Positions 1 through 64,000 of a stretch of DNA of 64,000 nucleotides are shown in pieces; the stretch's first letter is position 1; each line of letters starts with the position of its first letter. Made by a program: the position numbers and the translations under genes. The notes under the pieces were generated by a model. That model was given only the letters and a program-made list of their open reading frames with translations, was not told the origin of the DNA and ran no database searches. Source of the DNA: Opitutaceae bacterium EW11 (GTDB lineage Bacteria > Verrucomicrobiota > Verrucomicrobiia > Opitutales > Opitutaceae); assembly GCA_003054665.1 (NCBI GenBank), contig QAYY01000001.1, forward strand, positions 361,501 to 425,500. Direction: 5' to 3'.

Positions 1-1118
1 GCGTTGTCTTGAATGCGAACGCCATGATGCAGCTCGAAGCGTTCCTTCAAGCCGCGCAGGATCGAGATCGCATCCTCCACGGAAGGCGGCTCGACCAACA
101 CGGGTTGGAATCGGCGTTCCAACGCCGCGTCCTTCTCGATGTGCTGACGATACTCGTCGAGCGTCGTCGCCCCGATGCAATGCAGCTCTCCGCGAGCAAG
201 CATCGGCTTCAGGAGGTTGCCGGCATCCATCGCACCTTCGGCCTTGCCGGCGCCAACGATGGTGTGGAGTTCGTCGATGAAGAGGATGATCCGACCTTCG
301 CTCTCCTTGATTTCCTTGAGCACGGCCTTCAAGCGCTCCTCGAACTCGCCGCGGAACTTGGCCCCGGCCAGCAACGCGCCCATATCGAGAGCGAAGATCG
401 TCTTCTCCTTCAGCCCCTCCGGCACGTCCCCGCGCACGATCCGTTGCGCCAAGCCTTCGACGATGGCCGTCTTGCCCACGCCCGGTTCGCCGATCAGCAC
501 GGGATTGTTCTTCGTCTTGCGTGACAGGATACGGATGGTGCGCCGGATCTCGTCGTCGCGCCCGATCACCGGATCCAGTTTCCCCTTTTTCGCCTGGCCG
601 ACGAGGTCGATGCCGTACTTCTCGAGTGCCTGATAGGTGGCTTCGGGCGTTTCCGAGGTGACACGTTGGGCGCCTCTGAGCTGCTTCAGGCCGGCGAGAA
701 CTTTCGACCGATCGACTCCGAAGCTCTTCAGGAAACGCGCAAACGACTCGGGCTTCGCGACCTCGACCAAACCGAGAAAAAGATGCTCCACGCTGACATA
801 CTCGTCTTTCAGCTGGCTCGCTTCGTCCTCCGCCTGGGTGAGCACTTCGTTCACCGCCTGGGTGATGTAAATCTTGGATACGTCAACGCTGCCACTGACC
901 TTCGGCAGCCGATCCAGCTCACGCTCGACTGCCAGCTGCATGCCGGTTGTGGTGAGCCCGATCTTTTCGATGAGCGGCGGGACCAAGCCGTTCTCCTGCG
1001 TCAGCAGGGCGTGCATCAAATGCCAGGTGTCGACTTCGTTGTTCTGTCGACGGCGCGCTTCATTCTGCGCGTCGGTGATCGCCTGGCGCGACATCACGGT
1101 GAGTTTTTGTGGGTCCAT
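1..1118 (-). CDS. clpB: ATP-dependent chaperone ClpB, N-terminal part (cut by window edge)
   Basis: Hsp100 disaggregase that pulls polypeptides out of aggregates together with DnaK in the cytoplasm. About 372 residues are visible. They start [13 protein letters not shown] and contain the double Clp-N repeat (about residues 5-145), then the first AAA+ module with Walker A GEPGVGKT (K about 216) and Walker B ending FIDELHT (about 280). The second AAA+ domain, the middle coiled coil and the stop lie beyond position 1. The ATG at 1118 is chosen because Clp-N begins right after it; no Shine-Dalgarno sequence is visible. The first module looks intact. ClpA or ClpC are alternatives, but the linker and [13 protein letters not shown] segment fit ClpB better. 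Confidence 0.93.
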
Positions 1119-1334
1119 GGCACAGTCTATCGCAGGAGCCATACCGCGCCAAGTGGTGGCGCCTCCCAGGTGGTCTACGGGGGCGGCGAGTACGTCCGCG
1201 CCAGAAGGTCCCCGCGCTGGCACACCGGCAGCGACAAGCCGTCACCGCCGCGGCTATACGACGCACGGTGCTCTGGCGAGCCAGTCACTCCGGATCGGCG
1301 AACTCTGCCGCCGCGCGGGCTGAGTCGATCGGTC

Positions 1335-3734
1335 CTACTGCGAGATTTCGTAGACCTCGACGAGTGCGATTCCAGGCTTCTGCACTTGGTCCGGCAGGCG
1401 TTGGAAGGGTTTCACCACGGCAGTGTAGAGACCGGGGAGAAGGTCCACCATCACGGCGGAATCCCGGCGGTTCTGCGGCGCGAGGCCGACGGCCGTCAGC
1501 TGTTGTTCCGGATAGATGACGACATAAGGTTTGAAATCGTCTCCGCTGCTGGATCCGGAACTCCAGTCGTCGTTGGTGAGAATGAGCGCGGAGTTGGCGT
1601 CATGAAGCTCGAAGAAGGGATCGTCCATCGATCCATCGACTCCGTATTTCGCCAGAGACGGGCCGAGGGCGCGGATGACGATGCGCTTCGTCTTTCCGGG
1701 GTTCGCAGGATCCGCCTGGACAATAAAACCGCCGATCATCGGAAGCTCCTGCGTCGCATACCCGCGTGTCGAAAGGTTCACCAGTTTGTTCGAGCTGTGC
1801 TCGTATTCGTAGGCTTCGATCAGCGCCGTGCCGATGGCGCCGTTCACGCCTTCGACATTGGCGGTGTAGTTTCCCGGCGAGAGGCTCATCACGAGCCCGG
1901 CATCGCGGCTGCCCGCTGGCAAGGTGAACGCCCCGGCCGCAGCCATATCCGCCGCACTCGCCGAGTCGGTGCCTGTACCCCAATTATCGTTGAAGGCGAT
2001 CTGGGTGTTGGAACTGCCCGACAACTTGAAAAGCGTGATCTTGGGATCGCTGATCGAGTTATTAACCCCGTACTGGCTGAGCGTCGGCCCGATCGCGCGA
2101 ATCAGCATTTTCTTCGAGTTGCTCCCTCCGATGATGAACCCGCCGATCAACTGCTGGGCGCCGGAGCCGACGTAGGCGCGGGTGGATACATTGACGAGCG
2201 TGCCGACGTTGGCGGGCGATTGGGGCGAGAGGCGGAAACTGGCCACTTCGAGGGCCGTCTGGCGGATCGTGCGTGCGTTGTCGGCCTCGCCCGTTTGTCC
2301 CTCGGCGATGCCGAGCGGTTTGTTCACCGGAGCAGGAGCGGTGATGTCCGGCGTCGAGAAATAAGGCAGGCGCGATCCCGGCGCGTACGCCATGATCGTC
2401 CGGTACTGCACGCCGTCGGCTCCGTTGAAGCGGTAGCCATAGCTGTAGGAGTAGGCGCCGGGAGAGGCCTCGCCGCTGCTGTCCTTGGCGTTCTCGCGAT
2501 CATGCGCGCAGCCGAGGTTGTGGCCGATCTCGTGGGAGAAGACGTGCGACGATGCGTTCATGTACGCGTACTGCACGACGGAAAACGCGAGCGTGGAATT
2601 CCCGCCGGCCCCGGGCCGATCCATCAGGTAGGCTATGCCGGCGCTCGTCGTATCGGGACGATTGAGAACAAGACAAACGACATCCGCCGCCACACGGTCG
2701 CGTTCTGCGTGGACCTGGTCCATGTAGCCGTCGGAAGGATCGGCGATGCGGCTGAGTGCGTCGCTCTGAAGATCTGCCAGGGCCGTGACGCCGTTGTCGT
2801 CGGCATAACTCACCTGCAGGCTCCCCGCCAGGGTGGCATTCGCGGCAATCCCACTCCGCGCGAAATCGTCGTTCAGCGTCTGTACCGCGAGATCCATTGC
2901 GGTCTGCAGTGCGCCGGAAGAGAAGCCGGCATTCGCGACGGAATCCGTGTAGACTATCAGGATACGGATGTCCGAGAGCGCGTTCGCCGACGCAGCCGCA
3001 ACCGTGGGGGTCACCGAGCCGGTCGAGCCGGAAGCCGCCGCCATGGTCTCAGCGGCCTGAGCGCGACGCTTGAGCAGGGCGAGCGCCTGCGGATCGCGTG
3101 TGCTCGGCGTGACGCCACAAGCAGGGATCAGCGCCGGATCGATTTGGAACCATTGGGAAACGCCGCCCGCCATCGCGCGAAGCTCCCAGGAGCCGTGCAC
3201 CAGATCCTCCACCACGCCTGACATCTCGCCGTTGCTGAAGGCGAAGACGGCGCGGCTCAGAGGCAGCCCCTCGATGCGACCCGCGGCGGAAAAACGGTTG
3301 GGGCCGAGCGAGCGCGTATCGTCGAGCACCACCGTCAGCGCACGACCGTCTGGCAACGTAACGTCCAACCGGCCACCGCCTCCTGTTTTCCAGAAAGGCG
3401 ACGCTTTCCCGTTGGCCACCTCGCGATCGATCTTCACGTAGCGAATGTCGTGCGTGGGCGCCGCGGCGGCCGCTTCCCATTTCGCCGCCCCGTCGGGGCG
3501 GGCGATATACTCGAACAGAGCTGGACCCGATCCGCTGGCGGCGGCATCCGCCGAATCTCGCGCACCGACGGCAGTCGAGGCGTTGTGCCGATGAGCGACG
3601 GCTGCTCCGGTCGACGTGGCCTGTGGAAAGGGGGATCCGACGGAGGCGCCGCGCCGTGGGGCGCGTGAACCGAAAACAACGGCCAATACGAGAACGATCA
3701 GGGCGGCGAGTACGCCAAAGACTCTGCGCTTCAT
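1335..3734 (-). CDS. Secreted metzincin (reprolysin-like) zinc metalloprotease with two C-terminal repeat domains
   Basis: Predicted exported zinc protease of 799 residues. The start at 3734 gives a signal sequence or N-terminal anchor (MKRRVFGVLAALIVLVLAVVF); an in-frame start 38 codons upstream would bury it. A propeptide-like region (about 85-230) precedes the catalytic domain (about 255-500), which carries HEIGHNLGCAH at 401-411, i.e. the HExxHxxGxxH zinc motif with H401, E402, H405 and H411. A conserved M in IMAYAPG would be the Met-turn. Two copies of a roughly 130-residue extracellular domain follow (about 510-640 and 648-799), each opening N(V/L)STR and holding a GPxLxxYGV core. The physiological substrate is unknown. 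The start is preceded by CCTCCTCC, not by a Shine-Dalgarno sequence. Confidence 0.85.
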   Translation of the reverse strand: MKRRVFGVLAALIVLVLAVVFGSRAPRRGASVGSPFPQATSTGAAVAHRHNASTAVGARDSADAAASGSGPALFEYIARPDGAAKWEAAAAAPTHDIRYVKIDREVANGKASPFWKTGGGGRLDVTLPDGRALTVVLDDTRSLGPNRFSAAGRIEGLPLSRAVFAFSNGEMSGVVEDLVHGSWELRAMAGGVSQWFQIDPALIPACGVTPSTRDPQALALLKRRAQAAETMAAASGSTGSVTPTVAAASANALSDIRILIVYTDSVANAGFSSGALQTAMDLAVQTLNDDFARSGIAANATLAGSLQVSYADDNGVTALADLQSDALSRIADPSDGYMDQVHAERDRVAADVVCLVLNRPDTTSAGIAYLMDRPGAGGNSTLAFSVVQYAYMNASSHVFSHEIGHNLGCAHDRENAKDSSGEASPGAYSYSYGYRFNGADGVQYRTIMAYAPGSRLPYFSTPDITAPAPVNKPLGIAEGQTGEADNARTIRQTALEVASFRLSPQSPANVGTLVNVSTRAYVGSGAQQLIGGFIIGGSNSKKMLIRAIGPTLSQYGVNNSISDPKITLFKLSGSSNTQIAFNDNWGTGTDSASAADMAAAGAFTLPAGSRDAGLVMSLSPGNYTANVEGVNGAIGTALIEAYEYEHSSNKLVNLSTRGYATQELPMIGGFIVQADPANPGKTKRIVIRALGPSLAKYGVDGSMDDPFFELHDANSALILTNDDWSSGSSSGDDFKPYVVIYPEQQLTAVGLAPQNRRDSAVMVDLLPGLYTAVVKPFQRLPDQVQKPGIALVEVYEISQ

Positions 3735-3884
3735 GGAGGAGGAAATGAGAAAGGGGGGGATCCTGCGCCGGCGGATACAGGCCAGGAGAACGGGCTTCAG
3801 CGATGGGCGGGAAGCAGACGGAAACAAAACACCGTCGCTAGACCGCATGCCAGACGTAATCGGGCGCGCCGGGGATGCGTGAAG

Positions 3885-5099
3885 TCACAACTCCGCCACG
3901 GCAAGCCGGCGGACCCACTCGGCGATTTCACCCTGGACGTCCCGAGAATCCGCAAGATTCGTCAGCTCAAAAGGATCACGATCCAGGTGAAAAAACAGCC
4001 AGGGTGAGCCGTCTTCGTTCAGCACTAGTTTACGGGCCTTTGACCTCACTCCGCACCAGAGTCGGTCACATTGATGCGGCAGCCGCACGACCGACGGCAT
4101 CGAGATCCGGGCAGCGTCCGCCGTGATTTGCGGCAACCGGCCGGCGTCCGCGAGCGAGACAGTCCATTCGCGCAGGTTCGTCAGCGACACCGCGACGCGG
4201 CTCCGTTCGGCGGGACTGCCGGGCACCGAGACAAGCAGGGGCACGCGAATGCTTTCCTCGTAGGGCCAGCCTTTCCGAAACCTCCCATGCGAGCCGTGCA
4301 TGTCGCCATGGACGGAAGTCACCAGCACCGCCGTGGTCGTCAGGTCCAGCTTCTCCAGGAGAGCTCCGATCGCGTGGTCGGTGGCGGCAATGTGCCCGTA
4401 ATACCCCGCCAGCTCGCTGCGCGCCTGGCGCTCGACGGCGCCGCCCAGCGGGACGTTCGGTGCCAGTGAAACCGCGTCCGGATCACCGGCCCCATTCGGA
4501 TTCGCCGCGTAGGGAGGGTGCGGCGGCTCGAGACTCACGACACAAAACCAGGGTCCGCCGCCCTGCTCGGAGCACCACTGGCCGGCGCGGGCGCACAGCA
4601 CGTCGCTCTGGTATCCGGGAAACTGCGACGGCTCGGGCAGACGGGTGCCGTGCAGCCAGGGATCGTTGAGCAAAAAGCCGCTCTCGAACCCCTCCCAAAA
4701 AGAGAACCCTCCGTGCGACTCGGGAGGCACGATCACCCTCGCGTGCAGTTCTCCCACAAGCGGCGCGGAGGGATCGCGTCTCGCCAGATGCCACTTCCCG
4801 AAAAACGCGGTGCTGTACCCGCGTTCGTTCAGATCGTGAGCGACCGTTCGCGACGACTCGGGAAGCGGATCGAAATAATCGCGCACCCCGTTTTTCGGCG
4901 ACTCGACGCCCGTCAGCATCGCCGCGCGGGCAAACGGGCCGAACGGATGGGGCGTCACCGCGTCGTCGAACACCAAAGCGCGGCTCGCGAGCGCGTCGAG
5001 CGCAGGCGTTCGGACATCGGCGTTGCCGGCATAGCCGCAGGCCTGCGCCCGCCATTGCGTCGTGACCAGCCAGAGGATGTTGGGCCGGCGGCCGTTCAT
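3885..5099 (-). CDS. Sulfatase-fold protein with degenerate active site (probable pseudo-sulfatase)
   Basis: A 404-residue protein of the type I sulfatase/alkaline phosphatase superfamily: it opens RRPNILWLV, and has GKWHLA (K102, H104), HPPY (194-197) and RKGWPYEES (K276). The residues that define catalysis are missing. The formylglycine motif C/S-x-P-x-R reads G54-P-F-A-R58, so the nucleophile is Gly. The N-terminal metal Asp of TDQ is Thr14 (TTQWR), and the metal Asp of SDHG is Val263 (TSVHGD). Sulfate-ester hydrolysis by the normal mechanism is therefore unlikely. No signal peptide is seen. The ATG overlaps the stop of the DUF1080 gene upstream (ATGA), so the two are probably translationally coupled. 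A binding or scaffolding role, or an unusual chemistry, is inference. Confidence 0.8.
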   Translation of the reverse strand: MNGRRPNILWLVTTQWRAQACGYAGNADVRTPALDALASRALVFDDAVTPHPFGPFARAAMLTGVESPKNGVRDYFDPLPESSRTVAHDLNERGYSTAFFGKWHLARRDPSAPLVGELHARVIVPPESHGGFSFWEGFESGFLLNDPWLHGTRLPEPSQFPGYQSDVLCARAGQWCSEQGGGPWFCVVSLEPPHPPYAANPNGAGDPDAVSLAPNVPLGGAVERQARSELAGYYGHIAATDHAIGALLEKLDLTTTAVLVTSVHGDMHGSHGRFRKGWPYEESIRVPLLVSVPGSPAERSRVAVSLTNLREWTVSLADAGRLPQITADAARISMPSVVRLPHQCDRLWCGVRSKARKLVLNEDGSPWLFFHLDRDPFELTNLADSRDVQGEIAEWVRRLAVAEL

Positions 5100-5944
5100 T
5101 TTTTCCCGGCACCGGCCGCTAGTTCCTCAGGCCAAGCCGTCAACGGAGCGATCTCCACGTCCCGGAAAAAGATCTCCCAACCTTCCGCCTGGAGTTCCAG
5201 TCGACCGGCATCGAGCGGCTCCGCACTCCCGCTCGGGGCGCGCATGCGGCTCCGCCCTTCGAGGACGGGCACACCGTTGACCACCTGGAGGAACCGGTCG
5301 CCATAGCAGTAGAGCTCGATCGTGTTCCACTCGCCCGAGGGACGCTCCATTCCTCCGGCTTTGCCGCAGCGTGGAACGTCAGGCGGTGTATTGGAAAAAA
5401 GGATAGGCTCGGCTCCCGGGGCGAAGACCCGCTTCTTTGCCTCGACGGCTTGGGCGGGAATCAGCGCGGCGCTGTCTCCCATCGCGATGTAGTCTCCGCA
5501 GTTTCCCGGCTGGATCTGAAACTGATGCGACGGCAGCCAGCGGCCGTTGCCCTCTCCGTGTCTGCCGTGTCCGTGAAAAAGCAGGCCGCTGTTGGCGAGC
5601 TGGCTGGGTTTGGCGTCGGTGCGCCGAGCGCCCCACCGAAACTGCAGGCGGAGATGGTAGTTGGAGTAGGACGACAACGTCGCGATCCCGCCCGGGATAT
5701 CTCCCGCAATTCGGATCGCGGGCGTTCCGTCGACCTGCACGACCGAAAACGCACCGTGCGGGTCTTTGTTGACTCCGATCGGCTGCGGCGGGCGCGCGCC
5801 GGGACCGGCCGGAGCGGCGGGCGCCGCAAGGTACGTCTCCCAGCCCGTGAAATCCTTCCCGTTAAACAAGGGCGTCCACGTTTCCGCCGCGAAGCCCAGG
5901 AGGGAAAAACCCAGCGTCACCAGGGGCAGGAGCAACCGTTTCAT
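5096..5944 (-). CDS. Secreted DUF1080 (3-keto-disaccharide hydrolase-like) protein
   Basis: A 282-residue protein with a signal peptide (MKRLLLPLVTLGFSLLGFAA) followed by one DUF1080/LamG-like beta-sandwich (about 24-275). The family signature WTPLFNGKDFTGWE, the GLLFHGHG segment and the EWNTIELYCYGDRFLQVVNGVPV stretch (given here only as landmarks near residues 120 and 215) are typical. Some DUF1080 members hydrolyse 3-keto-glycosides or bind glycans in the periplasm. It is the first gene of a two-gene unit; its TGA overlaps the ATG of the sulfatase-like gene. Substrate cannot be read from sequence. Confidence 0.82.
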   Translation of the reverse strand: MKRLLLPLVTLGFSLLGFAAETWTPLFNGKDFTGWETYLAAPAAPAGPGARPPQPIGVNKDPHGAFSVVQVDGTPAIRIAGDIPGGIATLSSYSNYHLRLQFRWGARRTDAKPSQLANSGLLFHGHGRHGEGNGRWLPSHQFQIQPGNCGDYIAMGDSAALIPAQAVEAKKRVFAPGAEPILFSNTPPDVPRCGKAGGMERPSGEWNTIELYCYGDRFLQVVNGVPVLEGRSRMRAPSGSAEPLDAGRLELQAEGWEIFFRDVEIAPLTAWPEELAAGAGKK

Positions 5945-6126
5945 GCCGCTGAGCTACGGGTGAGGCCCGGCCGGGGCAACGCGATTATCGGGCAGCCGCT
6001 CCGGGTTGGTCCGGCGCCGGAACTCCGGCAGCCACCTCGTGCGGAAGTTCGTGTCGCGAGCGGCGCCACGGGTGCATGCCGACGCTCACTCGGATTGACT
6101 CTCGGCCCAGTTGCATACGTTGCGCG

Positions 6127-6981
6127 GTGAAAGCGTTCGTCTCGGGCCGCCCGTACTGGTGGCAGTGGTTCACGATTTTGTCGCTCGACGCGACCTTCGC
6201 CGCGCTCTCCTGGCAGGCGATGGCGTTTCGCGTTGCCGGAACGCCTCTGCGGTGGCCTCACGCCGTCGTGCTCGGCGCATCCGTCTGGCTGGCGTACGCC
6301 GCGGATCGCTGGATCGAAGGCTGGAGGCTCACGCCCGAGCAGGCGCAAACCCAGCGGCACTACTTCGCCGTGCGGTGGCGGTGGCCGTTGTTCGCTGTGT
6401 GGCTCCTTGTGCTGGCGCTGGACCTCTTCGCGGCCTTTGCCGGCCTGACGTCGCGCGAATTCGAGGCCGGGCTCCTCCTTTTCGGCGCCGTGGCCGTTTA
6501 CCTTCTTTCGCACCAGCTCCTCCACCGGCATCATCCCTGGCGCCTGCCCAAGGAAATCTGCGTCGCCCTGCTGATGGTCGGCGGGGTGACGATTTTCCCT
6601 GTGGCCCAGCCCGACGTTCGTCCTCCCGCTCTCGCGGGGCTCGCCACCGGCTTCGGACTGCTCTGCTTCGCAAACTGCGCGCTCATCGCGCTGTGGGAAC
6701 ACGAGGTGGATTTGGCGCAAGGGCAAGAATCGCTCGCCCAGCAGTTCAGACGAGTGGCTCCGCTTTCCCGGGCTTTGCCGTGGGCTCTGGCGTTGGCGGC
6801 GCTGGGGAGCGCCACCTGGCTCAGCCGGGGATGGAATCAACGCGCCATGCTCTGCGTTTCGAGCAGCAGCGCGCTGCTGGGCGTCGTGGACCGGTTGGAA
6901 AAACGCATGGGCCGCCAGCTGGCCCGCGTGCTCGCCGACGTCGTCCTGCTCACCCCGCTGGTGTTGCTGGCGTTTCATTGA
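6127..6981 (+). CDS. Polytopic membrane protein, UbiA-superfamily-like
   Basis: About 284 residues with roughly seven to eight hydrophobic segments. A segment reading AYAADRWIEGWRL, followed by an RHYFAVRW stretch, resembles the degenerate UbiA prenyltransferase motif I seen in membrane proteins of planctomycetes and verrucomicrobia, but the canonical NDxxDxxxD is not present, so transferase activity is unproven. GTG at 6127 is preferred because hydrophobic sequence begins shortly after; an in-frame ATG lies at 6076. The methyltransferase gene starts 7 nt downstream, which suggests one operon and possibly joint lipid or quinone modification (inference). Confidence 0.6.
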   Translation: MKAFVSGRPYWWQWFTILSLDATFAALSWQAMAFRVAGTPLRWPHAVVLGASVWLAYAADRWIEGWRLTPEQAQTQRHYFAVRWRWPLFAVWLLVLALDLFAAFAGLTSREFEAGLLLFGAVAVYLLSHQLLHRHHPWRLPKEICVALLMVGGVTIFPVAQPDVRPPALAGLATGFGLLCFANCALIALWEHEVDLAQGQESLAQQFRRVAPLSRALPWALALAALGSATWLSRGWNQRAMLCVSSSSALLGVVDRLEKRMGRQLARVLADVVLLTPLVLLAFH

Positions 6982-6988
6982 TCGAGCC

Positions 6989-7702
6989 GTGACGCCGCCC
7001 CCGACAGCGCCAGCCAACCCGCCGCCTCGCTACGGCCGACTGGGTCCGGTGTACCGCTGGCTCGAATACGGAACGTTCGGGAAAACCCTCGAGCGCAGCC
7101 GCAGAACCTTTCTCGAGGAACTCGCGGGCTGCCGATCCGTCATCGTCTTCGGCGCAGGCGATGGCCGCTGCTTCGCCCCGCTGCTGTCTGCAGCTCCCGA
7201 CGCGCTCGTCACCAGCGTCGAAGTGGACCGTCAGCTGGCCGCGCAGGCTCGCGATCGAGTTCGCCGACAGGGCTTGTCGGACCGAATCCGCTTTGTCGAT
7301 ACCGACGCCCGCCGCCTGGAGATCGAGTCCGCCAGCCAGGATGCAGTGGTCACGCAGTTCTTCCTGGACTGTTTCTCCGCCGAAGAGCTCGCCCGGCTTG
7401 TCCCCCGGCTCCGGCTCTGCCTGCGGCCCGAGGGATATTGGCTGAACACCGACTTCGACGTTCCGACACAACCGGCTCTGGCTCGCTGGCGGGCGCGCGC
7501 GTGGGGCAGAACCCTGTGCCTATTCTTCGGCTGGACCGCGAATCACGCCCCGGGATCGCTGCCGCCGATCGACGCGATCCTCCGCCAGCACGGGCTTCGG
7601 CCGCGGCGGGAGGCGCGATTCAGCGCGGGGCTGGTCCGCACGACACTCTATCGCGTTTCCGATCCGGCAGACGCCCTCAAAGGTTCTTCCACCGCAGGCT
7701 AG
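6989..7702 (+). CDS. Class I SAM-dependent methyltransferase
   Basis: A 237-residue cytoplasmic protein with a Rossmann methyltransferase core. Motif I is VIVFGAGDGRCF (about 51-62), the acidic residue at the end of strand 2 is in SVEVD (about 76-80), motif II/III includes FVDTDARRL, and motif IV is QDAVVTQFFLDCF. The substrate is not predictable. The GTG start at 6989 lies 7 nt after the upstream membrane-protein gene. The TAG stop at 7700-7702 overlaps the stop of the convergent CLC gene within a CTAG palindrome. Confidence 0.75.
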   Translation: MTPPPTAPANPPPRYGRLGPVYRWLEYGTFGKTLERSRRTFLEELAGCRSVIVFGAGDGRCFAPLLSAAPDALVTSVEVDRQLAAQARDRVRRQGLSDRIRFVDTDARRLEIESASQDAVVTQFFLDCFSAEELARLVPRLRLCLRPEGYWLNTDFDVPTQPALARWRARAWGRTLCLFFGWTANHAPGSLPPIDAILRQHGLRPRREARFSAGLVRTTLYRVSDPADALKGSSTAG

Positions 7703-9522
7703 TCGCCTGCCCGCAAGACGGCGGCGCGCTTCAGCCAACCCGGTTCCCGCACACGATCCTCGTGGAGCCGGCGCAATCTGACTTCGAGCACGGAAGTTCG
7801 CCCGAGGTATCCGACAATTCGACGCGGATTGTCGCGGGACACGACGGGCAGGCGGCCGCAGTGATTCTCGAGCATCCGCAGCACGGCGTCGTGGACGGTC
7901 TCGTCGGGAAACGCCACGCGCACGTCGCGTGTGGCGGCCGCGGCGACTTCCGTTGTCCCGGAGGGATCTCGCTCCAGCGCCCGCACCAGATCGCCCCGAG
8001 TCAGGATTCCGGCCAGTTCTCCCCGTTCGTCGACGACCAAGAGCGCCTGATGCCGCGTGAGCTGCTGATCGTGGGCCGCGATGCGTTCGGCCAACTCGCC
8101 CGTCTTCATTTCGCCCCGAATAGTCGGCGGCTGCGAATCCATCGTGGCCGCGACCGTGATTTGATGGAGCGGATCGACCTCATATTCCTGGTGCACGCGG
8201 AGCCCGCGCCGGGCGAGTTTCTCCGTCATGATCGAATTGGGCATCAATTTGAGAGCGATCCCATGCGCCACGACCACGACGATCATCAACGGCAGCACCG
8301 ACTCGTAGTCCCGCGTCAGTTCGAAGGCGAAAATGATGAAGGTAAAAGGAGCCCGTGCGGCCGCCCCGAAGACGGCTGCCATCGCCACCAGCGCAAAGGC
8401 GGATAGCGAGAGGTGGGCGGCCGGCCAAAGGTGGTTGACCGTTCCCGCGTACAGCCCTCCGAGTGCCGCTCCCACCGTGAACATCGGCGCCAGCAAACCG
8501 CCCGAGGTACCCGAGCCGAGCGACACCAATAGCGCCGCCGCCTTGGCGATCATGATCACCGCAAGCACGTCGAGGGCGAGGCGAGCGTTGAGAACATCCG
8601 AAATCGTGCCGTACCCGACTCCGAGCACCCGCGGCACAAATAGCGCGATGGCGCCGAGCCCCAGTCCGCCGATCGCGGGCCACCAAAGCTCGTCGACCGG
8701 CAACCGCTCGAACTGGTCCTCGATCCAGTACAGGGCCTTGCTGAAACCGGCCGCCGCCAAACCGCAAAGGATGCCGAGCGGCAGGTACCACGGCAGAGAG
8801 CCCGGAAAACCAAACTCGACCGCTCCCACCGTGAACATCGCCCCACGACCCATCAGGACAAAACGCACCGCGGTGGCCAGCGTGCTCGCGATCACGAGGG
8901 GAATGAACGAGCGCGGCCGGTACTCGAAGAGCAACAACTCGATGGCGAGGATCACCGCCGCGATCGGCGTGCTGAAGGTCGCGGCCATTCCCGCCGCGGC
9001 ACCGCTCGCCAGCAGCACCTTCCGCTCGGCTGCGGTGACGTGAAATGTCTGCCCCAGCATCGAGCCGAGCGCCCCGCCGGTCTGGATGATCGGCCCCTCC
9101 GCGCCAAACGGTCCGCCGGTGCCGATCGCCACCGCCACCGAGGCGGGTTTCAACAGCGCCACCTGCGGCGCGATGCGACTGCGGTTGAAAAGCACCGCCT
9201 CCATCGCCTCCGGAATCCCGTGCCCCCGGATTTTCGGCGAGCCGTATTTCGCCATCAGGCCCACGATCAGCCCCCCGAGCACGGGCACGAGCACCACCCA
9301 TCCGCCCAGGATGTGATTCGCCGCGTCGGCATGCTCGAAAGACCAACGGTGATAAAACACGACGTTCGAAACCACCGTGATGAGCGAGTACAGGCCATAG
9401 GCCGCGAACCCTGCGGCGACGCCGACGAGGCTCGCCAGAAGCGAGGTGACGAGAATCCGGTTGTCGCCCGCGCGAGCGGAGTCGAAGACGGCCGGGCGGT
9501 TAACGGAGGGAACAGAAGACAT
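7699..9522 (-). CDS. CLC-family chloride channel/transporter with two C-terminal CBS domains
   Basis: A 607-residue inner-membrane protein. The CLC pore region (about 25-445) has GHGIP (100-104, equivalent to GSGIP), GAEGP with the gating glutamate at E142, and a GSGTSGG motif. Two CBS domains (about 465-590) form the cytosolic tail, where nucleotides often bind. At the position of the internal proton glutamate of E. coli ClcA (E203 in IIEEM) this protein has AIELL, i.e. E195-L196, so the second Glu is Leu; this suggests altered or absent H+ coupling. It is transcribed divergently from the MarR gene (9602), which is a candidate regulator. Confidence 0.88.
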   Translation of the reverse strand: MSSVPSVNRPAVFDSARAGDNRILVTSLLASLVGVAAGFAAYGLYSLITVVSNVVFYHRWSFEHADAANHILGGWVVLVPVLGGLIVGLMAKYGSPKIRGHGIPEAMEAVLFNRSRIAPQVALLKPASVAVAIGTGGPFGAEGPIIQTGGALGSMLGQTFHVTAAERKVLLASGAAAGMAATFSTPIAAVILAIELLLFEYRPRSFIPLVIASTLATAVRFVLMGRGAMFTVGAVEFGFPGSLPWYLPLGILCGLAAAGFSKALYWIEDQFERLPVDELWWPAIGGLGLGAIALFVPRVLGVGYGTISDVLNARLALDVLAVIMIAKAAALLVSLGSGTSGGLLAPMFTVGAALGGLYAGTVNHLWPAAHLSLSAFALVAMAAVFGAAARAPFTFIIFAFELTRDYESVLPLMIVVVVAHGIALKLMPNSIMTEKLARRGLRVHQEYEVDPLHQITVAATMDSQPPTIRGEMKTGELAERIAAHDQQLTRHQALLVVDERGELAGILTRGDLVRALERDPSGTTEVAAAATRDVRVAFPDETVHDAVLRMLENHCGRLPVVSRDNPRRIVGYLGRTSVLEVRLRRLHEDRVREPGWLKRAAVLRAGD

Positions 9523-9601
9523 GCGGCCGGACCTTGTATCGTAGTGCGATATTCTTCAAGCCCGTTGACTCCGCCGTCCGCCAAGCCAACCGTCGGAGGG
9601 C

Positions 9602-10039
9602 ATGAGCTCGAGTTCGGAGCGCGCCCGACGCGTCACGCGGGAAGATTACATGGCCCTCGCCTCCTTTCGGCAGGCTTTGCGTTCGTTTCTTCACTTTAGC
9701 GGTGAGGCGGCCCGCTCCGCGGGTCTGTCGCCCCAGCAGCATCAGGCGCTGCTGGCCATCAAGGGGTTCTCCGACGGAGACGAAATGCTGACGATCGGAG
9801 AGCTGGCCGAACGGCTGTACCTGCGCCACCACAGCACCGTGGGACTCGTGGATCGGCTCGCCAAACGCCGGCTGCTGAAACGGGTTCCCTCAGCCACCGA
9901 CCGGCGCAAGGTGCATGTCACACTCACGGCGCAGGGAGAGTCGCTGATCGACAAACTCTCCAGCGCCCACCGCGCCGAGCTTCGGCGGATCGGCCCCGGT
10001 CTGCACCGCTGGCTCGAGATGATCACCGACGAAAAATGA
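9602..10039 (+). CDS. MarR-family transcriptional regulator
   Basis: A 145-residue winged-helix protein. The recognition region reads LTIGELAERLYLRHHSTVGLVDRL (helix-turn-helix, about 61-85; shortened as a landmark), followed by the wing ATDRRKVHVTLTAQG typical of MarR. A GGAGGG Shine-Dalgarno-like sequence sits just before the ATG. The gene lies between the divergent CLC gene and a co-oriented MFS transporter 98 nt downstream, so either transporter could be its target. The ligand is unknown. Confidence 0.88.
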   Translation: MSSSSERARRVTREDYMALASFRQALRSFLHFSGEAARSAGLSPQQHQALLAIKGFSDGDEMLTIGELAERLYLRHHSTVGLVDRLAKRRLLKRVPSATDRRKVHVTLTAQGESLIDKLSSAHRAELRRIGPGLHRWLEMITDEK

Positions 10040-10137
10040 GCTGAACTCCGGGCCATCCGCGCTGCGCCGAACGCGGCCTAAGCAGCCTGCGGCGGGCACA
10101 GCGCCGCCGGACGTCCTCGGCCGAATCGGCCGCTCCC

Positions 10138-11424
10138 ATGTTTCTTTCGCCTCGCGATCAACGGCTACTTTTCGCCACCCGCATCGTCCGGCTCTTCGGC
10201 TGCGGTTTCTCCGCGGTCGTGCTATTCCTCCATTTGTCGGCGCTAGGGTTTTCCGAAGCCGAGATTGGTCTGCTCCTTTCCTTCACCTTCCTCGGCGACG
10301 CGGCGATTTCGCTCTGGCTGAGCACCTCGGCGGATCGTTGGGGACGACGACACGTCCTCATCGCCGGTGCCTGGCTGATGATCCTGGGCGGAGTCACCAT
10401 GGCGACGACGGGCAATTTCCTCCTTCTGATCATCGGCGCGACCATCGGCGTGATCAGTCCGACGGGAAACGAAGTAGGCCCGTTTCTCGCCGTCGAACAA
10501 GCCTCCCTGACCCACATCATCCCCGACCGGGAGCGCACGCGGATTTTTGCGTGGTACCATGTCGCAGGTTTCACCGCCACGGCCGTCGGCGCACTGATCG
10601 GCGGTGTCGCCGCACGGGAACTACAGCGCCATGGGTTGACGAGCGTGGGAGCCTACCGGGTGCTCTTCTGGGCTTACGCCGCGTGCGGCGCGTCGCTGGC
10701 CGTGCTCAGCGCGCGTTTGTCGGCCGCCGTCGAGGTCAATCCTCCGGGCGAGCCGGTTTCCGGCCGGCATACTCTCGCTGCCCGTCCGGAGGGCGGCTCT
10801 CCCGGCAAAGGCACCGCCGGCAAACCGTCGTCGTTTTTCGGTCTGCACTCTTCGGGCGGGCTCGTGGCCAGGCTCAGCGGTTTGTTCGCGGTCGACGCGT
10901 TCGCCGGAGGTTTTGTCGTGCAGAGCGTGGTGGCGTATTGGTTTCACCTGAAGTTCGGCGTCTCGGAGGCGGCGCTCGGCGCGATCTTCTTTGGCACGAA
11001 CCTGCTCTCGGGATTGTCCGCGCTCGCCGCCGCGCCTCTGGCGAAGCGCATCGGACTTGTGAATACGATGGTCTGGACACACCTGCCCTCGAATCTGCTT
11101 CTGATCGCCGTGCCCTTCATGCCGAGTCTGGCCACCGCCGTCGCGGTCCTGCTGGTGCGGCACCTCATCTCGCAAATGGACGTACCGACGCGGCAATCGT
11201 ACGTGAACGCGGTCGTACCGCCCGGCGAGCGCTCCGCGGCAAATGGGATCACCGGCACGGCCCGACAAATCGGCGTGTCGATCGCGCCGACGATCGCAGG
11301 CCGGCTCCTTGGATTCGCCGGGGCTGCCGGATGGCCCTTCTGGATCGCGGGCGGGCTCAAGATTGCCTACGACCTCGCGCTCTGGCGCAGCTTCCGCGCC
11401 GTCAAACCGCCCGAAGAGCGGTAG
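10138..11424 (+). CDS. Major facilitator superfamily transporter
   Basis: A 428-residue protein with about 12 membrane segments, split by a hydrophilic loop near residues 200-235. The loop 2-3 motif reads LSTSADRWGRRHVL, the classic MFS motif A (GxxxDRxGRR). The second half contains DVPTRQSYVNAVVPP, found in drug/solute exporters of this family. The substrate is unknown. It follows the MarR gene on the same strand, a common arrangement for a regulated exporter. The ATG is directly preceded by CCGCTCCC and has no Shine-Dalgarno sequence. Confidence 0.85.
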   Translation: MFLSPRDQRLLFATRIVRLFGCGFSAVVLFLHLSALGFSEAEIGLLLSFTFLGDAAISLWLSTSADRWGRRHVLIAGAWLMILGGVTMATTGNFLLLIIGATIGVISPTGNEVGPFLAVEQASLTHIIPDRERTRIFAWYHVAGFTATAVGALIGGVAARELQRHGLTSVGAYRVLFWAYAACGASLAVLSARLSAAVEVNPPGEPVSGRHTLAARPEGGSPGKGTAGKPSSFFGLHSSGGLVARLSGLFAVDAFAGGFVVQSVVAYWFHLKFGVSEAALGAIFFGTNLLSGLSALAAAPLAKRIGLVNTMVWTHLPSNLLLIAVPFMPSLATAVAVLLVRHLISQMDVPTRQSYVNAVVPPGERSAANGITGTARQIGVSIAPTIAGRLLGFAGAAGWPFWIAGGLKIAYDLALWRSFRAVKPPEER

Positions 11425-11469
11425 ATGTGGTCGGACCCGTCTCGGTCCGCCCCCGGAGGCGTTTCCGAC

Positions 11470-12630
11470 CTAATCCTCGTCCGCCTCGACCGCAGCGTCG
11501 GGGTGAACGCCTTCGCCGAAGGCCAAAAGGCGTCTGGCCGCGGCGAGCGCGGGCGTTTTGCCGTCGGCAACCTCGCGCTCGACCTCCGGCTGGTGCGCCT
11601 TCACCGCGGCATTTTCGTAGAAGTCGTGCAGCAGCGCCTCATTCACCAGCGAGTGCATCCAGGCGATCGCCTGCGAGCGGCGCCGCTGGTCGAGCACTCC
11701 GGCCTGGCGCGAGGTCCGGAAGAACTCCTCCACGGATTTCCAGACGTCGGAAATTCCCTCCCCGCTCATCGCCGACGCGAGCAGCGCGGGCGTGGGCCAG
11801 CCTTCGGTCGCCGCCTTCAGGTAGTGAAGCACGCGAGCCATCTCCGCCCGGGCCGCCATGGCGCGGATCTTGTTTTCGCCGTCTGCCTTGTTCACGACGA
11901 TCAGGTCGGCGAGCTCGATCACGCCCTTCTTCATGCCCTGCACCTCGTCACCGGCGCCGGCGATCATGAGCACGACGAAGCAATCCACCATGGAGCGCAC
12001 GGTGACCTCGTTCTGACCGACGCCGACGGTTTCGACGATCACCACATCGTATCCAGCGGCTTCGCACAGAAGCATCGCCTCGCGGCTCTTTCGGGCCACG
12101 CCTCCGAGCGAACCGGCCGACGGCGAAGGCCGGATGAACGCGCCGATGTGCCGCGAAAGTTTTTCCATGCGCATCTTGTCGCCGAGGATGCTGCCTCCGG
12201 TGACGCTGCTCGACGGGTCGACCGCGAGCACGGCCACCCTCCGACCCTTGTCGCAAAGCCGGCTGCCGAGCGCCTCGATGAAGGTGCTCTTGCCCACCCC
12301 TGGAATGCCGGTGATACCCACGCGCATCGCGGCGCCGGTCATGGGCATGATTCGGGCGAGCAGTTCCTGTCCGAGTTCCTGATGGGCGGGAGCGTTGCTC
12401 TCAACGAGCGTAATCGCCCGGGCCAGAATGGCTGTATCCCGGCGTTTGATACCGTCCACGTAGTCGTCGATCGAAAGCGTCCGCCGCTTCGGCGGCGCTC
12501 CCACGCTTCGGGTGACGCCGGAGGGATTCACGCCCTCGAGGACCCAAGTGGCAAAACCCGGGCCGGCATCCTCCGGCACCCAATCGGGGCGAGGTTGTTG
12601 GCAATGTTCTCGTTGAGCCTTGTTGGGCAT
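11470..12630 (-). CDS. meaB: Methylmalonyl-CoA mutase-associated G-protein chaperone MeaB (ArgK family)
   Basis: A 386-residue P-loop GTPase that loads adenosylcobalamin into methylmalonyl-CoA mutase and protects it from inactivation. Walker A is GIPGVGKSTF, preceded by AAMRVGITG; DPSSSVTGGSILGDK, ETVGVGQNE and the G4 motif NKAD are all present, as in MeaB. The family is named for a wrong early assignment (ArgK). The N-terminal 55 residues are longer than in many homologues and end in a low-complexity linker. It lies downstream of mutB on the same strand but beyond a strong terminator and a repeat, so it may also have its own promoter. Confidence 0.93.
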   Translation of the reverse strand: MPNKAQREHCQQPRPDWVPEDAGPGFATWVLEGVNPSGVTRSVGAPPKRRTLSIDDYVDGIKRRDTAILARAITLVESNAPAHQELGQELLARIMPMTGAAMRVGITGIPGVGKSTFIEALGSRLCDKGRRVAVLAVDPSSSVTGGSILGDKMRMEKLSRHIGAFIRPSPSAGSLGGVARKSREAMLLCEAAGYDVVIVETVGVGQNEVTVRSMVDCFVVLMIAGAGDEVQGMKKGVIELADLIVVNKADGENKIRAMAARAEMARVLHYLKAATEGWPTPALLASAMSGEGISDVWKSVEEFFRTSRQAGVLDQRRRSQAIAWMHSLVNEALLHDFYENAAVKAHQPEVEREVADGKTPALAAARRLLAFGEGVHPDAAVEADED

Positions 12631-12685
12631 CGGCGGGATTTGGGAAAGGAAACTGCGGAATTTGTCAGCCGCGAGTCTGAACCTG

Positions 12686-12741
12686 GGAGCGCGGCCGTCC
12701 CGGCCGCTCCAAACGGGTGGATGGCGGGACGCCCGCGCTCC
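12686..12741. repeat. REP-like inverted repeat in the mutB-meaB gap
   Basis: Two arms, 12686-12702 and 12725-12741, are inverted copies matching at 16 of 17 positions (core GGAGCGCGGxCGTCCCG). The left arm also folds on itself with GGCCGCTCC (12702-12710). This GC-rich paired structure between a terminator and the next start resembles REP/BIME sequences. No coding potential is apparent here. Confidence 0.6.
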
Positions 12742-12752
12742 AAGCGATACTC

Positions 12753-12786
12753 AAAAAACACGGCGCGCCCGTTCAGGCGCGCCGTG
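12753..12786 (-). terminator. Intrinsic terminator downstream of mutB
   Basis: A perfect 11-bp stem (12759-12769 with 12776-12786) closes a 6-nt loop. On the minus strand it is followed by six T (12758-12753). It lies 19 nt past the mutB stop and should end the mutA-mutB transcript before meaB. Confidence 0.88.
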
Positions 12787-12804
12787 ACTCAAACATTCAT
12801 TCGC

Positions 12805-14949
12805 TCACAACCGCTCCAGGAGCAGCTCCAGGACGCGTTTGGTCGACTTCGGAACCACCGTGCCAGGCCCGAAGATCGCCGCGGCACCGTTATTGAGCAG
12901 GTAGTCGTAATCCTGCGCCGGAATCACACCGCCGCAGACCACGAGAATATCCTCGCGGCCGCGCTTCTTCAGTTCTTCGACCAACTGCGGGAGCAGTGTC
13001 TTGTGGCCGGCGGCGAGCGAGCTCATCGCCACGACGTGCACGTCGTTTTCGACGGCCTGTTGGGCGGTCTCCGACGGCGTCTGGAAGAGAGGCCCGATGT
13101 CGACATCGAAGCCGAGATCGGCCATCGCCGTCGACACGACTTTCGCGCCGCGGTCGTGACCATCCTGGCCCATCTTGGCCACGAGGATACGGGGCCGGCG
13201 GCCTTCCTTTTCCTCGAACTTCTTCACCAGGCTGCGAACGTCCTGAATGACGGGGTCCTCGCCGAATTCCGATTTGTACACACCGGAAATCGAGCGGATC
13301 GTGGCCTGATAGCGACCGAATTTTTCTTCGAGCGCGGAGGAGATTTCACCCAGCGAAGCGCGGGCCTTGGCGGCCTCGACGGCGAGTTCGAGCAGGTTGC
13401 CCTTGCCGGAACCGGCTGCCTCGGTGAGGGCGGCGAGCGTGGCGCGGCACTTGGCCTCGTCGCGCTCGGCGCGGAGCTGCTTCAGGCGCTTGATCTGCGC
13501 TTCGCGCACCGCGGTGTTGTCGACCTCGAGGATCTCGAGCGGATCTTCCTTCTCCAGTCGGAATTTGTTCAGGCCGACGATCGTCTCCTTGCCGGAATCG
13601 ATCTTGGCCTGACGGCGGGCCGCGGCCTCCTCGATGCGGAGCTTGGGCAGGCCGGCCTCGATGGCCTTCGTCATGCCGCCGAGCTTCTCGACCTCCTGGA
13701 TGTGCTTCCAGGCCTTCTCGGTCAGCTCACGGGTGAGCGCCTCGACGTAATACGAACCGGCGAACGGATCGACCACGTTGCAGATGCCCGTCTCGTTCTG
13801 GAGGAAGAGCTGGGTGTTGCGGGCGATGCGGGCGGAGAAGTCCGTCGGCAGCGCGATGGCCTCATCGAGCGAGTTGGTGTGCAGCGACTGGGTGTGGCCC
13901 AGCGCGGCGGCCAGGGCTTCGAGGCAGGTGCGCGCGACGTTGTTGAACGGATCCTGCTCGGTCAGCGACCATCCGGAGGTCTGCGAGTGCGTGCGGAGGG
14001 CGCAGGACTTTTGGCTCTTCGGGTTGAACTGCGAAACGATGCGGTTCCAGAGCGTACGCCCGGCGCGCATCTTCGCGATTTCCATGAAGTAGTTCTTGCC
14101 GATCGCCCAGAAGAACGAGAGGCGCGGCGCAAAGGCATCGACGCTCAGGCCCGCTTTCGTGCCGGTGCGGAGATACTCGAGGCCGTCGGCCAGCGTGTAG
14201 GCCAGCTCGAGGTCGGCCGTGGCGCCCGCTTCCTGCATGTGGTAGCCGGAAATCGAGATGCTGTTGAACTTCGGCATGTACTTCGAGGTGTACTCGAAGA
14301 TGTCGCCGATGATCTTCATCGAAGGCGTGGGCGGATAGATGTAGGTGTTCCGCACCATAAACTCCTTCAGGATGTCGTTCTGGATCGTGCCGGAGAGCTG
14401 CTCCAGCTTCGCGCCCTGTTCGAGCGCGGCGCAGATGTAGAACGCCATCACGGGGAGAACCGCGCCGTTCATCGTCATCGAGACCGAAACCTTATCGAGC
14501 GGGATGCCCGAGAAGAGGGTCTGCATGTCGAGCACCGAGTCGACCGCGACACCGGCCTTGCCGACGTCACCGACGACGCGCGGGTGATCGGAGTCGTAGC
14601 CGCGGTGGGTGGCCAAGTCGAAAGCCACCGAAAGACCGGCCTGACCGGCCGCGAGGTTGCGGCGGTAGAAGGCGTTGGACTCCTCGGCGGTGGAGAAACC
14701 GGCATATTGGCGCACCGTCCAGGGACGGGCGACGTACATCGTCGGATACGGGCCGCGCGTGAACGGCGCGAAGCCCGGCATGGAGTTGAGCGTGTCGCAG
14801 CCCTTCAGATCCTCCGCGGTGTAGAACGCCTTGATCGGAATCTGCTCGTCGGTAACCGCGACCTTGGGCGCTTTCTTCGACTTCGCCGCCGCGGCGGGCG
14901 CGGGGAACGAGTCGTAGCTGAGTTGGGTGAAATCAGGTTGAGTCGTCAT
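12805..14949 (-). CDS. mutB: Methylmalonyl-CoA mutase, large (catalytic, B12-binding) subunit
   Basis: A 714-residue adenosylcobalamin enzyme that interconverts succinyl-CoA and (R)-methylmalonyl-CoA. The TIM-barrel substrate domain (about 45-560) has the family hallmarks [21 protein letters not shown] and [11 protein letters not shown]. The C-terminal cobalamin domain carries the base-off motif D596-x-H598-x-x-G601 (GQDGHDRGA), so H598 is the lower cobalt ligand. The ATG at 14949 gives the expected length; the reading frame stays open much further upstream, into mutA, by chance. It follows mutA by 11 nt as an operon partner. Confidence 0.96.
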
Positions 14950-14960
14950 GGTCGTCGGTT

Positions 14961-17066
14961 TCAGAGGGTGGCACCGATCTTGTTGAGGAGGTTGGCCAGC
15001 ATCTCGCGCACGTTGGCGCGGATGTGGATGAAGTCGTCGAAGCCAGCGGCCTTGAAGGCCTCGACGTGCTCGGCCGGGTATCCGGCGAGCACTACGGTCT
15101 GGTCGGGCTTGGCGGCCTTGATCGCCTTCGCGAATACGGGCGCGAGCGCCGGATAGGTGTCGTCGGTCGAGCAGAGGACGGCGACGGGCGCGCCGGATTT
15201 GACGGCGGCAGCCGCAGCGGCTTCGGCGGTCTCGAAGGTTTCCTTCGCGAGCATCTCGAATCCGGCGACGGCAAAGAATCCGGCCGTGAAGTCGGCCCGG
15301 GCTTTGTGCTGCAGCACCGGGCCCATCTTCGCCACGAAAACCTTCGGGCGGGAGCCGGTCCGTTTCGCGTACGCTTCGGTGGCGAGGCGGAGCGCCTCGA
15401 AACCGGCGCTGGCGCGGCGGCATTTCATCGTCTCGATCGTGGCTTCAGGAGCGCCGGCGTTCTTGGCCGTGAGCTGGCCGACGGTCGCTCCGCCTTCAAC
15501 CGCGGCGAGGGCGGCGTCGAATGCCTTTTCCCAAGTCTTGCCACCGAGCGCGACGGAGGAGGGACGGCGGCCGGCCACCTCGGTCTTGCGCGCGGCAACA
15601 ACCGCGGGGTCGACCTTGCGGGACTCCAGCAGCTTCTCCTTCAGGTTCGGGAACAGGTTTGTACCCACCATTCCGAGACGGCGCTTGCTGAGAGCGTCGT
15701 CCTTTTCCGCTCCGGAAGCGGCGACCGCCTTCTGGAACGAGCCGCTGCGCAGCGCGGCGATGATGCCGCCCTGCTTCTCGATGTCCTGGAAAGAGGTCCA
15801 GGCCTTGCGCGCCAGCTCGTCGGTGAGCTTCTCGATGTACCAGGAGCCGCCGGAAGGATCGGCGGGCGAGGTGAAACGGAATTCTTCGGCCAACAGCGTG
15901 TGAACGTTGCGCGCGATGCGGCGGGCGAAGTCATCGGACTGGCCGCCGAGCACCGCGTCGAAAGGAGCGACATGGAGGCTGTCCACGCCGCCGAGCACCG
16001 CGGAGAGCGCTTCGGTCGTGACGCGGAGCATGTTCACGTGGATGTCCGTGACGGTCTTGTTCCACTTTGCCGTGCGAGCGTGGACGAACGGCAGGGCTTT
16101 CTCCGGCTTGATGCCGAAGGCGCTGACCGCCCGCGTCCACAGGAGCCGGAAGGCGCGGAACTTCGCGATTTCGGTGAAGAACTGCGGACCGACGGCGAAC
16201 GTGAAGACGATCCGCTTCGCCGCGACGTCCGGGGCGATCCCTCGGCTAGCGAGCGCACGGATGGATTCGACGCCCGCCGCAACGGCGTAGGCGAGCTCCT
16301 GAACGGCGTTGCCGCCGGCCTCGAGCACCCGGTCGGCGCCGACGCCGACCGTTTTCAGCTCGGGGGCGTTTTTCTTGGCCCACTTGGTCCAGCCGGCGAT
16401 CTGGTCGAAGAGACTGTCGAGCGAGGCCGGCAGAGTGCCGCGTCCGAGCCATTCGCGCAGCGGATCCGCCGCCAGGCTGCCCGTGAGCGACTTTGTATCC
16501 GAACCACGGCGCTTGGCGTAAGCGACGTAGATGGCCGCCAGAGCCGTCGGGCTCACGCCGGCGTTCAGATGAACCGGGATGCAGGAAAGCTCGACGCCGT
16601 TCAGCGCCGCGGCGAGGTCGTTCAGGTCGGCGACCGAAAGGCCGCAGCCCCCGATGCACTCGTCCTTCGCCGCATCGGGATCGATGCCCGCGCGGCTGGC
16701 GCAGTCGAGATTCACGACGACGCTGTTCTGGCCGCGGTTCAGATCGTTGAGGATCGCGGCATTGAAGTCGGCCGGGCGCGCCGCGGAAATCTCCTGCGCG
16801 AATTCCCAAGTGCCGTCCGAGTATCCCTTTTTGCGGGACGTGCGGAGAAACGGGCTTTCGCCGGGGAGACTGTTGGTGTGCGCCAAATTCTCGGCGTCCA
16901 GCCGCGTGTAGACGGGCTGCAGCGCGATACCTTCGAAGGTTCGGGTAACGAGCTTCTTATCAAAAGGGGCTCCCTTCAGTTCCTCTTCGACGGCCTTGCG
17001 CCACTGCGTGTAGGCAGCGCGTGCGGCGTCGGTCTGCGCGGAGCTGGTTTCGTTTAGCGTACTCAT
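14961..17066 (-). CDS. mutA: Methylmalonyl-CoA mutase, small (non-catalytic) subunit
   Basis: A 701-residue partner of MutB in the heterodimeric mutase. It keeps the mutase fold (substrate-type domain about 15-560, cobalamin-like domain about 575-700), but the B12 motif is absent: the segment equivalent to GQDGHDRG reads [12 protein letters not shown], as expected for the structural subunit. The first gene of the mutA-mutB unit. The leader before ATG 17066 contains CCTCCTCT and no Shine-Dalgarno sequence. Divergent from mce across a 176-nt promoter region. Confidence 0.93.
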
Positions 17067-17242
17067 GATGCGATAGTCAGAGGAGGTTCGGTTACGGGCC
17101 CACTATAAGTACGGCTGAATCTAGGCGCTCCGCAGATTTTGCCAAAGAATGCTTATGCTTCGCCAACTCATGCGCAGCAGATAAGAAGCATTTATCAATA
17201 ATGCCACTACCGCAGCGGAAACCACCCGCTGTATCCGACATT
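17067..17242. promoter_or_regulatory. Divergent promoter region between mutA and mce
   Basis: A 176-nt gap that must drive both arms of the methylmalonyl-CoA module. Its middle and right part (about 17100-17215) is clearly more AT-rich than the surroundings, with TATAAGTA near 17104 and an imperfect inverted pair built on AATGCTTAT (about 17149) and ATAAGAAGCATT (about 17180). I see no cobalamin-riboswitch features. Exact promoter elements are not assigned. Confidence 0.45.
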
Positions 17243-17650
17243 ATGATCACCAAAATCGACCATCTTGGCATCGCGGTTCGCTCGCTCGACGAGTCCGTCG
17301 CTTACTACGAAAAAGCGCTCGGCGTGAAATGCGAGCACCGCGAGGAAGTCGCCTCCCAGAAGGTGAAGACCGCTTTCTTCTCCGTCGGAGACGTGCACCT
17401 CGAGCTCCTGGAGCCGACTTCGCCGGAGAGCCCGATCGCGAAGTTCCTGGAAAAAAATGGTGAAGGAGTGCACCATGTCGCCTTCGCAACCACAGACATC
17501 GTCGGCCAGCTGAAGCAGGCGTCGGATGCTGGCGTGAAGCTGATCAACGAAAAGCCCTTTGAGGGCGCGGCGGGCAAACTCGTCGCCTTCCTCCACCCGA
17601 AGTTCACCCACGGCGTCCTGACGGAATTCTGTTCGCCGAAGGCTCATTAA
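17243..17650 (+). CDS. mce: Methylmalonyl-CoA epimerase
   Basis: A 135-residue glyoxalase/VOC-fold enzyme that interconverts (R)- and (S)-methylmalonyl-CoA, linking the mutase product to the (S)-specific decarboxylase. Metal ligands are recognisable: H6 in KIDHLGIAV, H79 region in GVHHVAFAT, and E near the end in GVLTEFCSP. The ATG at 17243 gives the usual family length; an upstream ATG at 17201 would add 14 residues unlike the family. It starts the rightward decarboxylase operon, with mmdA 21 nt downstream. Confidence 0.94.
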   Translation: MITKIDHLGIAVRSLDESVAYYEKALGVKCEHREEVASQKVKTAFFSVGDVHLELLEPTSPESPIAKFLEKNGEGVHHVAFATTDIVGQLKQASDAGVKLINEKPFEGAAGKLVAFLHPKFTHGVLTEFCSPKAH

Positions 17651-17671
17651 GCAGCCCAACCGTTCCCCACC

Positions 17672-19225
17672 ATGGCTATCTCGCCCGATCTCCTGAAACA
17701 GCTCGAAGAGAAGCGCAAAGTCGCGTACGCCGCCGGCGGCGCCGACAAGCTCGCTGAACGCAAAAAGAAAGGCCTCATGTCCGCCCGCGAGCGGCTCGAG
17801 GCATTCTTTCAGCCCGGCACGTTCATGGAGTTCGGGCTGCATGCCCAGCACTCCTGCCACGATTTCGGCTTGGCCGACAAATCGTTCCCCGGCGACGGCG
17901 TGATCACCGGCATCGGCTACGTCGATGGCCGTCCGGTCGCGGCGTTCAGCCAGGACTTCACCGTGGGCGGCGGCGCCCTCGGGAAGACGCACGCCAAGAA
18001 AATCTGCGACCTTCTGGAGTATGCCCAGAAAGCCGGCATGCCCGTCGTCGGCATCAACGACTCCGGTGGCGCGCGTATCCAGGAAGGCGATGACGCCCTG
18101 TCGGGTTACGGCCAGGTTTTCTTCCGGAACGTCCTCCTCTCCGGCGTCGTGCCGCAGATCTCGATCATTGCCGGCCCCTGCGCCGGTGGCGCGGCCTACT
18201 CCCCCGCCCTCACGGACTTCATCATCATGACGAAGACCAATGCGCAGATGTTCATCTGCGGACCCGAGGTCATCAAGGCTTCGACCGGTCAGACCGTCAC
18301 GATGGATGAGATCGGCAGCGCGGCCGCTCACGCGGCAATCAGCGGCAACATCCATTTCGTCGCGGAAAACGAGAAACACGCCCTCGAAATCGCACGGAAG
18401 CTGTTCTCGTTCCTCCCTTCGAACAACATCATGGATCCCCCGCATCGTCCTACGCCGACGATCTCGCTGGAGCCGGATCCCGAGATGAACACGCTCGTGC
18501 CGGAGGACCCCAAGGCCCCGCTCGACGTGCTGAAGGTGATCAACCGCCTGGTGGACGACGGGGATTTCCTCGAAGTGATGAAGGAGTTCGCGAAGAACAT
18601 CGTCGTCGGCTTCGCCCGCATCCAGGGCATGGTCGTCGGCATCATCGCCAACCAGCCCGCGGTCAAGGCGGGTACGCTCGACATCGACTCGTCGGACAAG
18701 GGCGCGCGTTTCATCCGCTTCTGCAACGTATTCAATATTCCGATCGTCACGCTGGTGGACGTCCCTGGATTCATGCCCGGCGTCGCCCAGGAGCGCGGCG
18801 GCATCATTCGCCACGGCGCGAAGATGCTCTTCGCCTACGCCGCCGCTACCGTCCCGAAGATCACCATCATCATGCGCAAGGCCTACGGCGGTGCGTACCT
18901 GGCGATGTGCAGCGCGGACATGGGCGCCGATCTGGTCTTCGCCTGGCCCACCGCTGAGATCGCGGTCATGGGCGCCGACGGCGCGGTGAAAGTTCTCTTC
19001 AAACGCGAGATCGCGGCCGCCGCGGAACCGAAGAAAAAGGAAAAGGAACTCGCCGCGGAATACCGCGAGAAGTTCGCCTCTCCGTACGAGGCTGCGGGCA
19101 AGGCGATGATCACCGACGTGATCGAGCCTTCGCAGACCCGCGGCATGGTCGCCATGGCCATCCGCAACACGATCGCCAAGCGCGAGACCCGTCCGCCGAA
19201 GAAGCACGGCAATATCCCGCTCTGA
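17672..19225 (+). CDS. mmdA: Methylmalonyl-CoA decarboxylase alpha subunit (carboxyltransferase)
   Basis: A 517-residue biotin-dependent carboxyltransferase with two crotonase-type halves (about 20-265 and 270-515). It moves the carboxyl group from methylmalonyl-CoA to biotin on MmdC. Typical motifs are GVITGIGYVDGRPVAAFSQDFTV (position about 73-95), INDSGGARIQEG and VPGFMPGVAQERGGIIRHGAK (both shortened landmarks). The fold is shared with propionyl-CoA carboxylase beta, but the beta, gamma and biotin carrier subunits of a Na+ pump follow and no biotin carboxylase is present here, so decarboxylase is the better call. The leader ends TTCCCCACC before ATG. Confidence 0.92.
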   Translation: MAISPDLLKQLEEKRKVAYAAGGADKLAERKKKGLMSARERLEAFFQPGTFMEFGLHAQHSCHDFGLADKSFPGDGVITGIGYVDGRPVAAFSQDFTVGGGALGKTHAKKICDLLEYAQKAGMPVVGINDSGGARIQEGDDALSGYGQVFFRNVLLSGVVPQISIIAGPCAGGAAYSPALTDFIIMTKTNAQMFICGPEVIKASTGQTVTMDEIGSAAAHAAISGNIHFVAENEKHALEIARKLFSFLPSNNIMDPPHRPTPTISLEPDPEMNTLVPEDPKAPLDVLKVINRLVDDGDFLEVMKEFAKNIVVGFARIQGMVVGIIANQPAVKAGTLDIDSSDKGARFIRFCNVFNIPIVTLVDVPGFMPGVAQERGGIIRHGAKMLFAYAAATVPKITIIMRKAYGGAYLAMCSADMGADLVFAWPTAEIAVMGADGAVKVLFKREIAAAAEPKKKEKELAAEYREKFASPYEAAGKAMITDVIEPSQTRGMVAMAIRNTIAKRETRPPKKHGNIPL

Positions 19226-19243
19226 TCCTCTCCCCTAAGCACC

Positions 19244-19288
19244 GTGCGCCTGCCGGCGCGGCTTCGGTCCCCGGCAGCGCACCTTTTT
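19244..19288 (+). terminator. Hairpin plus T-tract between mmdA and mmdD
   Basis: A 12-bp stem with one bulged C (19244-19256 with 19271-19282) is followed by CCTTTTT up to 19288, 4 nt before the mmdD start. It has the form of an intrinsic terminator inside the operon and may attenuate transcription, giving more alpha subunit than membrane subunits. Confidence 0.65.
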
Positions 19289-19292
19289 CCCT

Positions 19293-19685
19293 ATGAACCT
19301 TTTCCTTTCGCCCATCCTTGCTCAGGCACAGGTGGGGCAGCCGCTCTTCGGCAACCAGTGGCTCGCGCTGCTGGCCATGATGGCGATTGTCGCCGTTTTC
19401 ATCTTCGCCGTCGCCGGACTCGGTCGTTGGCTCGCCGCCACCCACCCCGATCCGGTGAAAAAGCCGAGCGCAGCCACCGTCCAGCCCGAGGTGCCGCTTG
19501 CCACGTCCGAGCAGCTGACCCCGCAGGTCTGCGCCGCCATCGCCGCCGCCGTCGCCGTCACCTACGGCGCTCGTGCGCGTATCGCCGCCGTGCAAACGGC
19601 GCATTTCCCGTCCGTCGAATCGCTCATGCAGCAGTGGTCCCTCGAGGGCCGCCGCCAAATCTACTCTTCCCACAAAGTCCGCTAA
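19293..19685 (+). CDS. mmdD: Na+-pumping decarboxylase gamma/delta-type subunit (first copy)
   Basis: A 130-residue OadG-like small membrane subunit. One N-terminal membrane helix (about 23-47) is followed by a Pro-rich linker (about 50-68) and a conserved tail with AAIAAAVAVT and EGRRQIYSSHKVR. In such pumps this subunit joins the carboxyltransferase to the membrane beta subunit and binds the biotin carrier region. It shares its tail pattern with the second copy at 21875-22279. mmdC begins 11 nt downstream. Confidence 0.82.
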   Translation: MNLFLSPILAQAQVGQPLFGNQWLALLAMMAIVAVFIFAVAGLGRWLAATHPDPVKKPSAATVQPEVPLATSEQLTPQVCAAIAAAVAVTYGARARIAAVQTAHFPSVESLMQQWSLEGRRQIYSSHKVR

Positions 19686-19696
19686 TCTGACCGCCC

Positions 19697-20107
19697 ATGA
19701 AAAAGCTCCGCGTAACCGTTGAGGGCAAAGCCTATGAAGTGCTCGTCGAGATCCTCGACGAAGGCACCCAAACTGCCGCACCGATGCCGGTGGCCAGCGC
19801 TCCAGTCGCGAGCGCCCCTGTTGCCTCCGCCCCGGTCAGCACCTCGGCTGCCGCCCCGGTTGCCGCTCCGGCCGCGCCGAAAGGCGCCTCGGGCCCGGGC
19901 GACATCACCAGCCCCCTCGCGGGTAAACTTGTCTCGGTCGACGTGAAGGTTGGCCAAGCGGTCGAAGAGGGCGCCCAGGTCGCCACTGTCGAAGCGATGA
20001 AGATGAACACCTACATCTACGCTCCGAAAGCCGGCAAGGTCGCCTCCATCCTCGTCAACCCCGGCGACGGCGTTGAAGAGGGTACGGTGCTCCTGCGCCT
20101 CGCTTAA
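19697..20107 (+). CDS. mmdC: Biotin carboxyl carrier subunit of the decarboxylase
   Basis: A 136-residue biotin carrier that shuttles the carboxyl group from MmdA to the membrane beta subunit. The C-terminal biotinyl domain (about 69-136) has the biotinylation motif EAMKMN with the target K102. The middle (about 27-66) is a flexible Ala/Pro linker with PVASA repeated in tandem. The start follows TGACCGCCC. Biotinylation is probably done by BirA encoded at 24690-25463. Confidence 0.95.
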   Translation: MKKLRVTVEGKAYEVLVEILDEGTQTAAPMPVASAPVASAPVASAPVSTSAAAPVAAPAAPKGASGPGDITSPLAGKLVSVDVKVGQAVEEGAQVATVEAMKMNTYIYAPKAGKVASILVNPGDGVEEGTVLLRLA

Positions 20108-20136
20108 CCGCTCTTTCCAATTCACCTCGCCGCCTG

Positions 20137-20159
20137 CGCTGCCGGAGACTCCGGCAGCG
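20137..20159 (+). terminator. Perfect hairpin after mmdC
   Basis: A 9-bp perfect stem (20137-20145 with 20151-20159, arms CGCTGCCGG/CCGGCAGCG) with a 5-nt loop lies 30 nt after the mmdC stop and 12 nt before the next start. There is no T-tract, so it may stabilise the mmdA-mmdC message or act as a weak terminator rather than stop transcription. Confidence 0.5.
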
Positions 20160-20171
20160 GCGGCTTTCCCC

Positions 20172-20300
20172 GTGAAAACAGCCATCTATACCGCTCTGCT
20201 CGTCTACGGGATGGGATTTGTTCTCTCCATGCTCGTGGCTTGCCTCATCGCAGTGCTCTTCAACGTGGTTCGCCGCATTTCGGGCGAAAAACGTTCCTGA
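20172..20300 (+). CDS. Tiny single-pass membrane protein in the decarboxylase operon
   Basis: A 42-residue protein (GTG start) with one hydrophobic helix (TALLVYGMGFVLSMLVACLIAV, about residues 5-26, shortened landmark) and a basic tail NVVRRISGEKRS. The helix resembles the N-terminal membrane segment of OadG/MmdD proteins but the cytoplasmic tail is missing. It lies between mmdC and mmdB with a 15-nt gap to mmdB, so it is probably co-translated. A role as an extra small pump subunit, comparable to the small epsilon subunit of the Veillonella enzyme, is inference. Confidence 0.6.
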   Translation: MKTAIYTALLVYGMGFVLSMLVACLIAVLFNVVRRISGEKRS

Positions 20301-20315
20301 TCCGGACCGTCCTCC

Positions 20316-21611
20316 ATGCAAAATTTCCATATCCTGGACCTCTTCCAGGGCATCACCTCCCTCCATGCGGTCCCAACGACCATTCTTGTTGGGCGCATCG
20401 GACTGATGTTCCTCGGCATGGTCCTTCTCTACCTCGGCAAGAAGGGCGTGCTTGAGCCGCTCCTCATGATCCCGATGGGGCTCGGCATGATCGCCGTCAA
20501 CGCGGGCGTGCTGTTCCTCGATCCGACCACAGCCGGCCATATCGTCGGCGGAACCGCCCTCGACGCGGCGTCTGCGCAGCAGCTCACTCAACAAGCAGCC
20601 GCCGGTCAGATGCCTGGCACGCTGTTCATGTCTCCTCTGGTGGAGAAGACGGACAGCCTGATGTACATCCTGCAGATCGATTTTCTGCAGCCGATCTACA
20701 CCTTCATGTTCAGCAACGGCTTGATCGCCTGCCTCGTATTCATGGGCATCGGCGTGCTGCTGGACGTCGGCTTCGTCCTCGCCCGCCCGTTCCTCAGCAT
20801 GTTTCTGGCGATCTGCGCCGAGTTCGGCACGGTGGCGACGTTCCCGATCGCAGTCGCAATGGGGCTCAACTACCGCGAAGCCGCTTCGATCGCGATGGTG
20901 GGCGGCGCCGACGGTCCGATGGTGCTCTTCACCTCGCTCACGCTGGCAAAGCACCTTTTCGTCCCCATCACGGTGGTCGCCTACCTGTATTTGGGCCTCA
21001 CCTACGGCGGTTACCCGTACCTGATCCGCTTCCTGGTCCCGGAAAAACTACGCGGTCTGAAGATGCCCCCGCGCGCCCCGGTGAAAGTGACGTCGGACGA
21101 AAAGCTCGCGTTCGCCGTCGTCGGCTGCGCGGTGCTCTGTCTGCTCTTCCCTTCGGCAGCTCCTCTGTTCCTCTCACTGTTCGTCGGTGTGGCGGTGCGT
21201 GAATCCGGCCTGAAGGTCTTCATCCAGGTGATCGACGGTCCGCTCCTCTACGGTGCCACGATGTTCCTCGGGTTGGTGCTCGGCGTGCTCTGCGAGGCGT
21301 CCACCATCCTCGATCCCAAGGTGCTCATCCTCCTTGTGCTTGGTATCGTGTCGCTGCTGCTCTCGGGCGTGGGCGGTATCCTGGGTGGATACATCGCCTA
21401 CTTCGCCAGCGGCCGGAAAATCAATCCGGTGATCGGTATTGCGGCCGTCAGCTGCGTGCCCAGCACGGCAAAAGTCGCACAGAAGGAAGTCTCGAAAACG
21501 CGTCCGGACTCGATCATTCTTCCGGAAGCGCTCGGGGCGAACATTTGCGGCGTCATCACGACCGCGATTTTGACCGGCATCTACGTCACCCTGATTCCGC
21601 TGATCAAGTAA
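20316..21611 (+). CDS. mmdB: Na+-transporting decarboxylase beta subunit (first copy)
   Basis: A 431-residue integral membrane protein that decarboxylates carboxybiotin and exports Na+. Conserved ion-site residues are present: D199 in VGGADGP, Y225, and N370, G374, S379 in INPVIGIAAVS. The position of the essential Arg389 of Klebsiella OadB is Lys386 here (STAKVAQ), and the usual GPNVAGVIG reads GANICGVIT. It therefore belongs to a different sub-type from the second copy at 22292-23563. Preceded by CCGTCCTCC, no Shine-Dalgarno sequence. Confidence 0.9.
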   Translation: MQNFHILDLFQGITSLHAVPTTILVGRIGLMFLGMVLLYLGKKGVLEPLLMIPMGLGMIAVNAGVLFLDPTTAGHIVGGTALDAASAQQLTQQAAAGQMPGTLFMSPLVEKTDSLMYILQIDFLQPIYTFMFSNGLIACLVFMGIGVLLDVGFVLARPFLSMFLAICAEFGTVATFPIAVAMGLNYREAASIAMVGGADGPMVLFTSLTLAKHLFVPITVVAYLYLGLTYGGYPYLIRFLVPEKLRGLKMPPRAPVKVTSDEKLAFAVVGCAVLCLLFPSAAPLFLSLFVGVAVRESGLKVFIQVIDGPLLYGATMFLGLVLGVLCEASTILDPKVLILLVLGIVSLLLSGVGGILGGYIAYFASGRKINPVIGIAAVSCVPSTAKVAQKEVSKTRPDSIILPEALGANICGVITTAILTGIYVTLIPLIK

Positions 21612-21612
21612 C

Positions 21613-21843
21613 GTGAAGCCATTCGCAAGACTCACCAACCGCTACTGGATCGGAGGCGCGATCACCGCCTTCGTCGGAGTGGGTCTTGCGAGAATCCTTT
21701 CTCCAACGCTTGAACGAGGCCCGCGGGAAATCACCGCGGCCGCGGGACAGCTGCTCGGCATCCTCGGCCTGTTCATCATCGCCTACGGCGTGAACAGGCG
21801 CCTGAAAGCCGGCACATCCAAAGAAGGACTGAAGCCAGAATAG
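21613..21843 (+). CDS. Small two-helix membrane protein in the decarboxylase operon
   Basis: A 76-residue protein with GTG start one nucleotide after the mmdB stop, which points to translational coupling. Two hydrophobic segments (about 12-28 and 42-60) flank a polar loop, and the tail is basic. I do not recognise a family. Its tight packing between the first beta subunit and the second gamma/delta subunit suggests it works with the pump. Confidence 0.6.
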   Translation: MKPFARLTNRYWIGGAITAFVGVGLARILSPTLERGPREITAAAGQLLGILGLFIIAYGVNRRLKAGTSKEGLKPE

Positions 21844-21874
21844 AATCGTAGTCACCCCTCGCCCCATACCCCCC

Positions 21875-22279
21875 ATGGACGATGCACTGCTCGCCCTGCC
21901 CCCTCCGGTGTTTGGAGTACTTCCCGAACACCCTGCGTTCTTTGAGTCGATAGGTTATCAGATCAACGGTCTCGCGGTCGTTTTCATCGCGCTCGGTCTC
22001 ATCTGGGCCGTGATGGAGACAATCGGCATCTACTTCAAACGGCGGGACACCACACAACGACTTGCCGCTGCTCCGCCAGACGCCGTCATTCCGACTGCGG
22101 AATCGGAATCGCCCCCCGACGGCCAGCCCACTCCGGAACTGGCCGCTGTCATTGCTGCTGCTGTGGCATTCACAATGCGCGGGCAGCGTTACCGGATAGA
22201 AGCCATTGCGCCGGCCACCTATTCGGATTGGGCCAGAGAAGGCCGCCGACAGATCTTCGCTTCACATCAAGTCCGTTAG
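21875..22279 (+). CDS. Na+-pumping decarboxylase gamma/delta-type subunit (second copy)
   Basis: A 134-residue paralogue of the subunit at 19293-19685. One membrane helix (about 31-55), a Pro/Glu-rich linker (about 70-88) and the same tail pattern, AAVIAAAVAFT and EGRRQIFASHQVR, support this. The leader reads CCATACCCCCC directly before ATG. It is followed 12 nt later by the second beta subunit, so this copy probably pairs with it. Confidence 0.8.
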   Translation: MDDALLALPPPVFGVLPEHPAFFESIGYQINGLAVVFIALGLIWAVMETIGIYFKRRDTTQRLAAAPPDAVIPTAESESPPDGQPTPELAAVIAAAVAFTMRGQRYRIEAIAPATYSDWAREGRRQIFASHQVR

Positions 22280-22291
22280 CCCCACCCCGCC

Positions 22292-23563
22292 ATGCTGAAC
22301 GACCTGATCGATTTTTTCCGCACCACCGGCTTTTCGCTCATCACGTGGAAAATGCTCGTCATGTGGGGTGTCGCTGGCGCCCTGCTTTACCTGGCGATCG
22401 CAAAAGGTTTCGAGCCCCTTCTCCTCGTTCCGATCGCATTTGGTGCGTTGATCGCCAACCTTCCGACGCGCGGCGTCATCACGGCCGAGATGAAGCCAAA
22501 CGGAGTCTACGAGACGGCTTTCTTCAAAGTTGAAAGCCAGGTTCTCTCCGAACCGTCCGCCGGCAATCTCCAGAGTCCATCGACTCCGGCCTCACCCGAG
22601 AACCGACGAACGACCCGAGTGGAACGTATCGAAGGCGGCCTCTACGATTTCATCTCCCAGGGCATCAAGCTGGAGATATTCCCGCCCCTGATCTTTCTCG
22701 GCGTCGGGGCGCTGACCGATTTCGGTCCGCTGATCGCGATGCCGCGAACGTTCCTCCTCGGGGCTGCCGCACAGCTTGGGCTGTTCGTCACCTTCATGGG
22801 AGCGAATCTGCTGGGCTTCACTTCGAAGCAGTCCGCCTCGATTGGCATCATCGGAGGTGCCGACGGCCCCACCGCGATCTTTACCTGCAACAAGCTGGCT
22901 CCCGAACTGCTCGGAGCCGTCGCGGTCGCGGCCTACAGCTACATGTCGCTCGTGCCGCTCATCCAGCCGCCGATCATGCGCTTGCTCACCACGAACAAGG
23001 AGCGACGGATTCGCATGAAATCCCTGCGCAAGGTCTCCAAGCTGGAAAAGCTGATCTTCGCGCTCGTTGTGATGATCATCTGTATTTTGCTCGTGCCCGA
23101 TGCCTCCGCCCTGATCGCCATGCTGATGTTGGGGAATTTCCTGCGCGAGTGCGCCGTGACCGAACGGCTGGTCCACGCCTCACAGAACGAGATCATCAAT
23201 GTCCTGACCATCTTCCTCGGCACCAGCGTGGGCATCACGATGCGGGCCGACAGCTTTTTGGCCCCGGAAACACTGAAGATCATCGTGCTCGGCGTCGTGG
23301 CGTTTGGTTTCTCCACGGCCGGCGGCGTGCTCGTGGCGAAGGTCATGAATATCCTCAACCCGCACAACCCCGTGAACCCCCTGATCGGTTCCGCAGGGGT
23401 GTCCGCCGTTCCGATGGCTGCACGAGTCTCCCAGGTGGAAGGTCAGCGGTATGATACATCCAACTACCTGCTCATGCACGCCATGGGGCCGAATGTCGCA
23501 GGGGTGATCGGCACCGCAGTAGCGGCGGGTTACTTCATTTCCACGCTGAAGGGCTCACTCTAG
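22292..23563 (+). CDS. Na+-transporting decarboxylase beta subunit (second copy, OadB-like)
   Basis: A 423-residue integral membrane protein of the OadB family. All residues known to be important in Klebsiella OadB have equivalents: D191 (IGGADGPTAIF), Y217, N362, G366, S371 and R378 in NPLIGSAGVSAVPMAARVS (landmark), then GPNVAGVIGTAVAAG. A hydrophilic insertion lies at about 68-112. This copy is closer to the classical oxaloacetate decarboxylase type than the first copy at 20316. Whether both work with the single MmdA/MmdC, or one serves another alpha subunit encoded elsewhere, cannot be decided here. Confidence 0.9.
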   Translation: MLNDLIDFFRTTGFSLITWKMLVMWGVAGALLYLAIAKGFEPLLLVPIAFGALIANLPTRGVITAEMKPNGVYETAFFKVESQVLSEPSAGNLQSPSTPASPENRRTTRVERIEGGLYDFISQGIKLEIFPPLIFLGVGALTDFGPLIAMPRTFLLGAAAQLGLFVTFMGANLLGFTSKQSASIGIIGGADGPTAIFTCNKLAPELLGAVAVAAYSYMSLVPLIQPPIMRLLTTNKERRIRMKSLRKVSKLEKLIFALVVMIICILLVPDASALIAMLMLGNFLRECAVTERLVHASQNEIINVLTIFLGTSVGITMRADSFLAPETLKIIVLGVVAFGFSTAGGVLVAKVMNILNPHNPVNPLIGSAGVSAVPMAARVSQVEGQRYDTSNYLLMHAMGPNVAGVIGTAVAAGYFISTLKGSL

Positions 23564-23721
23564 TAGAGGAGCGCCCGTCATCGTTCCGCTCGGCGGAGAT
23601 AGGTCTGCTGGCTTGCCGCGACGCTTCAGCCGTTCGGAGCACAGTACGAACGGAAGAATTCTGGCAGTCGGGGTCCCCCTTGCTAGGCTGCACGCGGCTC
23701 CGAACTCCGGCGCCGCGTATC

Positions 23722-24693
23722 ATGTCCTCCACCACGTTTCTCTGGGTTCTATTCTGGGCCGTCTTTGTGGTCGTCTGCTCGGTCGACTATTTCGTCGCCT
23801 CGCACCGCAAGACGAAGATGGACGTGAAGTCCGCTCTGCGCTGGACGGGCATCTGGATCGCGGTGGCCCTTTCGTTCTCCGGCGCGATTTACCTGCTTCA
23901 TCCCAACGGCCAGGAAATCTTCCTCGAATACATCTCCGGCTACCTCACGGAGTATTCGCTCTCGGTGGACAACCTGTTCGTCTTCATCCTGATCTTCTCG
24001 CTGATGGGAGTCGGCGAGGTTGCCCAACCAAAACTCATCAAGCTGGGCATCTACCTCTCGATCGCGCTCCGGATCGTCTTCATCCTTTTCGGCATCGCGC
24101 TCATCCAGCGCTTCCACTGGCTGATTTACGTGTTCGGCGCGATGCTCGTCTGGACGGCGTGGAAAATGGTCGCGGCCGATGAAGACGAGCAGGTTCACCC
24201 CGAGAAAAACCTGCTCTACCGCGCCGCCGCCCGGCTGCTGCCCATGCACGCGGAGGACCAATCGACCAAGCGGCTCTTCACGAACTTCAATGGGCGTCGC
24301 TGCATCACTCCGCTCTTTCTCGTCTTCCTCGTGATCGGCAGCACCGACGTCCTTTTCGCGGTCGATTCCATCCCGGCAATCATGGGCATCAGCCAGGATC
24401 CGTTCGTCGTGCTCACGTCCAACGTGTTCGCCGTTCTGGGCCTGAACTCGCTCTTCTTCGCGATCCGCGGAATCATGGGGCTGTTCAAGTTCCTGAAGCA
24501 CGGCGTCAGCCTCATCCTGTTTTTCATCGGCGTGAAGATGATCGCCGGCATCTATCATCCGGTGGAAGAGTGGTTCAAGGAACGCACCTACGTCTCGCTT
24601 CTGGTGATCCTCGTCGTGTTGACCGTTTCGGTCATCCTCTCCGTCTGGCACGATCGCATGCTTCGCCGAAACGAAAACAAAACCACGCCGTGA
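23722..24693 (+). CDS. TerC/Alx family integral membrane protein
   Basis: A 323-residue protein with seven to nine membrane segments and the TerC signatures EYSLSVDNLFVFILIF (about 73-88) and STDVLFAVDSIPAI (about 205-218), with acidic residues inside the membrane. Family members export Mn2+ or are linked to tellurite and alkaline-pH responses, and in some bacteria aid metalation of exported proteins. ATG 23722 is chosen because hydrophobic sequence begins at once. The stop overlaps the birA GTG by 3 nt. I could not find a convincing Mn2+ (yybP-ykoY) riboswitch in the 158-nt leader. Confidence 0.87.
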   Translation: MSSTTFLWVLFWAVFVVVCSVDYFVASHRKTKMDVKSALRWTGIWIAVALSFSGAIYLLHPNGQEIFLEYISGYLTEYSLSVDNLFVFILIFSLMGVGEVAQPKLIKLGIYLSIALRIVFILFGIALIQRFHWLIYVFGAMLVWTAWKMVAADEDEQVHPEKNLLYRAAARLLPMHAEDQSTKRLFTNFNGRRCITPLFLVFLVIGSTDVLFAVDSIPAIMGISQDPFVVLTSNVFAVLGLNSLFFAIRGIMGLFKFLKHGVSLILFFIGVKMIAGIYHPVEEWFKERTYVSLLVILVVLTVSVILSVWHDRMLRRNENKTTP

Positions 24694-25463
24694 ACCCCCA
24701 GCCCGCTCCGGAAAAGGAACGCGAGCAGCTTCGTCTCGAGGGATGGACCCTGCACGAATTCGCTTCGCTCCCCTCCACCAACCCCATCGCCGGAGCGCTG
24801 CCCCCGTGGCACGCCGTCCGGGCTGACATCCAAACGGGCGGACGCGGCCGCACCGGGCGAGCCTGGGTCTCGGACGCCGGTGGGCTCTGGATTTCCGCGA
24901 CGATTCCCGTACCTGGGCCGCGCCACAAATGGTCCGTTCTGCCGCTGGCGGCCGGTTGGGCCATGGTCGAATCGCTCCACAGACTGGGCGTAACCGGTCT
25001 CCGGTTACGCTGGCCGAACGACGTGCTTCTGGGCCGCCGGAAGCTGGCGGGCTTGTTGGTCGAGCAGTTTCGTCCCGAAACGGCCGTCGTCGGCATCGGC
25101 CTGAACGTATTCAACCGGCCGCACGGCATGGACCCGGCGCTCGACGGGCACACCGTCACGCTTTCCGAACTCGTGCCGATGCAGGATCGGTCCCTGCGCG
25201 ATGTCGCTAGCCTCGTGCTCCGCTCCTTACGTACGGTTCAGGAGATTCTGGCGATGGACGGGTTCCCTGAGATCGCCCAGCGAATCAACCAGCAGTGGGA
25301 CAACGAACGGCACGTTGAGCTGACGTTGAACAACCAAAGTGGTCCGATCCGCGGCTACTTTCGAAGCATCGATGAAGAGGGACGGCTCGCGTTCACCGCG
25401 GCCGACGGCACCAGCCAGATCCTGGACGCCACCCAGGTGGCGCTTCTGCGGGAGTTGGACTAG
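24690..25463 (+). CDS. birA: Biotin--protein ligase BirA (catalytic domains only)
   Basis: A 257-residue enzyme that attaches biotin to carrier lysines. Motifs are GRGRTGR (51-57, biotinyl-AMP loop), RWPND (107-111) and RRKLAGLL with K118; a C-terminal SH3-like domain follows (about 205-257). It lacks the N-terminal winged helix of repressor-type BirA, so it is probably not a regulator. The GTG start overlaps the terC stop (GTGA), giving translational coupling. Its place at the end of the biotin-dependent decarboxylase cluster suggests MmdC is a main substrate. Confidence 0.92.
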   Translation: MNPQPAPEKEREQLRLEGWTLHEFASLPSTNPIAGALPPWHAVRADIQTGGRGRTGRAWVSDAGGLWISATIPVPGPRHKWSVLPLAAGWAMVESLHRLGVTGLRLRWPNDVLLGRRKLAGLLVEQFRPETAVVGIGLNVFNRPHGMDPALDGHTVTLSELVPMQDRSLRDVASLVLRSLRTVQEILAMDGFPEIAQRINQQWDNERHVELTLNNQSGPIRGYFRSIDEEGRLAFTAADGTSQILDATQVALLRELD

Positions 25464-25479
25464 TCTGGAGCCGTTTCCC

Positions 25480-25504
25480 AGACGCCCGAAATCTCGGGCC
25501 GTCT
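25480..25504. terminator. Hairpin between convergent birA and coiled-coil gene
   Basis: Arms AGACG-CCCGA (25480-25489) and TCGGG-C-CGTCT (25494-25504) form a 10-bp stem with one bulge and a 4-nt loop in a 69-nt convergent gap. No long T-tract follows on either strand; a bidirectional terminator is likely but not certain. Confidence 0.5.
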
Positions 25505-25532
25505 TGATGGGCGGGCACCGAAGGCGTGGCCG

Positions 25533-26927
25533 CTACTGGAGTTTCAACGGCAGCCGGAGGATCCGGGCAAAGACCTGCTCGAACATGGCCCCCGTGTGCT
25601 GCTCCTTGACGTTGTCGCCCGTGCGCAATGTCCGCACCGGAGTGAAGTCGTTCAGGATGACACAATAGTCATTGTTCGCCATCATCCCGAGCAGCTCGCC
25701 CGTACGGCTGAACACCAGGTCGCCTCGGTTCGGAGAAAAGGTGCCGAACAGGCGTTTCATGAGGCGATTGTCCATCTGCACATAGCGGGGCTGAGTCGGA
25801 TCGAGTTTGAAACCCACCTCTCCGTAGCCTTGGCCGCCGTTGCTGACGAGCACGGCATCCGGGAATTTGAAGGGTTCGGCCGCGATCTGATAAACCTTCG
25901 TTCCAATGGACTTCGCCTGTTCCTCGGTGACGGGCAGCACGACGATCCGCGGGTCGATATTGAGGAACTGGATACTCGGCGCCGTGCCGCGGAAGCCGCC
26001 CTTTGAGAATGTCGCCGTGACGCGCTCCCAGTCCGGACCGGCTTCACGGATGGCAAACGGCGTGTCGTCGACGTGCAGCAGCGCGTAAATCTGCTTTCCA
26101 TTGCTCACGAGCACCGTCCGCGTCTCCTTTGTGCGATTCACCGCTCCGAGAAACGTGTCGCGATAGGCGGTGAAGTCGGCCTGGACGCGATTGGCGAGAA
26201 AATCGCTGAACAGCGTGTTCGCGTTGATCGGCCGATTATCGCGGATCTCTTTCGTGAGTTGGGTCGATTGCTCCGCGATTTGTCCGACGCCCTGAGCCAG
26301 CTGGCTGGTTGTTTCCTGGACCTTCAGTCGCTCTTCGCGCTCAGCCTGCACCTGCGTTTTCAGCGTATCGGCCGTATCCCGGAGCATCTGCTTCTCCTGC
26401 TCGGCGACCTTTACGGCAACGTTCAGCGACTCGATTTTCTCCTGAGCCGCCACGTGCTGTTTCTCGAGTTGCGAAAGCTGCTGCTGCTGACGCGCCGCCT
26501 CCGCCTGGCGCTGCTCGAGGTCCTTCTGAAGCTGCGCCATCCGCTCACGAGAAACAGCAGCGTCGCGGGAAGCCGCTTCGACCTTTTGGGCGAGTTCGGA
26601 CGCCTGGCGCTGGGTCTCCGAAAGGGAGGCGGTCAGCTGCGAGCGTTCGCTTTGAAGCTGAGCGAGGTTCTGCTCGCGATTCTGCAGGGCCGACTCCGTT
26701 TGTTGGAGCTGCTGTGTGAGCTGTTCGCGTTGAGCCCGCTCGTCCTCCAGCGACATCTTCATCACATCGACCATATCCTGGTCTTTCGACGCGGGGCTGG
26801 GGCCGATCTGCTGAGCGGGGACGGGCGGCTGCTGTGGCCGTGTCGGTTCCGCCTTCTCCCAACGCGTCAGCGCGAGAAGATTCAGAAGGAGGAAATCACA
26901 GATGATCAGCAGGAGGGTCTTGTTCAT
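25533..26927 (-). CDS. Membrane-anchored long coiled-coil protein, function unknown
   Basis: A 464-residue protein: an N-terminal membrane anchor (about 3-20), a Pro-rich linker (about 28-46), a Gln/Glu-rich coiled coil (about 60-235), and a C-terminal mixed alpha/beta domain (about 240-460) with the stretch VQADFTAYRDTFLGAVNR. I recognise no enzyme motif. Its ATG overlaps the stop of the membrane protein upstream by 4 nt (ATGA), so the two are co-translated. The layout resembles envelope-spanning scaffold proteins; this is inference. Confidence 0.72.
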   Translation of the reverse strand: MNKTLLLIICDFLLLNLLALTRWEKAEPTRPQQPPVPAQQIGPSPASKDQDMVDVMKMSLEDERAQREQLTQQLQQTESALQNREQNLAQLQSERSQLTASLSETQRQASELAQKVEAASRDAAVSRERMAQLQKDLEQRQAEAARQQQQLSQLEKQHVAAQEKIESLNVAVKVAEQEKQMLRDTADTLKTQVQAEREERLKVQETTSQLAQGVGQIAEQSTQLTKEIRDNRPINANTLFSDFLANRVQADFTAYRDTFLGAVNRTKETRTVLVSNGKQIYALLHVDDTPFAIREAGPDWERVTATFSKGGFRGTAPSIQFLNIDPRIVVLPVTEEQAKSIGTKVYQIAAEPFKFPDAVLVSNGGQGYGEVGFKLDPTQPRYVQMDNRLMKRLFGTFSPNRGDLVFSRTGELLGMMANNDYCVILNDFTPVRTLRTGDNVKEQHTGAMFEQVFARILRLPLKLQ

Positions 26928-28642
26928 GACGCACTCGAAGGCCGCGCGACCGGAGAAGCGGGGCTCACCTTCGTTGGAGCCACAACCGGTGCGCCGGCGA
27001 TCACCGCGGCGCTTTGACTCTCAAGGATCAGCTGACGCTTGAAGGCGCGCACGTGCCGGATCTTCACCAGCGCCACGCAGATGATGCCGAAAAGATTGGA
27101 GGAATACGCGGCGAGGAGATTCGGCTGGATGACGCCGAGCACCTGCAGGACCAGGGCGCTCGCCGTTCCGGCAATGCCGATGTAGAGACCTCCGTCGAAG
27201 AGGTTCTCCTCGTTCTCCATGAGGCGCAGCTTCACGAGGGGCGGCACCACCTGGCGTGAGATCTCCCGGATTTTGACGAGGCAGACCAGGTACATGATCA
27301 CCTGGAAGGTGGCAAAGATCGCGATTGAGAGGAGGGTCGATGTTTCCATGGCGGGAGCTGAAGCGGGAGTCGTTGGAGGTTTTACGTCGGTAAGGTTGGC
27401 CAGTGCGGGGATGGTAAGCCGGAGACGAAACTCGGACGGCGGCGCGGCTTTGAGCAAAAACGGTTCGGTCGCCAGAACCAGGATTCCCGCCGCAAGCACC
27501 GCCAGCACGCTGCTCGTCATTCGGGCAGGAGCCTCGATGGTGGTCGGAGGCGCAAACCCGGTTTCAAGACCCCGGAACACGCAAAAAGCTCCGAGGAGGA
27601 AAGCCAGGTACTTCCCGAGCAAAGCGAGCCGCGGATGCAGAAAAGCGATCCGCGCCGCAAAACCGAGGGCCGGGCCCGAAGACCGATTGATCGGCACTTG
27701 ATGGAGCAGCAGAAGCCTGACCGCGCCCTGGCCGTGCGAAAGCGCATGGCGGAGGTCTTCGAGGCCGTTCTTCCCGTAGTGGATCAGGTATGACGCGACG
27801 CGGTCGGCCGAATCCGAGAACAAGGCCGCCGAATAGATCAGGGGCAAGTTGTCGGGGGCGACTCGGGCCAGGTGCGCATACTCGCCCACGGTCTTGGCGC
27901 TGTCCGTGATTCGGAGCAGTTCGCAGAGCTGAATCCAATTGAGCCGCTTTCCGAGCGACAGGAGATCGATGTAGAACATTTCGAGCTCCCCCATTTTTTT
28001 CGACTGCACGGCGTCTTCGGCCAAGCCGCGCAACTCTCTCTGCAACTGCCCAGACAAGTGCTCGCCCTGGTAAAGCAGGGCGGTGAGCAGGATGACCGAG
28101 TCGAGCGCCTGCCCCCCGGCATGGGTTGCCGGGATGAACTGCGTCGTCCCGTTGATTTCTCGCGTGGCGAGCATCGCCTGGACGCCAAGTGAACGCGAAT
28201 TCGAGAGGTACGTGCGGAGGCTCTTGCGCGCTTTCTCGGTGATGAGGAAGTTGAGCACAGGCGTGCTTTCGCCCTTCCCCGTGTTCTCCTTCAGATTGAA
28301 AAGCGGATCCAGGAACGGGTCCCAGCCGCCCCATGCCACCCACTCCGGCCGGCGTGTAGCGACGTCCCGGATACCACGATCGAGCATTCCCGCGTCGGAA
28401 TCTCCGACGAGTCGCGCCGCATTCAAAACCAGCTGCGCGGGTCCGAGCTTTTCCGAGTCGAGCAGTTGCTTTCCGAACTTGGCGAGCGAGGGCGTGCCTT
28501 CACCTGCTTGGGCGAGCACGGCTGGAGTCAGTGACTTCAGATTGACCGGAATCAGCCACCCGAGGACCAGCACAACCAGGCCGGCCGTGAGCCACGCAAT
28601 CGAGAGCGGGAGGGATTTGCCGTTTCGGCCAGGCTCCGTCAT
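26924..28642 (-). CDS. Multi-pass membrane protein with large extracytoplasmic helical region, function unknown
   Basis: A 572-residue protein. An N-terminal helix (about 13-32) is followed by about 290 residues of soluble, helix-rich, repeat-like sequence (about 45-330), then five or so membrane helices (about 335-355, 375-397, 430-455, 485-505, 508-528) and a polar Ala/Pro tail. I do not recognise a named family. It is the first gene of a two-gene unit with the coiled-coil protein, and diverges from def over 68 nt. Confidence 0.68.
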   Translation of the reverse strand: MTEPGRNGKSLPLSIAWLTAGLVVLVLGWLIPVNLKSLTPAVLAQAGEGTPSLAKFGKQLLDSEKLGPAQLVLNAARLVGDSDAGMLDRGIRDVATRRPEWVAWGGWDPFLDPLFNLKENTGKGESTPVLNFLITEKARKSLRTYLSNSRSLGVQAMLATREINGTTQFIPATHAGGQALDSVILLTALLYQGEHLSGQLQRELRGLAEDAVQSKKMGELEMFYIDLLSLGKRLNWIQLCELLRITDSAKTVGEYAHLARVAPDNLPLIYSAALFSDSADRVASYLIHYGKNGLEDLRHALSHGQGAVRLLLLHQVPINRSSGPALGFAARIAFLHPRLALLGKYLAFLLGAFCVFRGLETGFAPPTTIEAPARMTSSVLAVLAAGILVLATEPFLLKAAPPSEFRLRLTIPALANLTDVKPPTTPASAPAMETSTLLSIAIFATFQVIMYLVCLVKIREISRQVVPPLVKLRLMENEENLFDGGLYIGIAGTASALVLQVLGVIQPNLLAAYSSNLFGIICVALVKIRHVRAFKRQLILESQSAAVIAGAPVVAPTKVSPASPVARPSSAS

Positions 28643-28710
28643 GATCGGTCAGGAATATTTATTTGCGGGAGCGTTAAGGCAAACCCACGATTCGCGGCCC
28701 AGATCGACCC

Positions 28711-29283
28711 ATGTCTTTGAAAATTGTTCACTATAATCAGCCCGTCCTCCGGAAGAAGGGCGTAAAGGTAGTCGCTTTTAATGAGCAACTTGCGAAGCTA
28801 GCGGACGACATGGTGGAGACGATGCATGAAGCGGGCGGCATCGGCCTCGCCGCACAGCAGGTGGGTAAGGCAATCCAGCTTTGCGTCGTGGACGTCCGTG
28901 AGAGCCAGCGGGATTTCACATGGGAGCTCGATGGGGCGAAAACGCCGCTGGAGCTGTTTATGCCGATGGCCATGGTGAATCCGGAAATCACCAAGCTGCC
29001 TTCGCCCGATGAGATTCTCGAAGAAGGGTGCCTGTCGTTTCCAGAGATCCGAGGAGACGTGAAACGTCCGGACGCGATCACGGCCAAATTCCAGGATCTC
29101 TCCGGAACGCCGCATATCTTGACTTGCACGGGAATCCTCGCCCGTTGCGTGCAGCATGAAGTCGATCACCTAAACGGTGTTCTCTTCATTGACCGCATGG
29201 AAAAGAGAGTCCGCTCCAGCTTGGATCGGGCGGTCAAAGAACTCGCCAAGAAAACCCGCGAAGAAACCTCTGCGGATGAGTGA
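28711..29283 (+). CDS. def: Peptide deformylase
   Basis: A 190-residue metal hydrolase that removes the formyl group from new proteins. All three motifs are intact: GGIGLAAQQVG (42-52), EGCLSFPE (105-112, metal ligand C107) and QHEVDHLNG (148-156, ligands H149 and H153, catalytic E150). The start is preceded by GATCGACCC, not a Shine-Dalgarno sequence. Its last codons overlap the oxidoreductase gene by 8 nt. Confidence 0.97.
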   Translation: MSLKIVHYNQPVLRKKGVKVVAFNEQLAKLADDMVETMHEAGGIGLAAQQVGKAIQLCVVDVRESQRDFTWELDGAKTPLELFMPMAMVNPEITKLPSPDEILEEGCLSFPEIRGDVKRPDAITAKFQDLSGTPHILTCTGILARCVQHEVDHLNGVLFIDRMEKRVRSSLDRAVKELAKKTREETSADE

Positions 29284-30352
29284 GCGCGCCGAGGGAATGA
29301 GCTACGCCCCGAAGGGCAAACCCGCGCCAGTGGTCAAGCCCGGCGAGTTTCCAATCGCGGCGGCTTACCTCGAGCACGGGCACATCTACGGGATGTGCAA
29401 CGGATTGAGCGAAGCGGGTGCGGATCTGCGGTGGGTCTACGATCCGGACCCGACCAAGGTCGCTGCCTTTGTTCAGAAATACCCGCAGGTCAGAATCGCC
29501 CGCAGCTTCGACGAGATTCTGGCCGACGCCGAAGTGAAGCTGGTGGCGGCAGCCGCCATCACGAGCGAGCGGGGTCCAATCGGCTGCCGAGTCATGCAAG
29601 CGAGGAAGGACTATTTCACGGACAAAGCGCCGTTCACGACGCTCGATCAGCTCAAGAAGGCCCAGGAGGTCGCAGTCCAGACGCGTCAGAAGTACATGGT
29701 GTACTACAGTGAACGACTCCATGTTGAGTCTGCCATGGCTGCGACGGAGCTCGTGCACCAAGGAGCGATCGGTCGCGTTCTCCAGGTGCTTGGCCTCGGC
29801 CCGCACCGCCTGAGTAAAGCGAGCAGACCGGCCTGGTTTTTCGAAAAAGCGAAATACGGTGGGATTCTCTGCGATATCGGCAGTCACCAATTCGAGCAGT
29901 TTCTGACCTACTCCGGAGCGACTGATGCCAAGATCACGCATGCCGCTGTCGCCAACTACGGTAATCCAGACAAGCCGGAGCTGGAGGATTTCGGTGAAGC
30001 CAACCTCCTGGGAAACAACGGCGCGACCAACTACATTCGCGTCGATTGGTTCACACCCGACGGTCTCGGCACATGGGGCGATGGCCGCACGATCATCCTA
30101 GGCACGAAAGGCTACATCGAGCTGCGGAAATATATCGAAGTCGGCCGCGAGAAGACGGGCGACCACCTCTACCTCGTCGACGACAAAGGAGAGCAGCATC
30201 TGCACGTCGCCGGCAAAGTCGGCTTCCCTTTCTTCGGGGCGTTCATCCTCGACTGCCTGAACCGGACCGAGAAGGCGATGACCCAAGCCCACGCCTTCAA
30301 GGCCGCTGAGCTCTGTCTTCGGGCGCAAGCAGCCGCCGTGCGGATAGCCTAA
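29276..30352 (+). CDS. Gfo/Idh/MocA-family NAD(P)-dependent oxidoreductase
   Basis: About 358 residues. The N-terminal Rossmann half (about 25-150) has YLEHGHIYGM in place of the glycine-rich loop, then VYDPDPTKVAAF and TDKAPFTTLDQLKKA, with the family lysine (K in DKAP). The C-terminal half has GGILCDIGSHQFEQFLTYSGA, given here as a landmark at about residue 198. Family members oxidise or reduce sugars or cyclitols. The ATG at 29276 overlaps def; a second ATG at 29297 is also possible. The substrate is unknown. Confidence 0.8.
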   Translation: MSERAEGMSYAPKGKPAPVVKPGEFPIAAAYLEHGHIYGMCNGLSEAGADLRWVYDPDPTKVAAFVQKYPQVRIARSFDEILADAEVKLVAAAAITSERGPIGCRVMQARKDYFTDKAPFTTLDQLKKAQEVAVQTRQKYMVYYSERLHVESAMAATELVHQGAIGRVLQVLGLGPHRLSKASRPAWFFEKAKYGGILCDIGSHQFEQFLTYSGATDAKITHAAVANYGNPDKPELEDFGEANLLGNNGATNYIRVDWFTPDGLGTWGDGRTIILGTKGYIELRKYIEVGREKTGDHLYLVDDKGEQHLHVAGKVGFPFFGAFILDCLNRTEKAMTQAHAFKAAELCLRAQAAAVRIA

Positions 30353-30550
30353 TCCCCCCGCGGGAGACTGCCCCGGAGGGGAAACCGTCGTGGGCTCGTT
30401 GTGCGGCTGAACCCCGAAAGGTTTCATACCGACGCACTCCCGTCCTGTGCGGGTATATCACAGCCGCAGCCCGCGTATTCGATTTTCCGCGACGCTGGAA
30501 ATCCAGGCGTACACCCGACGATGGCGGCACTGTCTGAAGGTCGAATTACG

Positions 30551-32080
30551 TCACAGAAGATCCGCCGCAAGTTCGGCCAACTTGGAGCGCTCTCCCTTGG
30601 TCAGCTTGATATGCGCCGCCAGGGGTTGCCCCTTCATGCGGTTGTAGCAGTAGACGAGCCCATTGCTTCGGGAATCCACGTAGGGGTTGTCGATCTGGGC
30701 GGGATCCCCGATCAGAACGATTTTCGAACCCTCGGAAATCCGCGTGATGATCGTTTTCACCTCGTGCGGGGTAAGCTGCTGCGCCTCGTCCAGGATGAAA
30801 AAGCGACGTGCTATGGACCGGCCACGGATAAAGCAGAGCGCCTCAATTTCTACCAAGCCGCTGCGGATTAGGCGTTCGTACGGCTTGATCACGGTGCCCC
30901 CAGGGCCAGACGTGACATGAGCAGGTTGCGGAGCCGACATCGAGAGCACCGCCTCGTCATGTTTCTTCTTTTTCTTCTTCGAAACTTTCTTGGCGGCGAA
31001 CTGGGGATCCTTGGGCGGCTTGGAGGGCATCAGCACTTCCAGCGCATCAAAGTACGGTTGGAGCCACGGCTTCATCTTCTCGTCGAGCGTTCCCGGCAAG
31101 AAACCAATGTCCTTGCCCAGTGAGATTACGGGACGAGAAATGGAGACCCCATCGTAGCGGCACGCTTCATCTTGGGTCTGATGAAGAGCGCAAGCTGTTG
31201 AGATGAGCGTCTTGCCTGTCCCGGCCTTTCCGAAACACGTGATCATCGACAGCGAATCGTCGAGGAGCGCATCCATGAAGAACTGCTGCTCGAGATTGCG
31301 AGGACGAATCGGGATTCCGCCTGGGGCCTTCACGTATTCCGGGATCTTCAGCCGGCGAACAAGCCCGTCGCCATAATACCGTGCGGGCATTGTCTTCCCT
31401 TCCGGCGAGCGAAGGAGCAGGTATTCGTTGACGTAAAGCTGCGAAGCCTCGTCGTCGCCGAGTTCGAAAAATCCCTCTGAACAGAAGCGTTGGAGCTCGT
31501 AGATGGTAACTGGGATCTCCTGGTAGGAAGCCTCTTCAACAGCTTCCGGCACTTTGTCATTCAGGTAGTCTTCCGAAGCGAGACCTACAGCTCGGGCCTT
31601 CAGCTGCACGTTTACGTCTTTTGTGACCAGGATCGTGGGAGGCGGGAACTGCTCCTGAATGAAAAGCGCACACGCGATGATTCGGTTGTCCTTCTTGGAA
31701 AGATCCGGAAGCACCGCCCGCAACCGTTGCATCCCAGGCGACGCCAGATTCTGCTCCACGAGGTACCTGTTGATGATCACCGAAAGAGTGCCGCCGTTCG
31801 GCAGCTTGACCCCTTCCAGCATGGACCTGGAGTCCGGTAGCAGCTCCTGGAGAATGCGATGTACACGTCGCGCATTCCGGCCGCGTTCGGTCGACTGTTC
31901 CGATTTTATGGCGTCCAGCTCTTCCAACACCTCGACCGGAATCGCGAGGTTGTTGTCCTCGAACTTGTAGATCGATTGCGGATCGTGCAGGAGGACGTTG
32001 GTGTCCAAGACGAAGGTTTTTACCTTCGTAGAGACCTTGAGCTGAGGTTTAGGGTCAGAGGCCCGGCTCAGGTTTTCCAT
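30551..32080 (-). CDS. PIN-domain PhoH family ATPase/ribonuclease (PhoH2-type)
   Basis: A 509-residue fusion of an N-terminal PIN nuclease domain (about 20-160; FVLDTNVLLHD supplies the first acidic residue, further acids in EELDAIK and KKDNRI) and a C-terminal PhoH P-loop ATPase (about 245-505; Walker A FGKAGTGKT, Walker B FFILDEAQQL). PhoH2 proteins unwind and cleave RNA and often act as toxin-like or RNA-decay factors. Inside the ATPase there is a Lys-rich insertion (KKVSKKKKKKHDE, about 358-370). No separate antitoxin-like gene is visible next to it. Confidence 0.9.
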   Translation of the reverse strand: MENLSRASDPKPQLKVSTKVKTFVLDTNVLLHDPQSIYKFEDNNLAIPVEVLEELDAIKSEQSTERGRNARRVHRILQELLPDSRSMLEGVKLPNGGTLSVIINRYLVEQNLASPGMQRLRAVLPDLSKKDNRIIACALFIQEQFPPPTILVTKDVNVQLKARAVGLASEDYLNDKVPEAVEEASYQEIPVTIYELQRFCSEGFFELGDDEASQLYVNEYLLLRSPEGKTMPARYYGDGLVRRLKIPEYVKAPGGIPIRPRNLEQQFFMDALLDDSLSMITCFGKAGTGKTLISTACALHQTQDEACRYDGVSISRPVISLGKDIGFLPGTLDEKMKPWLQPYFDALEVLMPSKPPKDPQFAAKKVSKKKKKKHDEAVLSMSAPQPAHVTSGPGGTVIKPYERLIRSGLVEIEALCFIRGRSIARRFFILDEAQQLTPHEVKTIITRISEGSKIVLIGDPAQIDNPYVDSRSNGLVYCYNRMKGQPLAAHIKLTKGERSKLAELAADLL

Positions 32081-32210
32081 CGGCGAGTAACTTGTGAATA
32101 ACTCTGCACGGGGCGTCCACCTTGTCGATGCCAGAGTACCGGAAGAAGCACATTTGTTTCACTTCGTCACGTCGTAGACAGGGGACTACTTTCCGCTCTC
32201 AAAACCCCGT

Positions 32211-32252
32211 AAAAAAAGGAGGGCGGATCGCCTACCCCTAAGCGATCCGCCC
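32211..32252 (-). terminator. Intrinsic terminator downstream of the receiver-protein pair
   Basis: A perfect 11-bp stem (32221-32231 with 32242-32252, GGGCGGATCGC/GCGATCCGCCC) with a 10-nt loop. On the minus strand it is followed by CTCC and a run of seven T. It fits the end of the leftward two-receiver transcript. Confidence 0.82.
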
Positions 32253-32275
32253 ATTGCTTTCTTTGTTACCCCAAA

Positions 32276-32294
32276 TCTCCCGCTAAGCGGGAGA
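32276..32294. terminator. Second perfect hairpin next to the terminator
   Basis: An 8-bp perfect stem (TCTCCCGC/GCGGGAGA) with loop TAA at 32284-32286. There is no T-tract directly after it on either strand; it may protect the 3' end of the transcript or act with the neighbouring terminator. Confidence 0.45.
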
Positions 32295-32430
32295 AACTGT
32301 AGTATGCTCGAACATAAGGTATGACGCAGTGCCCCCTGAAATGTTTCAAAAAACATCGGGTTTTCTACAAGCGTCCGGATCAGCAGGGCATACGGAGCCC
32401 TCGCTACCTTCCACCCTCCTCAGCCACCAA

Positions 32431-32811
32431 TCAACCGAGCAAAGCGCCTACGCGAGCAAACAGGTCACGAATGCTGAACGGCTTTCCAAGAAAATCGACG
32501 TTCTTGCTATCCACAATCCCGTGCACGACCACGTCGTCGGCATAGCCTGACATGACGAGTATCTTCATCGTCGGCTGTTTCGCCAGGATCTTCGAAGCCA
32601 GCTCGGCTCCGTCCACGTCCGGCATCACAAGATCGATGATCACGAGTTCAATCCCCTCACCCTTTTTCGATTCGAGAATCGAGAGTCCAGCAGCTCCGCG
32701 GTTGGCTGTGAGCACAGTGTAGCCACGGGTCGCTAGCGCTTCCTTGACGAGCGCGAGCGCCTGTTCGTTGTCGTCGACGACAAGAATCGTTTTGTTCTCT
32801 TTGGCTTTCAC
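32431..32811 (-). CDS. Stand-alone response-regulator receiver (CheY-like)
   Basis: A 126-residue single-domain receiver with the acidic pocket D13-D14 (LVVDDNE), phospho-acceptor D60 (IIDLVMPDVDG), a T/S position in VMSGYADD, and the conserved Lys in FLGKPFS. There is no output domain, so it probably relays phosphate or acts by binding. It overlaps the preceding receiver gene by 4 nt (ATGA). Confidence 0.9.
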   Translation of the reverse strand: MKAKENKTILVVDDNEQALALVKEALATRGYTVLTANRGAAGLSILESKKGEGIELVIIDLVMPDVDGAELASKILAKQPTMKILVMSGYADDVVVHGIVDSKNVDFLGKPFSIRDLFARVGALLG

Positions 32812-33287
32812 GGAGGGAAGCTTGTAGTAGTGGGAAACTGGTTCTGATGAAGGTGAAACTTCGCCAGAGTCTGGCGGATACCTCGGATGATATCAGCCGG
32901 ATCCTTTGTTTTCTCCACGAAACTACACGGCTCAAGCCAGCGAGAGTCTACCTCAAACTGCGGATTTTGGAGACTCGACACGAAAAGTATAGGTACGCCG
33001 TTCGCGACGCCTCTGAGCGCCGCCGCCATTTGGACGCCGTCATGGCGACTTAGGTTCATATCAACCACCACGACGTCCGGATGAGTCTGCGCAACGTCGG
33101 CGAGCACCAAAGGTTGGTCGTGACCAGAACCACACACGCTTAGATCCGCCTCCGAATTGATGAGCGACGTGAGCGCAAACGTGAAGAATCGATGGTCGTC
33201 GACAATGTAAACACGCGTGACCCATGGAGCGTGGGACTGGCTTGTTGAGGGCTGGAACCCAGACGACGCACTCACCTCTGCACACAT
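32808..33287 (-). CDS. Response-regulator receiver protein lacking an output domain
   Basis: About 159 residues. The receiver domain (about 24-140) has D30-D31 (YIVDDHRFF), phospho-acceptor D76 (VVDMNLSRHDG) and K in FVEKTKDP. The pattern is of the NarL-like receiver type, but the HTH is missing; the protein ends shortly after the last helix. ATG 33287 is chosen; an upstream start at 33404 would add residues that do not look like protein. It is co-translated with the receiver at 32431-32811 and divergent from the kinase at 33525. Confidence 0.78.
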   Translation of the reverse strand: MCAEVSASSGFQPSTSQSHAPWVTRVYIVDDHRFFTFALTSLINSEADLSVCGSGHDQPLVLADVAQTHPDVVVVDMNLSRHDGVQMAAALRGVANGVPILFVSSLQNPQFEVDSRWLEPCSFVEKTKDPADIIRGIRQTLAKFHLHQNQFPTTTSFPP

Positions 33288-33524
33288 GATTGCACGGCCT
33301 CCGAGTCGGTAGGTTGCCGGCAGCGAAGCCGGGAATGTGGGGAACCGACGGCACACCACGTCGAAGGTGAGCCCATAACTCCTTTGCACTGATAGAGAGG
33401 TCAAGGGGTTTGTACCCTCCCGAGCCCATTGGTGGTAGATTCCACTACCGGTTGTCAGGCAATAGCCTTAAAAGTTGTCTTGCCGTGACTGGGCGTCCCG
33501 CGATCCTCAGTTCCGCCCAATTGC

Positions 33525-34649
33525 ATGAGCAGGACCGCACGCACCAACGCCGCGCAAAGAGCAGGATCACGCGGTCCTCGAAAAACCTCGCCTTCGTCTG
33601 GTTCTTCCCGCACGAGGCCGCGCGTTGTCGAAAAAACGGTCGCCGCCTCCGAAATACCAAGCTGGGCGACTTCAACCGTTTTTGACCGGGCAAAAATCGT
33701 CGCTTGGGAGGGCACTGCGACGCCTCTTCATACTACTGCGATCTACCCGCGATCGGTTCCATTCATCCGAAACCTGATTCCGACCGGGAGAAGAACTCCT
33801 GCATGGATGGACATCGTCCATCCGATCGATCGCGTACGGGTGACTCAGTTTTTTGATACGCTCGTTGCCGCGCCCGCAAGCATCGACTATCGAGTCGTGG
33901 ACGCACAGGGATCGGTTTTGTGGCTCAGGCACCTGGTGGAAACTCTGGACGTTACTCAAGGCGTCCGCCGTATTCACGGTTTTGTGACGGACATTCAGAC
34001 CGAGAAGGAATACCAGCTTGAGAGTCTGCGAGTGAGCGAGCGCGAGCAGAACCGCATCGGACAAGATCTTCACGACGACCTCTGCCAAGTGCTAGCCGGT
34101 GTGAGCTGCCTAATGCGCGTATTCGAGGGTCGCGTCGCGGCGAAAGTCCCGGAGGAGCTACCAAGCCTGAAAGAACTCAACGATCAGATCATCGACGCAA
34201 TGCACCGAACCCGTGCGCTGACTCATGGTCTGTTCCCCGGCAAGATTCAGATTGCAGATATTCGAGGCGCCCTATTAGAACTCGCCTCCCAGGTAAAAGC
34301 GCGATTTAAGGTGGACATTTCCACACAGTTCGCGGGTCGCTTTCCAAAACATACCTCCTCCCAAATCATCCAAATTTATAGAATTTCGCAGGAAGCTATG
34401 AGCAACGCGATCAAGCACGGACGCGCCACGGCGATCAATGTCCAGCTCACGGCTTCAGACCATGCGATGGAGTTAACAATTACAGATAACGGCGACGGGC
34501 TTCCGGCCAAAGAAAACGCAACACCCGGCGTCGGACTCAATATCATGAAATACCGCGCAGCCTTGTTAGGAGGGGACATTTCCGTGGCAAATTGTGAGCC
34601 ACGAGGTGCGCGCGTTTCTTTGCGTTACCCGTTCGAGAGCCACGGATGA
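33525..34649 (+). CDS. Cytoplasmic PAS-containing histidine kinase, HisKA_3 (NarX/DegS) type
   Basis: A 374-residue kinase without membrane helices. A PAS-like sensor (about 55-160) with a DYRVVDAQGSVLWLRH strand set precedes the HisKA_3 dimerisation helix, with H183 in QDLHDDLCQVLAG. The HATPase_c domain follows (about 270-370) with the N-box EAMSNAIKHG and G1 box DNGDGLP. The first 45 residues are a low-complexity basic tail. It overlaps the NarL-like regulator by 4 nt (ATGA), so the two form a cognate pair. The signal is unknown. Confidence 0.9.
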   Translation: MSRTARTNAAQRAGSRGPRKTSPSSGSSRTRPRVVEKTVAASEIPSWATSTVFDRAKIVAWEGTATPLHTTAIYPRSVPFIRNLIPTGRRTPAWMDIVHPIDRVRVTQFFDTLVAAPASIDYRVVDAQGSVLWLRHLVETLDVTQGVRRIHGFVTDIQTEKEYQLESLRVSEREQNRIGQDLHDDLCQVLAGVSCLMRVFEGRVAAKVPEELPSLKELNDQIIDAMHRTRALTHGLFPGKIQIADIRGALLELASQVKARFKVDISTQFAGRFPKHTSSQIIQIYRISQEAMSNAIKHGRATAINVQLTASDHAMELTITDNGDGLPAKENATPGVGLNIMKYRAALLGGDISVANCEPRGARVSLRYPFESHG

Positions 34650-35308
34650 GCACCAAGACACGGATCTTTATCGTCGACGATCACCCGCTGCTTCGGCGCG
34701 GACTGGCAGAGCTCATCAACCGAGAACCTGACATGGTGTTCATCGGCGAAGCGGAGGATTCTCCGTCGGCGATGAAGGCGATCACCCAGATTAAGCCGGA
34801 CCTCGTGATCGTGGACATTTCACTCAAGGGGTACAACGGGATCGAGCTCATCAAGAACATCAAGGCCTTCGATTCCAAGATCCAGGTCCTCGTGCTCTCC
34901 ATGCACGACGAATCCGTGTATGCCATGCGGGTGCTGAAAGCGGGCGCCAAGGCCTACGTCATGAAACAGGAGGTCGTCGACAAGGTGATGGAAGCTGTGC
35001 GACGCATCCGTGCTGGAAAGGTCTTTGTCAGCGAGCGCGTCGCGAGTCGTATGCTCGATCAAGTCGTCGTGGGTGGCGACCCTGCGCCTGATTCGCCCGT
35101 CGATCTGCTCAGCGATCGCGAACTCGAGATCGTCAACATGATCGGCAGCGGGCTACCGACGCGCGAAATCGCAGCCAAGCTCCATATCAGCATCAAGACG
35201 GTCGAGTCTCACCGCGCACGCATCAAAGAAAAGCTGAACCTCCAGAACGCGATTCAGCTCGTTCAGTTCTGCGTCCGCTGGGTTGAAGAGGGCGCACGGA
35301 CTGCCTGA
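34646..35308 (+). CDS. NarL/FixJ-family response regulator with LuxR-type HTH
   Basis: A 220-residue two-domain regulator. Receiver: D11-D12 (IVDDHP), phospho-acceptor D57 (IVDISLKGYNG), K107 (YVMKQE). Output: LuxR/GerE helix-turn-helix (about 150-212) with LSDRELEIVNMIGSG and REIAAKLHISIKTVESHRA (landmark). It is coupled to the kinase upstream by a 4-nt overlap. The two receiver-only proteins encoded divergently may compete for the same kinase. Confidence 0.94.
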   Translation: MSTKTRIFIVDDHPLLRRGLAELINREPDMVFIGEAEDSPSAMKAITQIKPDLVIVDISLKGYNGIELIKNIKAFDSKIQVLVLSMHDESVYAMRVLKAGAKAYVMKQEVVDKVMEAVRRIRAGKVFVSERVASRMLDQVVVGGDPAPDSPVDLLSDRELEIVNMIGSGLPTREIAAKLHISIKTVESHRARIKEKLNLQNAIQLVQFCVRWVEEGARTA

Positions 35309-35401
35309 CGTCTGAATCCCGTCGCGCCGCGAGCCGAACGGTTTCGCGTGTCTGCAGACAGAGGACGAGTACGCGGTCCGCAGGCCGCAATTACGTCCCG
35401 C

Positions 35402-35728
35402 TCATAAACTCGGATCCCCGGCGGGATTACCCTGCGCTGTCGGCCGTTTAGGACGCGCAGGTGCCCACAAACGGATGAGGAATTCCGCGAGGTTTTTCAT
35501 GCTGGTCCGTGCAAGCCCCTGCTTCTGCGCAAGGTCCTTGAACTCCGGAACTACGGAAGAGCGCTCTCTGAAATATTCCCAGAGCTGGATCTCTAAGCGT
35601 TCGGCCATATCTCGTTCCGCAGCACACGCTTTTGCAACACTCTGAACTTTGTGCAGCCAGAACTGTCTCTCCTCCGGATGTTTCCCTACGTAGTCGAACA
35701 ACAGCTGCTCGCATCGATTTAGGCTCAC
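35402..35728 (-). CDS. Small conserved-looking helical protein, function unknown
   Basis: About 108 residues from a GTG at 35728: charged, helix-rich sequence such as CEQLLFDYVGKHPEERQFW and AAERDMAERLEIQLWEYF, then a basic Pro-rich tail. The amino acid composition is that of a soluble protein, unlike the same frame further upstream, which reads as the antisense of the gene at 35783. I do not know the family. Divergent from that gene over 54 nt. Confidence 0.6.
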   Translation of the reverse strand: MSLNRCEQLLFDYVGKHPEERQFWLHKVQSVAKACAAERDMAERLEIQLWEYFRERSSVVPEFKDLAQKQGLARTSMKNLAEFLIRLWAPARPKRPTAQGNPAGDPSL

Positions 35729-35782
35729 GAAGCGAACGCTGCCCAGCACCTCACGCAAAACAACCCAAAACCTCGCTTTACC

Positions 35783-36655
35783 ATGGCATTGCAATCGTCC
35801 GTTACCCCGGTAGCATCGGCCCATCCCCCAAAAACGACCATGTGGCAAAAACTCAAAGAGCAAATACCGACCGTGGTGATCACGGTCGTCCTGATCTGCG
35901 GTGCGGCTTACTGGATCCATCAGAAGACGGTCAGCGACATGGCAGCTCGAGAGCAGACTGCGTTGGACGCTCTGCGTGAACAACATGCCGCCGAACTCCG
36001 GGCTTCCGCAGAGGAGACTCAGAAGAAGATCGATGCGGTGCAGGCTCTGCTCAATGACGCCATCAAAAAGCGGGCAGCCGATGCCCTGATGACGGATGAG
36101 GAGTTTGCGAAGGTGAACGCGGACAAGGTGAACCAACTCGCCGAGGCGATCGCGACGAAGATGCAGCCGTACAATCCGCTCCCGAAGACACCCGAAGACG
36201 CAGAGCGCCTGCAAAACGAGCAGGTCGACAAGGTTTCTTCACGCATGGCCGACAAGATCCAGCCGATTCTCTCGGAAATGGCGAAGGACCAGAATCTCAC
36301 GCGCGACGCGATCAACTCCTATAGCCAGCGGATTTCCGACCAGATCGGCGCAGTGCTAACTGCCGAGCTGGCGAAGAACCAACAGCTCAACAACAATCTC
36401 GCCCAGACACAGGCGATCGCCCGCGACTCGCTTCGTCTCAGCCACGAAGTCACGGCACTGTACCTCAGCTCCTTCAAGGATCAGGGACTCATTACCCGGC
36501 TGCTCTCACTCCCGGCGAACGTCGTGCGCGACGCCACGAGCCTCAGCATCGTGAACAGCACGGAACGCCGAAAGATGGAAGAGCGACTCGTCTCACAAAT
36601 GAACGAGATCGAAAAACGGCTGAACGACGTTCAAGCGCAGACCCCACGGAAGTAG
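35783..36655 (+). CDS. Membrane-anchored coiled-coil protein, function unknown
   Basis: A 290-residue protein with one N-terminal membrane helix (TVVITVVLICGAAYWI, about 30-45) and a mostly helical, charged remainder with coiled-coil segments (about 50-95 and 255-285). The central part has repeated ADKVNQLAEAIATKM / ADKIQPILSEMAKD type helices. No catalytic motif is recognised. Start 35783 is kept, but the ATG at 35840, close to the membrane helix, is an equal candidate. A strong terminator follows. Confidence 0.72.
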   Translation: MALQSSVTPVASAHPPKTTMWQKLKEQIPTVVITVVLICGAAYWIHQKTVSDMAAREQTALDALREQHAAELRASAEETQKKIDAVQALLNDAIKKRAADALMTDEEFAKVNADKVNQLAEAIATKMQPYNPLPKTPEDAERLQNEQVDKVSSRMADKIQPILSEMAKDQNLTRDAINSYSQRISDQIGAVLTAELAKNQQLNNNLAQTQAIARDSLRLSHEVTALYLSSFKDQGLITRLLSLPANVVRDATSLSIVNSTERRKMEERLVSQMNEIEKRLNDVQAQTPRK

Positions 36656-36678
36656 TTTACTGCTCCATTTGCTCTCTC

Positions 36679-36706
36679 GGCCGCGCGATTCCCGCGCGGC
36701 CTTTTT
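36679..36706 (+). terminator. Intrinsic terminator
   Basis: A perfect 9-bp stem GGCCGCGCG/CGCGCGGCC (36679-36687 with 36693-36701), loop ATTCC, followed by TTTTT. It ends the transcript of the membrane-anchored coiled-coil gene 23 nt after its stop. Confidence 0.9.
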
Positions 36707-36839
36707 CGTTTTCGGCGGCTTCGGATCCTCGCCTGTGGACCAGGCGTCGCCGTATTTATCCGTCCGATACAAGGAATGCGCCGGATTTAAACCACGGCCG
36801 ACGTGCAGGGCAGCAGCCAGAATAGGTGGCCTTCGGCGT

Positions 36840-38003
36840 CTAGCTCCGTCCCTCTGAACGGAACTTTTTCCTGCATTCCCCGGGCGTCATTCCCGTAAGC
36901 CGTTTGAAGAGCACGCACATGTACTCCACGTGCTCGAAGCCGGTAAGCTCCGCGATTTTCTTGAGCGGGAAATCGGTCTCGATGAGAAGCTGGCGTATCC
37001 GCGCAACCTGTACGCGTCGAATCTCCGCCTGCGGAGAGCGCCCCAGGTGCCGGCGGAACTTCTTTTCGAGTTGGCTCCTTGACGCAGCTGCGTGCTTGAG
37101 AACCTGCTCCACGGCAATGCCGCTGCAGGCGTGTTCACGGATATAACTCAGGGCCGCAGCGACATTTTTGTCCTCGATCGCGAGGATATCGGTCGAATGG
37201 CGCGTCACAACGCCGGTGGGGTCTATGCGGACGTAGCTATCGGGCGGATTCTGCCCGTGCATGAGCTGATCGAGCATCTCCGCAGCACGGTAACCCGACT
37301 GAAACGGGTTTGTGGCCACGCTCGAAAGCGGAGGGTAAGCGAGTTCGCATCGGATCGCATCGTTGTTCGCGCCCAACACGGCGAGTTCTTCCGGGACCAG
37401 GAGTCCAGCGACTTGGGCTGCGGCCATGACCTGCAGGGCCCGCATGTCGTTACAGGCCATGACACCGACCGGCTTGGGCAACTGACTCAGCCAACCCGCC
37501 AGGGCCGCGGTCTGCTGTTCGTCCCAAAAAGGTGTCAGGTCGCCCGGATACTCGACGTCGAACACGTCGCAGCGGGCTCCGGTCAGGCGCGCCGCCTCAA
37601 CAAATCCATCGCGCCGCTCGCATGACCATCCGTCGTTGTAGAAGCCACAGAATCCGACATGGCGATACCCGCGCTCCATGAAGTGCTCCGCTCCGAGATG
37701 CCCGATCGCCGCATTGTCGGGCCGAATCTTCGGCACGCCGGGAGACGGCGGCGTATCGCTCATATCCACAAGCGGAATACCCAGCTCGTTGCAGCCCTGT
37801 ATCAGGGCCGGAGTCGTGTGCCGGCTGATCACCCCGCGCCACGGTTTGCTGCGAAGCCACCTCGGATCGGTCTCCGCCTTTGCCTCGTCGTCCAAGAATG
37901 CCGCCCACGGCCGATGAGACCGCTCGTAATGGCCAATCCCCTGAAGCGTCGGTGAACACTCCTCCTGCCTTGTCATGAAGATGAGCAACACCTGCGGTCT
38001 CAT
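36840..38003 (-). CDS. AraC/XylR-type transcriptional regulator with LacI-like sensor domain
   Basis: A 387-residue regulator. The N-terminal part (about 5-270) is a periplasmic-binding-protein-like sugar sensor (GYRHVGFCGF, ACNDMRALQVMAAAQ, LAVLGANND). The C-terminal AraC HTH (about 285-385) has SRSQLEKKFRRHLGRSP and LKKIAELTGFEHVEYMCVLFKR (landmark near 355). This is the XylR domain order of enteric bacteria, where the ligand is xylose. ATG 38003 is chosen since the sensor fold begins at RPQVLLIF. Neighbouring genes do not reveal its target. Confidence 0.9.
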   Translation of the reverse strand: MRPQVLLIFMTRQEECSPTLQGIGHYERSHRPWAAFLDDEAKAETDPRWLRSKPWRGVISRHTTPALIQGCNELGIPLVDMSDTPPSPGVPKIRPDNAAIGHLGAEHFMERGYRHVGFCGFYNDGWSCERRDGFVEAARLTGARCDVFDVEYPGDLTPFWDEQQTAALAGWLSQLPKPVGVMACNDMRALQVMAAAQVAGLLVPEELAVLGANNDAIRCELAYPPLSSVATNPFQSGYRAAEMLDQLMHGQNPPDSYVRIDPTGVVTRHSTDILAIEDKNVAAALSYIREHACSGIAVEQVLKHAAASRSQLEKKFRRHLGRSPQAEIRRVQVARIRQLLIETDFPLKKIAELTGFEHVEYMCVLFKRLTGMTPGECRKKFRSEGRS

Positions 38004-38167
38004 TGGGCCGGATCGTGACTGTAATGCCGACCACGTGCAACCCTGGGCCAGCACTGCGCTGCATCACCGGAAAAGGGATACGGTCAAAGCCCCCTCCTCG
38101 CCCAACGAAAGCCAACGCCTCACCGGCGGAGGATTCGCGGACAATCGTACCTGCAGAGCGACCCAGA

Positions 38168-39025
38168 CTAGAGCGATGGTTTGATCGCCTCGAAGGCTTC
38201 GGTCGCGGCGTCAGCGACAGGTGCTATATCTTCCGGCGTCAGGCCTGCCGACTGGAGTTTCTCCAGGGTCAAATCCCAATACATCGCCTCTCCCGGCAGA
38301 GAAAAGCCTGCGTCGCATGCAATCCCCGCCGCAATATTCAGGAGCAGTGCCGCGCGGGCGTGGGGTCCGTGGACGGGTTCGAGCAGGTAGTGATCGCGAA
38401 TGGGATCCGTGATGGTCGCGGGGAATTTCCAGCTCTCAAGCACGGTTGCAGCAACGTCCGCGTTGGTCATTCCGACCAGATCGCGTTCCCAAGTGATCAA
38501 CGCGGGCACCCCCGAACGGCTGTAGTGCCGCTCGGGCGAGAACGTCCGGCGGACGAAGCTCTCGAGCACCAGCTTGCCCATGGACCGCAGCAGTGCCGCC
38601 GCGTATGCCGCCCGAGGGTCGATCTCCAGGCGTTTCGCCAGGATTTCGGCAGCAAGCGCCGTGACCAGCGTGTTGTCGCGCAGTCGAGTCCCAGAGTGTG
38701 CGTAAAACGTGAGATTCTGCTCGTCCAACTGCGCCGCGGCAGCGAGCCCCGTCAGGCGGAACACTTCCACAAATCCGACGCGTGCGACGGCCTCTTCGAC
38801 CGAAGCGATGCCTCCGCCTCCATAGGCCACACTGTTGCTGATCCTGATGATCCGAGCGGAAAGGCTGGCGTCGCGGCGGAGAAGCTTGGCGATATCCTCC
38901 AAGCTCGTATTTGCATCCGCAATAAGCTCGTCCAGACGCAGAAGGATCTGCGGAGAAGCAGGCAGCTTCTGCGCGAGCTGCAGGAGGACATCGCGAGTAG
39001 GAGTCGCCAGGGGCATTCCCCTCAT
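38168..39025 (-). CDS. HDOD-domain protein
   Basis: A 285-residue protein with one HDOD domain (about 12-215), a catalytically dead relative of HD phosphohydrolases that serves in signalling. The landmarks LPASPQILLRL, LLRRDASLSARIIRISNSVAYG and ALLRSMGKLVLE are typical. No receiver or GGDEF domain is attached. Start 39025 is taken; ATG 39016 is an alternative. Confidence 0.85.
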   Translation of the reverse strand: MRGMPLATPTRDVLLQLAQKLPASPQILLRLDELIADANTSLEDIAKLLRRDASLSARIIRISNSVAYGGGGIASVEEAVARVGFVEVFRLTGLAAAAQLDEQNLTFYAHSGTRLRDNTLVTALAAEILAKRLEIDPRAAYAAALLRSMGKLVLESFVRRTFSPERHYSRSGVPALITWERDLVGMTNADVAATVLESWKFPATITDPIRDHYLLEPVHGPHARAALLLNIAAGIACDAGFSLPGEAMYWDLTLEKLQSAGLTPEDIAPVADAATEAFEAIKPSL

Positions 39026-39213
39026 TATCGGCCACTTCGGGGAATTGCTAAAGCAAACTTACGCAAATTGCTGCTCGGGGATAAATTCCGACGCCCCGCC
39101 CGATTGGGCGGGCCCCATCCTGCTCATGGATGCCTGCACCGCTCGGGGAGTTCTGCGATTCTTCCGAGGCCGTTGACCAGTGCTCTCCGGGGCATACCTG
39201 TAGCGTTCCCCCC

Positions 39214-40209
39214 ATGACCAAGTCTGCTGCTCCGATCGCCGCGCCGGCGATCCCGCTCCGCCTCACGGTGTGTTGCGCCGTCTTCTTTTCGTTCCTGGTT
39301 TCTTCCGCCCTTGGCGAAACGCTCCGAGATCGGATCCGGGAGCGGCGCGCCCAGAAAACCGAATTGGCCGCCCACCCCGAAGAGTCCGATGAAACGTCGC
39401 CCACACTGCAGCACGTGCCAGGCAACGTCCGACGGCTACCCGACATCGCGTACGGCAGCGACGCCGCGCAACGCCTCGACATCTATCTGCCCGCGTCGAC
39501 GCCTCCCAAAAACGCCCCCATCCTCTTCATGGTTCACGGCGGTGGTTGGGCACGCGGCGACAAAGCCATGCAAACCGTGGTGGAAAACAAAGTGGCCCAC
39601 TGGGTGCCGCGCGGATTCATCTTCGTATCCATAAACTACCGACTTCTTCCTGCGGCCCGGCCGCTGGAACAGGCCGACGACATTTCGCGCGCCCTCGCCT
39701 ACGTCCAAACGCATGCCAAAGACTGGGGCGGCAATCCCGAGAGCGTGGTCCTGATGGGACACTCCGCGGGCGCCCACCTGGTCGCGCTGCTGGCCGCTCA
39801 ACCCAAGCGCGCCGTCGACTTGGGCGCGAAACCTTGGCTCGGCAGCGTGCTGCTCGACAGCGCCGCGCTCGACGTGCCCGCAATCATGGAGAAGCGCCAT
39901 TTCCGGCTCTATGACCCAGCCTTCGGCAAGGATCCCGCTTACTGGAAACTCGCGTCGCCCTATCATCTGCTCACCGCCCCCGCTCAACCGGTTTTCGCAG
40001 TCTGCTCCAGCCGCCGTGCCGATTCGCGGGCTCAGGCTCGCAGTTTCGCAGCGCATGCAAAATCCATCGGATCGGCGGTGACCGTTCACGAAGAGGACAA
40101 GACGCACCGGGAGATCAACGATGAGCTCGGTTTGACCGGACCCTACACGGAAGCGGTAGACGCGTTCCTGCGGTCGCTGAGCCCGAGTCTGGCCGAAGAG
40201 CTTCGTTGA
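39214..40209 (+). CDS. Secreted alpha/beta-hydrolase (carbohydrate esterase/BD-FAE-like)
   Basis: About 331 residues with a signal peptide (hydrophobic 12-30, ending SSALG) and an alpha/beta-hydrolase domain (about 75-320). The oxyanion motif MVHGGGWARGDK, nucleophile elbow GHSAGAH (Ser) and the late His in KTHREIN are clear; the acidic residue is probably the Asp in SSRRADS. Relatives cleave acetyl or feruloyl groups from plant polysaccharides or small esters. The ATG is preceded by GCGTTCCCCCC. It lies next to a GH74 xyloglucanase gene on the same strand, 252 nt away. Confidence 0.82.
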   Translation: MTKSAAPIAAPAIPLRLTVCCAVFFSFLVSSALGETLRDRIRERRAQKTELAAHPEESDETSPTLQHVPGNVRRLPDIAYGSDAAQRLDIYLPASTPPKNAPILFMVHGGGWARGDKAMQTVVENKVAHWVPRGFIFVSINYRLLPAARPLEQADDISRALAYVQTHAKDWGGNPESVVLMGHSAGAHLVALLAAQPKRAVDLGAKPWLGSVLLDSAALDVPAIMEKRHFRLYDPAFGKDPAYWKLASPYHLLTAPAQPVFAVCSSRRADSRAQARSFAAHAKSIGSAVTVHEEDKTHREINDELGLTGPYTEAVDAFLRSLSPSLAEELR

Positions 40210-40461
40210 CACGGCGCCGACTGCCCCCGCCGTGAGGAGAGCGCTCGCAGAATTCGATACGGTTGTCTCCATCGCAGATCGATTGAGCGGCCGCGGCGAC
40301 CAATCGTGAGAGCACACAGAGCGCTGTATTCGCCGATTCCCGACAGGCAGGGACTCAGCGAGTGCGGTGAGAGGAATCTCCGCTATCCGCCCCAGGTTAC
40401 TCGAACGAGCGAAACGAAACCGACATCGACGCCCTCCGCGTTGAAGCCAAAATCAGCGCCG

Positions 40462-42768
40462 ATGGTTCTTCTTCGACGACCTGCGCGTATCGCGCACCTG
40501 ACTCTCGCCCTTTGGCTCGGCCTCAGTTCCGTTCCCGGCTTCGCTTCGAGCGGACCGTCAGCCGAGCCCACCTCGCCGCCCATCTCCGCACAAGCGTACG
40601 AGTGGCGCAACGTCGCCATCGGCGGCGGAGGCTTCGTGACCGGCGTCCTGTTTCACCCAACGGAAGCCGGCCTCGCGTACGCCCGCACCGACGTCGGTGG
40701 TGCGTACCGTCGCGAGGGCACGGACGCGGCGTGGGTTCCTCTGCAGGACAGCCTGAGCCGCCCCGACTGGAATCTGCTCGGAGTCGATGGCATCGCGGTC
40801 GATCCGAACGATGCATCTCGCGTTTACCTCGCCGCCGGCACGTACGTCAGTCCGGAAGTCGGAAACGGCGCGCTGCTTGCCAGCGACGACCGAGGGCGCA
40901 CCTGGACGAGAATACCGTTACCCTTTCCGCTCGGCGGCAACGAACCCGGCCGCAATTCGGGCGAGCGACTCGCGGTCGACCCGCATGACGGACGGCTCCT
41001 GTACCTCGGCACGCGCACCAACGGGCTATGGCGCAGCAAAGACCACGGCGCCACCTGGAGCAAAGTTGCCTCTTTTCCCGGTCTTTCGGACGACAGCGTT
41101 CAACAACGAACCGAATCCGACCGGTTCAATCCGCTCAGCCGTCCCGTCGGCATTCCGGTCGTCGTCTTCGACCCACGGGGCAAAGCCGGAGAACCGACGC
41201 CTCGCATCTACGCGGCCATTTCGCGAGCCGATCGCGGCATCGTCGCCAGCCGGGACGCCGGGCAGACCTGGTCCCAGCTCGCCGGCCAACCCGTAGGATT
41301 GCGTCCGACCGACATGATCGTGCTGCCCGACGGTACGCTCGTCGCAACCTACGCGGATCTGCCCGGCCCAAATCGAATGTCGGCCGGCACAGTCTGGAAG
41401 TACGCGCCGGAAACGGAGAGCTGGACGGAAATCGCTCCAGAGAAGGGATCTTTTGGATACGCTTGCGCGACGTTCGACCCTTCCAGCCCCGCAACGCTTC
41501 TCGTGAGCACATGGAATCGTTTGGGGGGCGAAGAGATCTTCCGGAGCCTCGACGCTGGCAAAACCTGGCATCCGATGCTGTCGAAATCGCGCTGGGACCA
41601 CTCGGCCGCGCCGTACACGGCGGGAATGCATATCCATTGGATCAGCTCCGTCGCGGTCGATCCGCGCGACCGCGATCGTGTGCTTTTCACGACTGGCTAC
41701 GGCGTCTGGCAAAGCCTCAACGCCACCGCTTCCGACCGGAACGAACCGGTGCAATGGCAACTCGCCGTGAGAGGCATCGAAGAGACAGTACCTCTCACGC
41801 TCGTCAGCCCGCTGCAGGGACCCCATCTCATCAGCGGACTCGGCGACATCGACGGATTCCTCCACCACGATCTCGACGCCACTCCGGCACAAGGTGCGTT
41901 TCAGGGTCCACGGTTCAAAAACACCGAGTCCATCGACTTCGCCGGGCCGGTGCCGACGTTCTTCGTCCGTTCGGGCACGACGTACAAGATGGACGTCGTG
42001 CATGGCGCCTGGTCGGACGATGGAGGTGAACATTGGACCCGCTTCGTCGGCGAGCCTCCGCTTCCCGCAGCTGGGCTAACTTTTCCGGGCTTCCCAGGTG
42101 GACGTTTTCCTGGAAACGCCCCCGCCCACCGCACGGGCCCGATCACCGTCAGCGCGGACGGCAAGATCATCGTCTGGACGCTCATGGGCCAGTCTCCGTG
42201 TTTCTCGACAGACCGCGGCGCGACTTGGGCGCCGTCGCAAGGCGCTCCGGCCAACCTCGCTGTCGCGGCGGACCGCGTCGTCTCCTCGCACTTCTACGGC
42301 GTCGATCTTTTCGGCGGGGCCCTCTACGTGAGCACCGACGGTGCTCAAAGCTTCAAGAAAGTGCGCGAGGATCTCGGTGGCCAGCGGGCGCGTTTCGCCC
42401 GCCCCAATCTCCGTCCCGTCCCGGGCCGCACCGGCGAAGTGTGGCTGACGTTGAACAACCGCCTCCACCACTTCACCGAACTCGGGAAGAACGAAATTAA
42501 CGTCGCCGGTGTGGATTCGGCTGCGAGCGTCGGTTTCGGCCTCGCGCCCGGGGGCAAAGACTACCCCGCGGTTTTTCTCGCCGGTCAAATCGGCGGCGTG
42601 CACGGGCTGTATCGCTCGGACGATGCCGGGCGCACCTGGATCCGCATCAGCGATCCGAGCCATCAATTTGGCGGCGCCGGGCTGGTGACAGGCGATCCGC
42701 GGGTTTTCGGGCGCGTTTATTTCGCGACTGGCGGTCGCGGCATCTTTTACGGCGATCCGAAGCCGTAG
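40462..42768 (+). CDS. Secreted GH74 family xyloglucanase
   Basis: A 768-residue protein with a signal peptide (about 1-30) and the two seven-bladed propellers of GH74. Family landmarks are AYEWRNVAIGGGGFVTG, LAYARTDVGGAYRRE with candidate catalytic D77, LGVDGIAVDPND, GNEPGRNSGERLAVDP, and GLGDIDGF with candidate second catalytic D462. Asp-box/BNR strings (SxDxGxTW) recur through the blades. GH74 enzymes cut the beta-1,4-glucan backbone of xyloglucan. Start 40462 gives the signal peptide; an open frame further upstream is not protein-like. Confidence 0.9.
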   Translation: MVLLRRPARIAHLTLALWLGLSSVPGFASSGPSAEPTSPPISAQAYEWRNVAIGGGGFVTGVLFHPTEAGLAYARTDVGGAYRREGTDAAWVPLQDSLSRPDWNLLGVDGIAVDPNDASRVYLAAGTYVSPEVGNGALLASDDRGRTWTRIPLPFPLGGNEPGRNSGERLAVDPHDGRLLYLGTRTNGLWRSKDHGATWSKVASFPGLSDDSVQQRTESDRFNPLSRPVGIPVVVFDPRGKAGEPTPRIYAAISRADRGIVASRDAGQTWSQLAGQPVGLRPTDMIVLPDGTLVATYADLPGPNRMSAGTVWKYAPETESWTEIAPEKGSFGYACATFDPSSPATLLVSTWNRLGGEEIFRSLDAGKTWHPMLSKSRWDHSAAPYTAGMHIHWISSVAVDPRDRDRVLFTTGYGVWQSLNATASDRNEPVQWQLAVRGIEETVPLTLVSPLQGPHLISGLGDIDGFLHHDLDATPAQGAFQGPRFKNTESIDFAGPVPTFFVRSGTTYKMDVVHGAWSDDGGEHWTRFVGEPPLPAAGLTFPGFPGGRFPGNAPAHRTGPITVSADGKIIVWTLMGQSPCFSTDRGATWAPSQGAPANLAVAADRVVSSHFYGVDLFGGALYVSTDGAQSFKKVREDLGGQRARFARPNLRPVPGRTGEVWLTLNNRLHHFTELGKNEINVAGVDSAASVGFGLAPGGKDYPAVFLAGQIGGVHGLYRSDDAGRTWIRISDPSHQFGGAGLVTGDPRVFGRVYFATGGRGIFYGDPKP

Positions 42769-42898
42769 TTGCTCAACCAAATCAGACTGTGCGGCGGACT
42801 GCCTGGCGGTCACACGGCGTAGTTGAGCCGTACATACCCCGTTCGATGCGACGCGCCCGTCGCGCCAGTCGACTGACACCGGTCCGGCAGGGGCGTTT

Positions 42899-43396
42899 TC
42901 AGCCGACACGCGGGCCGCTCAAGGCCGCGAAGAGGAAAAGCGCGATCATCGCCCCCGCGCAGGCAAGTCGGGCGACGGACGACAAGACGAAGCCCGTCGC
43001 AGCGCCGAACCCCGCCTTCAGCGAGGCTTTGTCCGTCTGCTTGGCCAGGAGCTTTTCCGCAACGATGGCGCCAAAGATCGTTCCGAGGATGAGCGCCGGC
43101 AGGGAGAAGAACATTCCCACGAGGGCTCCTCCGCTCGCGCCCGCCATTCCCCATTTGCTGCCGCCAAAAAGCTTCGTGCCCACCAACACTCCGACGAAGT
43201 CCGCCACGATCGAAAGCAGCCAAATCCCCGCGATGAAGCCGATGGAGAGCCAGGACAACTGGTCGGGGATGATCAGCTTGTGAATGATCGCAGCGGCAAG
43301 AATCAGCGTCGTCCCTGGGAGAAGCGGCACGATCACGCCCGCCACGCCGATCAGCATGAGGATAATCGTCAGGGTCCAGGTGGCGGCTTCCAGCAT
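42899..43396 (-). CDS. DUF456 family membrane protein
   Basis: A 165-residue protein with about four hydrophobic segments. The DUF456 pattern is visible: ILMLIGVAGVIVPLLPGTTLILAAAIIH (landmark near 10-37), and two glycine-rich helices GASGGALVGMFFSLPALILGTIFGAIVAE (near 83-111). Function of the family is unknown. ATG 43396 is chosen since membrane sequence starts soon after. Divergent from the DMT transporter over 242 nt. Confidence 0.85.
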   Translation of the reverse strand: MLEAATWTLTIILMLIGVAGVIVPLLPGTTLILAAAIIHKLIIPDQLSWLSIGFIAGIWLLSIVADFVGVLVGTKLFGGSKWGMAGASGGALVGMFFSLPALILGTIFGAIVAEKLLAKQTDKASLKAGFGAATGFVLSSVARLACAGAMIALFLFAALSGPRVG

Positions 43397-43638
43397 CTGC
43401 CCCAAGACACGCGAGCGTCGGGCAAAGTTGCGAGAGGAAAGTCCGAACTCGTGTCGGCGTTCCAAACGCGATTCACCAGGCGCAACTCTCTATTCGGGCC
43501 ATCGAGGACGAACGCTCTGCGGAGCACGCGACACTCGGCGAACCGTTCGGGCCCGTGGCTCGACATCGTGGCGTTCGAACGCATCGAACGGGGCCACGCT
43601 CGCCTCCGCCGGCGCGAGCCGCCAGATTGCGTGGTTTC

Positions 43639-44550
43639 ATGGACGAGCCCTCGCAGGGATCCTTTTCGCATCAGCTCGGCGGCATCCTGCTGCTGATCGC
43701 GGCCGTGCTGTGTTTCTCATGCATGGATGCGTCGGCTAAGTGGCTCAACCAATCGATGCCGTCGCTCCAGACCGTCTCCCTGCGTTACCTCGGAAGCTTC
43801 GTCATCACTGCGTCCCTGCTAAATCCTCGGAGCCGGCCGGGAGTCCTTCGGACGCGCCGCCGCGGTCTACAGATCGTCCGCGCGCTGTTGCTGGTGACCT
43901 CGACCATGAGCGGGTTCGCCGCCGTGCGTTACCTTCGCCTGACGCAGCTCACCTCCATCACGTTCGCCTCGCCTCTCATCGTGGCGCTCATTGCGGGCCC
44001 GCTGCTCGGAGAAAAGATCGGCCCACGGCGTGTCGTGGCCGTGATCGTCGGTTTTTTGGGCGTCCTGATTGTCACCCGCCCGGGCACCGGCACCGTCCAT
44101 CCGGCCGCGTTGCTGGCCTTCGTGGCCGCCTGCGCCAACGCACTCTATTCGATCGCCACACGGAAGATCGCCGCATACGACCCGCCGGAGACGACGATGC
44201 TCTACACGATGATCGTCGGATCTGTCGTGGTCGCCCCAATACTCCCGCTCGTCTGGCAGGCCCCGGCCTCACCGAAGGTTTGGGGCGTGGTGGCGATCAT
44301 CTCGACGCTCGGCGCGCTCAGTCACTGGTGCCTGATTCTCGCCCACAAACGCGCGCCGGCCACCGTGCTGGCGCCGTTTTACTACACCCAACTCTTGGGC
44401 GCGACGCTCGTGGGTGCGTTGGTGTTCCATGAGCTTCCCGATCGCTGGACAATCCTCGGCGGTTCAATCGTAATGGGCTCCGGTTTGTACCTCGTCTACC
44501 GCGAGCGCGTCCGGCAGAAGCCGGTCCCGAGTTCGGACGTCGCGGCATAG
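43639..44550 (+). CDS. DMT-superfamily (EamA) transporter
   Basis: A 303-residue protein of ten predicted membrane helices built from two EamA repeats (about 12-145 and 155-290). The signature CFSCMDASAKWLNQSMP opens the first repeat and FHELPDRWTILGGSIVMGSGLYLVYRE (landmark) closes the second. The superfamily exports metabolites or drugs; the substrate is unknown. The ATG follows TGCGTGGTTTC. Confidence 0.87.
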   Translation: MDEPSQGSFSHQLGGILLLIAAVLCFSCMDASAKWLNQSMPSLQTVSLRYLGSFVITASLLNPRSRPGVLRTRRRGLQIVRALLLVTSTMSGFAAVRYLRLTQLTSITFASPLIVALIAGPLLGEKIGPRRVVAVIVGFLGVLIVTRPGTGTVHPAALLAFVAACANALYSIATRKIAAYDPPETTMLYTMIVGSVVVAPILPLVWQAPASPKVWGVVAIISTLGALSHWCLILAHKRAPATVLAPFYYTQLLGATLVGALVFHELPDRWTILGGSIVMGSGLYLVYRERVRQKPVPSSDVAA

Positions 44551-44799
44551 GATGGGCTCGGGATTCGGTTTCGCAGCTCCCAAGACCGGGCTCGAATTCC
44601 CTCACCCCGGGGAGCCTTGACCTAGGCGGGGGAGTTGCCTGCGATTCTCGGCGTGGGGCTCACGTCCGGGGGGCGGCAATCGGATCCCGGGACGGGACTG
44701 CCTCACTGCCGGGACCTCATCTCAAGCGTTGGCCTGTGCGCCATGCGCTTTCGGCGGGTGGATATAGGTAGCTCGATTGTCGTTTGTGTTGATCACTCC

Positions 44800-45936
44800 A
44801 TGAAATTCAGAGCCTTGTTCGGATTTTTCGCGCGGCTGACGATCGCCTCGCTCTGCCTCGCAACCGGCATCGCAGTCGGCGCCTCCTCCGTATTCGCCGA
44901 CATGCCGGGAGGAAAACGCGGTTTCGAGGCGATGACGCAAAACATGTATTTCGGAGCCAGCACCGATCCCGTTCTGTCGCTCGATCCGGCAGAGCCCGAC
45001 TACGTCTCGCGTCTGGTGACCGCGGTAACCGGCGTGTATTACGAGATCGTCGCATCGCAACCGAACCCGCGCGCCAAGGCAGTCGCGGCCAGCATCGCAG
45101 CGAGAATGCCCGACATCGTCGCGCTTCAAGAAGCCGCGGTCGTACGAATTCAATCGCCCGGAGATCTGGCGACCGGAGGCGAAGAACCGGCAAAAACCAT
45201 CGTTTTCGATCAGATCCGCGCCGTGCTGGACGAGCTCGCCTCCCGCGGCGCCCACTACCGCGTTGCGGTGGCCGTCGACGAATTCGACGTCGAGCTGCCC
45301 ATGCTGAACTTCGAGAACGGCACCTTCGACGACGTGCGGTTGACCGACCGCGAGGCAATTCTAGTCCGCACCGATCTCCCGCCCGGCCAATTCCGCGTGG
45401 CGAATCCACAAACCGGACACTTCACGAAACTCATTCCGCTTCCTGCGCTGAATAAAAACCTCCTGCGCGGCTGGAGTTCCGTCGACGTCTTCACCCGCGG
45501 CGAAACGTTCCGATTCATCTGCGTCCACCTGGAGGAAGAAACCGCGCCGCAGCTTCAGGTGCTACAGGCGGAGGAACTGCTCGCCGGGCCGGCCGCCTCC
45601 AAGATGCCGGTCGTCATCGCGGGCGATTTCAACGCCGACCCGCTTCACCGGGACGGATCCGTGGCGTTCGACACGTTCAGGGCCGCGGGCTTCACCGACA
45701 CCTGGACAGCGCTGAATCCGAAGGATGCGACGGGAGGTTTGACGTGGGGCCATGACGAACTGCTCGCGTATCCCACCGTGGCCTTCGACCGGCGGATCGA
45801 CCTCGTTCTCTTTCGCGGTCGCAGTCTCGCCCCTGAGTCGGTCGGAGTGACCGACGTCACGCTGGGCCGCTCCGAGCCGCCGCTTTGGGCGTCCGATCAT
45901 GCCGGTTTGGCGGTGGAGTTCGGCTTCAGGCGTTGA
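44800..45936 (+). CDS. Secreted endonuclease/exonuclease/phosphatase (EEP) family protein
   Basis: About 378 residues with a signal peptide (about 1-35, ending VFADMP). The EEP fold is shown by TQNMYFGAS near the mature N-terminus, VALQEA (metal-binding Glu), AGDFNADP (catalytic Asp and Asn), RRIDLVLFR and the final SDHAGLAVEF. Family members are DNases, sphingomyelinases or inositol phosphatases; the substrate cannot be told. ATG 44800 gives the signal sequence. Confidence 0.87.
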   Translation: MKFRALFGFFARLTIASLCLATGIAVGASSVFADMPGGKRGFEAMTQNMYFGASTDPVLSLDPAEPDYVSRLVTAVTGVYYEIVASQPNPRAKAVAASIAARMPDIVALQEAAVVRIQSPGDLATGGEEPAKTIVFDQIRAVLDELASRGAHYRVAVAVDEFDVELPMLNFENGTFDDVRLTDREAILVRTDLPPGQFRVANPQTGHFTKLIPLPALNKNLLRGWSSVDVFTRGETFRFICVHLEEETAPQLQVLQAEELLAGPAASKMPVVIAGDFNADPLHRDGSVAFDTFRAAGFTDTWTALNPKDATGGLTWGHDELLAYPTVAFDRRIDLVLFRGRSLAPESVGVTDVTLGRSEPPLWASDHAGLAVEFGFRR

Positions 45937-46133
45937 GCGGGATCTCCTCGAAAGGCAGCAGTCATCCAAGGCAGGCGGGCGTCGTCGAAGTGCAGCGGCC
46001 GCCGGAAAGATCCGCCGACTGGATACAGGCGGCGGCGATTTTCCGCCTGTGAAAACGAGCGCCCGGTCAATCGCGGCGCCTTCGTTGCGCGATCTCAGCC
46101 GGATGGCTAGCGTGGGAAAGCACACACGACGCC

Positions 46134-46892
46134 ATGGCAAGAATCATCGACCCAGCGCTCGACAAGGCGCGCGCCTATCTCGCATCACAAAACCTCCACA
46201 ACGAACTGCGGCCACGGGAACCCTCTGAAGGCCCCTACGTAACGATCTCGCGTGAGTCCGGCACCGGCGCTCCCGCCTTTGCGCAAGCCCTCGCGGCTCG
46301 CTTGGCGGCGGAGGATCCCGCCGGCCAGATCTGGTCCGTCTTCGGCTCCAACCTCATCGAAGCCGTACTTCAGGAACACCAACTGTCTCCGCGCCTCGCT
46401 GCGTTTCTCCCGGAGGGACGCGTGCCGGAATTGCGCGCTCTGATCGGCGAGATCGTCGGCTTGCACCCCAACCTCTGGGACCTTGTTCAAAAAACGAATC
46501 GCCTCATCCGGCAGTTGGCCGATCACGGTCGTGTGATCCTCATCGGCCGCGGAGCCGCGTTTGCCACAAAAGGCATTCGCAACGGCCTGCATCTTCGCCT
46601 GATCGCCCCCGACGATCACCGCACCCGGCACACCGCGCAACGGCTGGGGCTCAGCGATGAGGCCGCCGCTGCGCACAACCAAAAACTCGACGTGTCCCGC
46701 CGCAGCTACGTGAAGGCGAATTTCGACGCCGAGGGGCCGGATCCCAAGGCTTACGACCTCGTCATCAACGTCGCGGAGATTCCGCCGTCCGAAGCGGTCG
46801 AGATGGTCGTCCCGCTCATTCACGCTCGCACTCCCGCCCTGCGCTCCGCGCCGACGTCGGAAAACGTATCCGGGCTCGCTCAAGGTCTCTAA
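46134..46892 (+). CDS. Cytidylate-kinase-like P-loop protein
   Basis: A 252-residue protein of the cytidylate-kinase-like family (PF13189 type). YVTISRESGTGAPAFAQALA replaces the normal Walker A (no GKS/T lysine in the usual place), and ILIGRGAAFATKG and RTRHTAQRLGLSDEAA follow as in this family. True CMP kinase activity is uncertain. The stop codon TAA shares its first two bases with the duplicated TA of the MITE-like element at 46892-47159; without the element the codon would be TAG, so the protein is unchanged. Confidence 0.8.
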   Translation: MARIIDPALDKARAYLASQNLHNELRPREPSEGPYVTISRESGTGAPAFAQALAARLAAEDPAGQIWSVFGSNLIEAVLQEHQLSPRLAAFLPEGRVPELRALIGEIVGLHPNLWDLVQKTNRLIRQLADHGRVILIGRGAAFATKGIRNGLHLRLIAPDDHRTRHTAQRLGLSDEAAAAHNQKLDVSRRSYVKANFDAEGPDPKAYDLVINVAEIPPSEAVEMVVPLIHARTPALRSAPTSENVSGLAQGL

Positions 46893-47159
46893 GGCGTGTT
46901 TGCAAAATGGGAAGCAGAGCGTGGAGGAAAGAATCGAGGGGGGCCAGGCGGGCCGAAAAGAGGTGGGCCTGCGGCCCATGCTTTTCGGCACAACGCCGCC
47001 CGCCTCGATTCTTTTCCCACCCGAAGGGCTGGGGCGGAAGCGAGCACGGTGCGGCGTTGTGAACAAGGGGCAGGGCTGAAAGCCCAGCTCCCTTGTTCCC
47101 GCCTTGCACTCTGCTCGCTCCGCTCCCAGCGCTCCGTTTCCCATTCTGCAAACACGCCT
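46892..47159. mobile_element. 268-bp MITE-like element with 30-bp inverted ends and TA duplication
   Basis: The ends start AGGCGTGTTTGCA and match at 27 of 30 positions when inverted. TA occurs on both sides (46890-46891 and 47160-47161), as expected for an IS630/Tc1-type target duplication. The inside is highly folded: a nested hairpin (46928-46939 with 47003-47014; 46952-46960 with 46981-46989; 46964-46969 with 46973-46978), an 11-bp pair (46989-46999 with 47051-47061) and a second hairpin (47061-47069 with 47090-47098). No transposase frame is present. A structured non-coding RNA is the alternative. Confidence 0.78.
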
Positions 47160-47174
47160 TAGAACCGAACAGCG

Positions 47175-47234
47175 GATCGCCGGCTGCCAACAGGGACCCG
47201 GCGATCTCGCGCCCGGCTGCCGGTCTGGCAGCCG
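47175..47234. terminator. Two perfect hairpins downstream of the pectinase gene
   Basis: Stem one: GATCGCCGG (47175-47183) with CCGGCGATC (47198-47206). Stem two: CGGCTGCC (47214-47221) with GGCAGCCG (47227-47234). They sit 24 nt past the stop of the leftward giant gene. Neither has a T-tract, so factor-independent termination is uncertain; they may protect the mRNA end. Confidence 0.45.
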
Positions 47235-47257
47235 AGCGCAAGCGCCGAGAGGACGGT

Positions 47258-50200
47258 TCAGGGCGTCGCCAACTCGCCGTTGCCGTTGATCGTGAGCGAA
47301 TCGGCGGTGACGCAGCCACGGAGCAGCGAGCCGGAATTCAGCATCACGGCGCCAGCGGGCGCGACGACGTAGGCATCGAGCTCCGTGGAAGACCCGTTCA
47401 ACGTCAGTCCGCCCGAGGCGATCTTGAGGACGAGCCAATCCGGATGGGCGCTTTCGCCCGCCGACGCATTGAGGTTAAGACCGGATGCCACCGTAAGCAC
47501 GACTGGACCGACGACCTTTAGCTGGGAGCTCCCGTTGAGCGTGAGGTTCTGCAGGTTGTAGACCACGGGTTCGGTGCTGCCCTGGACGCCGAGAACAAAC
47601 CCGCTGCCTCCATTGGCGGTGAAGCTTCCGTACGCCCCCGGAGGCACGGCAAACATTCCGGCCTTCCCGTTCAGCGTCAGGTTGCGGAGAGTCGCGAAAT
47701 TGCCCGCGTCCTGACCGGCGGAATTGATCACGATGTCGCGCGTTCCGGAGGGAGCCGGAGGCGCCGCCACGGAAGGCATCGCGATGGGATCCACGCGGCG
47801 CAAGAGGTAACGCACCACGGCGCCGTTGTTCAGCGTCACGCTGTAGTTCGAAGGCGACGCGCCGCCAGCCCCGTCCTGAATTCCTGCATACACGGGCTTC
47901 CCGTTGATCCGAACCAGAGGCGATCCGGGAAGAAGCAGGTCACCCGAGACGGCGGCGTTGCTGTTGAGCGTCACGCTTTCGCCGAGCAGCTGCTGGAGCG
48001 AACCGTCGAGAATCCCGTTCACATTGGCGGCATGGCGGACGAGCGCGGTGATCAGGATGTTCAACGTGGCCGTCGCCGAACCGGTGTAGTTGGCTTCCTC
48101 CACCGTGGCGGCCACTGCATACGTCCCGGGAAGCGACGGCACGGGCGATTTCGCCCCATTGTAGGTGATGGCTACCGCTAGACCTCCGGGGGACGTGTTG
48201 ATCGAAACGGGCCGAGGCGTGCCGTTGTAGAACTGCGAGAGCCCGCCGATCGAAAGGACCGCCGTCGCTTTTCCGATCACCAGGGTACCCGCGGCGTTTC
48301 CGACGTAGTTCGGATCCGCAGAAGTCGCGACGACCGCGTAGCTGCCGGCATTCACCGGAGCAGTCGCGGCCCCGTCGTAAGTCACCTTCACCGAAACGCC
48401 CACCGGGTTGGTGGCGATACTCGCCGGTTTTGGTGTCCCATCGTAGACAGGGCTCAAGTTCCCAAGCGTGATCGCAACCGGCGCCGGTTTCACGTCGATG
48501 GCGGTGCTGGCGGAGGCGCCGGTGTAGTTGACGGAGTCCGACGGAGCGAAAACGGTCTTCAGAGACTGCGCGTTACCGGCATCCAGCACCACCCCGGCGG
48601 CGGGACTGTAGCTGAAACTGCCGCTGACACTCGCCGTTGCGTTGAGCTGCGCCGAACCAAGCGGGGTGCCGTAGACGATCGGCGCAGGAGCCGCCCAAAC
48701 AATTGTCGGGGTCGCCTGAACGATGGTGAACGTATCCTTCGCCGAACCGACGTAGTTGGGATCCGTGATCGTCGCCTCGACTGCGTACGAAGCGGCATTC
48801 ACGGGCGCGGCGGGCGAGCCGTCATACGTCAACGATACGGCAAGGCCCGCGGGAACAGTGGTCACCGTGGGACTCAGAGGCGATCCCGTGTAGATGCGGG
48901 AAAGATCCGACAGCGCAACGGAGGCAGGCACCGGCGCGACCGCCAAAGACGCGGCCTCGCTCGTGGCGGAAACCGGCAGGCTGTTCGGCGCGAGCGCGGA
49001 CGCCGCCACGTCGTAACCGTCGAGGAGATTCGAGACGGCCGCAGTGTAGCTTCCTGCATTGGTCACCCGCACGTTCGCAAGGGTCAGCGTTGGCGTCGTC
49101 GAGCCGGACACCACGGAGCCGTCGGGCTGCGTCCCGTCCGTGAGCGGGCTGCCGTTGAAGGCCCAGCGCACCGAAGGGGCGGTGTTGTTCGTCCCGCTCG
49201 CACCGGCGGTCGAGACGGCGAAACTCACCGTATCGCCCACCTTGGCCGAAGCAGCCTGGGGCTGCCCGGTAATGGCGAGAGCATTACACGTCACATAAGG
49301 CCCCACGCTGCCGGAGCCGAGAAACCGAATGTCGGTCGCATCATAGATCTCGAAACCAGCACCGCCCGAGATGGTGACGTTCTTCAGGGTGACGTTCTTG
49401 ATCAACGCGTCGGCCAGCGGCAGCCCCCAGATCACGCTGTAACCCGAGGCACCGGTGGCGGTGAGGTTTTCTATCGTGATGTTCTGCCAGGTCGGGATCG
49501 TCGACGACGCGAGGGAGTTCGGAGGCGTAGCGTTCCAGGTATTCACCTTGGCAGGTGTCGTGCGATTCGAGCCCGACGTGGCGCCCGCGGTACCGACCTG
49601 GTTGTAGTAACTGTAGAACAGAATCGGATACGGCACATTGGTCATCGTGATGTTCGAATAGGTCAGGTTTCTGACCGGACCTCCCTGTGTGGCGTCGGCC
49701 TTCAGTCGGAGGCCCGTCGTGGTGCCGTCGAACGTGCAGTTCTTCACCGTCATTCCGTCCACGCCTGCGTTGGTCTGCCCGCCGATCGAGACCCCGTGCC
49801 CCGTGCCGAACGCACAGTCGGCAACCACGATGTTGCTGTTGAGCACGCTCGAGGCCTTCACCGCGATATTGTCGTCACCGACCGAGACAGTGCAGTTCTG
49901 GATGAGGTAGTTGGACCCCGCCGGATCGATGCCGTCGCTGTTGGGCGCGGACTCGGGAGCAAGGATGGTCACCCCGAAGAGCGTCACGTTGTGGGTGTTG
50001 TTGAACGCCAGGTGAAACATCGGCGAGTTCTGCAGCGTGACACCGGTAACGAGAAAGTTCGTCGTCCGGTTGATCTGCACGAGGCGTGGCCGCGAGCTGA
50101 TATTGCCCGCGTCGTATGCCGCCCACCATGCCGCGCCGTTGCCGTCGATCGTGCCACCACCGCTGATGGCGACGTTGGAAGAGCCGCTGGCGACCGTGAT

Positions 50201-53200
50201 GAAGTGCGCCGGAGCCTTCGTCGCGTTCGGATAGCGGGAGAACGGCAACGCCTGGAGAACGGCGCCCGCGTCGATCTGCAGGTTCATGTTGCTCGAGAGC
50301 GTGATCGGGCCCGTGAGATAGGCCGCCGGCGCCGGAGGCAACTCGATCGTGCCGCCTCCGCCAGCCTGGGCGGCGGAAATTGCGGACTTGAGCGCCGCGG
50401 TGTTGTCCGTCGCCCCGTCGCCGACGGCGCCGAAATCCGCGGCGTTGAAGTGCTGCGCGGGAATCGACGGCAATGTCGGAACCGGCCCTGCTGGCGCGAC
50501 AACCGTCAGCATCGCAACGACGCTCGTGACCGGGCCGGAGGCTGCTCCGCCAGTGTTCGTAACGGTCACAGAATAGCCTCCCGCGTCGGACGCCTGCACG
50601 CTGCCCAACAGCAACGAAGGTCCGCTCGCACCGGGGATGGGAGATCCGTCTTTGCTCCACTGATACGTGAAGGGGCCCGAGCCGCCGACCGCGACGTTGA
50701 AGCTCGCCGTCGCGCCGGCGAGCGCCGACTGGCTCTTCGGCTGCAGGGTGATCACGGGCGGTCCGCCGTTGACGACCAGGGCCGCGGCGACGCTCGTCGC
50801 GGTTCCGACGCCGTTGTCCACCACCACGGTGTAGACGCCGGCGTCCGGTCCCGTTGCGGACGCGATGAAATACGTGGCGGCCGTGGCGCCCGGAATCGGG
50901 ATTCCGTCCCGGTTCCACTGGTACGTGGCCGAGGGAACGGCGACCACCCCGACCGTGAGCGACGCCGGATCGCCGAGATTCACCGACTGCGTGGCCGGCT
51001 GCGCAACGATGACGGGCGCAAGCTGCGGGGTCCAGTTGCCGCCGAGCACGTAGCTCGGCGTGCTGTAGTTCGCAATGGTCGCGGCGTCGTTGGCTATCGT
51101 CAGCTGCTTCGAGTCCGCGAGCCGCTGGCTGACATCGATCGGATTGCCGTTCGCGTCGTGGCTCGCGTACTCCCAGAAATGAATGTTCGGCGCGGACGTG
51201 GCGTTGTTCAGCAGCCAACCCGCGGGAACGATGTTACCGCCGACCGTGCAGTTGAGATAAACCACCTCGCTGTAGGGATAGGCGTTCGGGTCGATGCGGC
51301 TGAGATACTGCCCGGAGACGCCGGGAAGCGCGTCGATCACGCACTCCAGGTAAACGTTGCCGTGCGTGCTCGTCGTATTCGGGTTCCGGATCTGCGTGTA
51401 GTAACCGCCGTTGGCGTTGGCCGTGAGCCGGCAGCGGTAGAAGAAATTCGGGCCCTGACCCCACATGAAGTCGACGTTGCCCTGAAGGTGGGAGTCGCTG
51501 ACGTAGCCCTGGCCGTTGATCTGCAGGGTATCCTGGTAGCTGATCAACTCCACGCCCGTGACGATGGCCTGGCTCGAGGAAGAGCCGTTCAGGATCAACG
51601 CTTCGGCCTGCGAACCGCCGAGCGGCGTCGTGTTGCGGATCGTGAGATTCGCGATGGCGGTCTTGTTCGCATGATCGGCGTTGAAGACCATGCGGTGGTA
51701 CGCGCCGCCGGCGCTGTTCAGGTTGTTGTTGTTTGGATACTGGATCACCGTCTGGAACCGGTCTTCGCCGAGAAACGTGAGCGCCTGTTTCGACGCGAAG
51801 TAGACGATCTCGGTGTACGTTCCCTTGCGGATGAAGATCGTCCGGGGAACCGAGTTGGCAGCCGGCACCCAGTCGACGGCGCCCTGCACGGTGGCAAAGT
51901 CCCCCGTTCCGTCCGCCGCCACCGTCACACGGGTGACGCTGCTGTCCGGCGCCGACGGCTTTGTCGTGAACCGCCAGGCGGCAGGATCCGTGATCCCCGG
52001 GAAATCGCCCTGCGCGTCGCGAAACACGCCGGAGTCGACGGTGATGTAATACGTCTTGTTGTAGCCGAGGACACCGTTGCGGAAGTAGATGTCCGCGCGA
52101 TTCCCGGAAACGATCACCGGGTAGTAGTTGAAGTTGCTCAAGCCGCCGATGCTCTTGTTCTGCTTTGGCAGGCTGACGTCGATCGTGTCGACCGCGGTGT
52201 TCGTCGAGGCGTCGAAGACCTTGATCAACCCGCTGCCGAGCGAGGGCGGCGCGGTGAAAGTGATCGAGACAGGCGTATCGGCGCAGAGTGACGGGGACCC
52301 GCTTGCGGGCGAGACCGAGCCGAGCGCCAGCGTCGTGCTGAGGACCGTGAGCTTCGCCGCATTGCTGGGCACGGTGCCGCCGTCGTTCGTGATCTTCACG
52401 ACATAGCTGCCCGCGTCCGAAGGTTGCACCGCGTCAAAGGTGAGCGTCGGAGAGGTCTGCGCCTGCAGCGGCGAGCCGTCCTTGTACCACTGGTAGAGCA
52501 GCGCGTTTCCGGTCGCAGTCACGGAAAGCGTCACCGGACTTCCAAACGAGACCGTCTGGCCGGCCGGCTGAACCGTGATGACCGCCGGCGGATCGACGGG
52601 GACGTTGGAAACGGTGAGCACGATCGCGTCGCTGGTGATGCTTCCGCCGCCGTTGGCGACGACGAGCGTATAGCTGCCGCCGTCGCCCGGCTGCACGTTG
52701 GTGAGAGTGAGGCTTGGAGCGTTGGCTCCGGGGACCGCCGTGCCGTCTTTGTTCCATTGATACGCCAGCCCGGTGCCGGTCGCGGAGGCCGACATGATGA
52801 CCTGCGCGCCGATGCCCACGGTCTGCGTCGTGCCGCCGGTCGAGAACGTCGGCTGCGCGGTGAACACCGGCAGCGCCGGGGAGAGCTGCACGTTGACATC
52901 GGTGAACGTCACGCCCGTGGCGAAACTGACGCCCGCGATTCGGTAGACGAGCTGATCGAAGGCCGCGACCGGGGCGGTCGAATCCGTCGCCGTCCACGAG
53001 TACGGAGCCGCCAACGTCCCGCCCGAGACCGTCGCGGCGAGCACGGTGGCCGTATCGGATTGCCGATACACGGAGTACGTCAGCGTGTACGGGACGCCGC
53101 TGGAAAGCGTCTGGCGAGTCGTGGATCCCGAGCCGGCGAGAGCGTCGAACTCGGCCATGTTGTTGAACATGTTGTTCAGTCCGCCGATGCTCGCCGCAGT

Positions 53201-53746
53201 CGTGAGATTGCGTTTCCCCATGACAAACGGACTGCCCGTGCCCGACGGAAAGAACTGCAGGCTGTAGCCGACGTCGTCCGCAAACGTGGCGTCGTTGTGG
53301 CCGCCGGTGAGATTGTTGGTGTTGCGAGTGCCCATCGAGTTGAGCAGCCCGAAACGCACGTCCTGTCCGCCGCCGACGAGCCCGGTGATCGTGAACGTCA
53401 GGCTCACGGTGAGCGTGTCGCCGACGCCCAACGTCACGGGAGCGGTGTTGCTCCACGCGGTGCCGGGTGACGTTTGATTGCCGCTGAAGTACGCCCAGAA
53501 GGCCTGCGAGCTGGTGGCTGACGGCGTCATTCCGAACGCGACCGAGCCGGCCGAATCGGTGCGCGGATAATTCACGTTGCCGCTCGCACCGCCGCGCCCG
53601 TCGAAAAAGTTCAACGAGTTCTGCGCGAGGTTCTGATTGCGGCTGTTGCCGTCGGCGAACGTGTCGTGGACGACGGAGGTGCCGGCGAAAGCGACGGGCG
53701 AAAGGAAGCCAATCGCGAGAAGCGAAAGCCAGAGCTTCGATTTCAT
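47258..53746 (-). CDS. Giant secreted pectinase: pectinesterase (CE8) plus polygalacturonase (GH28) with Ig-like and MBG repeats
   Basis: A 2162-residue protein with a signal peptide (about 1-21). Order: a lectin-like N-terminal domain (25-285), two Ig-like domains (292-380, 385-470), an SbsA-type Ig_5 region (475-600), CE8 pectinesterase (605-890; GNVDFMWG with catalytic D759), two Ig-like domains (910-1080), GH28 (1100-1475; NSDGID, GDDNIAVK near 1292, GHGVSIGG near 1316, GLRLKA), another Ig-like domain (1489-1600), four MBG-type repeats with IYTG/VYDGTP starts (1609-1895), and a beta-rich C-terminus. Demethylation of pectin and cleavage of polygalacturonate would be done by one chain. No PEP-CTERM or sortase signal is seen. 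No Shine-Dalgarno sequence. Confidence 0.92.
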   Translation of the reverse strand: MKSKLWLSLLAIGFLSPVAFAGTSVVHDTFADGNSRNQNLAQNSLNFFDGRGGASGNVNYPRTDSAGSVAFGMTPSATSSQAFWAYFSGNQTSPGTAWSNTAPVTLGVGDTLTVSLTFTITGLVGGGQDVRFGLLNSMGTRNTNNLTGGHNDATFADDVGYSLQFFPSGTGSPFVMGKRNLTTAASIGGLNNMFNNMAEFDALAGSGSTTRQTLSSGVPYTLTYSVYRQSDTATVLAATVSGGTLAAPYSWTATDSTAPVAAFDQLVYRIAGVSFATGVTFTDVNVQLSPALPVFTAQPTFSTGGTTQTVGIGAQVIMSASATGTGLAYQWNKDGTAVPGANAPSLTLTNVQPGDGGSYTLVVANGGGSITSDAIVLTVSNVPVDPPAVITVQPAGQTVSFGSPVTLSVTATGNALLYQWYKDGSPLQAQTSPTLTFDAVQPSDAGSYVVKITNDGGTVPSNAAKLTVLSTTLALGSVSPASGSPSLCADTPVSITFTAPPSLGSGLIKVFDASTNTAVDTIDVSLPKQNKSIGGLSNFNYYPVIVSGNRADIYFRNGVLGYNKTYYITVDSGVFRDAQGDFPGITDPAAWRFTTKPSAPDSSVTRVTVAADGTGDFATVQGAVDWVPAANSVPRTIFIRKGTYTEIVYFASKQALTFLGEDRFQTVIQYPNNNNLNSAGGAYHRMVFNADHANKTAIANLTIRNTTPLGGSQAEALILNGSSSSQAIVTGVELISYQDTLQINGQGYVSDSHLQGNVDFMWGQGPNFFYRCRLTANANGGYYTQIRNPNTTSTHGNVYLECVIDALPGVSGQYLSRIDPNAYPYSEVVYLNCTVGGNIVPAGWLLNNATSAPNIHFWEYASHDANGNPIDVSQRLADSKQLTIANDAATIANYSTPSYVLGGNWTPQLAPVIVAQPATQSVNLGDPASLTVGVVAVPSATYQWNRDGIPIPGATAATYFIASATGPDAGVYTVVVDNGVGTATSVAAALVVNGGPPVITLQPKSQSALAGATASFNVAVGGSGPFTYQWSKDGSPIPGASGPSLLLGSVQASDAGGYSVTVTNTGGAASGPVTSVVAMLTVVAPAGPVPTLPSIPAQHFNAADFGAVGDGATDNTAALKSAISAAQAGGGGTIELPPAPAAYLTGPITLSSNMNLQIDAGAVLQALPFSRYPNATKAPAHFITVASGSSNVAISGGGTIDGNGAAWWAAYDAGNISSRPRLVQINRTTNFLVTGVTLQNSPMFHLAFNNTHNVTLFGVTILAPESAPNSDGIDPAGSNYLIQNCTVSVGDDNIAVKASSVLNSNIVVADCAFGTGHGVSIGGQTNAGVDGMTVKNCTFDGTTTGLRLKADATQGGPVRNLTYSNITMTNVPYPILFYSYYNQVGTAGATSGSNRTTPAKVNTWNATPPNSLASSTIPTWQNITIENLTATGASGYSVIWGLPLADALIKNVTLKNVTISGGAGFEIYDATDIRFLGSGSVGPYVTCNALAITGQPQAASAKVGDTVSFAVSTAGASGTNNTAPSVRWAFNGSPLTDGTQPDGSVVSGSTTPTLTLANVRVTNAGSYTAAVSNLLDGYDVAASALAPNSLPVSATSEAASLAVAPVPASVALSDLSRIYTGSPLSPTVTTVPAGLAVSLTYDGSPAAPVNAASYAVEATITDPNYVGSAKDTFTIVQATPTIVWAAPAPIVYGTPLGSAQLNATASVSGSFSYSPAAGVVLDAGNAQSLKTVFAPSDSVNYTGASASTAIDVKPAPVAITLGNLSPVYDGTPKPASIATNPVGVSVKVTYDGAATAPVNAGSYAVVATSADPNYVGNAAGTLVIGKATAVLSIGGLSQFYNGTPRPVSINTSPGGLAVAITYNGAKSPVPSLPGTYAVAATVEEANYTGSATATLNILITALVRHAANVNGILDGSLQQLLGESVTLNSNAAVSGDLLLPGSPLVRINGKPVYAGIQDGAGGASPSNYSVTLNNGAVVRYLLRRVDPIAMPSVAAPPAPSGTRDIVINSAGQDAGNFATLRNLTLNGKAGMFAVPPGAYGSFTANGGSGFVLGVQGSTEPVVYNLQNLTLNGSSQLKVVGPVVLTVASGLNLNASAGESAHPDWLVLKIASGGLTLNGSSTELDAYVVAPAGAVMLNSGSLLRGCVTADSLTINGNGELATP

Positions 53747-54194
53747 GGCGTGGAAGCCCCTGCGTGCAGGCAGGCGGAAGCCTGCCCTGACGGACGGGGG
53801 CGAGCGTGCGGTGTGTGGGGTTGGGGCGGGGAAGGCGTGGACCGCTGGGACGATCGCGCCCGAGTAACAGGGTTGGTGGGCCGCAAACCGGAAGAACCTC
53901 GGACGCCAGGCGCCTTGGGCTCACGCGATTCGCAACGCCGGCGACACGTGTCCGTGCCTGCGGGGAAACGCAAGCCCGTTCTCTACCTTCCGGCCCGGCC
54001 TCGAACGCTTCGTTCGCGCAGGCTCGCGACCCGATCCAGCCGAACGGCTTCTGCCATCCGCTCTTGCGGCGACGACGACGGAGGCCGGGGGTAATCCACA
54101 AAACGCTGAGTCACGTGTTCGAATCTGAGCGTCGCGCTGACGCCTCCGGCGTCAACCCTTTGACTCGCCGCGCGAGTTCCTGGAGGGTGGCCAA
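53747..54194. other. Divergent intergenic region between pectinase and helicase genes
   Basis: 448 nt without a supportable gene. It holds GC-rich potential stems, for example AGGCAGGC/GCCTGCCT-like arms near 53768-53793 close to the pectinase start, and TGACGCC/GGCGTCA (54138-54144 with 54148-54154) about 40 nt before the helicase start. I could not match it to a known riboswitch class. Both promoters must lie here. Confidence 0.5.
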
Positions 54195-56318
54195 ATGTCC
54201 ACGCCTCCCGAATCCGAACCCTGGACACACGCCGAGATGGTCGCCGCAGCCAGACACGGACTGCTCGACGAGCTCGGGATCGGCCCGGGACCGTTCGCCG
54301 AGGGATTTCTCGAGCAGCCGACCGGGCCGCGTGTGCGGGCAGGCGGCGTCCGCACCAGCCTGGCGCGGTATGCGATCGACGTGCTGAGGCGCGCCGGCAC
54401 GGAGGTGGAGTTCGGGAGTTTCGTCGAGGCGGGAAACGACTTGGTCGTTCACTCCCCCGCCAGTCTGGAGGTGCGTCCCGGACTCGTGCTTCCCGTGCGC
54501 ACCGCCATCCGCGTTCCGTACGAAGCGTTCGTGCGCGACATCGCGGAAACCGGCCCCGCCGCGTTGGATCACTGGCGGCCGAAGGAGCCGCTCGACGTGC
54601 GTCACGCTGCGGAGCGGCTCCGAGCTTCGCCGCCGAATTTCGCGGGTTGGAATCGGCTCGAGCCCGACGACGTGGCCCAAGCGTTCCTGCCGGAGCCGCC
54701 GCTGGTCTCCGACCGGAAGGACTTCTATCGGCGCATCCAGCTGGCCTGCAGCCACGCCGCGGATCGCACCCTGCTCGACGAGCTGGCGGAGCAGAATCCC
54801 GGATTCCTCGATTATCTGCAGTGTTTTCCTCTGGCGCGCTCGATGAAGCGCAGAGTGGTCGCCTGGCTCGGGCCGACAAACTCCGGCAAGACGCATCGCG
54901 CGGTGGCAGAACTCGTCCGGGCCGGGAGCGGAATGTACCTCGGGCCGCTGCGCCTTCTGGCTCTGGAGCAGCGCGACCGGATCTCGGATCTCGGCCGGCC
55001 CTGCTCGCTCATCACCGGCGAGGAGCGCGACCTGCAGTCAGCGACCCATTCGTCGCGCACGGTGGAAATGGCGGATTTTTCGCGTGTAGTGGATGTCTGC
55101 ATACTCGACGAAATGCAGCTCTCGTTCGACCGGGAGCGCGGCTGGGCCTGGGTAGCGGCGTACTGCGGCGTCGCCGCCGAAACGCTTTACGTCACCGGAC
55201 CGGTCTCGACCGAGCCTGTCGTGCGCAAGCTGGCCGAACTCTGCGGCGACGCGGTGGAGGTCCATCATCTCGAACGCCAGGGCACCCTCGCCTACGAAGG
55301 CGTGCTCGACTGGCACCACGTGCCGCCCCGCTCGGCCGTGATCGGTTTCTCCCGAGCCATGGTGCTCGAACTGAAGGCCATGTTCGAATCGCGCGGGCTG
55401 CGCGTCTCGATCCTCTACGGCGGACTCTCGCCAGAGGTGCGGCGCAACGAAGCTCGGCGGTTCCGCGAGGGCGAATCCGACATCGTCTGCGCCACCGACG
55501 CGATCGGCCTCGGGCTGAACCTCCCTCTGGACCGGGTGATATTTTACGAGACGGACAAGTTCGACGGCGAAACCATGCGCCCGCTCAACCGCGCGGAGAT
55601 TCTGCAGATCGGCGGTCGGGCCGGACGCGGACCCGGGTCCACCGGCTGGGTCGCCGCGTTCTCTTCGCGCGACGGACGGCGCATCGAGACCGCCATGGCC
55701 CAGCCGCAGGCCACGCCCGAGCCCGATCAGCTGCCGGCCGCGCCGACGACAATGCACGTCCGCGCCATCGCCGACCACCTCGGCCTCGACCGGCTCCAGC
55801 CCATCCTCGATTTCTTCCGCACCCGGCTGACCTTTCCCGTCGGAACGTTTTTTCCGGACGTTCGCGAAACCGTCTTCGCCGCTGCGGAGCTGGTCGACAC
55901 CTATGCCCCGAGCCTTCCGATCGAGGAGCGTTATGCCCTCGCCTGCACCCCCGTCGACCTGGACGAACACGCCGCCCGCAACGCCTTCGCCGAATGGCTG
56001 GAAGCGCTCGAGACCGGGCGGCCCGCCACGTTCCCGCGCCAGCTGGAGTCGGGCGAAGGCCTCGAGGCGCTCGAGGAAATGCTGCAACTGGTGACCGTCT
56101 ACCGCTGGCTCGCGCTCAAGTTTCCGGATACGTTCACCGATCTTCGCCGCGTCGAGCAACTGCGGCGCGACGGCATCGAGCAGACCCAGGCCATCCTCCG
56201 CCGGAGCTGGGGCAAATACGGACTGAAGCGCCGCGAATGCGCGCACTGTGGCCGGGCAATCCTGCCCAGTTCGCCGCATCGCACCTGCCGGGACTGCTAC
56301 CAGGAGGGTTACGCCTGA
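54195..56318 (+). CDS. Suv3-like DExH RNA helicase with C-terminal zinc ribbon
   Basis: A 707-residue superfamily 2 helicase. The N-terminal part (about 1-215) has no clear domain. Helicase motifs follow: I GPTNSGKT (226-233), II DEMQ (305-308), III-like TGPVSTE, IV/V CATDAIGLGLNLP and VI QIGGRAGRG (471-479). The sequence order and the DEMQ box match Suv3, the RNA helicase of mitochondrial degradosomes. The C-terminus ends in CAHCGRAI...CRDC, a four-Cys zinc ribbon (about 680-699). A GGAGGG Shine-Dalgarno sequence precedes the ATG. A role in RNA decay is inference. Confidence 0.85.
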   Translation: MSTPPESEPWTHAEMVAAARHGLLDELGIGPGPFAEGFLEQPTGPRVRAGGVRTSLARYAIDVLRRAGTEVEFGSFVEAGNDLVVHSPASLEVRPGLVLPVRTAIRVPYEAFVRDIAETGPAALDHWRPKEPLDVRHAAERLRASPPNFAGWNRLEPDDVAQAFLPEPPLVSDRKDFYRRIQLACSHAADRTLLDELAEQNPGFLDYLQCFPLARSMKRRVVAWLGPTNSGKTHRAVAELVRAGSGMYLGPLRLLALEQRDRISDLGRPCSLITGEERDLQSATHSSRTVEMADFSRVVDVCILDEMQLSFDRERGWAWVAAYCGVAAETLYVTGPVSTEPVVRKLAELCGDAVEVHHLERQGTLAYEGVLDWHHVPPRSAVIGFSRAMVLELKAMFESRGLRVSILYGGLSPEVRRNEARRFREGESDIVCATDAIGLGLNLPLDRVIFYETDKFDGETMRPLNRAEILQIGGRAGRGPGSTGWVAAFSSRDGRRIETAMAQPQATPEPDQLPAAPTTMHVRAIADHLGLDRLQPILDFFRTRLTFPVGTFFPDVRETVFAAAELVDTYAPSLPIEERYALACTPVDLDEHAARNAFAEWLEALETGRPATFPRQLESGEGLEALEEMLQLVTVYRWLALKFPDTFTDLRRVEQLRRDGIEQTQAILRRSWGKYGLKRRECAHCGRAILPSSPHRTCRDCYQEGYA

Positions 56319-56486
56319 GCGGGCAGTCGCGCCGCTCTCCCTTGAAAACGCGCCTTCGGGCGTTCGGCGCATCCCGCGACAACTCTGCGGAGCGCGCCGA
56401 GCCCACGCAGGCAACGCGAGCTCATTCCGGCTGCGACTTTTCCGGCCTTGTGGTGTTATGTAGGGAGAACACAACCCACGCCGGAC

Positions 56487-56693
56487 ATGAAACTGCTCAT
56501 CGCGCTGATTCTTTGGGCCCTTTTGCTCGCACTCTGCTGGCCGCTAGCCCTGCTCCTGCTCCTCGCATGGCCCTTCCTTTGGCTTCTCTCGATCCCCTTC
56601 CGGATCGTGGGCGCCGTGATGCACGGGATCCTCGCGTTCATCACCACCCTGCTCCTCCTTCCCGCGCGCATGCTGGGCTACCGCGGAGCGTGA
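56487..56693 (+). CDS. Small hydrophobic membrane protein
   Basis: A 68-residue protein, almost entirely hydrophobic, with about two to three membrane segments (2-28, 30-47, 47-62) rich in Leu, Ala and Trp, ending LGYRGA. No family is recognised. ATG 56487 is chosen as the start of the hydrophobic stretch. It follows the helicase gene by 168 nt on the same strand. Confidence 0.5.
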   Translation: MKLLIALILWALLLALCWPLALLLLLAWPFLWLLSIPFRIVGAVMHGILAFITTLLLLPARMLGYRGA

Positions 56694-56724
56694 GCCTTCG
56701 ATCTGACAAGTCGTTCTCCACAAT

Positions 56725-57621
56725 TTAGGAACCGTAGGGCAACACGTACACTTCGGTAAGCGCTTCGCCTTCGGTTCCAGCGTTGCGGGCGATCACGGTG
56801 TAGGCACCCGCCGGAAGGCGATACAGCGACGCGCAATCGTTCGCCGTTTCTTCGAGAGCAAACGCTCCGACCATTTCGAAAGCACGCTGAAGGCCGGGGA
56901 CGAGGTGGGCGTCGCCCGCCCATGCGCCCACCTCGACATCGTAGGCGCCGGAGCCGGAAAAGAGCTGCAGAGAGGGTTTACCGGCGACCGGCGCAACGCC
57001 GAACTTCGCCAGTCCAGGTCCGACGACTCGGACCAATACCCAACGCCACTCCGTGCCGGTGAGGATGAAGCCCGTGATGCTCGGACGACTCGCTGCGAGC
57101 CACGTGCGGTTCGATACGTTGGCCGCTCCGGTCACAGGAACCTCGGAATCGATGGAGAACGACCCTCCCATAAAGCCTCCGTAGCGGCCAGAGCTTGGAC
57201 CCCTGAATTCCAGAATGTACGAGTCGGGCGTACCACCGCCGTCGGGCGTGAGCACCAGCGACAAGAAGGAGCGTTGGGTTGTATCCCAGGTGGTCGAGTA
57301 CTGGCCTTTGCTCGGGGACGACGTGGTGTCGCCATACCCATCGACGGTGGCATGCGCGCGATCCTGGAGCACTTGATAACGGCCATCGCGGGCGAAGTAG
57401 ATGGCCCGCGTGTAGATGTACCGTCCAGGTCCCCGGGTCCCAATAGTCAGTCGCACGATGGATCCGGGGATCTCGGCATAGGCATTCTCGTCGCTGACCG
57501 CACCGAATGACGGAGTAAGCGCAAAGACCAAAAACGGCACCAACGGAAGCACGCGGGCCGCGGACGCGATCAGCGTTTTCACCGCGTCCCGGCATGAAAA
57601 GAAGCGGAATGACGAGTTCAT
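56725..57621 (-). CDS. Secreted protein with C-terminal GPxLxxxGV-type domain, function unknown
   Basis: A 298-residue protein with a signal sequence (about 14-40, ending SFGAVSD). The middle (about 45-160) is beta-rich and has YTRAIYFARDGRYQVL and LEFRGPSSGRYGGF as landmarks. The C-terminal about 135 residues (NVSNRTWLAA onwards, near 165) match the repeat of the metalloprotease at 1335-3734: ITGFILTG, VRVVGPGLAKFGV and a final YRLPAGAYTV...EALTEVYVL. This suggests a shared cell-surface or matrix role. Start 57621 fits the signal peptide; ATG 57681 is the alternative. Confidence 0.68.
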   Translation of the reverse strand: MNSSFRFFSCRDAVKTLIASAARVLPLVPFLVFALTPSFGAVSDENAYAEIPGSIVRLTIGTRGPGRYIYTRAIYFARDGRYQVLQDRAHATVDGYGDTTSSPSKGQYSTTWDTTQRSFLSLVLTPDGGGTPDSYILEFRGPSSGRYGGFMGGSFSIDSEVPVTGAANVSNRTWLAASRPSITGFILTGTEWRWVLVRVVGPGLAKFGVAPVAGKPSLQLFSGSGAYDVEVGAWAGDAHLVPGLQRAFEMVGAFALEETANDCASLYRLPAGAYTVIARNAGTEGEALTEVYVLPYGS

Positions 57622-57776
57622 GGCGGATAGCCCAAGCAGCAGGCGAAGGGGGCTCACGAGCTGCCCCCATGAGTAAGACACTCCAGTCGCCCTGAACCTC
57701 CCCTCATTCCAAACGCAGCCACGGCCGGCAGCCGGGGCAGGAGCGCATCAGACCTTCCCGTCCGCGGCGGGCAAGG

Positions 57777-58949
57777 TCACGTCAACCGATTCAGCCGTCG
57801 GATCGCGGCGATGAGGAGGCCGATTCCGCCGAGGACCGTCCACGCGATCGCCTCCAGCGACCACCCCGCCAGCGCACCGGCCGCGGCGGGCAGAAAAGCA
57901 CCTCCGAGATTCGCCGCGCCGGATTGCCGACCGATGACCACCTGCACCGCCTCGGGCGCAAACCGCCGCGGCACCTCGTGCATGGAGCACGGGTAAACTG
58001 GCGCGAAGCCCAGGCCGAGCAGGACGAGGGAAAGCGCGGCGAGAAAGGGCGTCGTTCCCACCGTGGCAAACAGCAGCGCACCCAGCACCGCCACCGCGGA
58101 TCCCAGCGCGATCAACCGCCGGTTTCCCCAACGGTCCACGACGATGCCGACGAGGATTCTTCCGAGCGTGATCGAGGCGTAATAGGAGGCGGTGCAGAAA
58201 CCCGCCGTTTCCTTGGGAATGCCGCGGGAAACCACCATGATCGAACTCGCCCAGAGCCCCATCGTCGCCTCGACGGCGACATAAATGGCGAAGGTCGCGA
58301 CCGAGAGCCAGCCGGCCGCGGAATTGGCGGGCGTGGTGGGCACCACTCCGCCGACGTGGGCCGCATGCTGTTCGGGCGTGCGTTCCGGAACCGCCTTCCA
58401 GAGCCCGAGCGTCAGCAGAAAAACCACCGCGAGAGAAAGCTGCGTCGACGAGAGCAGGTAGTAGCCTCCCCGCCATCCGAACCGCGTGCCGAGCGCATAA
58501 GCCATCGCGAGCGGTCCGCAGGTGGCGCCGATGCCCCAGCAGGCGTGGAGCCAGTTCATATGCCGCCCCGTGTAGTGCCGGGCCACATACCCGTTGAGCG
58601 CGGCGTCGACGGCGCCGGCGCCGAAGCCGAGTGGCACCGCGGCGGCGCAAAGCCAAGCGAGGTTCTGCGCGTTTCCCAGGATGAGCAGGCCCGAGCCGGT
58701 CATCACGCAGCTGGTCAGGACCACCGGACCGGTCTTGAACCGCGCGACCACCCGACCGCTCGAGAAGCCGGAAACCGCGGCAAGCAGCGTTCCGACCACC
58801 ATGATCGTTCCAGCCAGCCCGATCGGAAGCTGGAGGCTTCGGTACATCTGCGGCCATGCCACGCCGAAAGTCCCGTCCGGCAGACCGAGGCTGATGTAGC
58901 CCAAGTAGATGACGATCAAAAGGAGTGAGTACGCACGCTTCGGATCCAC
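57777..58949 (-). CDS. Major facilitator superfamily transporter (sugar/fucose-permease-like)
   Basis: A 390-residue protein with about 12 membrane segments. The opening YLGYISLGLPDGTFGVAWPQM is typical of the FucP/NarK-like branch with GTF-W motifs; FGAGAVDAALNGYVARH and WGIGATCGP follow in the middle, and SITLGRILVGIVVDRWGNRR (landmark near 245) is motif A of the second half. The substrate is unknown. A longer overlapping frame on the same strand reads as noise. Confidence 0.87.
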   Translation of the reverse strand: MDPKRAYSLLLIVIYLGYISLGLPDGTFGVAWPQMYRSLQLPIGLAGTIMVVGTLLAAVSGFSSGRVVARFKTGPVVLTSCVMTGSGLLILGNAQNLAWLCAAAVPLGFGAGAVDAALNGYVARHYTGRHMNWLHACWGIGATCGPLAMAYALGTRFGWRGGYYLLSSTQLSLAVVFLLTLGLWKAVPERTPEQHAAHVGGVVPTTPANSAAGWLSVATFAIYVAVEATMGLWASSIMVVSRGIPKETAGFCTASYYASITLGRILVGIVVDRWGNRRLIALGSAVAVLGALLFATVGTTPFLAALSLVLLGLGFAPVYPCSMHEVPRRFAPEAVQVVIGRQSGAANLGGAFLPAAAGALAGWSLEAIAWTVLGGIGLLIAAIRRLNRLT

Positions 58950-59333
58950 GCTTCAGGGCAAGGGCTTTTCGCGACGGCGGCAACCAGCCATACGCCCTTA
59001 GCGACTCATCCGTTAGCGCTGCGCGGTGCGGCTTGTCGGGCGGTCATGCCACCGGTTTTGCCGAACGCATCTGAAACAGCCGCCGATAAATCAGGAAGAA
59101 AGGAAATACGTCCCAGCGGCATTGGCGTTGCCATCCACGTCGCCTGTGCGCACTAGAGAAGCAACCAAGCGTGCCGATATAACGGTATCCGTTTGCCGTC
59201 CGATCGCTTCCACGACCGGCCTCCTCGCTTCAACCACAGTCCATGGCCCTCTTTTCCCCTTCCTCGCGCCCGCTTTTGGGACCTCCCCGCCTCGTCTACC
59301 CCTCTTTCCGGCACGAAAAGCGCTGATCTGGAC
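58950..59333. other. Intergenic region upstream of the MASE1 kinase
   Basis: 384 nt between divergent genes. No supportable gene or RNA is seen. The frame of the kinase is open from 59193, but the region to 59333 reads as Pro/Ser-rich low complexity and is treated as leader. Confidence 0.5.
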
Positions 59334-62204
59334 GTGAGCAGCAGTAGCCTTCCAGCCATCAAAAACAAGCAGTCACGCTCCGCGATCGCTTGCGGGATCT
59401 ACGTCGTTCTGCACCTGGCGGCGCAGTTCTCCGCGGCGTGGTTCGAGGTCGCCCCGGGAATCTCGCTCTGGTACCCGCCGGCCGGCCTCGCGCTCGGTCT
59501 GCTCGTGCTCCTGGGTCCGCGTTACGCGCCCGTCGTTTTCGGGGCAAACGTCCTCGGCGCACTCATCGGCCACAGCGTCGGAAGCTGGTGGGGCCCCATC
59601 GTCTTCCCCGCGCTGATCACGGCAAACTACGCGGGTGTCGCCTGGGTGGTCCGCCAACTGGTGGGTCCGGTGCTGCTGCCGGGAACGCGGCGCGAGACGG
59701 TTCTGTTCGGTCTCGTGATGACCGGGGCACCGCTCCTGATCGCGCTCGCCGGCACCGCCATCCTCATGCCGCTGCACGTCCTGCCGCCGAAGGATTTCGA
59801 CACCTCGGTGCTGCTCTGGTGGGCGGGCGACGTCATCGGCCTGCTCACGGTCGTCCCGGCGGCGATGGCTTTTGCCGGTCCGTGGCTGGCAAATACTCCC
59901 GCGGAAGCGCGGATGCATCTGCGCTGCAGCCGCCTCGATTTCGCCTCGATCGCGCTCCAGACCGGCGTGCTTCTCGTCTCGCTCTGGCTGGCGCTGTACG
60001 TGTCGCCATTCTCCAAATACAACTCGCTTTATCTCTGCTTCCTGCCCCTGGTCTGGATCGCGCGCAGCCACGGTCTGCCGGGCGCCACCCTGGCGACGCT
60101 GGCGATCACCATGGGCAGCCTGGCCGGTGTGCACGACGCCAACGCCCCCACCGATTTCACCCTCAACCTGCTCTTCTTCGAACTGGCGGTCGCGATCGTG
60201 GGGCTCGGGCTCGGCTGCGCTGTATCGAAACGTAATGAAGTCGAGCGCCGGCTCGCGGCTAACCAAGCCCTGCTCGACCGCGTCATCGCCGGGTCGCAGC
60301 TGGGCACCTGGGATTGGGACATCGAAAGCGAATACATCACGTTCAACCGCTCCTGCCCCATTCTGCACGGGGCCAACGGCTGCGCCCCCTCGCCCGCGCC
60401 GATATCCGATTCCTGGGACCGTTTTATCCACGACGACGACCTCGAGCGCGTCCGCCGTCTCCGGGCCGATCACCTCGCGGGTCGAAGCTCGCTCTACGAA
60501 GCCGAATACCGGGTCCGGGGCGCCAACGGGGAGTGGCGCTGGGTGTATTCGCGAGGCTCCATCGTCGACCGCGACAGCCAGAGCCGCCCCGTGACTGTCT
60601 CCGGCACCTACCTCGACATCACGGCGCGCAAGAACGCCGAGGCGGAGGCGCGCCGGCTGCAGCAAATCATCGAGACGACGACCGACTTCGTCATCACCGC
60701 CGACGTCGACCAGAGAATCCTTCACGCGAACCAATCGTTCCTCCGTCTTCTCGGATTCTCCCAGGCCTCGGACCTTCAGGGACGTTCGCTCAAGGACGTC
60801 TTTCCCGAGGCAGCGATGGCCAAGCTGCGCCAGGAGATCATTCCGATCGCTCTCGCGGCCGGAGCCTGTGAAGGCGAATTGAGCCTCCGCGACTCCGCCG
60901 GATGGGAAGTACCGGTTTCGCAGGTGACGCTCGCGCACCGCGACGACGCGAGCAAATCGGCCGCCCTGTCGTTCGTCATGCGCGACATATCGCGCCAGAA
61001 GGAAGCCGAAGCGCGCAACATCGAGAACGAGCGCCGCATCCTCCAGGTGCAGAAATCGGAAAGCCTCGGCGTGCTCGCCGGCGGCATCGCGCACGATTTC
61101 AACAACCTTCTCACCGCGATGCTTGGGTACGCGAACCTCTCGCGCCTGGAGCTGCCCACCGGTTCGCCGGTTCACGAGTGGCTTCACCAGATCGAGATCG
61201 CCGCCGAACGCGCGGCCGAACTCTGCCGCCAGATGCTCGCCTACGCGGGCCGGGCTCCGCTGCATTTCGCCGAGGTCAACATCAGCGCGCTCATCGAGGA
61301 GACCCAGCAGCTGCTCAGCGTCTCGATGGGGAAAAAGATCCAAGTTCAGCTGCAGCTGGACCACAGTCTGCCGGCGGTCCTGGCCGCCGAATCGGAGATG
61401 CAGCAGGTGATCATGAACCTCGCGCTGAACGCCTCCGAGGCGATCGGTGACAAGGAGGGAAAGATCCTGATTCGGACCAGTCATCACCACTTCACCCACG
61501 AGCAACTCGCCTCGCAATTCGACGCTCCGTCGCTGGGCTCGGGCATGTACGTGCTGATCGAAGTCCACGATTCCGGCTGCGGCATCCCGCCCGAGATGCT
61601 GCCGCGGATCTTCGAACCGTTCTTCACGACGAAATTCACCGGCCACGGCCTCGGTCTGGCCGCCGTGATGGGCATCGTGAAGTCGCACCACGGCGTCATC
61701 CACGTCATCAGCCACCCGGGCAAAGGCACCTGCTTCCGCCTTCTCTTTCCGGCCCTGCACGGCAGCCGCGCGCCGATGCCGAAACCGCTGAAGGCGCCGG
61801 CCAAACTCGCGGGCTCCGGCAAAATCCTCGTCGTCGACGACGAACCCGGCGTGCGCGGGATCGCCGGTTCGCTCCTTCTTTCGTTCGGCTTCACCCCGAT
61901 CTTCGCATGCGACGGTCTCGAGGGAGTCACCGTGTTCGGCGCGGAAGCCGCCAACCTCCGCTGCGTCCTGCTCGATCTCACGATGCCTCGGATGGATGGA
62001 GAAGAGGCGTTCACGGAAATGCACCGGACTCACCCGGAGGTGCCGATTCTGCTGATGAGCGGCTATTCCGAAAAACTCGCCTCCGAACGATTCGCGAAGG
62101 AAAAGCCCGCCGGCTTCCTCCCGAAACCCTTCGATCGAGCAACGCTGGAAGCGACTCTCGCCGCCGTGCTTGCGTCCCAGACCGCCGCCCAGGCCCGGAC
62201 CTAG
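59334..62204 (+). CDS. MASE1-PAS-PAS hybrid histidine kinase with C-terminal receiver
   Basis: About 956 residues from a GTG at 59334. The MASE1 membrane sensor (about 18-300, eight or so helices) comes first. Two PAS/PAC units follow (about 315-430 and 435-560; EAEYRVRGANGEWRWVYSRG and RILHANQSFLRLLGFSQ as landmarks). The HisKA helix carries H587 in GGIAHDFNNLL; HATPase_c (about 685-795) has N-box and GGHGLGLA-type loops (TGHGLGLAAV). The receiver domain (about 825-945) has D881 (LLDLTMPRMDG) and K in FLPKPF. The GGIAHDFNN H-box is common in hybrid kinases. The signal is unknown. Confidence 0.9.
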   Translation: MSSSSLPAIKNKQSRSAIACGIYVVLHLAAQFSAAWFEVAPGISLWYPPAGLALGLLVLLGPRYAPVVFGANVLGALIGHSVGSWWGPIVFPALITANYAGVAWVVRQLVGPVLLPGTRRETVLFGLVMTGAPLLIALAGTAILMPLHVLPPKDFDTSVLLWWAGDVIGLLTVVPAAMAFAGPWLANTPAEARMHLRCSRLDFASIALQTGVLLVSLWLALYVSPFSKYNSLYLCFLPLVWIARSHGLPGATLATLAITMGSLAGVHDANAPTDFTLNLLFFELAVAIVGLGLGCAVSKRNEVERRLAANQALLDRVIAGSQLGTWDWDIESEYITFNRSCPILHGANGCAPSPAPISDSWDRFIHDDDLERVRRLRADHLAGRSSLYEAEYRVRGANGEWRWVYSRGSIVDRDSQSRPVTVSGTYLDITARKNAEAEARRLQQIIETTTDFVITADVDQRILHANQSFLRLLGFSQASDLQGRSLKDVFPEAAMAKLRQEIIPIALAAGACEGELSLRDSAGWEVPVSQVTLAHRDDASKSAALSFVMRDISRQKEAEARNIENERRILQVQKSESLGVLAGGIAHDFNNLLTAMLGYANLSRLELPTGSPVHEWLHQIEIAAERAAELCRQMLAYAGRAPLHFAEVNISALIEETQQLLSVSMGKKIQVQLQLDHSLPAVLAAESEMQQVIMNLALNASEAIGDKEGKILIRTSHHHFTHEQLASQFDAPSLGSGMYVLIEVHDSGCGIPPEMLPRIFEPFFTTKFTGHGLGLAAVMGIVKSHHGVIHVISHPGKGTCFRLLFPALHGSRAPMPKPLKAPAKLAGSGKILVVDDEPGVRGIAGSLLLSFGFTPIFACDGLEGVTVFGAEAANLRCVLLDLTMPRMDGEEAFTEMHRTHPEVPILLMSGYSEKLASERFAKEKPAGFLPKPFDRATLEATLAAVLASQTAAQART

Positions 62205-62211
62205 TTTGCAC

Positions 62212-62245
62212 AAAAAAAAGCGCGGGGCGAAAACGCACCCGCGCT
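62212..62245 (-). terminator. Intrinsic terminator of the zinc-ribbon gene
   Basis: Stem AGCGCGGG (62219-62226) with CCCGCGCT (62238-62245), extended inside by GCG/CGC, and on the minus strand a run of eight T (62219-62212). It lies in the convergent gap with the kinase gene. Confidence 0.88.
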
Positions 62246-62260
62246 CAGAGGAAAGTGCTG

Positions 62261-62644
62261 TCAGACCGCGGCAGCCTCGCTCGTGCGGCGTGTCTTCCGG
62301 CCCACGGCAGCCGCCACCGGCTTCTTCGGAAGCATCGCCTGCATTTCTTCGGCCGGCAAAAACAGGTAACAGCCGCAGTTCTCGCAAAGGGTCAGATCGT
62401 CCTGCTTCATCAACGAGCCCGTCATGCTGGCGGGAACGCGCATGTGGCACGCAGTGCACACCCCGTGCCGCACCGGAGCGACACCCTTTCTTCCCTGCTC
62501 CACGAGGCGCAGGTAGTGTGCCAAGATCGGATTCGGAACCTGCTCCCGCAGGCCCGCAACGACCGCCTGATGTTCGGGCGATGTCGACGGCACCCGAAGC
62601 AGCGTGGGTTGGGCAGAGAGCATTTTTTCAACCAGAGTACTCAT
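62261..62644 (-). CDS. C4 zinc-ribbon protein (zf-RING_7-like)
   Basis: A 127-residue protein. A helical part (about 1-45) precedes a four-cysteine zinc ribbon: C64-x-x-C67 (VCTACHMRV) and C87-x-x-C90 (LCENCGCYL). The tail is basic and Ala-rich (AAAVGRKTRRTS). The ATG at 62644 has one of the few strong Shine-Dalgarno sequences in the window (GGAGGT, 3-4 nt spacing). Related proteins may bind nucleic acid. About 280 nt upstream hold no gene that I can support. Confidence 0.78.
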   Translation of the reverse strand: MSTLVEKMLSAQPTLLRVPSTSPEHQAVVAGLREQVPNPILAHYLRLVEQGRKGVAPVRHGVCTACHMRVPASMTGSLMKQDDLTLCENCGCYLFLPAEEMQAMLPKKPVAAAVGRKTRRTSEAAAV

Positions 62645-62924
62645 ACGACCTCCGGTACCGCATGGCATATGCCGATGTACACCGCCGCGCGGCAAGGTAC
62701 TCTCGGGAAGGAGGTTGGAGGTCCAATTCGCCCTTCCGCCGCAACGACCTCGCTCGGTTAATCCGTCATTTGCTGCAGTTCTTGCAGCACTTGGCTGCGG
62801 AATCTGCAGTGTTTGCTCACGGCCCAAGAGGCTCCTCAGCGAGCGTAGGGCCGCCGCCGACTCGGGCTACTCCTGCGTAGTGCCGAATCTCATACCCGCC
62901 CCGGGCGACCAGCCGGATTTGCGG

Positions 62925-63665
62925 TCAAAGCGGTGGCTCAGGGAGTTCTCCGGAAAGATCGAGGATGAATGCAGCCGGAATCGCGGCGCGAACGATCTCG
63001 CAGGCTGCGTTCACCCAGCGGCCGCAGCGGTCGAGCACGGCGCTGTCCGACGTCGCGACCGGCCACGCGCTTTCGGCGAGGAGTCGGTCGGGGCTGAACT
63101 CGAGCTGCACCTCCCAGTTCCAACCGGCGCGTTTGGCTAGCTCTTCGAGCACACCGCGCAGGCGTCCGCTATTTCCGACCGGCCGATCGAGAAACCAGCG
63201 GCAGCGGCTCACCTGCCAGCCCGCGGCCGCCTCGCCGATCAGCTGGGCCGCGCGTCCGGTCTCCGTGACTTCGCGGTAAGTCCCGTGCAGGCTCGCCATG
63301 TCCCGGTAAGCACCATCGCGCCCGCGGAGGATGACGCCGCCCGCCAGGGCCGCCTCGATCGTGATCAGGAGGTTGTAGCCGTCGATCCACAGTTCGCCGC
63401 CCGCAAGCTCTCCGGCGTCAAGCTCGTGCGTCCGACGTCGCATCCGCTGCTCCTCCGAGCAGGCGCAACGAGCCACGGCGAGGCGCTGGCGCTGGGTGAG
63501 CAGGTGGCGATCTCCCGTGATCGCGAGTGCGGAGCGAAGCGCGTATCCGCGGTCAAGCAGCCACGCCAGATCGGCGCTCGCGGCGCGAAGGGCCGGCCAG
63601 TGCGTCGCGGCGAAGAGTTCGTCGTCTTCGGGATGCGCTCCGCGGTGCGTCCGCTTGTCCGGCAT
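62925..63665 (-). CDS. DUF434 family protein
   Basis: A 246-residue soluble protein. The N-terminal DUF434 segment (about 20-75) has WLLDRGYALRSALAITGDRHLLTQRQR (landmark) and ARCACSEEQ; the second domain (about 90-240) begins GGELWIDGYNLLITIEAAL and has WFLDRPVGNSGRL. This DUF434-DUF5616 layout is known but its function is not. Short acidic stretches (DGYNLL, LDRPVGNSG, SDSAVLD) resemble a PIN-like nuclease layout, which is only a suggestion. Confidence 0.8.
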   Translation of the reverse strand: MPDKRTHRGAHPEDDELFAATHWPALRAASADLAWLLDRGYALRSALAITGDRHLLTQRQRLAVARCACSEEQRMRRRTHELDAGELAGGELWIDGYNLLITIEAALAGGVILRGRDGAYRDMASLHGTYREVTETGRAAQLIGEAAAGWQVSRCRWFLDRPVGNSGRLRGVLEELAKRAGWNWEVQLEFSPDRLLAESAWPVATSDSAVLDRCGRWVNAACEIVRAAIPAAFILDLSGELPEPPL

Positions 63666-63749
63666 GCGCTCAGTCTGCCGTCGCCGGATCTCCTCCGCAA
63701 CTCTCGGGGCCGCGAACCGAGCGCCTGCCGCAGACCGTCCGGGGTGCGG

Positions 63750-64000
63750 TCATCTCACGAGTGTCGCCGACATGAGGCCGATCACGACATCGTTGGCCAA
63801 GGCCCGCACTTCCAACGAGCGGAGTTCGCGGTCGGGCTGTAGTGGCAGTTCCAGGACGGTCGCCGCGCCGCCGGGAATCGGCCCGCCTCGCCCCTCGAAA
63901 TCGGGGAAGGACAGCACGCGCACGTTGCCCGTTTTCAGATCCACGCGCATCGGCAGCGGCTGAGGACGGCGGAACTGGAAATCGTCGACAAAATAGTCCT
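63750..64000 (-). CDS. C-terminal fragment of an unrecognised protein (cut by window edge)
   Basis: The last 83 residues of a protein that continues past position 64000. It reads DYFVDDFQFRRPQPLPMRVD, then FPDFEGRGGPIPGG and ends LEVRALANDVVIGLMSATLVR*. The composition is protein-like and beta-rich. The family cannot be named from this piece. Confidence 0.6.
   Translation of the reverse strand, partial: DYFVDDFQFRRPQPLPMRVDLKTGNVRVLSFPDFEGRGGPIPGGAATVLELPLQPDRELRSLEVRALANDVVIGLMSATLVR

Follow-up and report, generated by a model that had tools for sequence, protein, structure and literature searches.

Small palindromic elements comparable to the studied element

ERIC/IRU, Correia/NEMIS and RUP sequences are small palindromic mobile sequences with TA flanks, often located near gene ends. 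As generally described, they resemble the element studied here in their small size, palindromic structure and TA flanks; to our knowledge, there is no report of their hairpins having the core motif described below. MITEPsy1 of Pseudomonas syringae is 100 nt long; its 18-nt ends start with GGAAGGTCTGAAAAAGCC, it duplicates 4 nt, and its authors ascribed it to IS5 with a question mark, its target being CTAG or YTAA (PMC3189936). REPs are palindromes of 20-40 bp with a GTAG or CGTC foot (PMC3733652). Insertion sequences of the IS5 family prefer the target Py-T-A-Pu (YTAR), of which CTAG is the commonest form (PMC5493358).

The window, a 64,000-nt stretch of the genome of Opitutaceae bacterium EW11, contains a MITE-like element of 268 bp (46892..47159) between the 3' ends of two convergent genes. 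Like MITEPsy1, the element is short and geneless, and has inverted ends and a similar insertion context. It differs from MITEPsy1 in its length of 268 bp, its ends, the duplication of TA and the presence of two conserved hairpin cores. Its terminal 18 bp are identical to those of a transposase-bearing element of a relative (G181), which belongs to the DUF4096 IS5-family insertion sequences (NCBIfam transpos_IS5_3). Unlike the window element, those insertion sequences carry a transposase, and in G181 also passenger genes, and no match to the hairpin core was found within them in the scanned stretches. With REP/REPIN sequences the element has in common that the palindromes are repeated, extragenic and often arranged as inverted pairs. 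However, the core is 75 nt long, has other conserved bases than the GTAG or CGTC foot and is enclosed by long inverted ends with TA duplicated outside them, and membership in the REP/REPIN group was rejected for this reason. The element is probably a non-autonomous element (MITE) whose movement would depend on an IS5-family DDE transposase acting in trans, and it carries two inverted, conserved, bulged hairpins.

The element and its insertion site

One copy of TA stands on either side of the element. The left copy (46890..46891) forms the first two bases of the stop codon of the host gene, and the right copy occupies 47160..47161. The left terminal inverted repeat, AGGCGTGTTTGCAAAATGGGAAGCAGAGCG (46892..46921, + strand), has the family consensus start GGGCG, and the right one lies at 47130..47159 (- strand). 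With the flanking TCTA/TAGA included, the inverted ends extend over 34 nt with 91% complementarity. They enclose a 75-nt bulged hairpin in two copies, arranged head to head. Core 1 (46934..47008, + strand; alignment A1), with the loop motif CAGGCG...CAACGC, matches model R2 at 79.8 bits (E 1.6e-20), the model having been built partly from this very sequence. Core 2 carries the same motif on the opposite strand (47042..47116; 70.6 bits, E 7.6e-18 with model R2). Since the two inner hairpins are one motif on opposite strands, comparison of the element with its reverse complement gives about 69% identity. The + strand of the element folds at -202 kcal/mol, compared with -116 +/- 5.5 for shuffled sequences (z = -15.7), which is far from chance. 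The open reading frames within it, in both directions, are short and incidental only, and none is a transposase gene.

The host gene (46134..46892, + strand) encodes a cytidylate kinase-like protein of 252 aa (Cytidylate_kin2, PF13189, E 3e-21). The convergent gene (47258..53746, - strand) encodes a protein of 2162 aa with pectinesterase, GH28 and Ig domains, and ends about 97 bp beyond the element. Removal of the element and one TA restores CTC-TAG-AAC and leaves the last residue of the kinase unchanged. The kinase reading frame now terminates in TAA (46890-46892). This TAA results from an A as the outermost base of the window element, a position at which the other copies carry G. The window copy departs from the copy consensus at two positions only, 3G>A and 270C>T, which form a pair with one another. 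Nine relatives of the kinase terminate at positions equivalent to query residues 235-256, so the kinase stop looks native. Truncation of the kinase by the element was rejected, as the empty site already reads TAG and the nine relatives end equivalently.

A preliminary description, made from the window sequence, had proposed a 268-bp element with inverted ends and TA flanks, inserted into a pre-existing stop codon and converting TAG to TAA without altering the protein. The boundaries, end complementarity and fold agree with the first part of this proposal, and the reconstructed empty site, the ends of the kinase relatives and the present end of the reading frame agree with the rest. The interior, which had been described as nested perfect hairpins, has to be redrawn: the inner hairpins are imperfect, with small bulges, and these bulges are the most conserved part of the element.

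Copies and mobility

Six full copies, including that of the window, exist in the window genome (G000); they are 97-100% identical and occupy unrelated sites, and most copies have TA flanks. Partial forms are also found in this genome, namely a half copy, an inner fragment, a 155-bp form with one hairpin and 57-bp forms consisting of the ends alone. Three of the 57-bp forms have one common junction, GGGAAGCAGAGCGTTTCCC, which indicates that they either move as such or that an identical deletion recurs. In G020, a relative from another genus, there are three two-hairpin copies and two single-hairpin copies, and the inner part of the two-hairpin copies is 68% identical to the window element. The element is a MITE, being short and without a transposase gene, with inverted ends, a short target duplication and dispersed near-identical copies, and it has moved in the past. 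The mobile nature supposed at the outset is thus confirmed by near-identical copies at unrelated sites, and the suggested search of the genome and its relatives did yield further copies. A structure conserved in place across distant species, which would have pointed to a fixed RNA structure, was not what was found: the structure occurs in distant species as part of mobile elements, and a fixed RNA structure at the kinase locus was rejected because the copies occupy unrelated sites.

Additionally, two kinds of related sequences were observed. A further 57-bp element of the window genome (L057, 1501-1557; C11:305773) has related ends and another inner stem, AAAAGCGCTGGGCAGTGCCCAGCGCT, and is also located at a stop codon. 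Elements with TAGGGCGTGTTTGCAAAA-type ends and a different inside, built on a TGTCATCCTGAGC...GAAGGATC repeat, occur at L083, in G104 (L133-L136) and in G163 (L137).

A probable mobilising transposase

Of 150 sampled genomes of the family, 8 contain ends matching TAGGGCGTGTYT; controls gave no match in any of these 8. In G181 (C20:34899-38667), the ends TAGGGCGTGTTTGCAAAA and TTTTGCAAACACTCCCTA lie about 3.7-3.8 kb apart, and a gene for a 261-aa IS5-family transposase (NF033580, E 3.5e-69, with additional matches to PF13340 and PF01609) ends just inside the second (right) end, TTTTGCAAACACTCCCTA. Similar IS5-family genes are present near matching ends 4.6 kb apart in G105 and near one matching end in G164, and an IS5 fragment follows one such end in G020. 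A PF13340 search for a DUF4096-type transposase gave no match in the window genome, where the element has probably been orphaned. Four bases are duplicated by IS5 itself; at the insertion sites of the element only TA is duplicated. As judged from the shared ends, the element appears to be an IS5-linked MITE, of the IS5 family rather than of IS630/Tc1. The IS5-family transposase would recognise ends of the form TA-GGGCGTGTTTGCAAAA and insert the element at TA, usually in a Y-TA-R context, with one TA left on each side. The lack of a DUF4096-type match in the window genome and the duplication of TA only count against this reading, and so do the quite different ends of several elements with the same hairpin, for which no transposase has been identified. 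As a separate observation, the 3.8-kb element of G181 (L085, L095) carries passenger sequence that, by eye, seemingly encodes TIR-domain and TPR-like proteins.

Target choice and stop codons

Empty sites were rebuilt for 20 copies of G000 and G020, with genes called by a codon score trained on these sequences, which is a simple caller and not a curated annotation. Most of the rebuilt sites read CTAG, CTAA or TTAG; TTAC is one of the exceptions. Of the 20 copies, 8 sit exactly at a stop codon, including one that occupies the stops of two convergent genes simultaneously; no copy falls within a called gene. In the window, stops account for 13 of the 37 non-coding YTAR sites and 6 of the 12 non-coding CTAG sites, and 36 of all 73 YTAR sites are coding. 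Against this null, the number of copies at stops is as expected (p = 0.65 for YTAR and 0.50 for CTAG), and the complete absence from genes departs from expectation (p ~1e-6). The share of stop codons equals that of non-coding YTAR or CTAG sites; target preference together with purifying selection therefore explains the landings, and special targeting of stop codons is unneeded. The landing in the window is one case of this general, selection-filtered pattern.

The element normally starts with G, so that an in-frame TA is rebuilt as TAG. When the target is a TAG or TAA stop, the protein therefore stays the same and the insertion survives selection. Stop-codon landing can thus be regarded as a simple, countable rule for the harmless spread of mobile DNA, consisting of a target that overlaps TAR stops and an end that rebuilds the stop.

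Conservation of the hairpin core

In an alignment of cores from G000, G020 and G151, the last of which belongs to the same family as the window genome, 20 of the 30 pairs have changed on both sides. The covariation is 0.53, compared with 0.17 in shuffled alignments, and is lost when the pairing partner is slid. Over 72 matches the covariation is 0.62 versus 0.17 shuffled, in an alignment that was fitted to the model and leans towards structure. In the same 72 matches the loop bases [AC]AGGCG and CAAC are at least 97% invariant, with the exception of the A/C position. According to a first model, built from the first 17 sequences, the core is present in 19 of the 289 genomes searched in the phylum; these represent 14 of 152 genera, and many occurrences in a single genome are frequent. 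A search of the window and 19 related loci against Rfam, at curated and relaxed thresholds, gave sub-threshold matches only, mostly to miRNA families, and nothing on MITEs in Opitutaceae or on the hairpin motif was found in the open-licence literature. In G374, at least 14 cores of identical score are present in one genome (L202-L205).

The head-to-head layout of two cores, roughly 270-285 bp in length, is found in G000, G020, G367, G111 and G079. The ends around the core differ, including TAGGGYGTGTYT, CTAGGCGCTNTCTTCAAA, ATACCACTTCGAAAAAATTCTGGCGT, ATACCAAATTTAAGAAGG, AGAGAGTGTTCAACAAGTCAGAATATG and AGGGCATTTCGATTAATC; they have either been swapped or drifted past recognition.

Other phyla were scanned with a gapped pattern over named genomes, followed by the first model, and the E-values are flattered by this preselection; a second model was trained partly on the cross-phylum sequences preselected in this way. 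Among the matches listed, those in Verrucomicrobia and Opitutaceae records are strong, and those in Pseudomonas isolates, Planctomycetota MAGs and others are weaker. Many of the cross-phylum matches are multi-copy and have their own long ends and TA, such as CTAGTGTCCTGTCTCGGAAATA in Pseudomonas. At least 3 copies exist in each of two Pseudomonas, at least 10 in a Planctomycetota MAG and at least 28 in a Gemmatimonadota MAG; the Myxococcota case and one of those in Planctomycetota are each represented by a single copy in a MAG. The core is probably common to Pseudomonas, Gemmatimonadota, Planctomycetota and Myxococcota. A plasmid search with the Pseudomonas element gave no match. When the Pseudomonas, Planctomycetota and Gemmatimonadota ends were used in a pattern search for an autonomous partner, many ends were returned, the close pairs being spaced like a short element, and no transposase was identified.

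Alternative explanations and the role of the core

Three other accounts of the element were weighed. The preliminary description had looked to an IS630/Tc1 transposase, and a MITE of that type, with a TA target, TA duplication and an IS630 transposase as mover, would suit a palindromic element of which most copies duplicate TA, as several IS630-linked MITEs are palindromic with TA duplication. We nevertheless consider this origin very improbable. The transposase found between the same ends in a relative belongs to the IS5 family; in a non-exhaustive search, no IS630-type transposase was found between the same ends. Moreover, the target context, mostly CTAG, CTAA or TTAG, is typical of IS5-like elements (PMC5493358). 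The hairpins had also been put forward as a possible terminator or stabiliser of the host mRNA, in which case the element would be kept at the stop for its function, and not placed there by target choice. The very stable fold speaks for such a function, as does the clustering at gene 3' ends, where single-core copies occupy 15 convergent and 4 divergent settings (p = 0.02). On the other side, no T-run follows the element or its outer stem, and intrinsic terminator matches stand at the level of shuffled sequence (one versus 0.7 expected). The share of stop codons is also what non-coding YTAR or CTAG sites give. Of the single-core copies between co-directional genes, 6 are oriented sense and 15 antisense (p = 0.08), a distribution that lends no support to action in the sense transcript. 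A function in host mRNA is accordingly judged unlikely, though less so than an IS630 origin.

The remaining account concerns the conserved hairpin, which could be a by-product if template switching re-perfects the palindromes, the stems covary as a result and the shared loops are ancestral leftovers. Template-switch correction can produce covarying palindrome stems without selection, and 2 of the 6 full copies have mirror-paired double substitutions at their extreme ends, as this process would give: 3G>A/270C>T in the window copy, and a change of TA..TA to CA..TG in L005 (1498-1770). These pairs suggest that one arm has been copied from the other in these palindromes. However, template switching should also erase the bulges, and the bulge bases are near-invariant in 72 sequences in which the stems change freely. 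We therefore regard an origin as a by-product as rather doubtful, although the least improbable of the three. Under the preferred reading of an IS5-linked MITE, the role of the two inverted copies of the hairpin, common to MITEs with other ends, would lie in the element itself and not in host mRNA: folded as single-stranded DNA, or as an RNA of the element, they would be recognised by a host or transposition factor.

The usual view of a bacterial MITE is that of two ends with filler between them. In the present elements it is this interior that is best conserved, its loops being invariant and its stems covarying, and it is the ends that vary, which suggests an unrecognised function. It can be proposed, tentatively and at somewhat less than even probability, that the 75-nt bulged hairpin is an autonomous structured module common to MITEs with unrelated ends across several phyla, and that it has been retained because its loops are read, in single-stranded DNA or RNA, by a widely conserved factor. 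If true, bacterial MITEs would possess a hidden cis-acting part distinct from the inverted ends required by the transposase.

The model of the core also provides a way of finding such elements. Among the genomes with many repeats, the Gemmatimonadota MAG.277 (G447) has 88 matched ends on many contigs, the close pairs being mostly spaced as a 167-bp element. The repeat is often located at contig ends in this assembly, and seems to break it.
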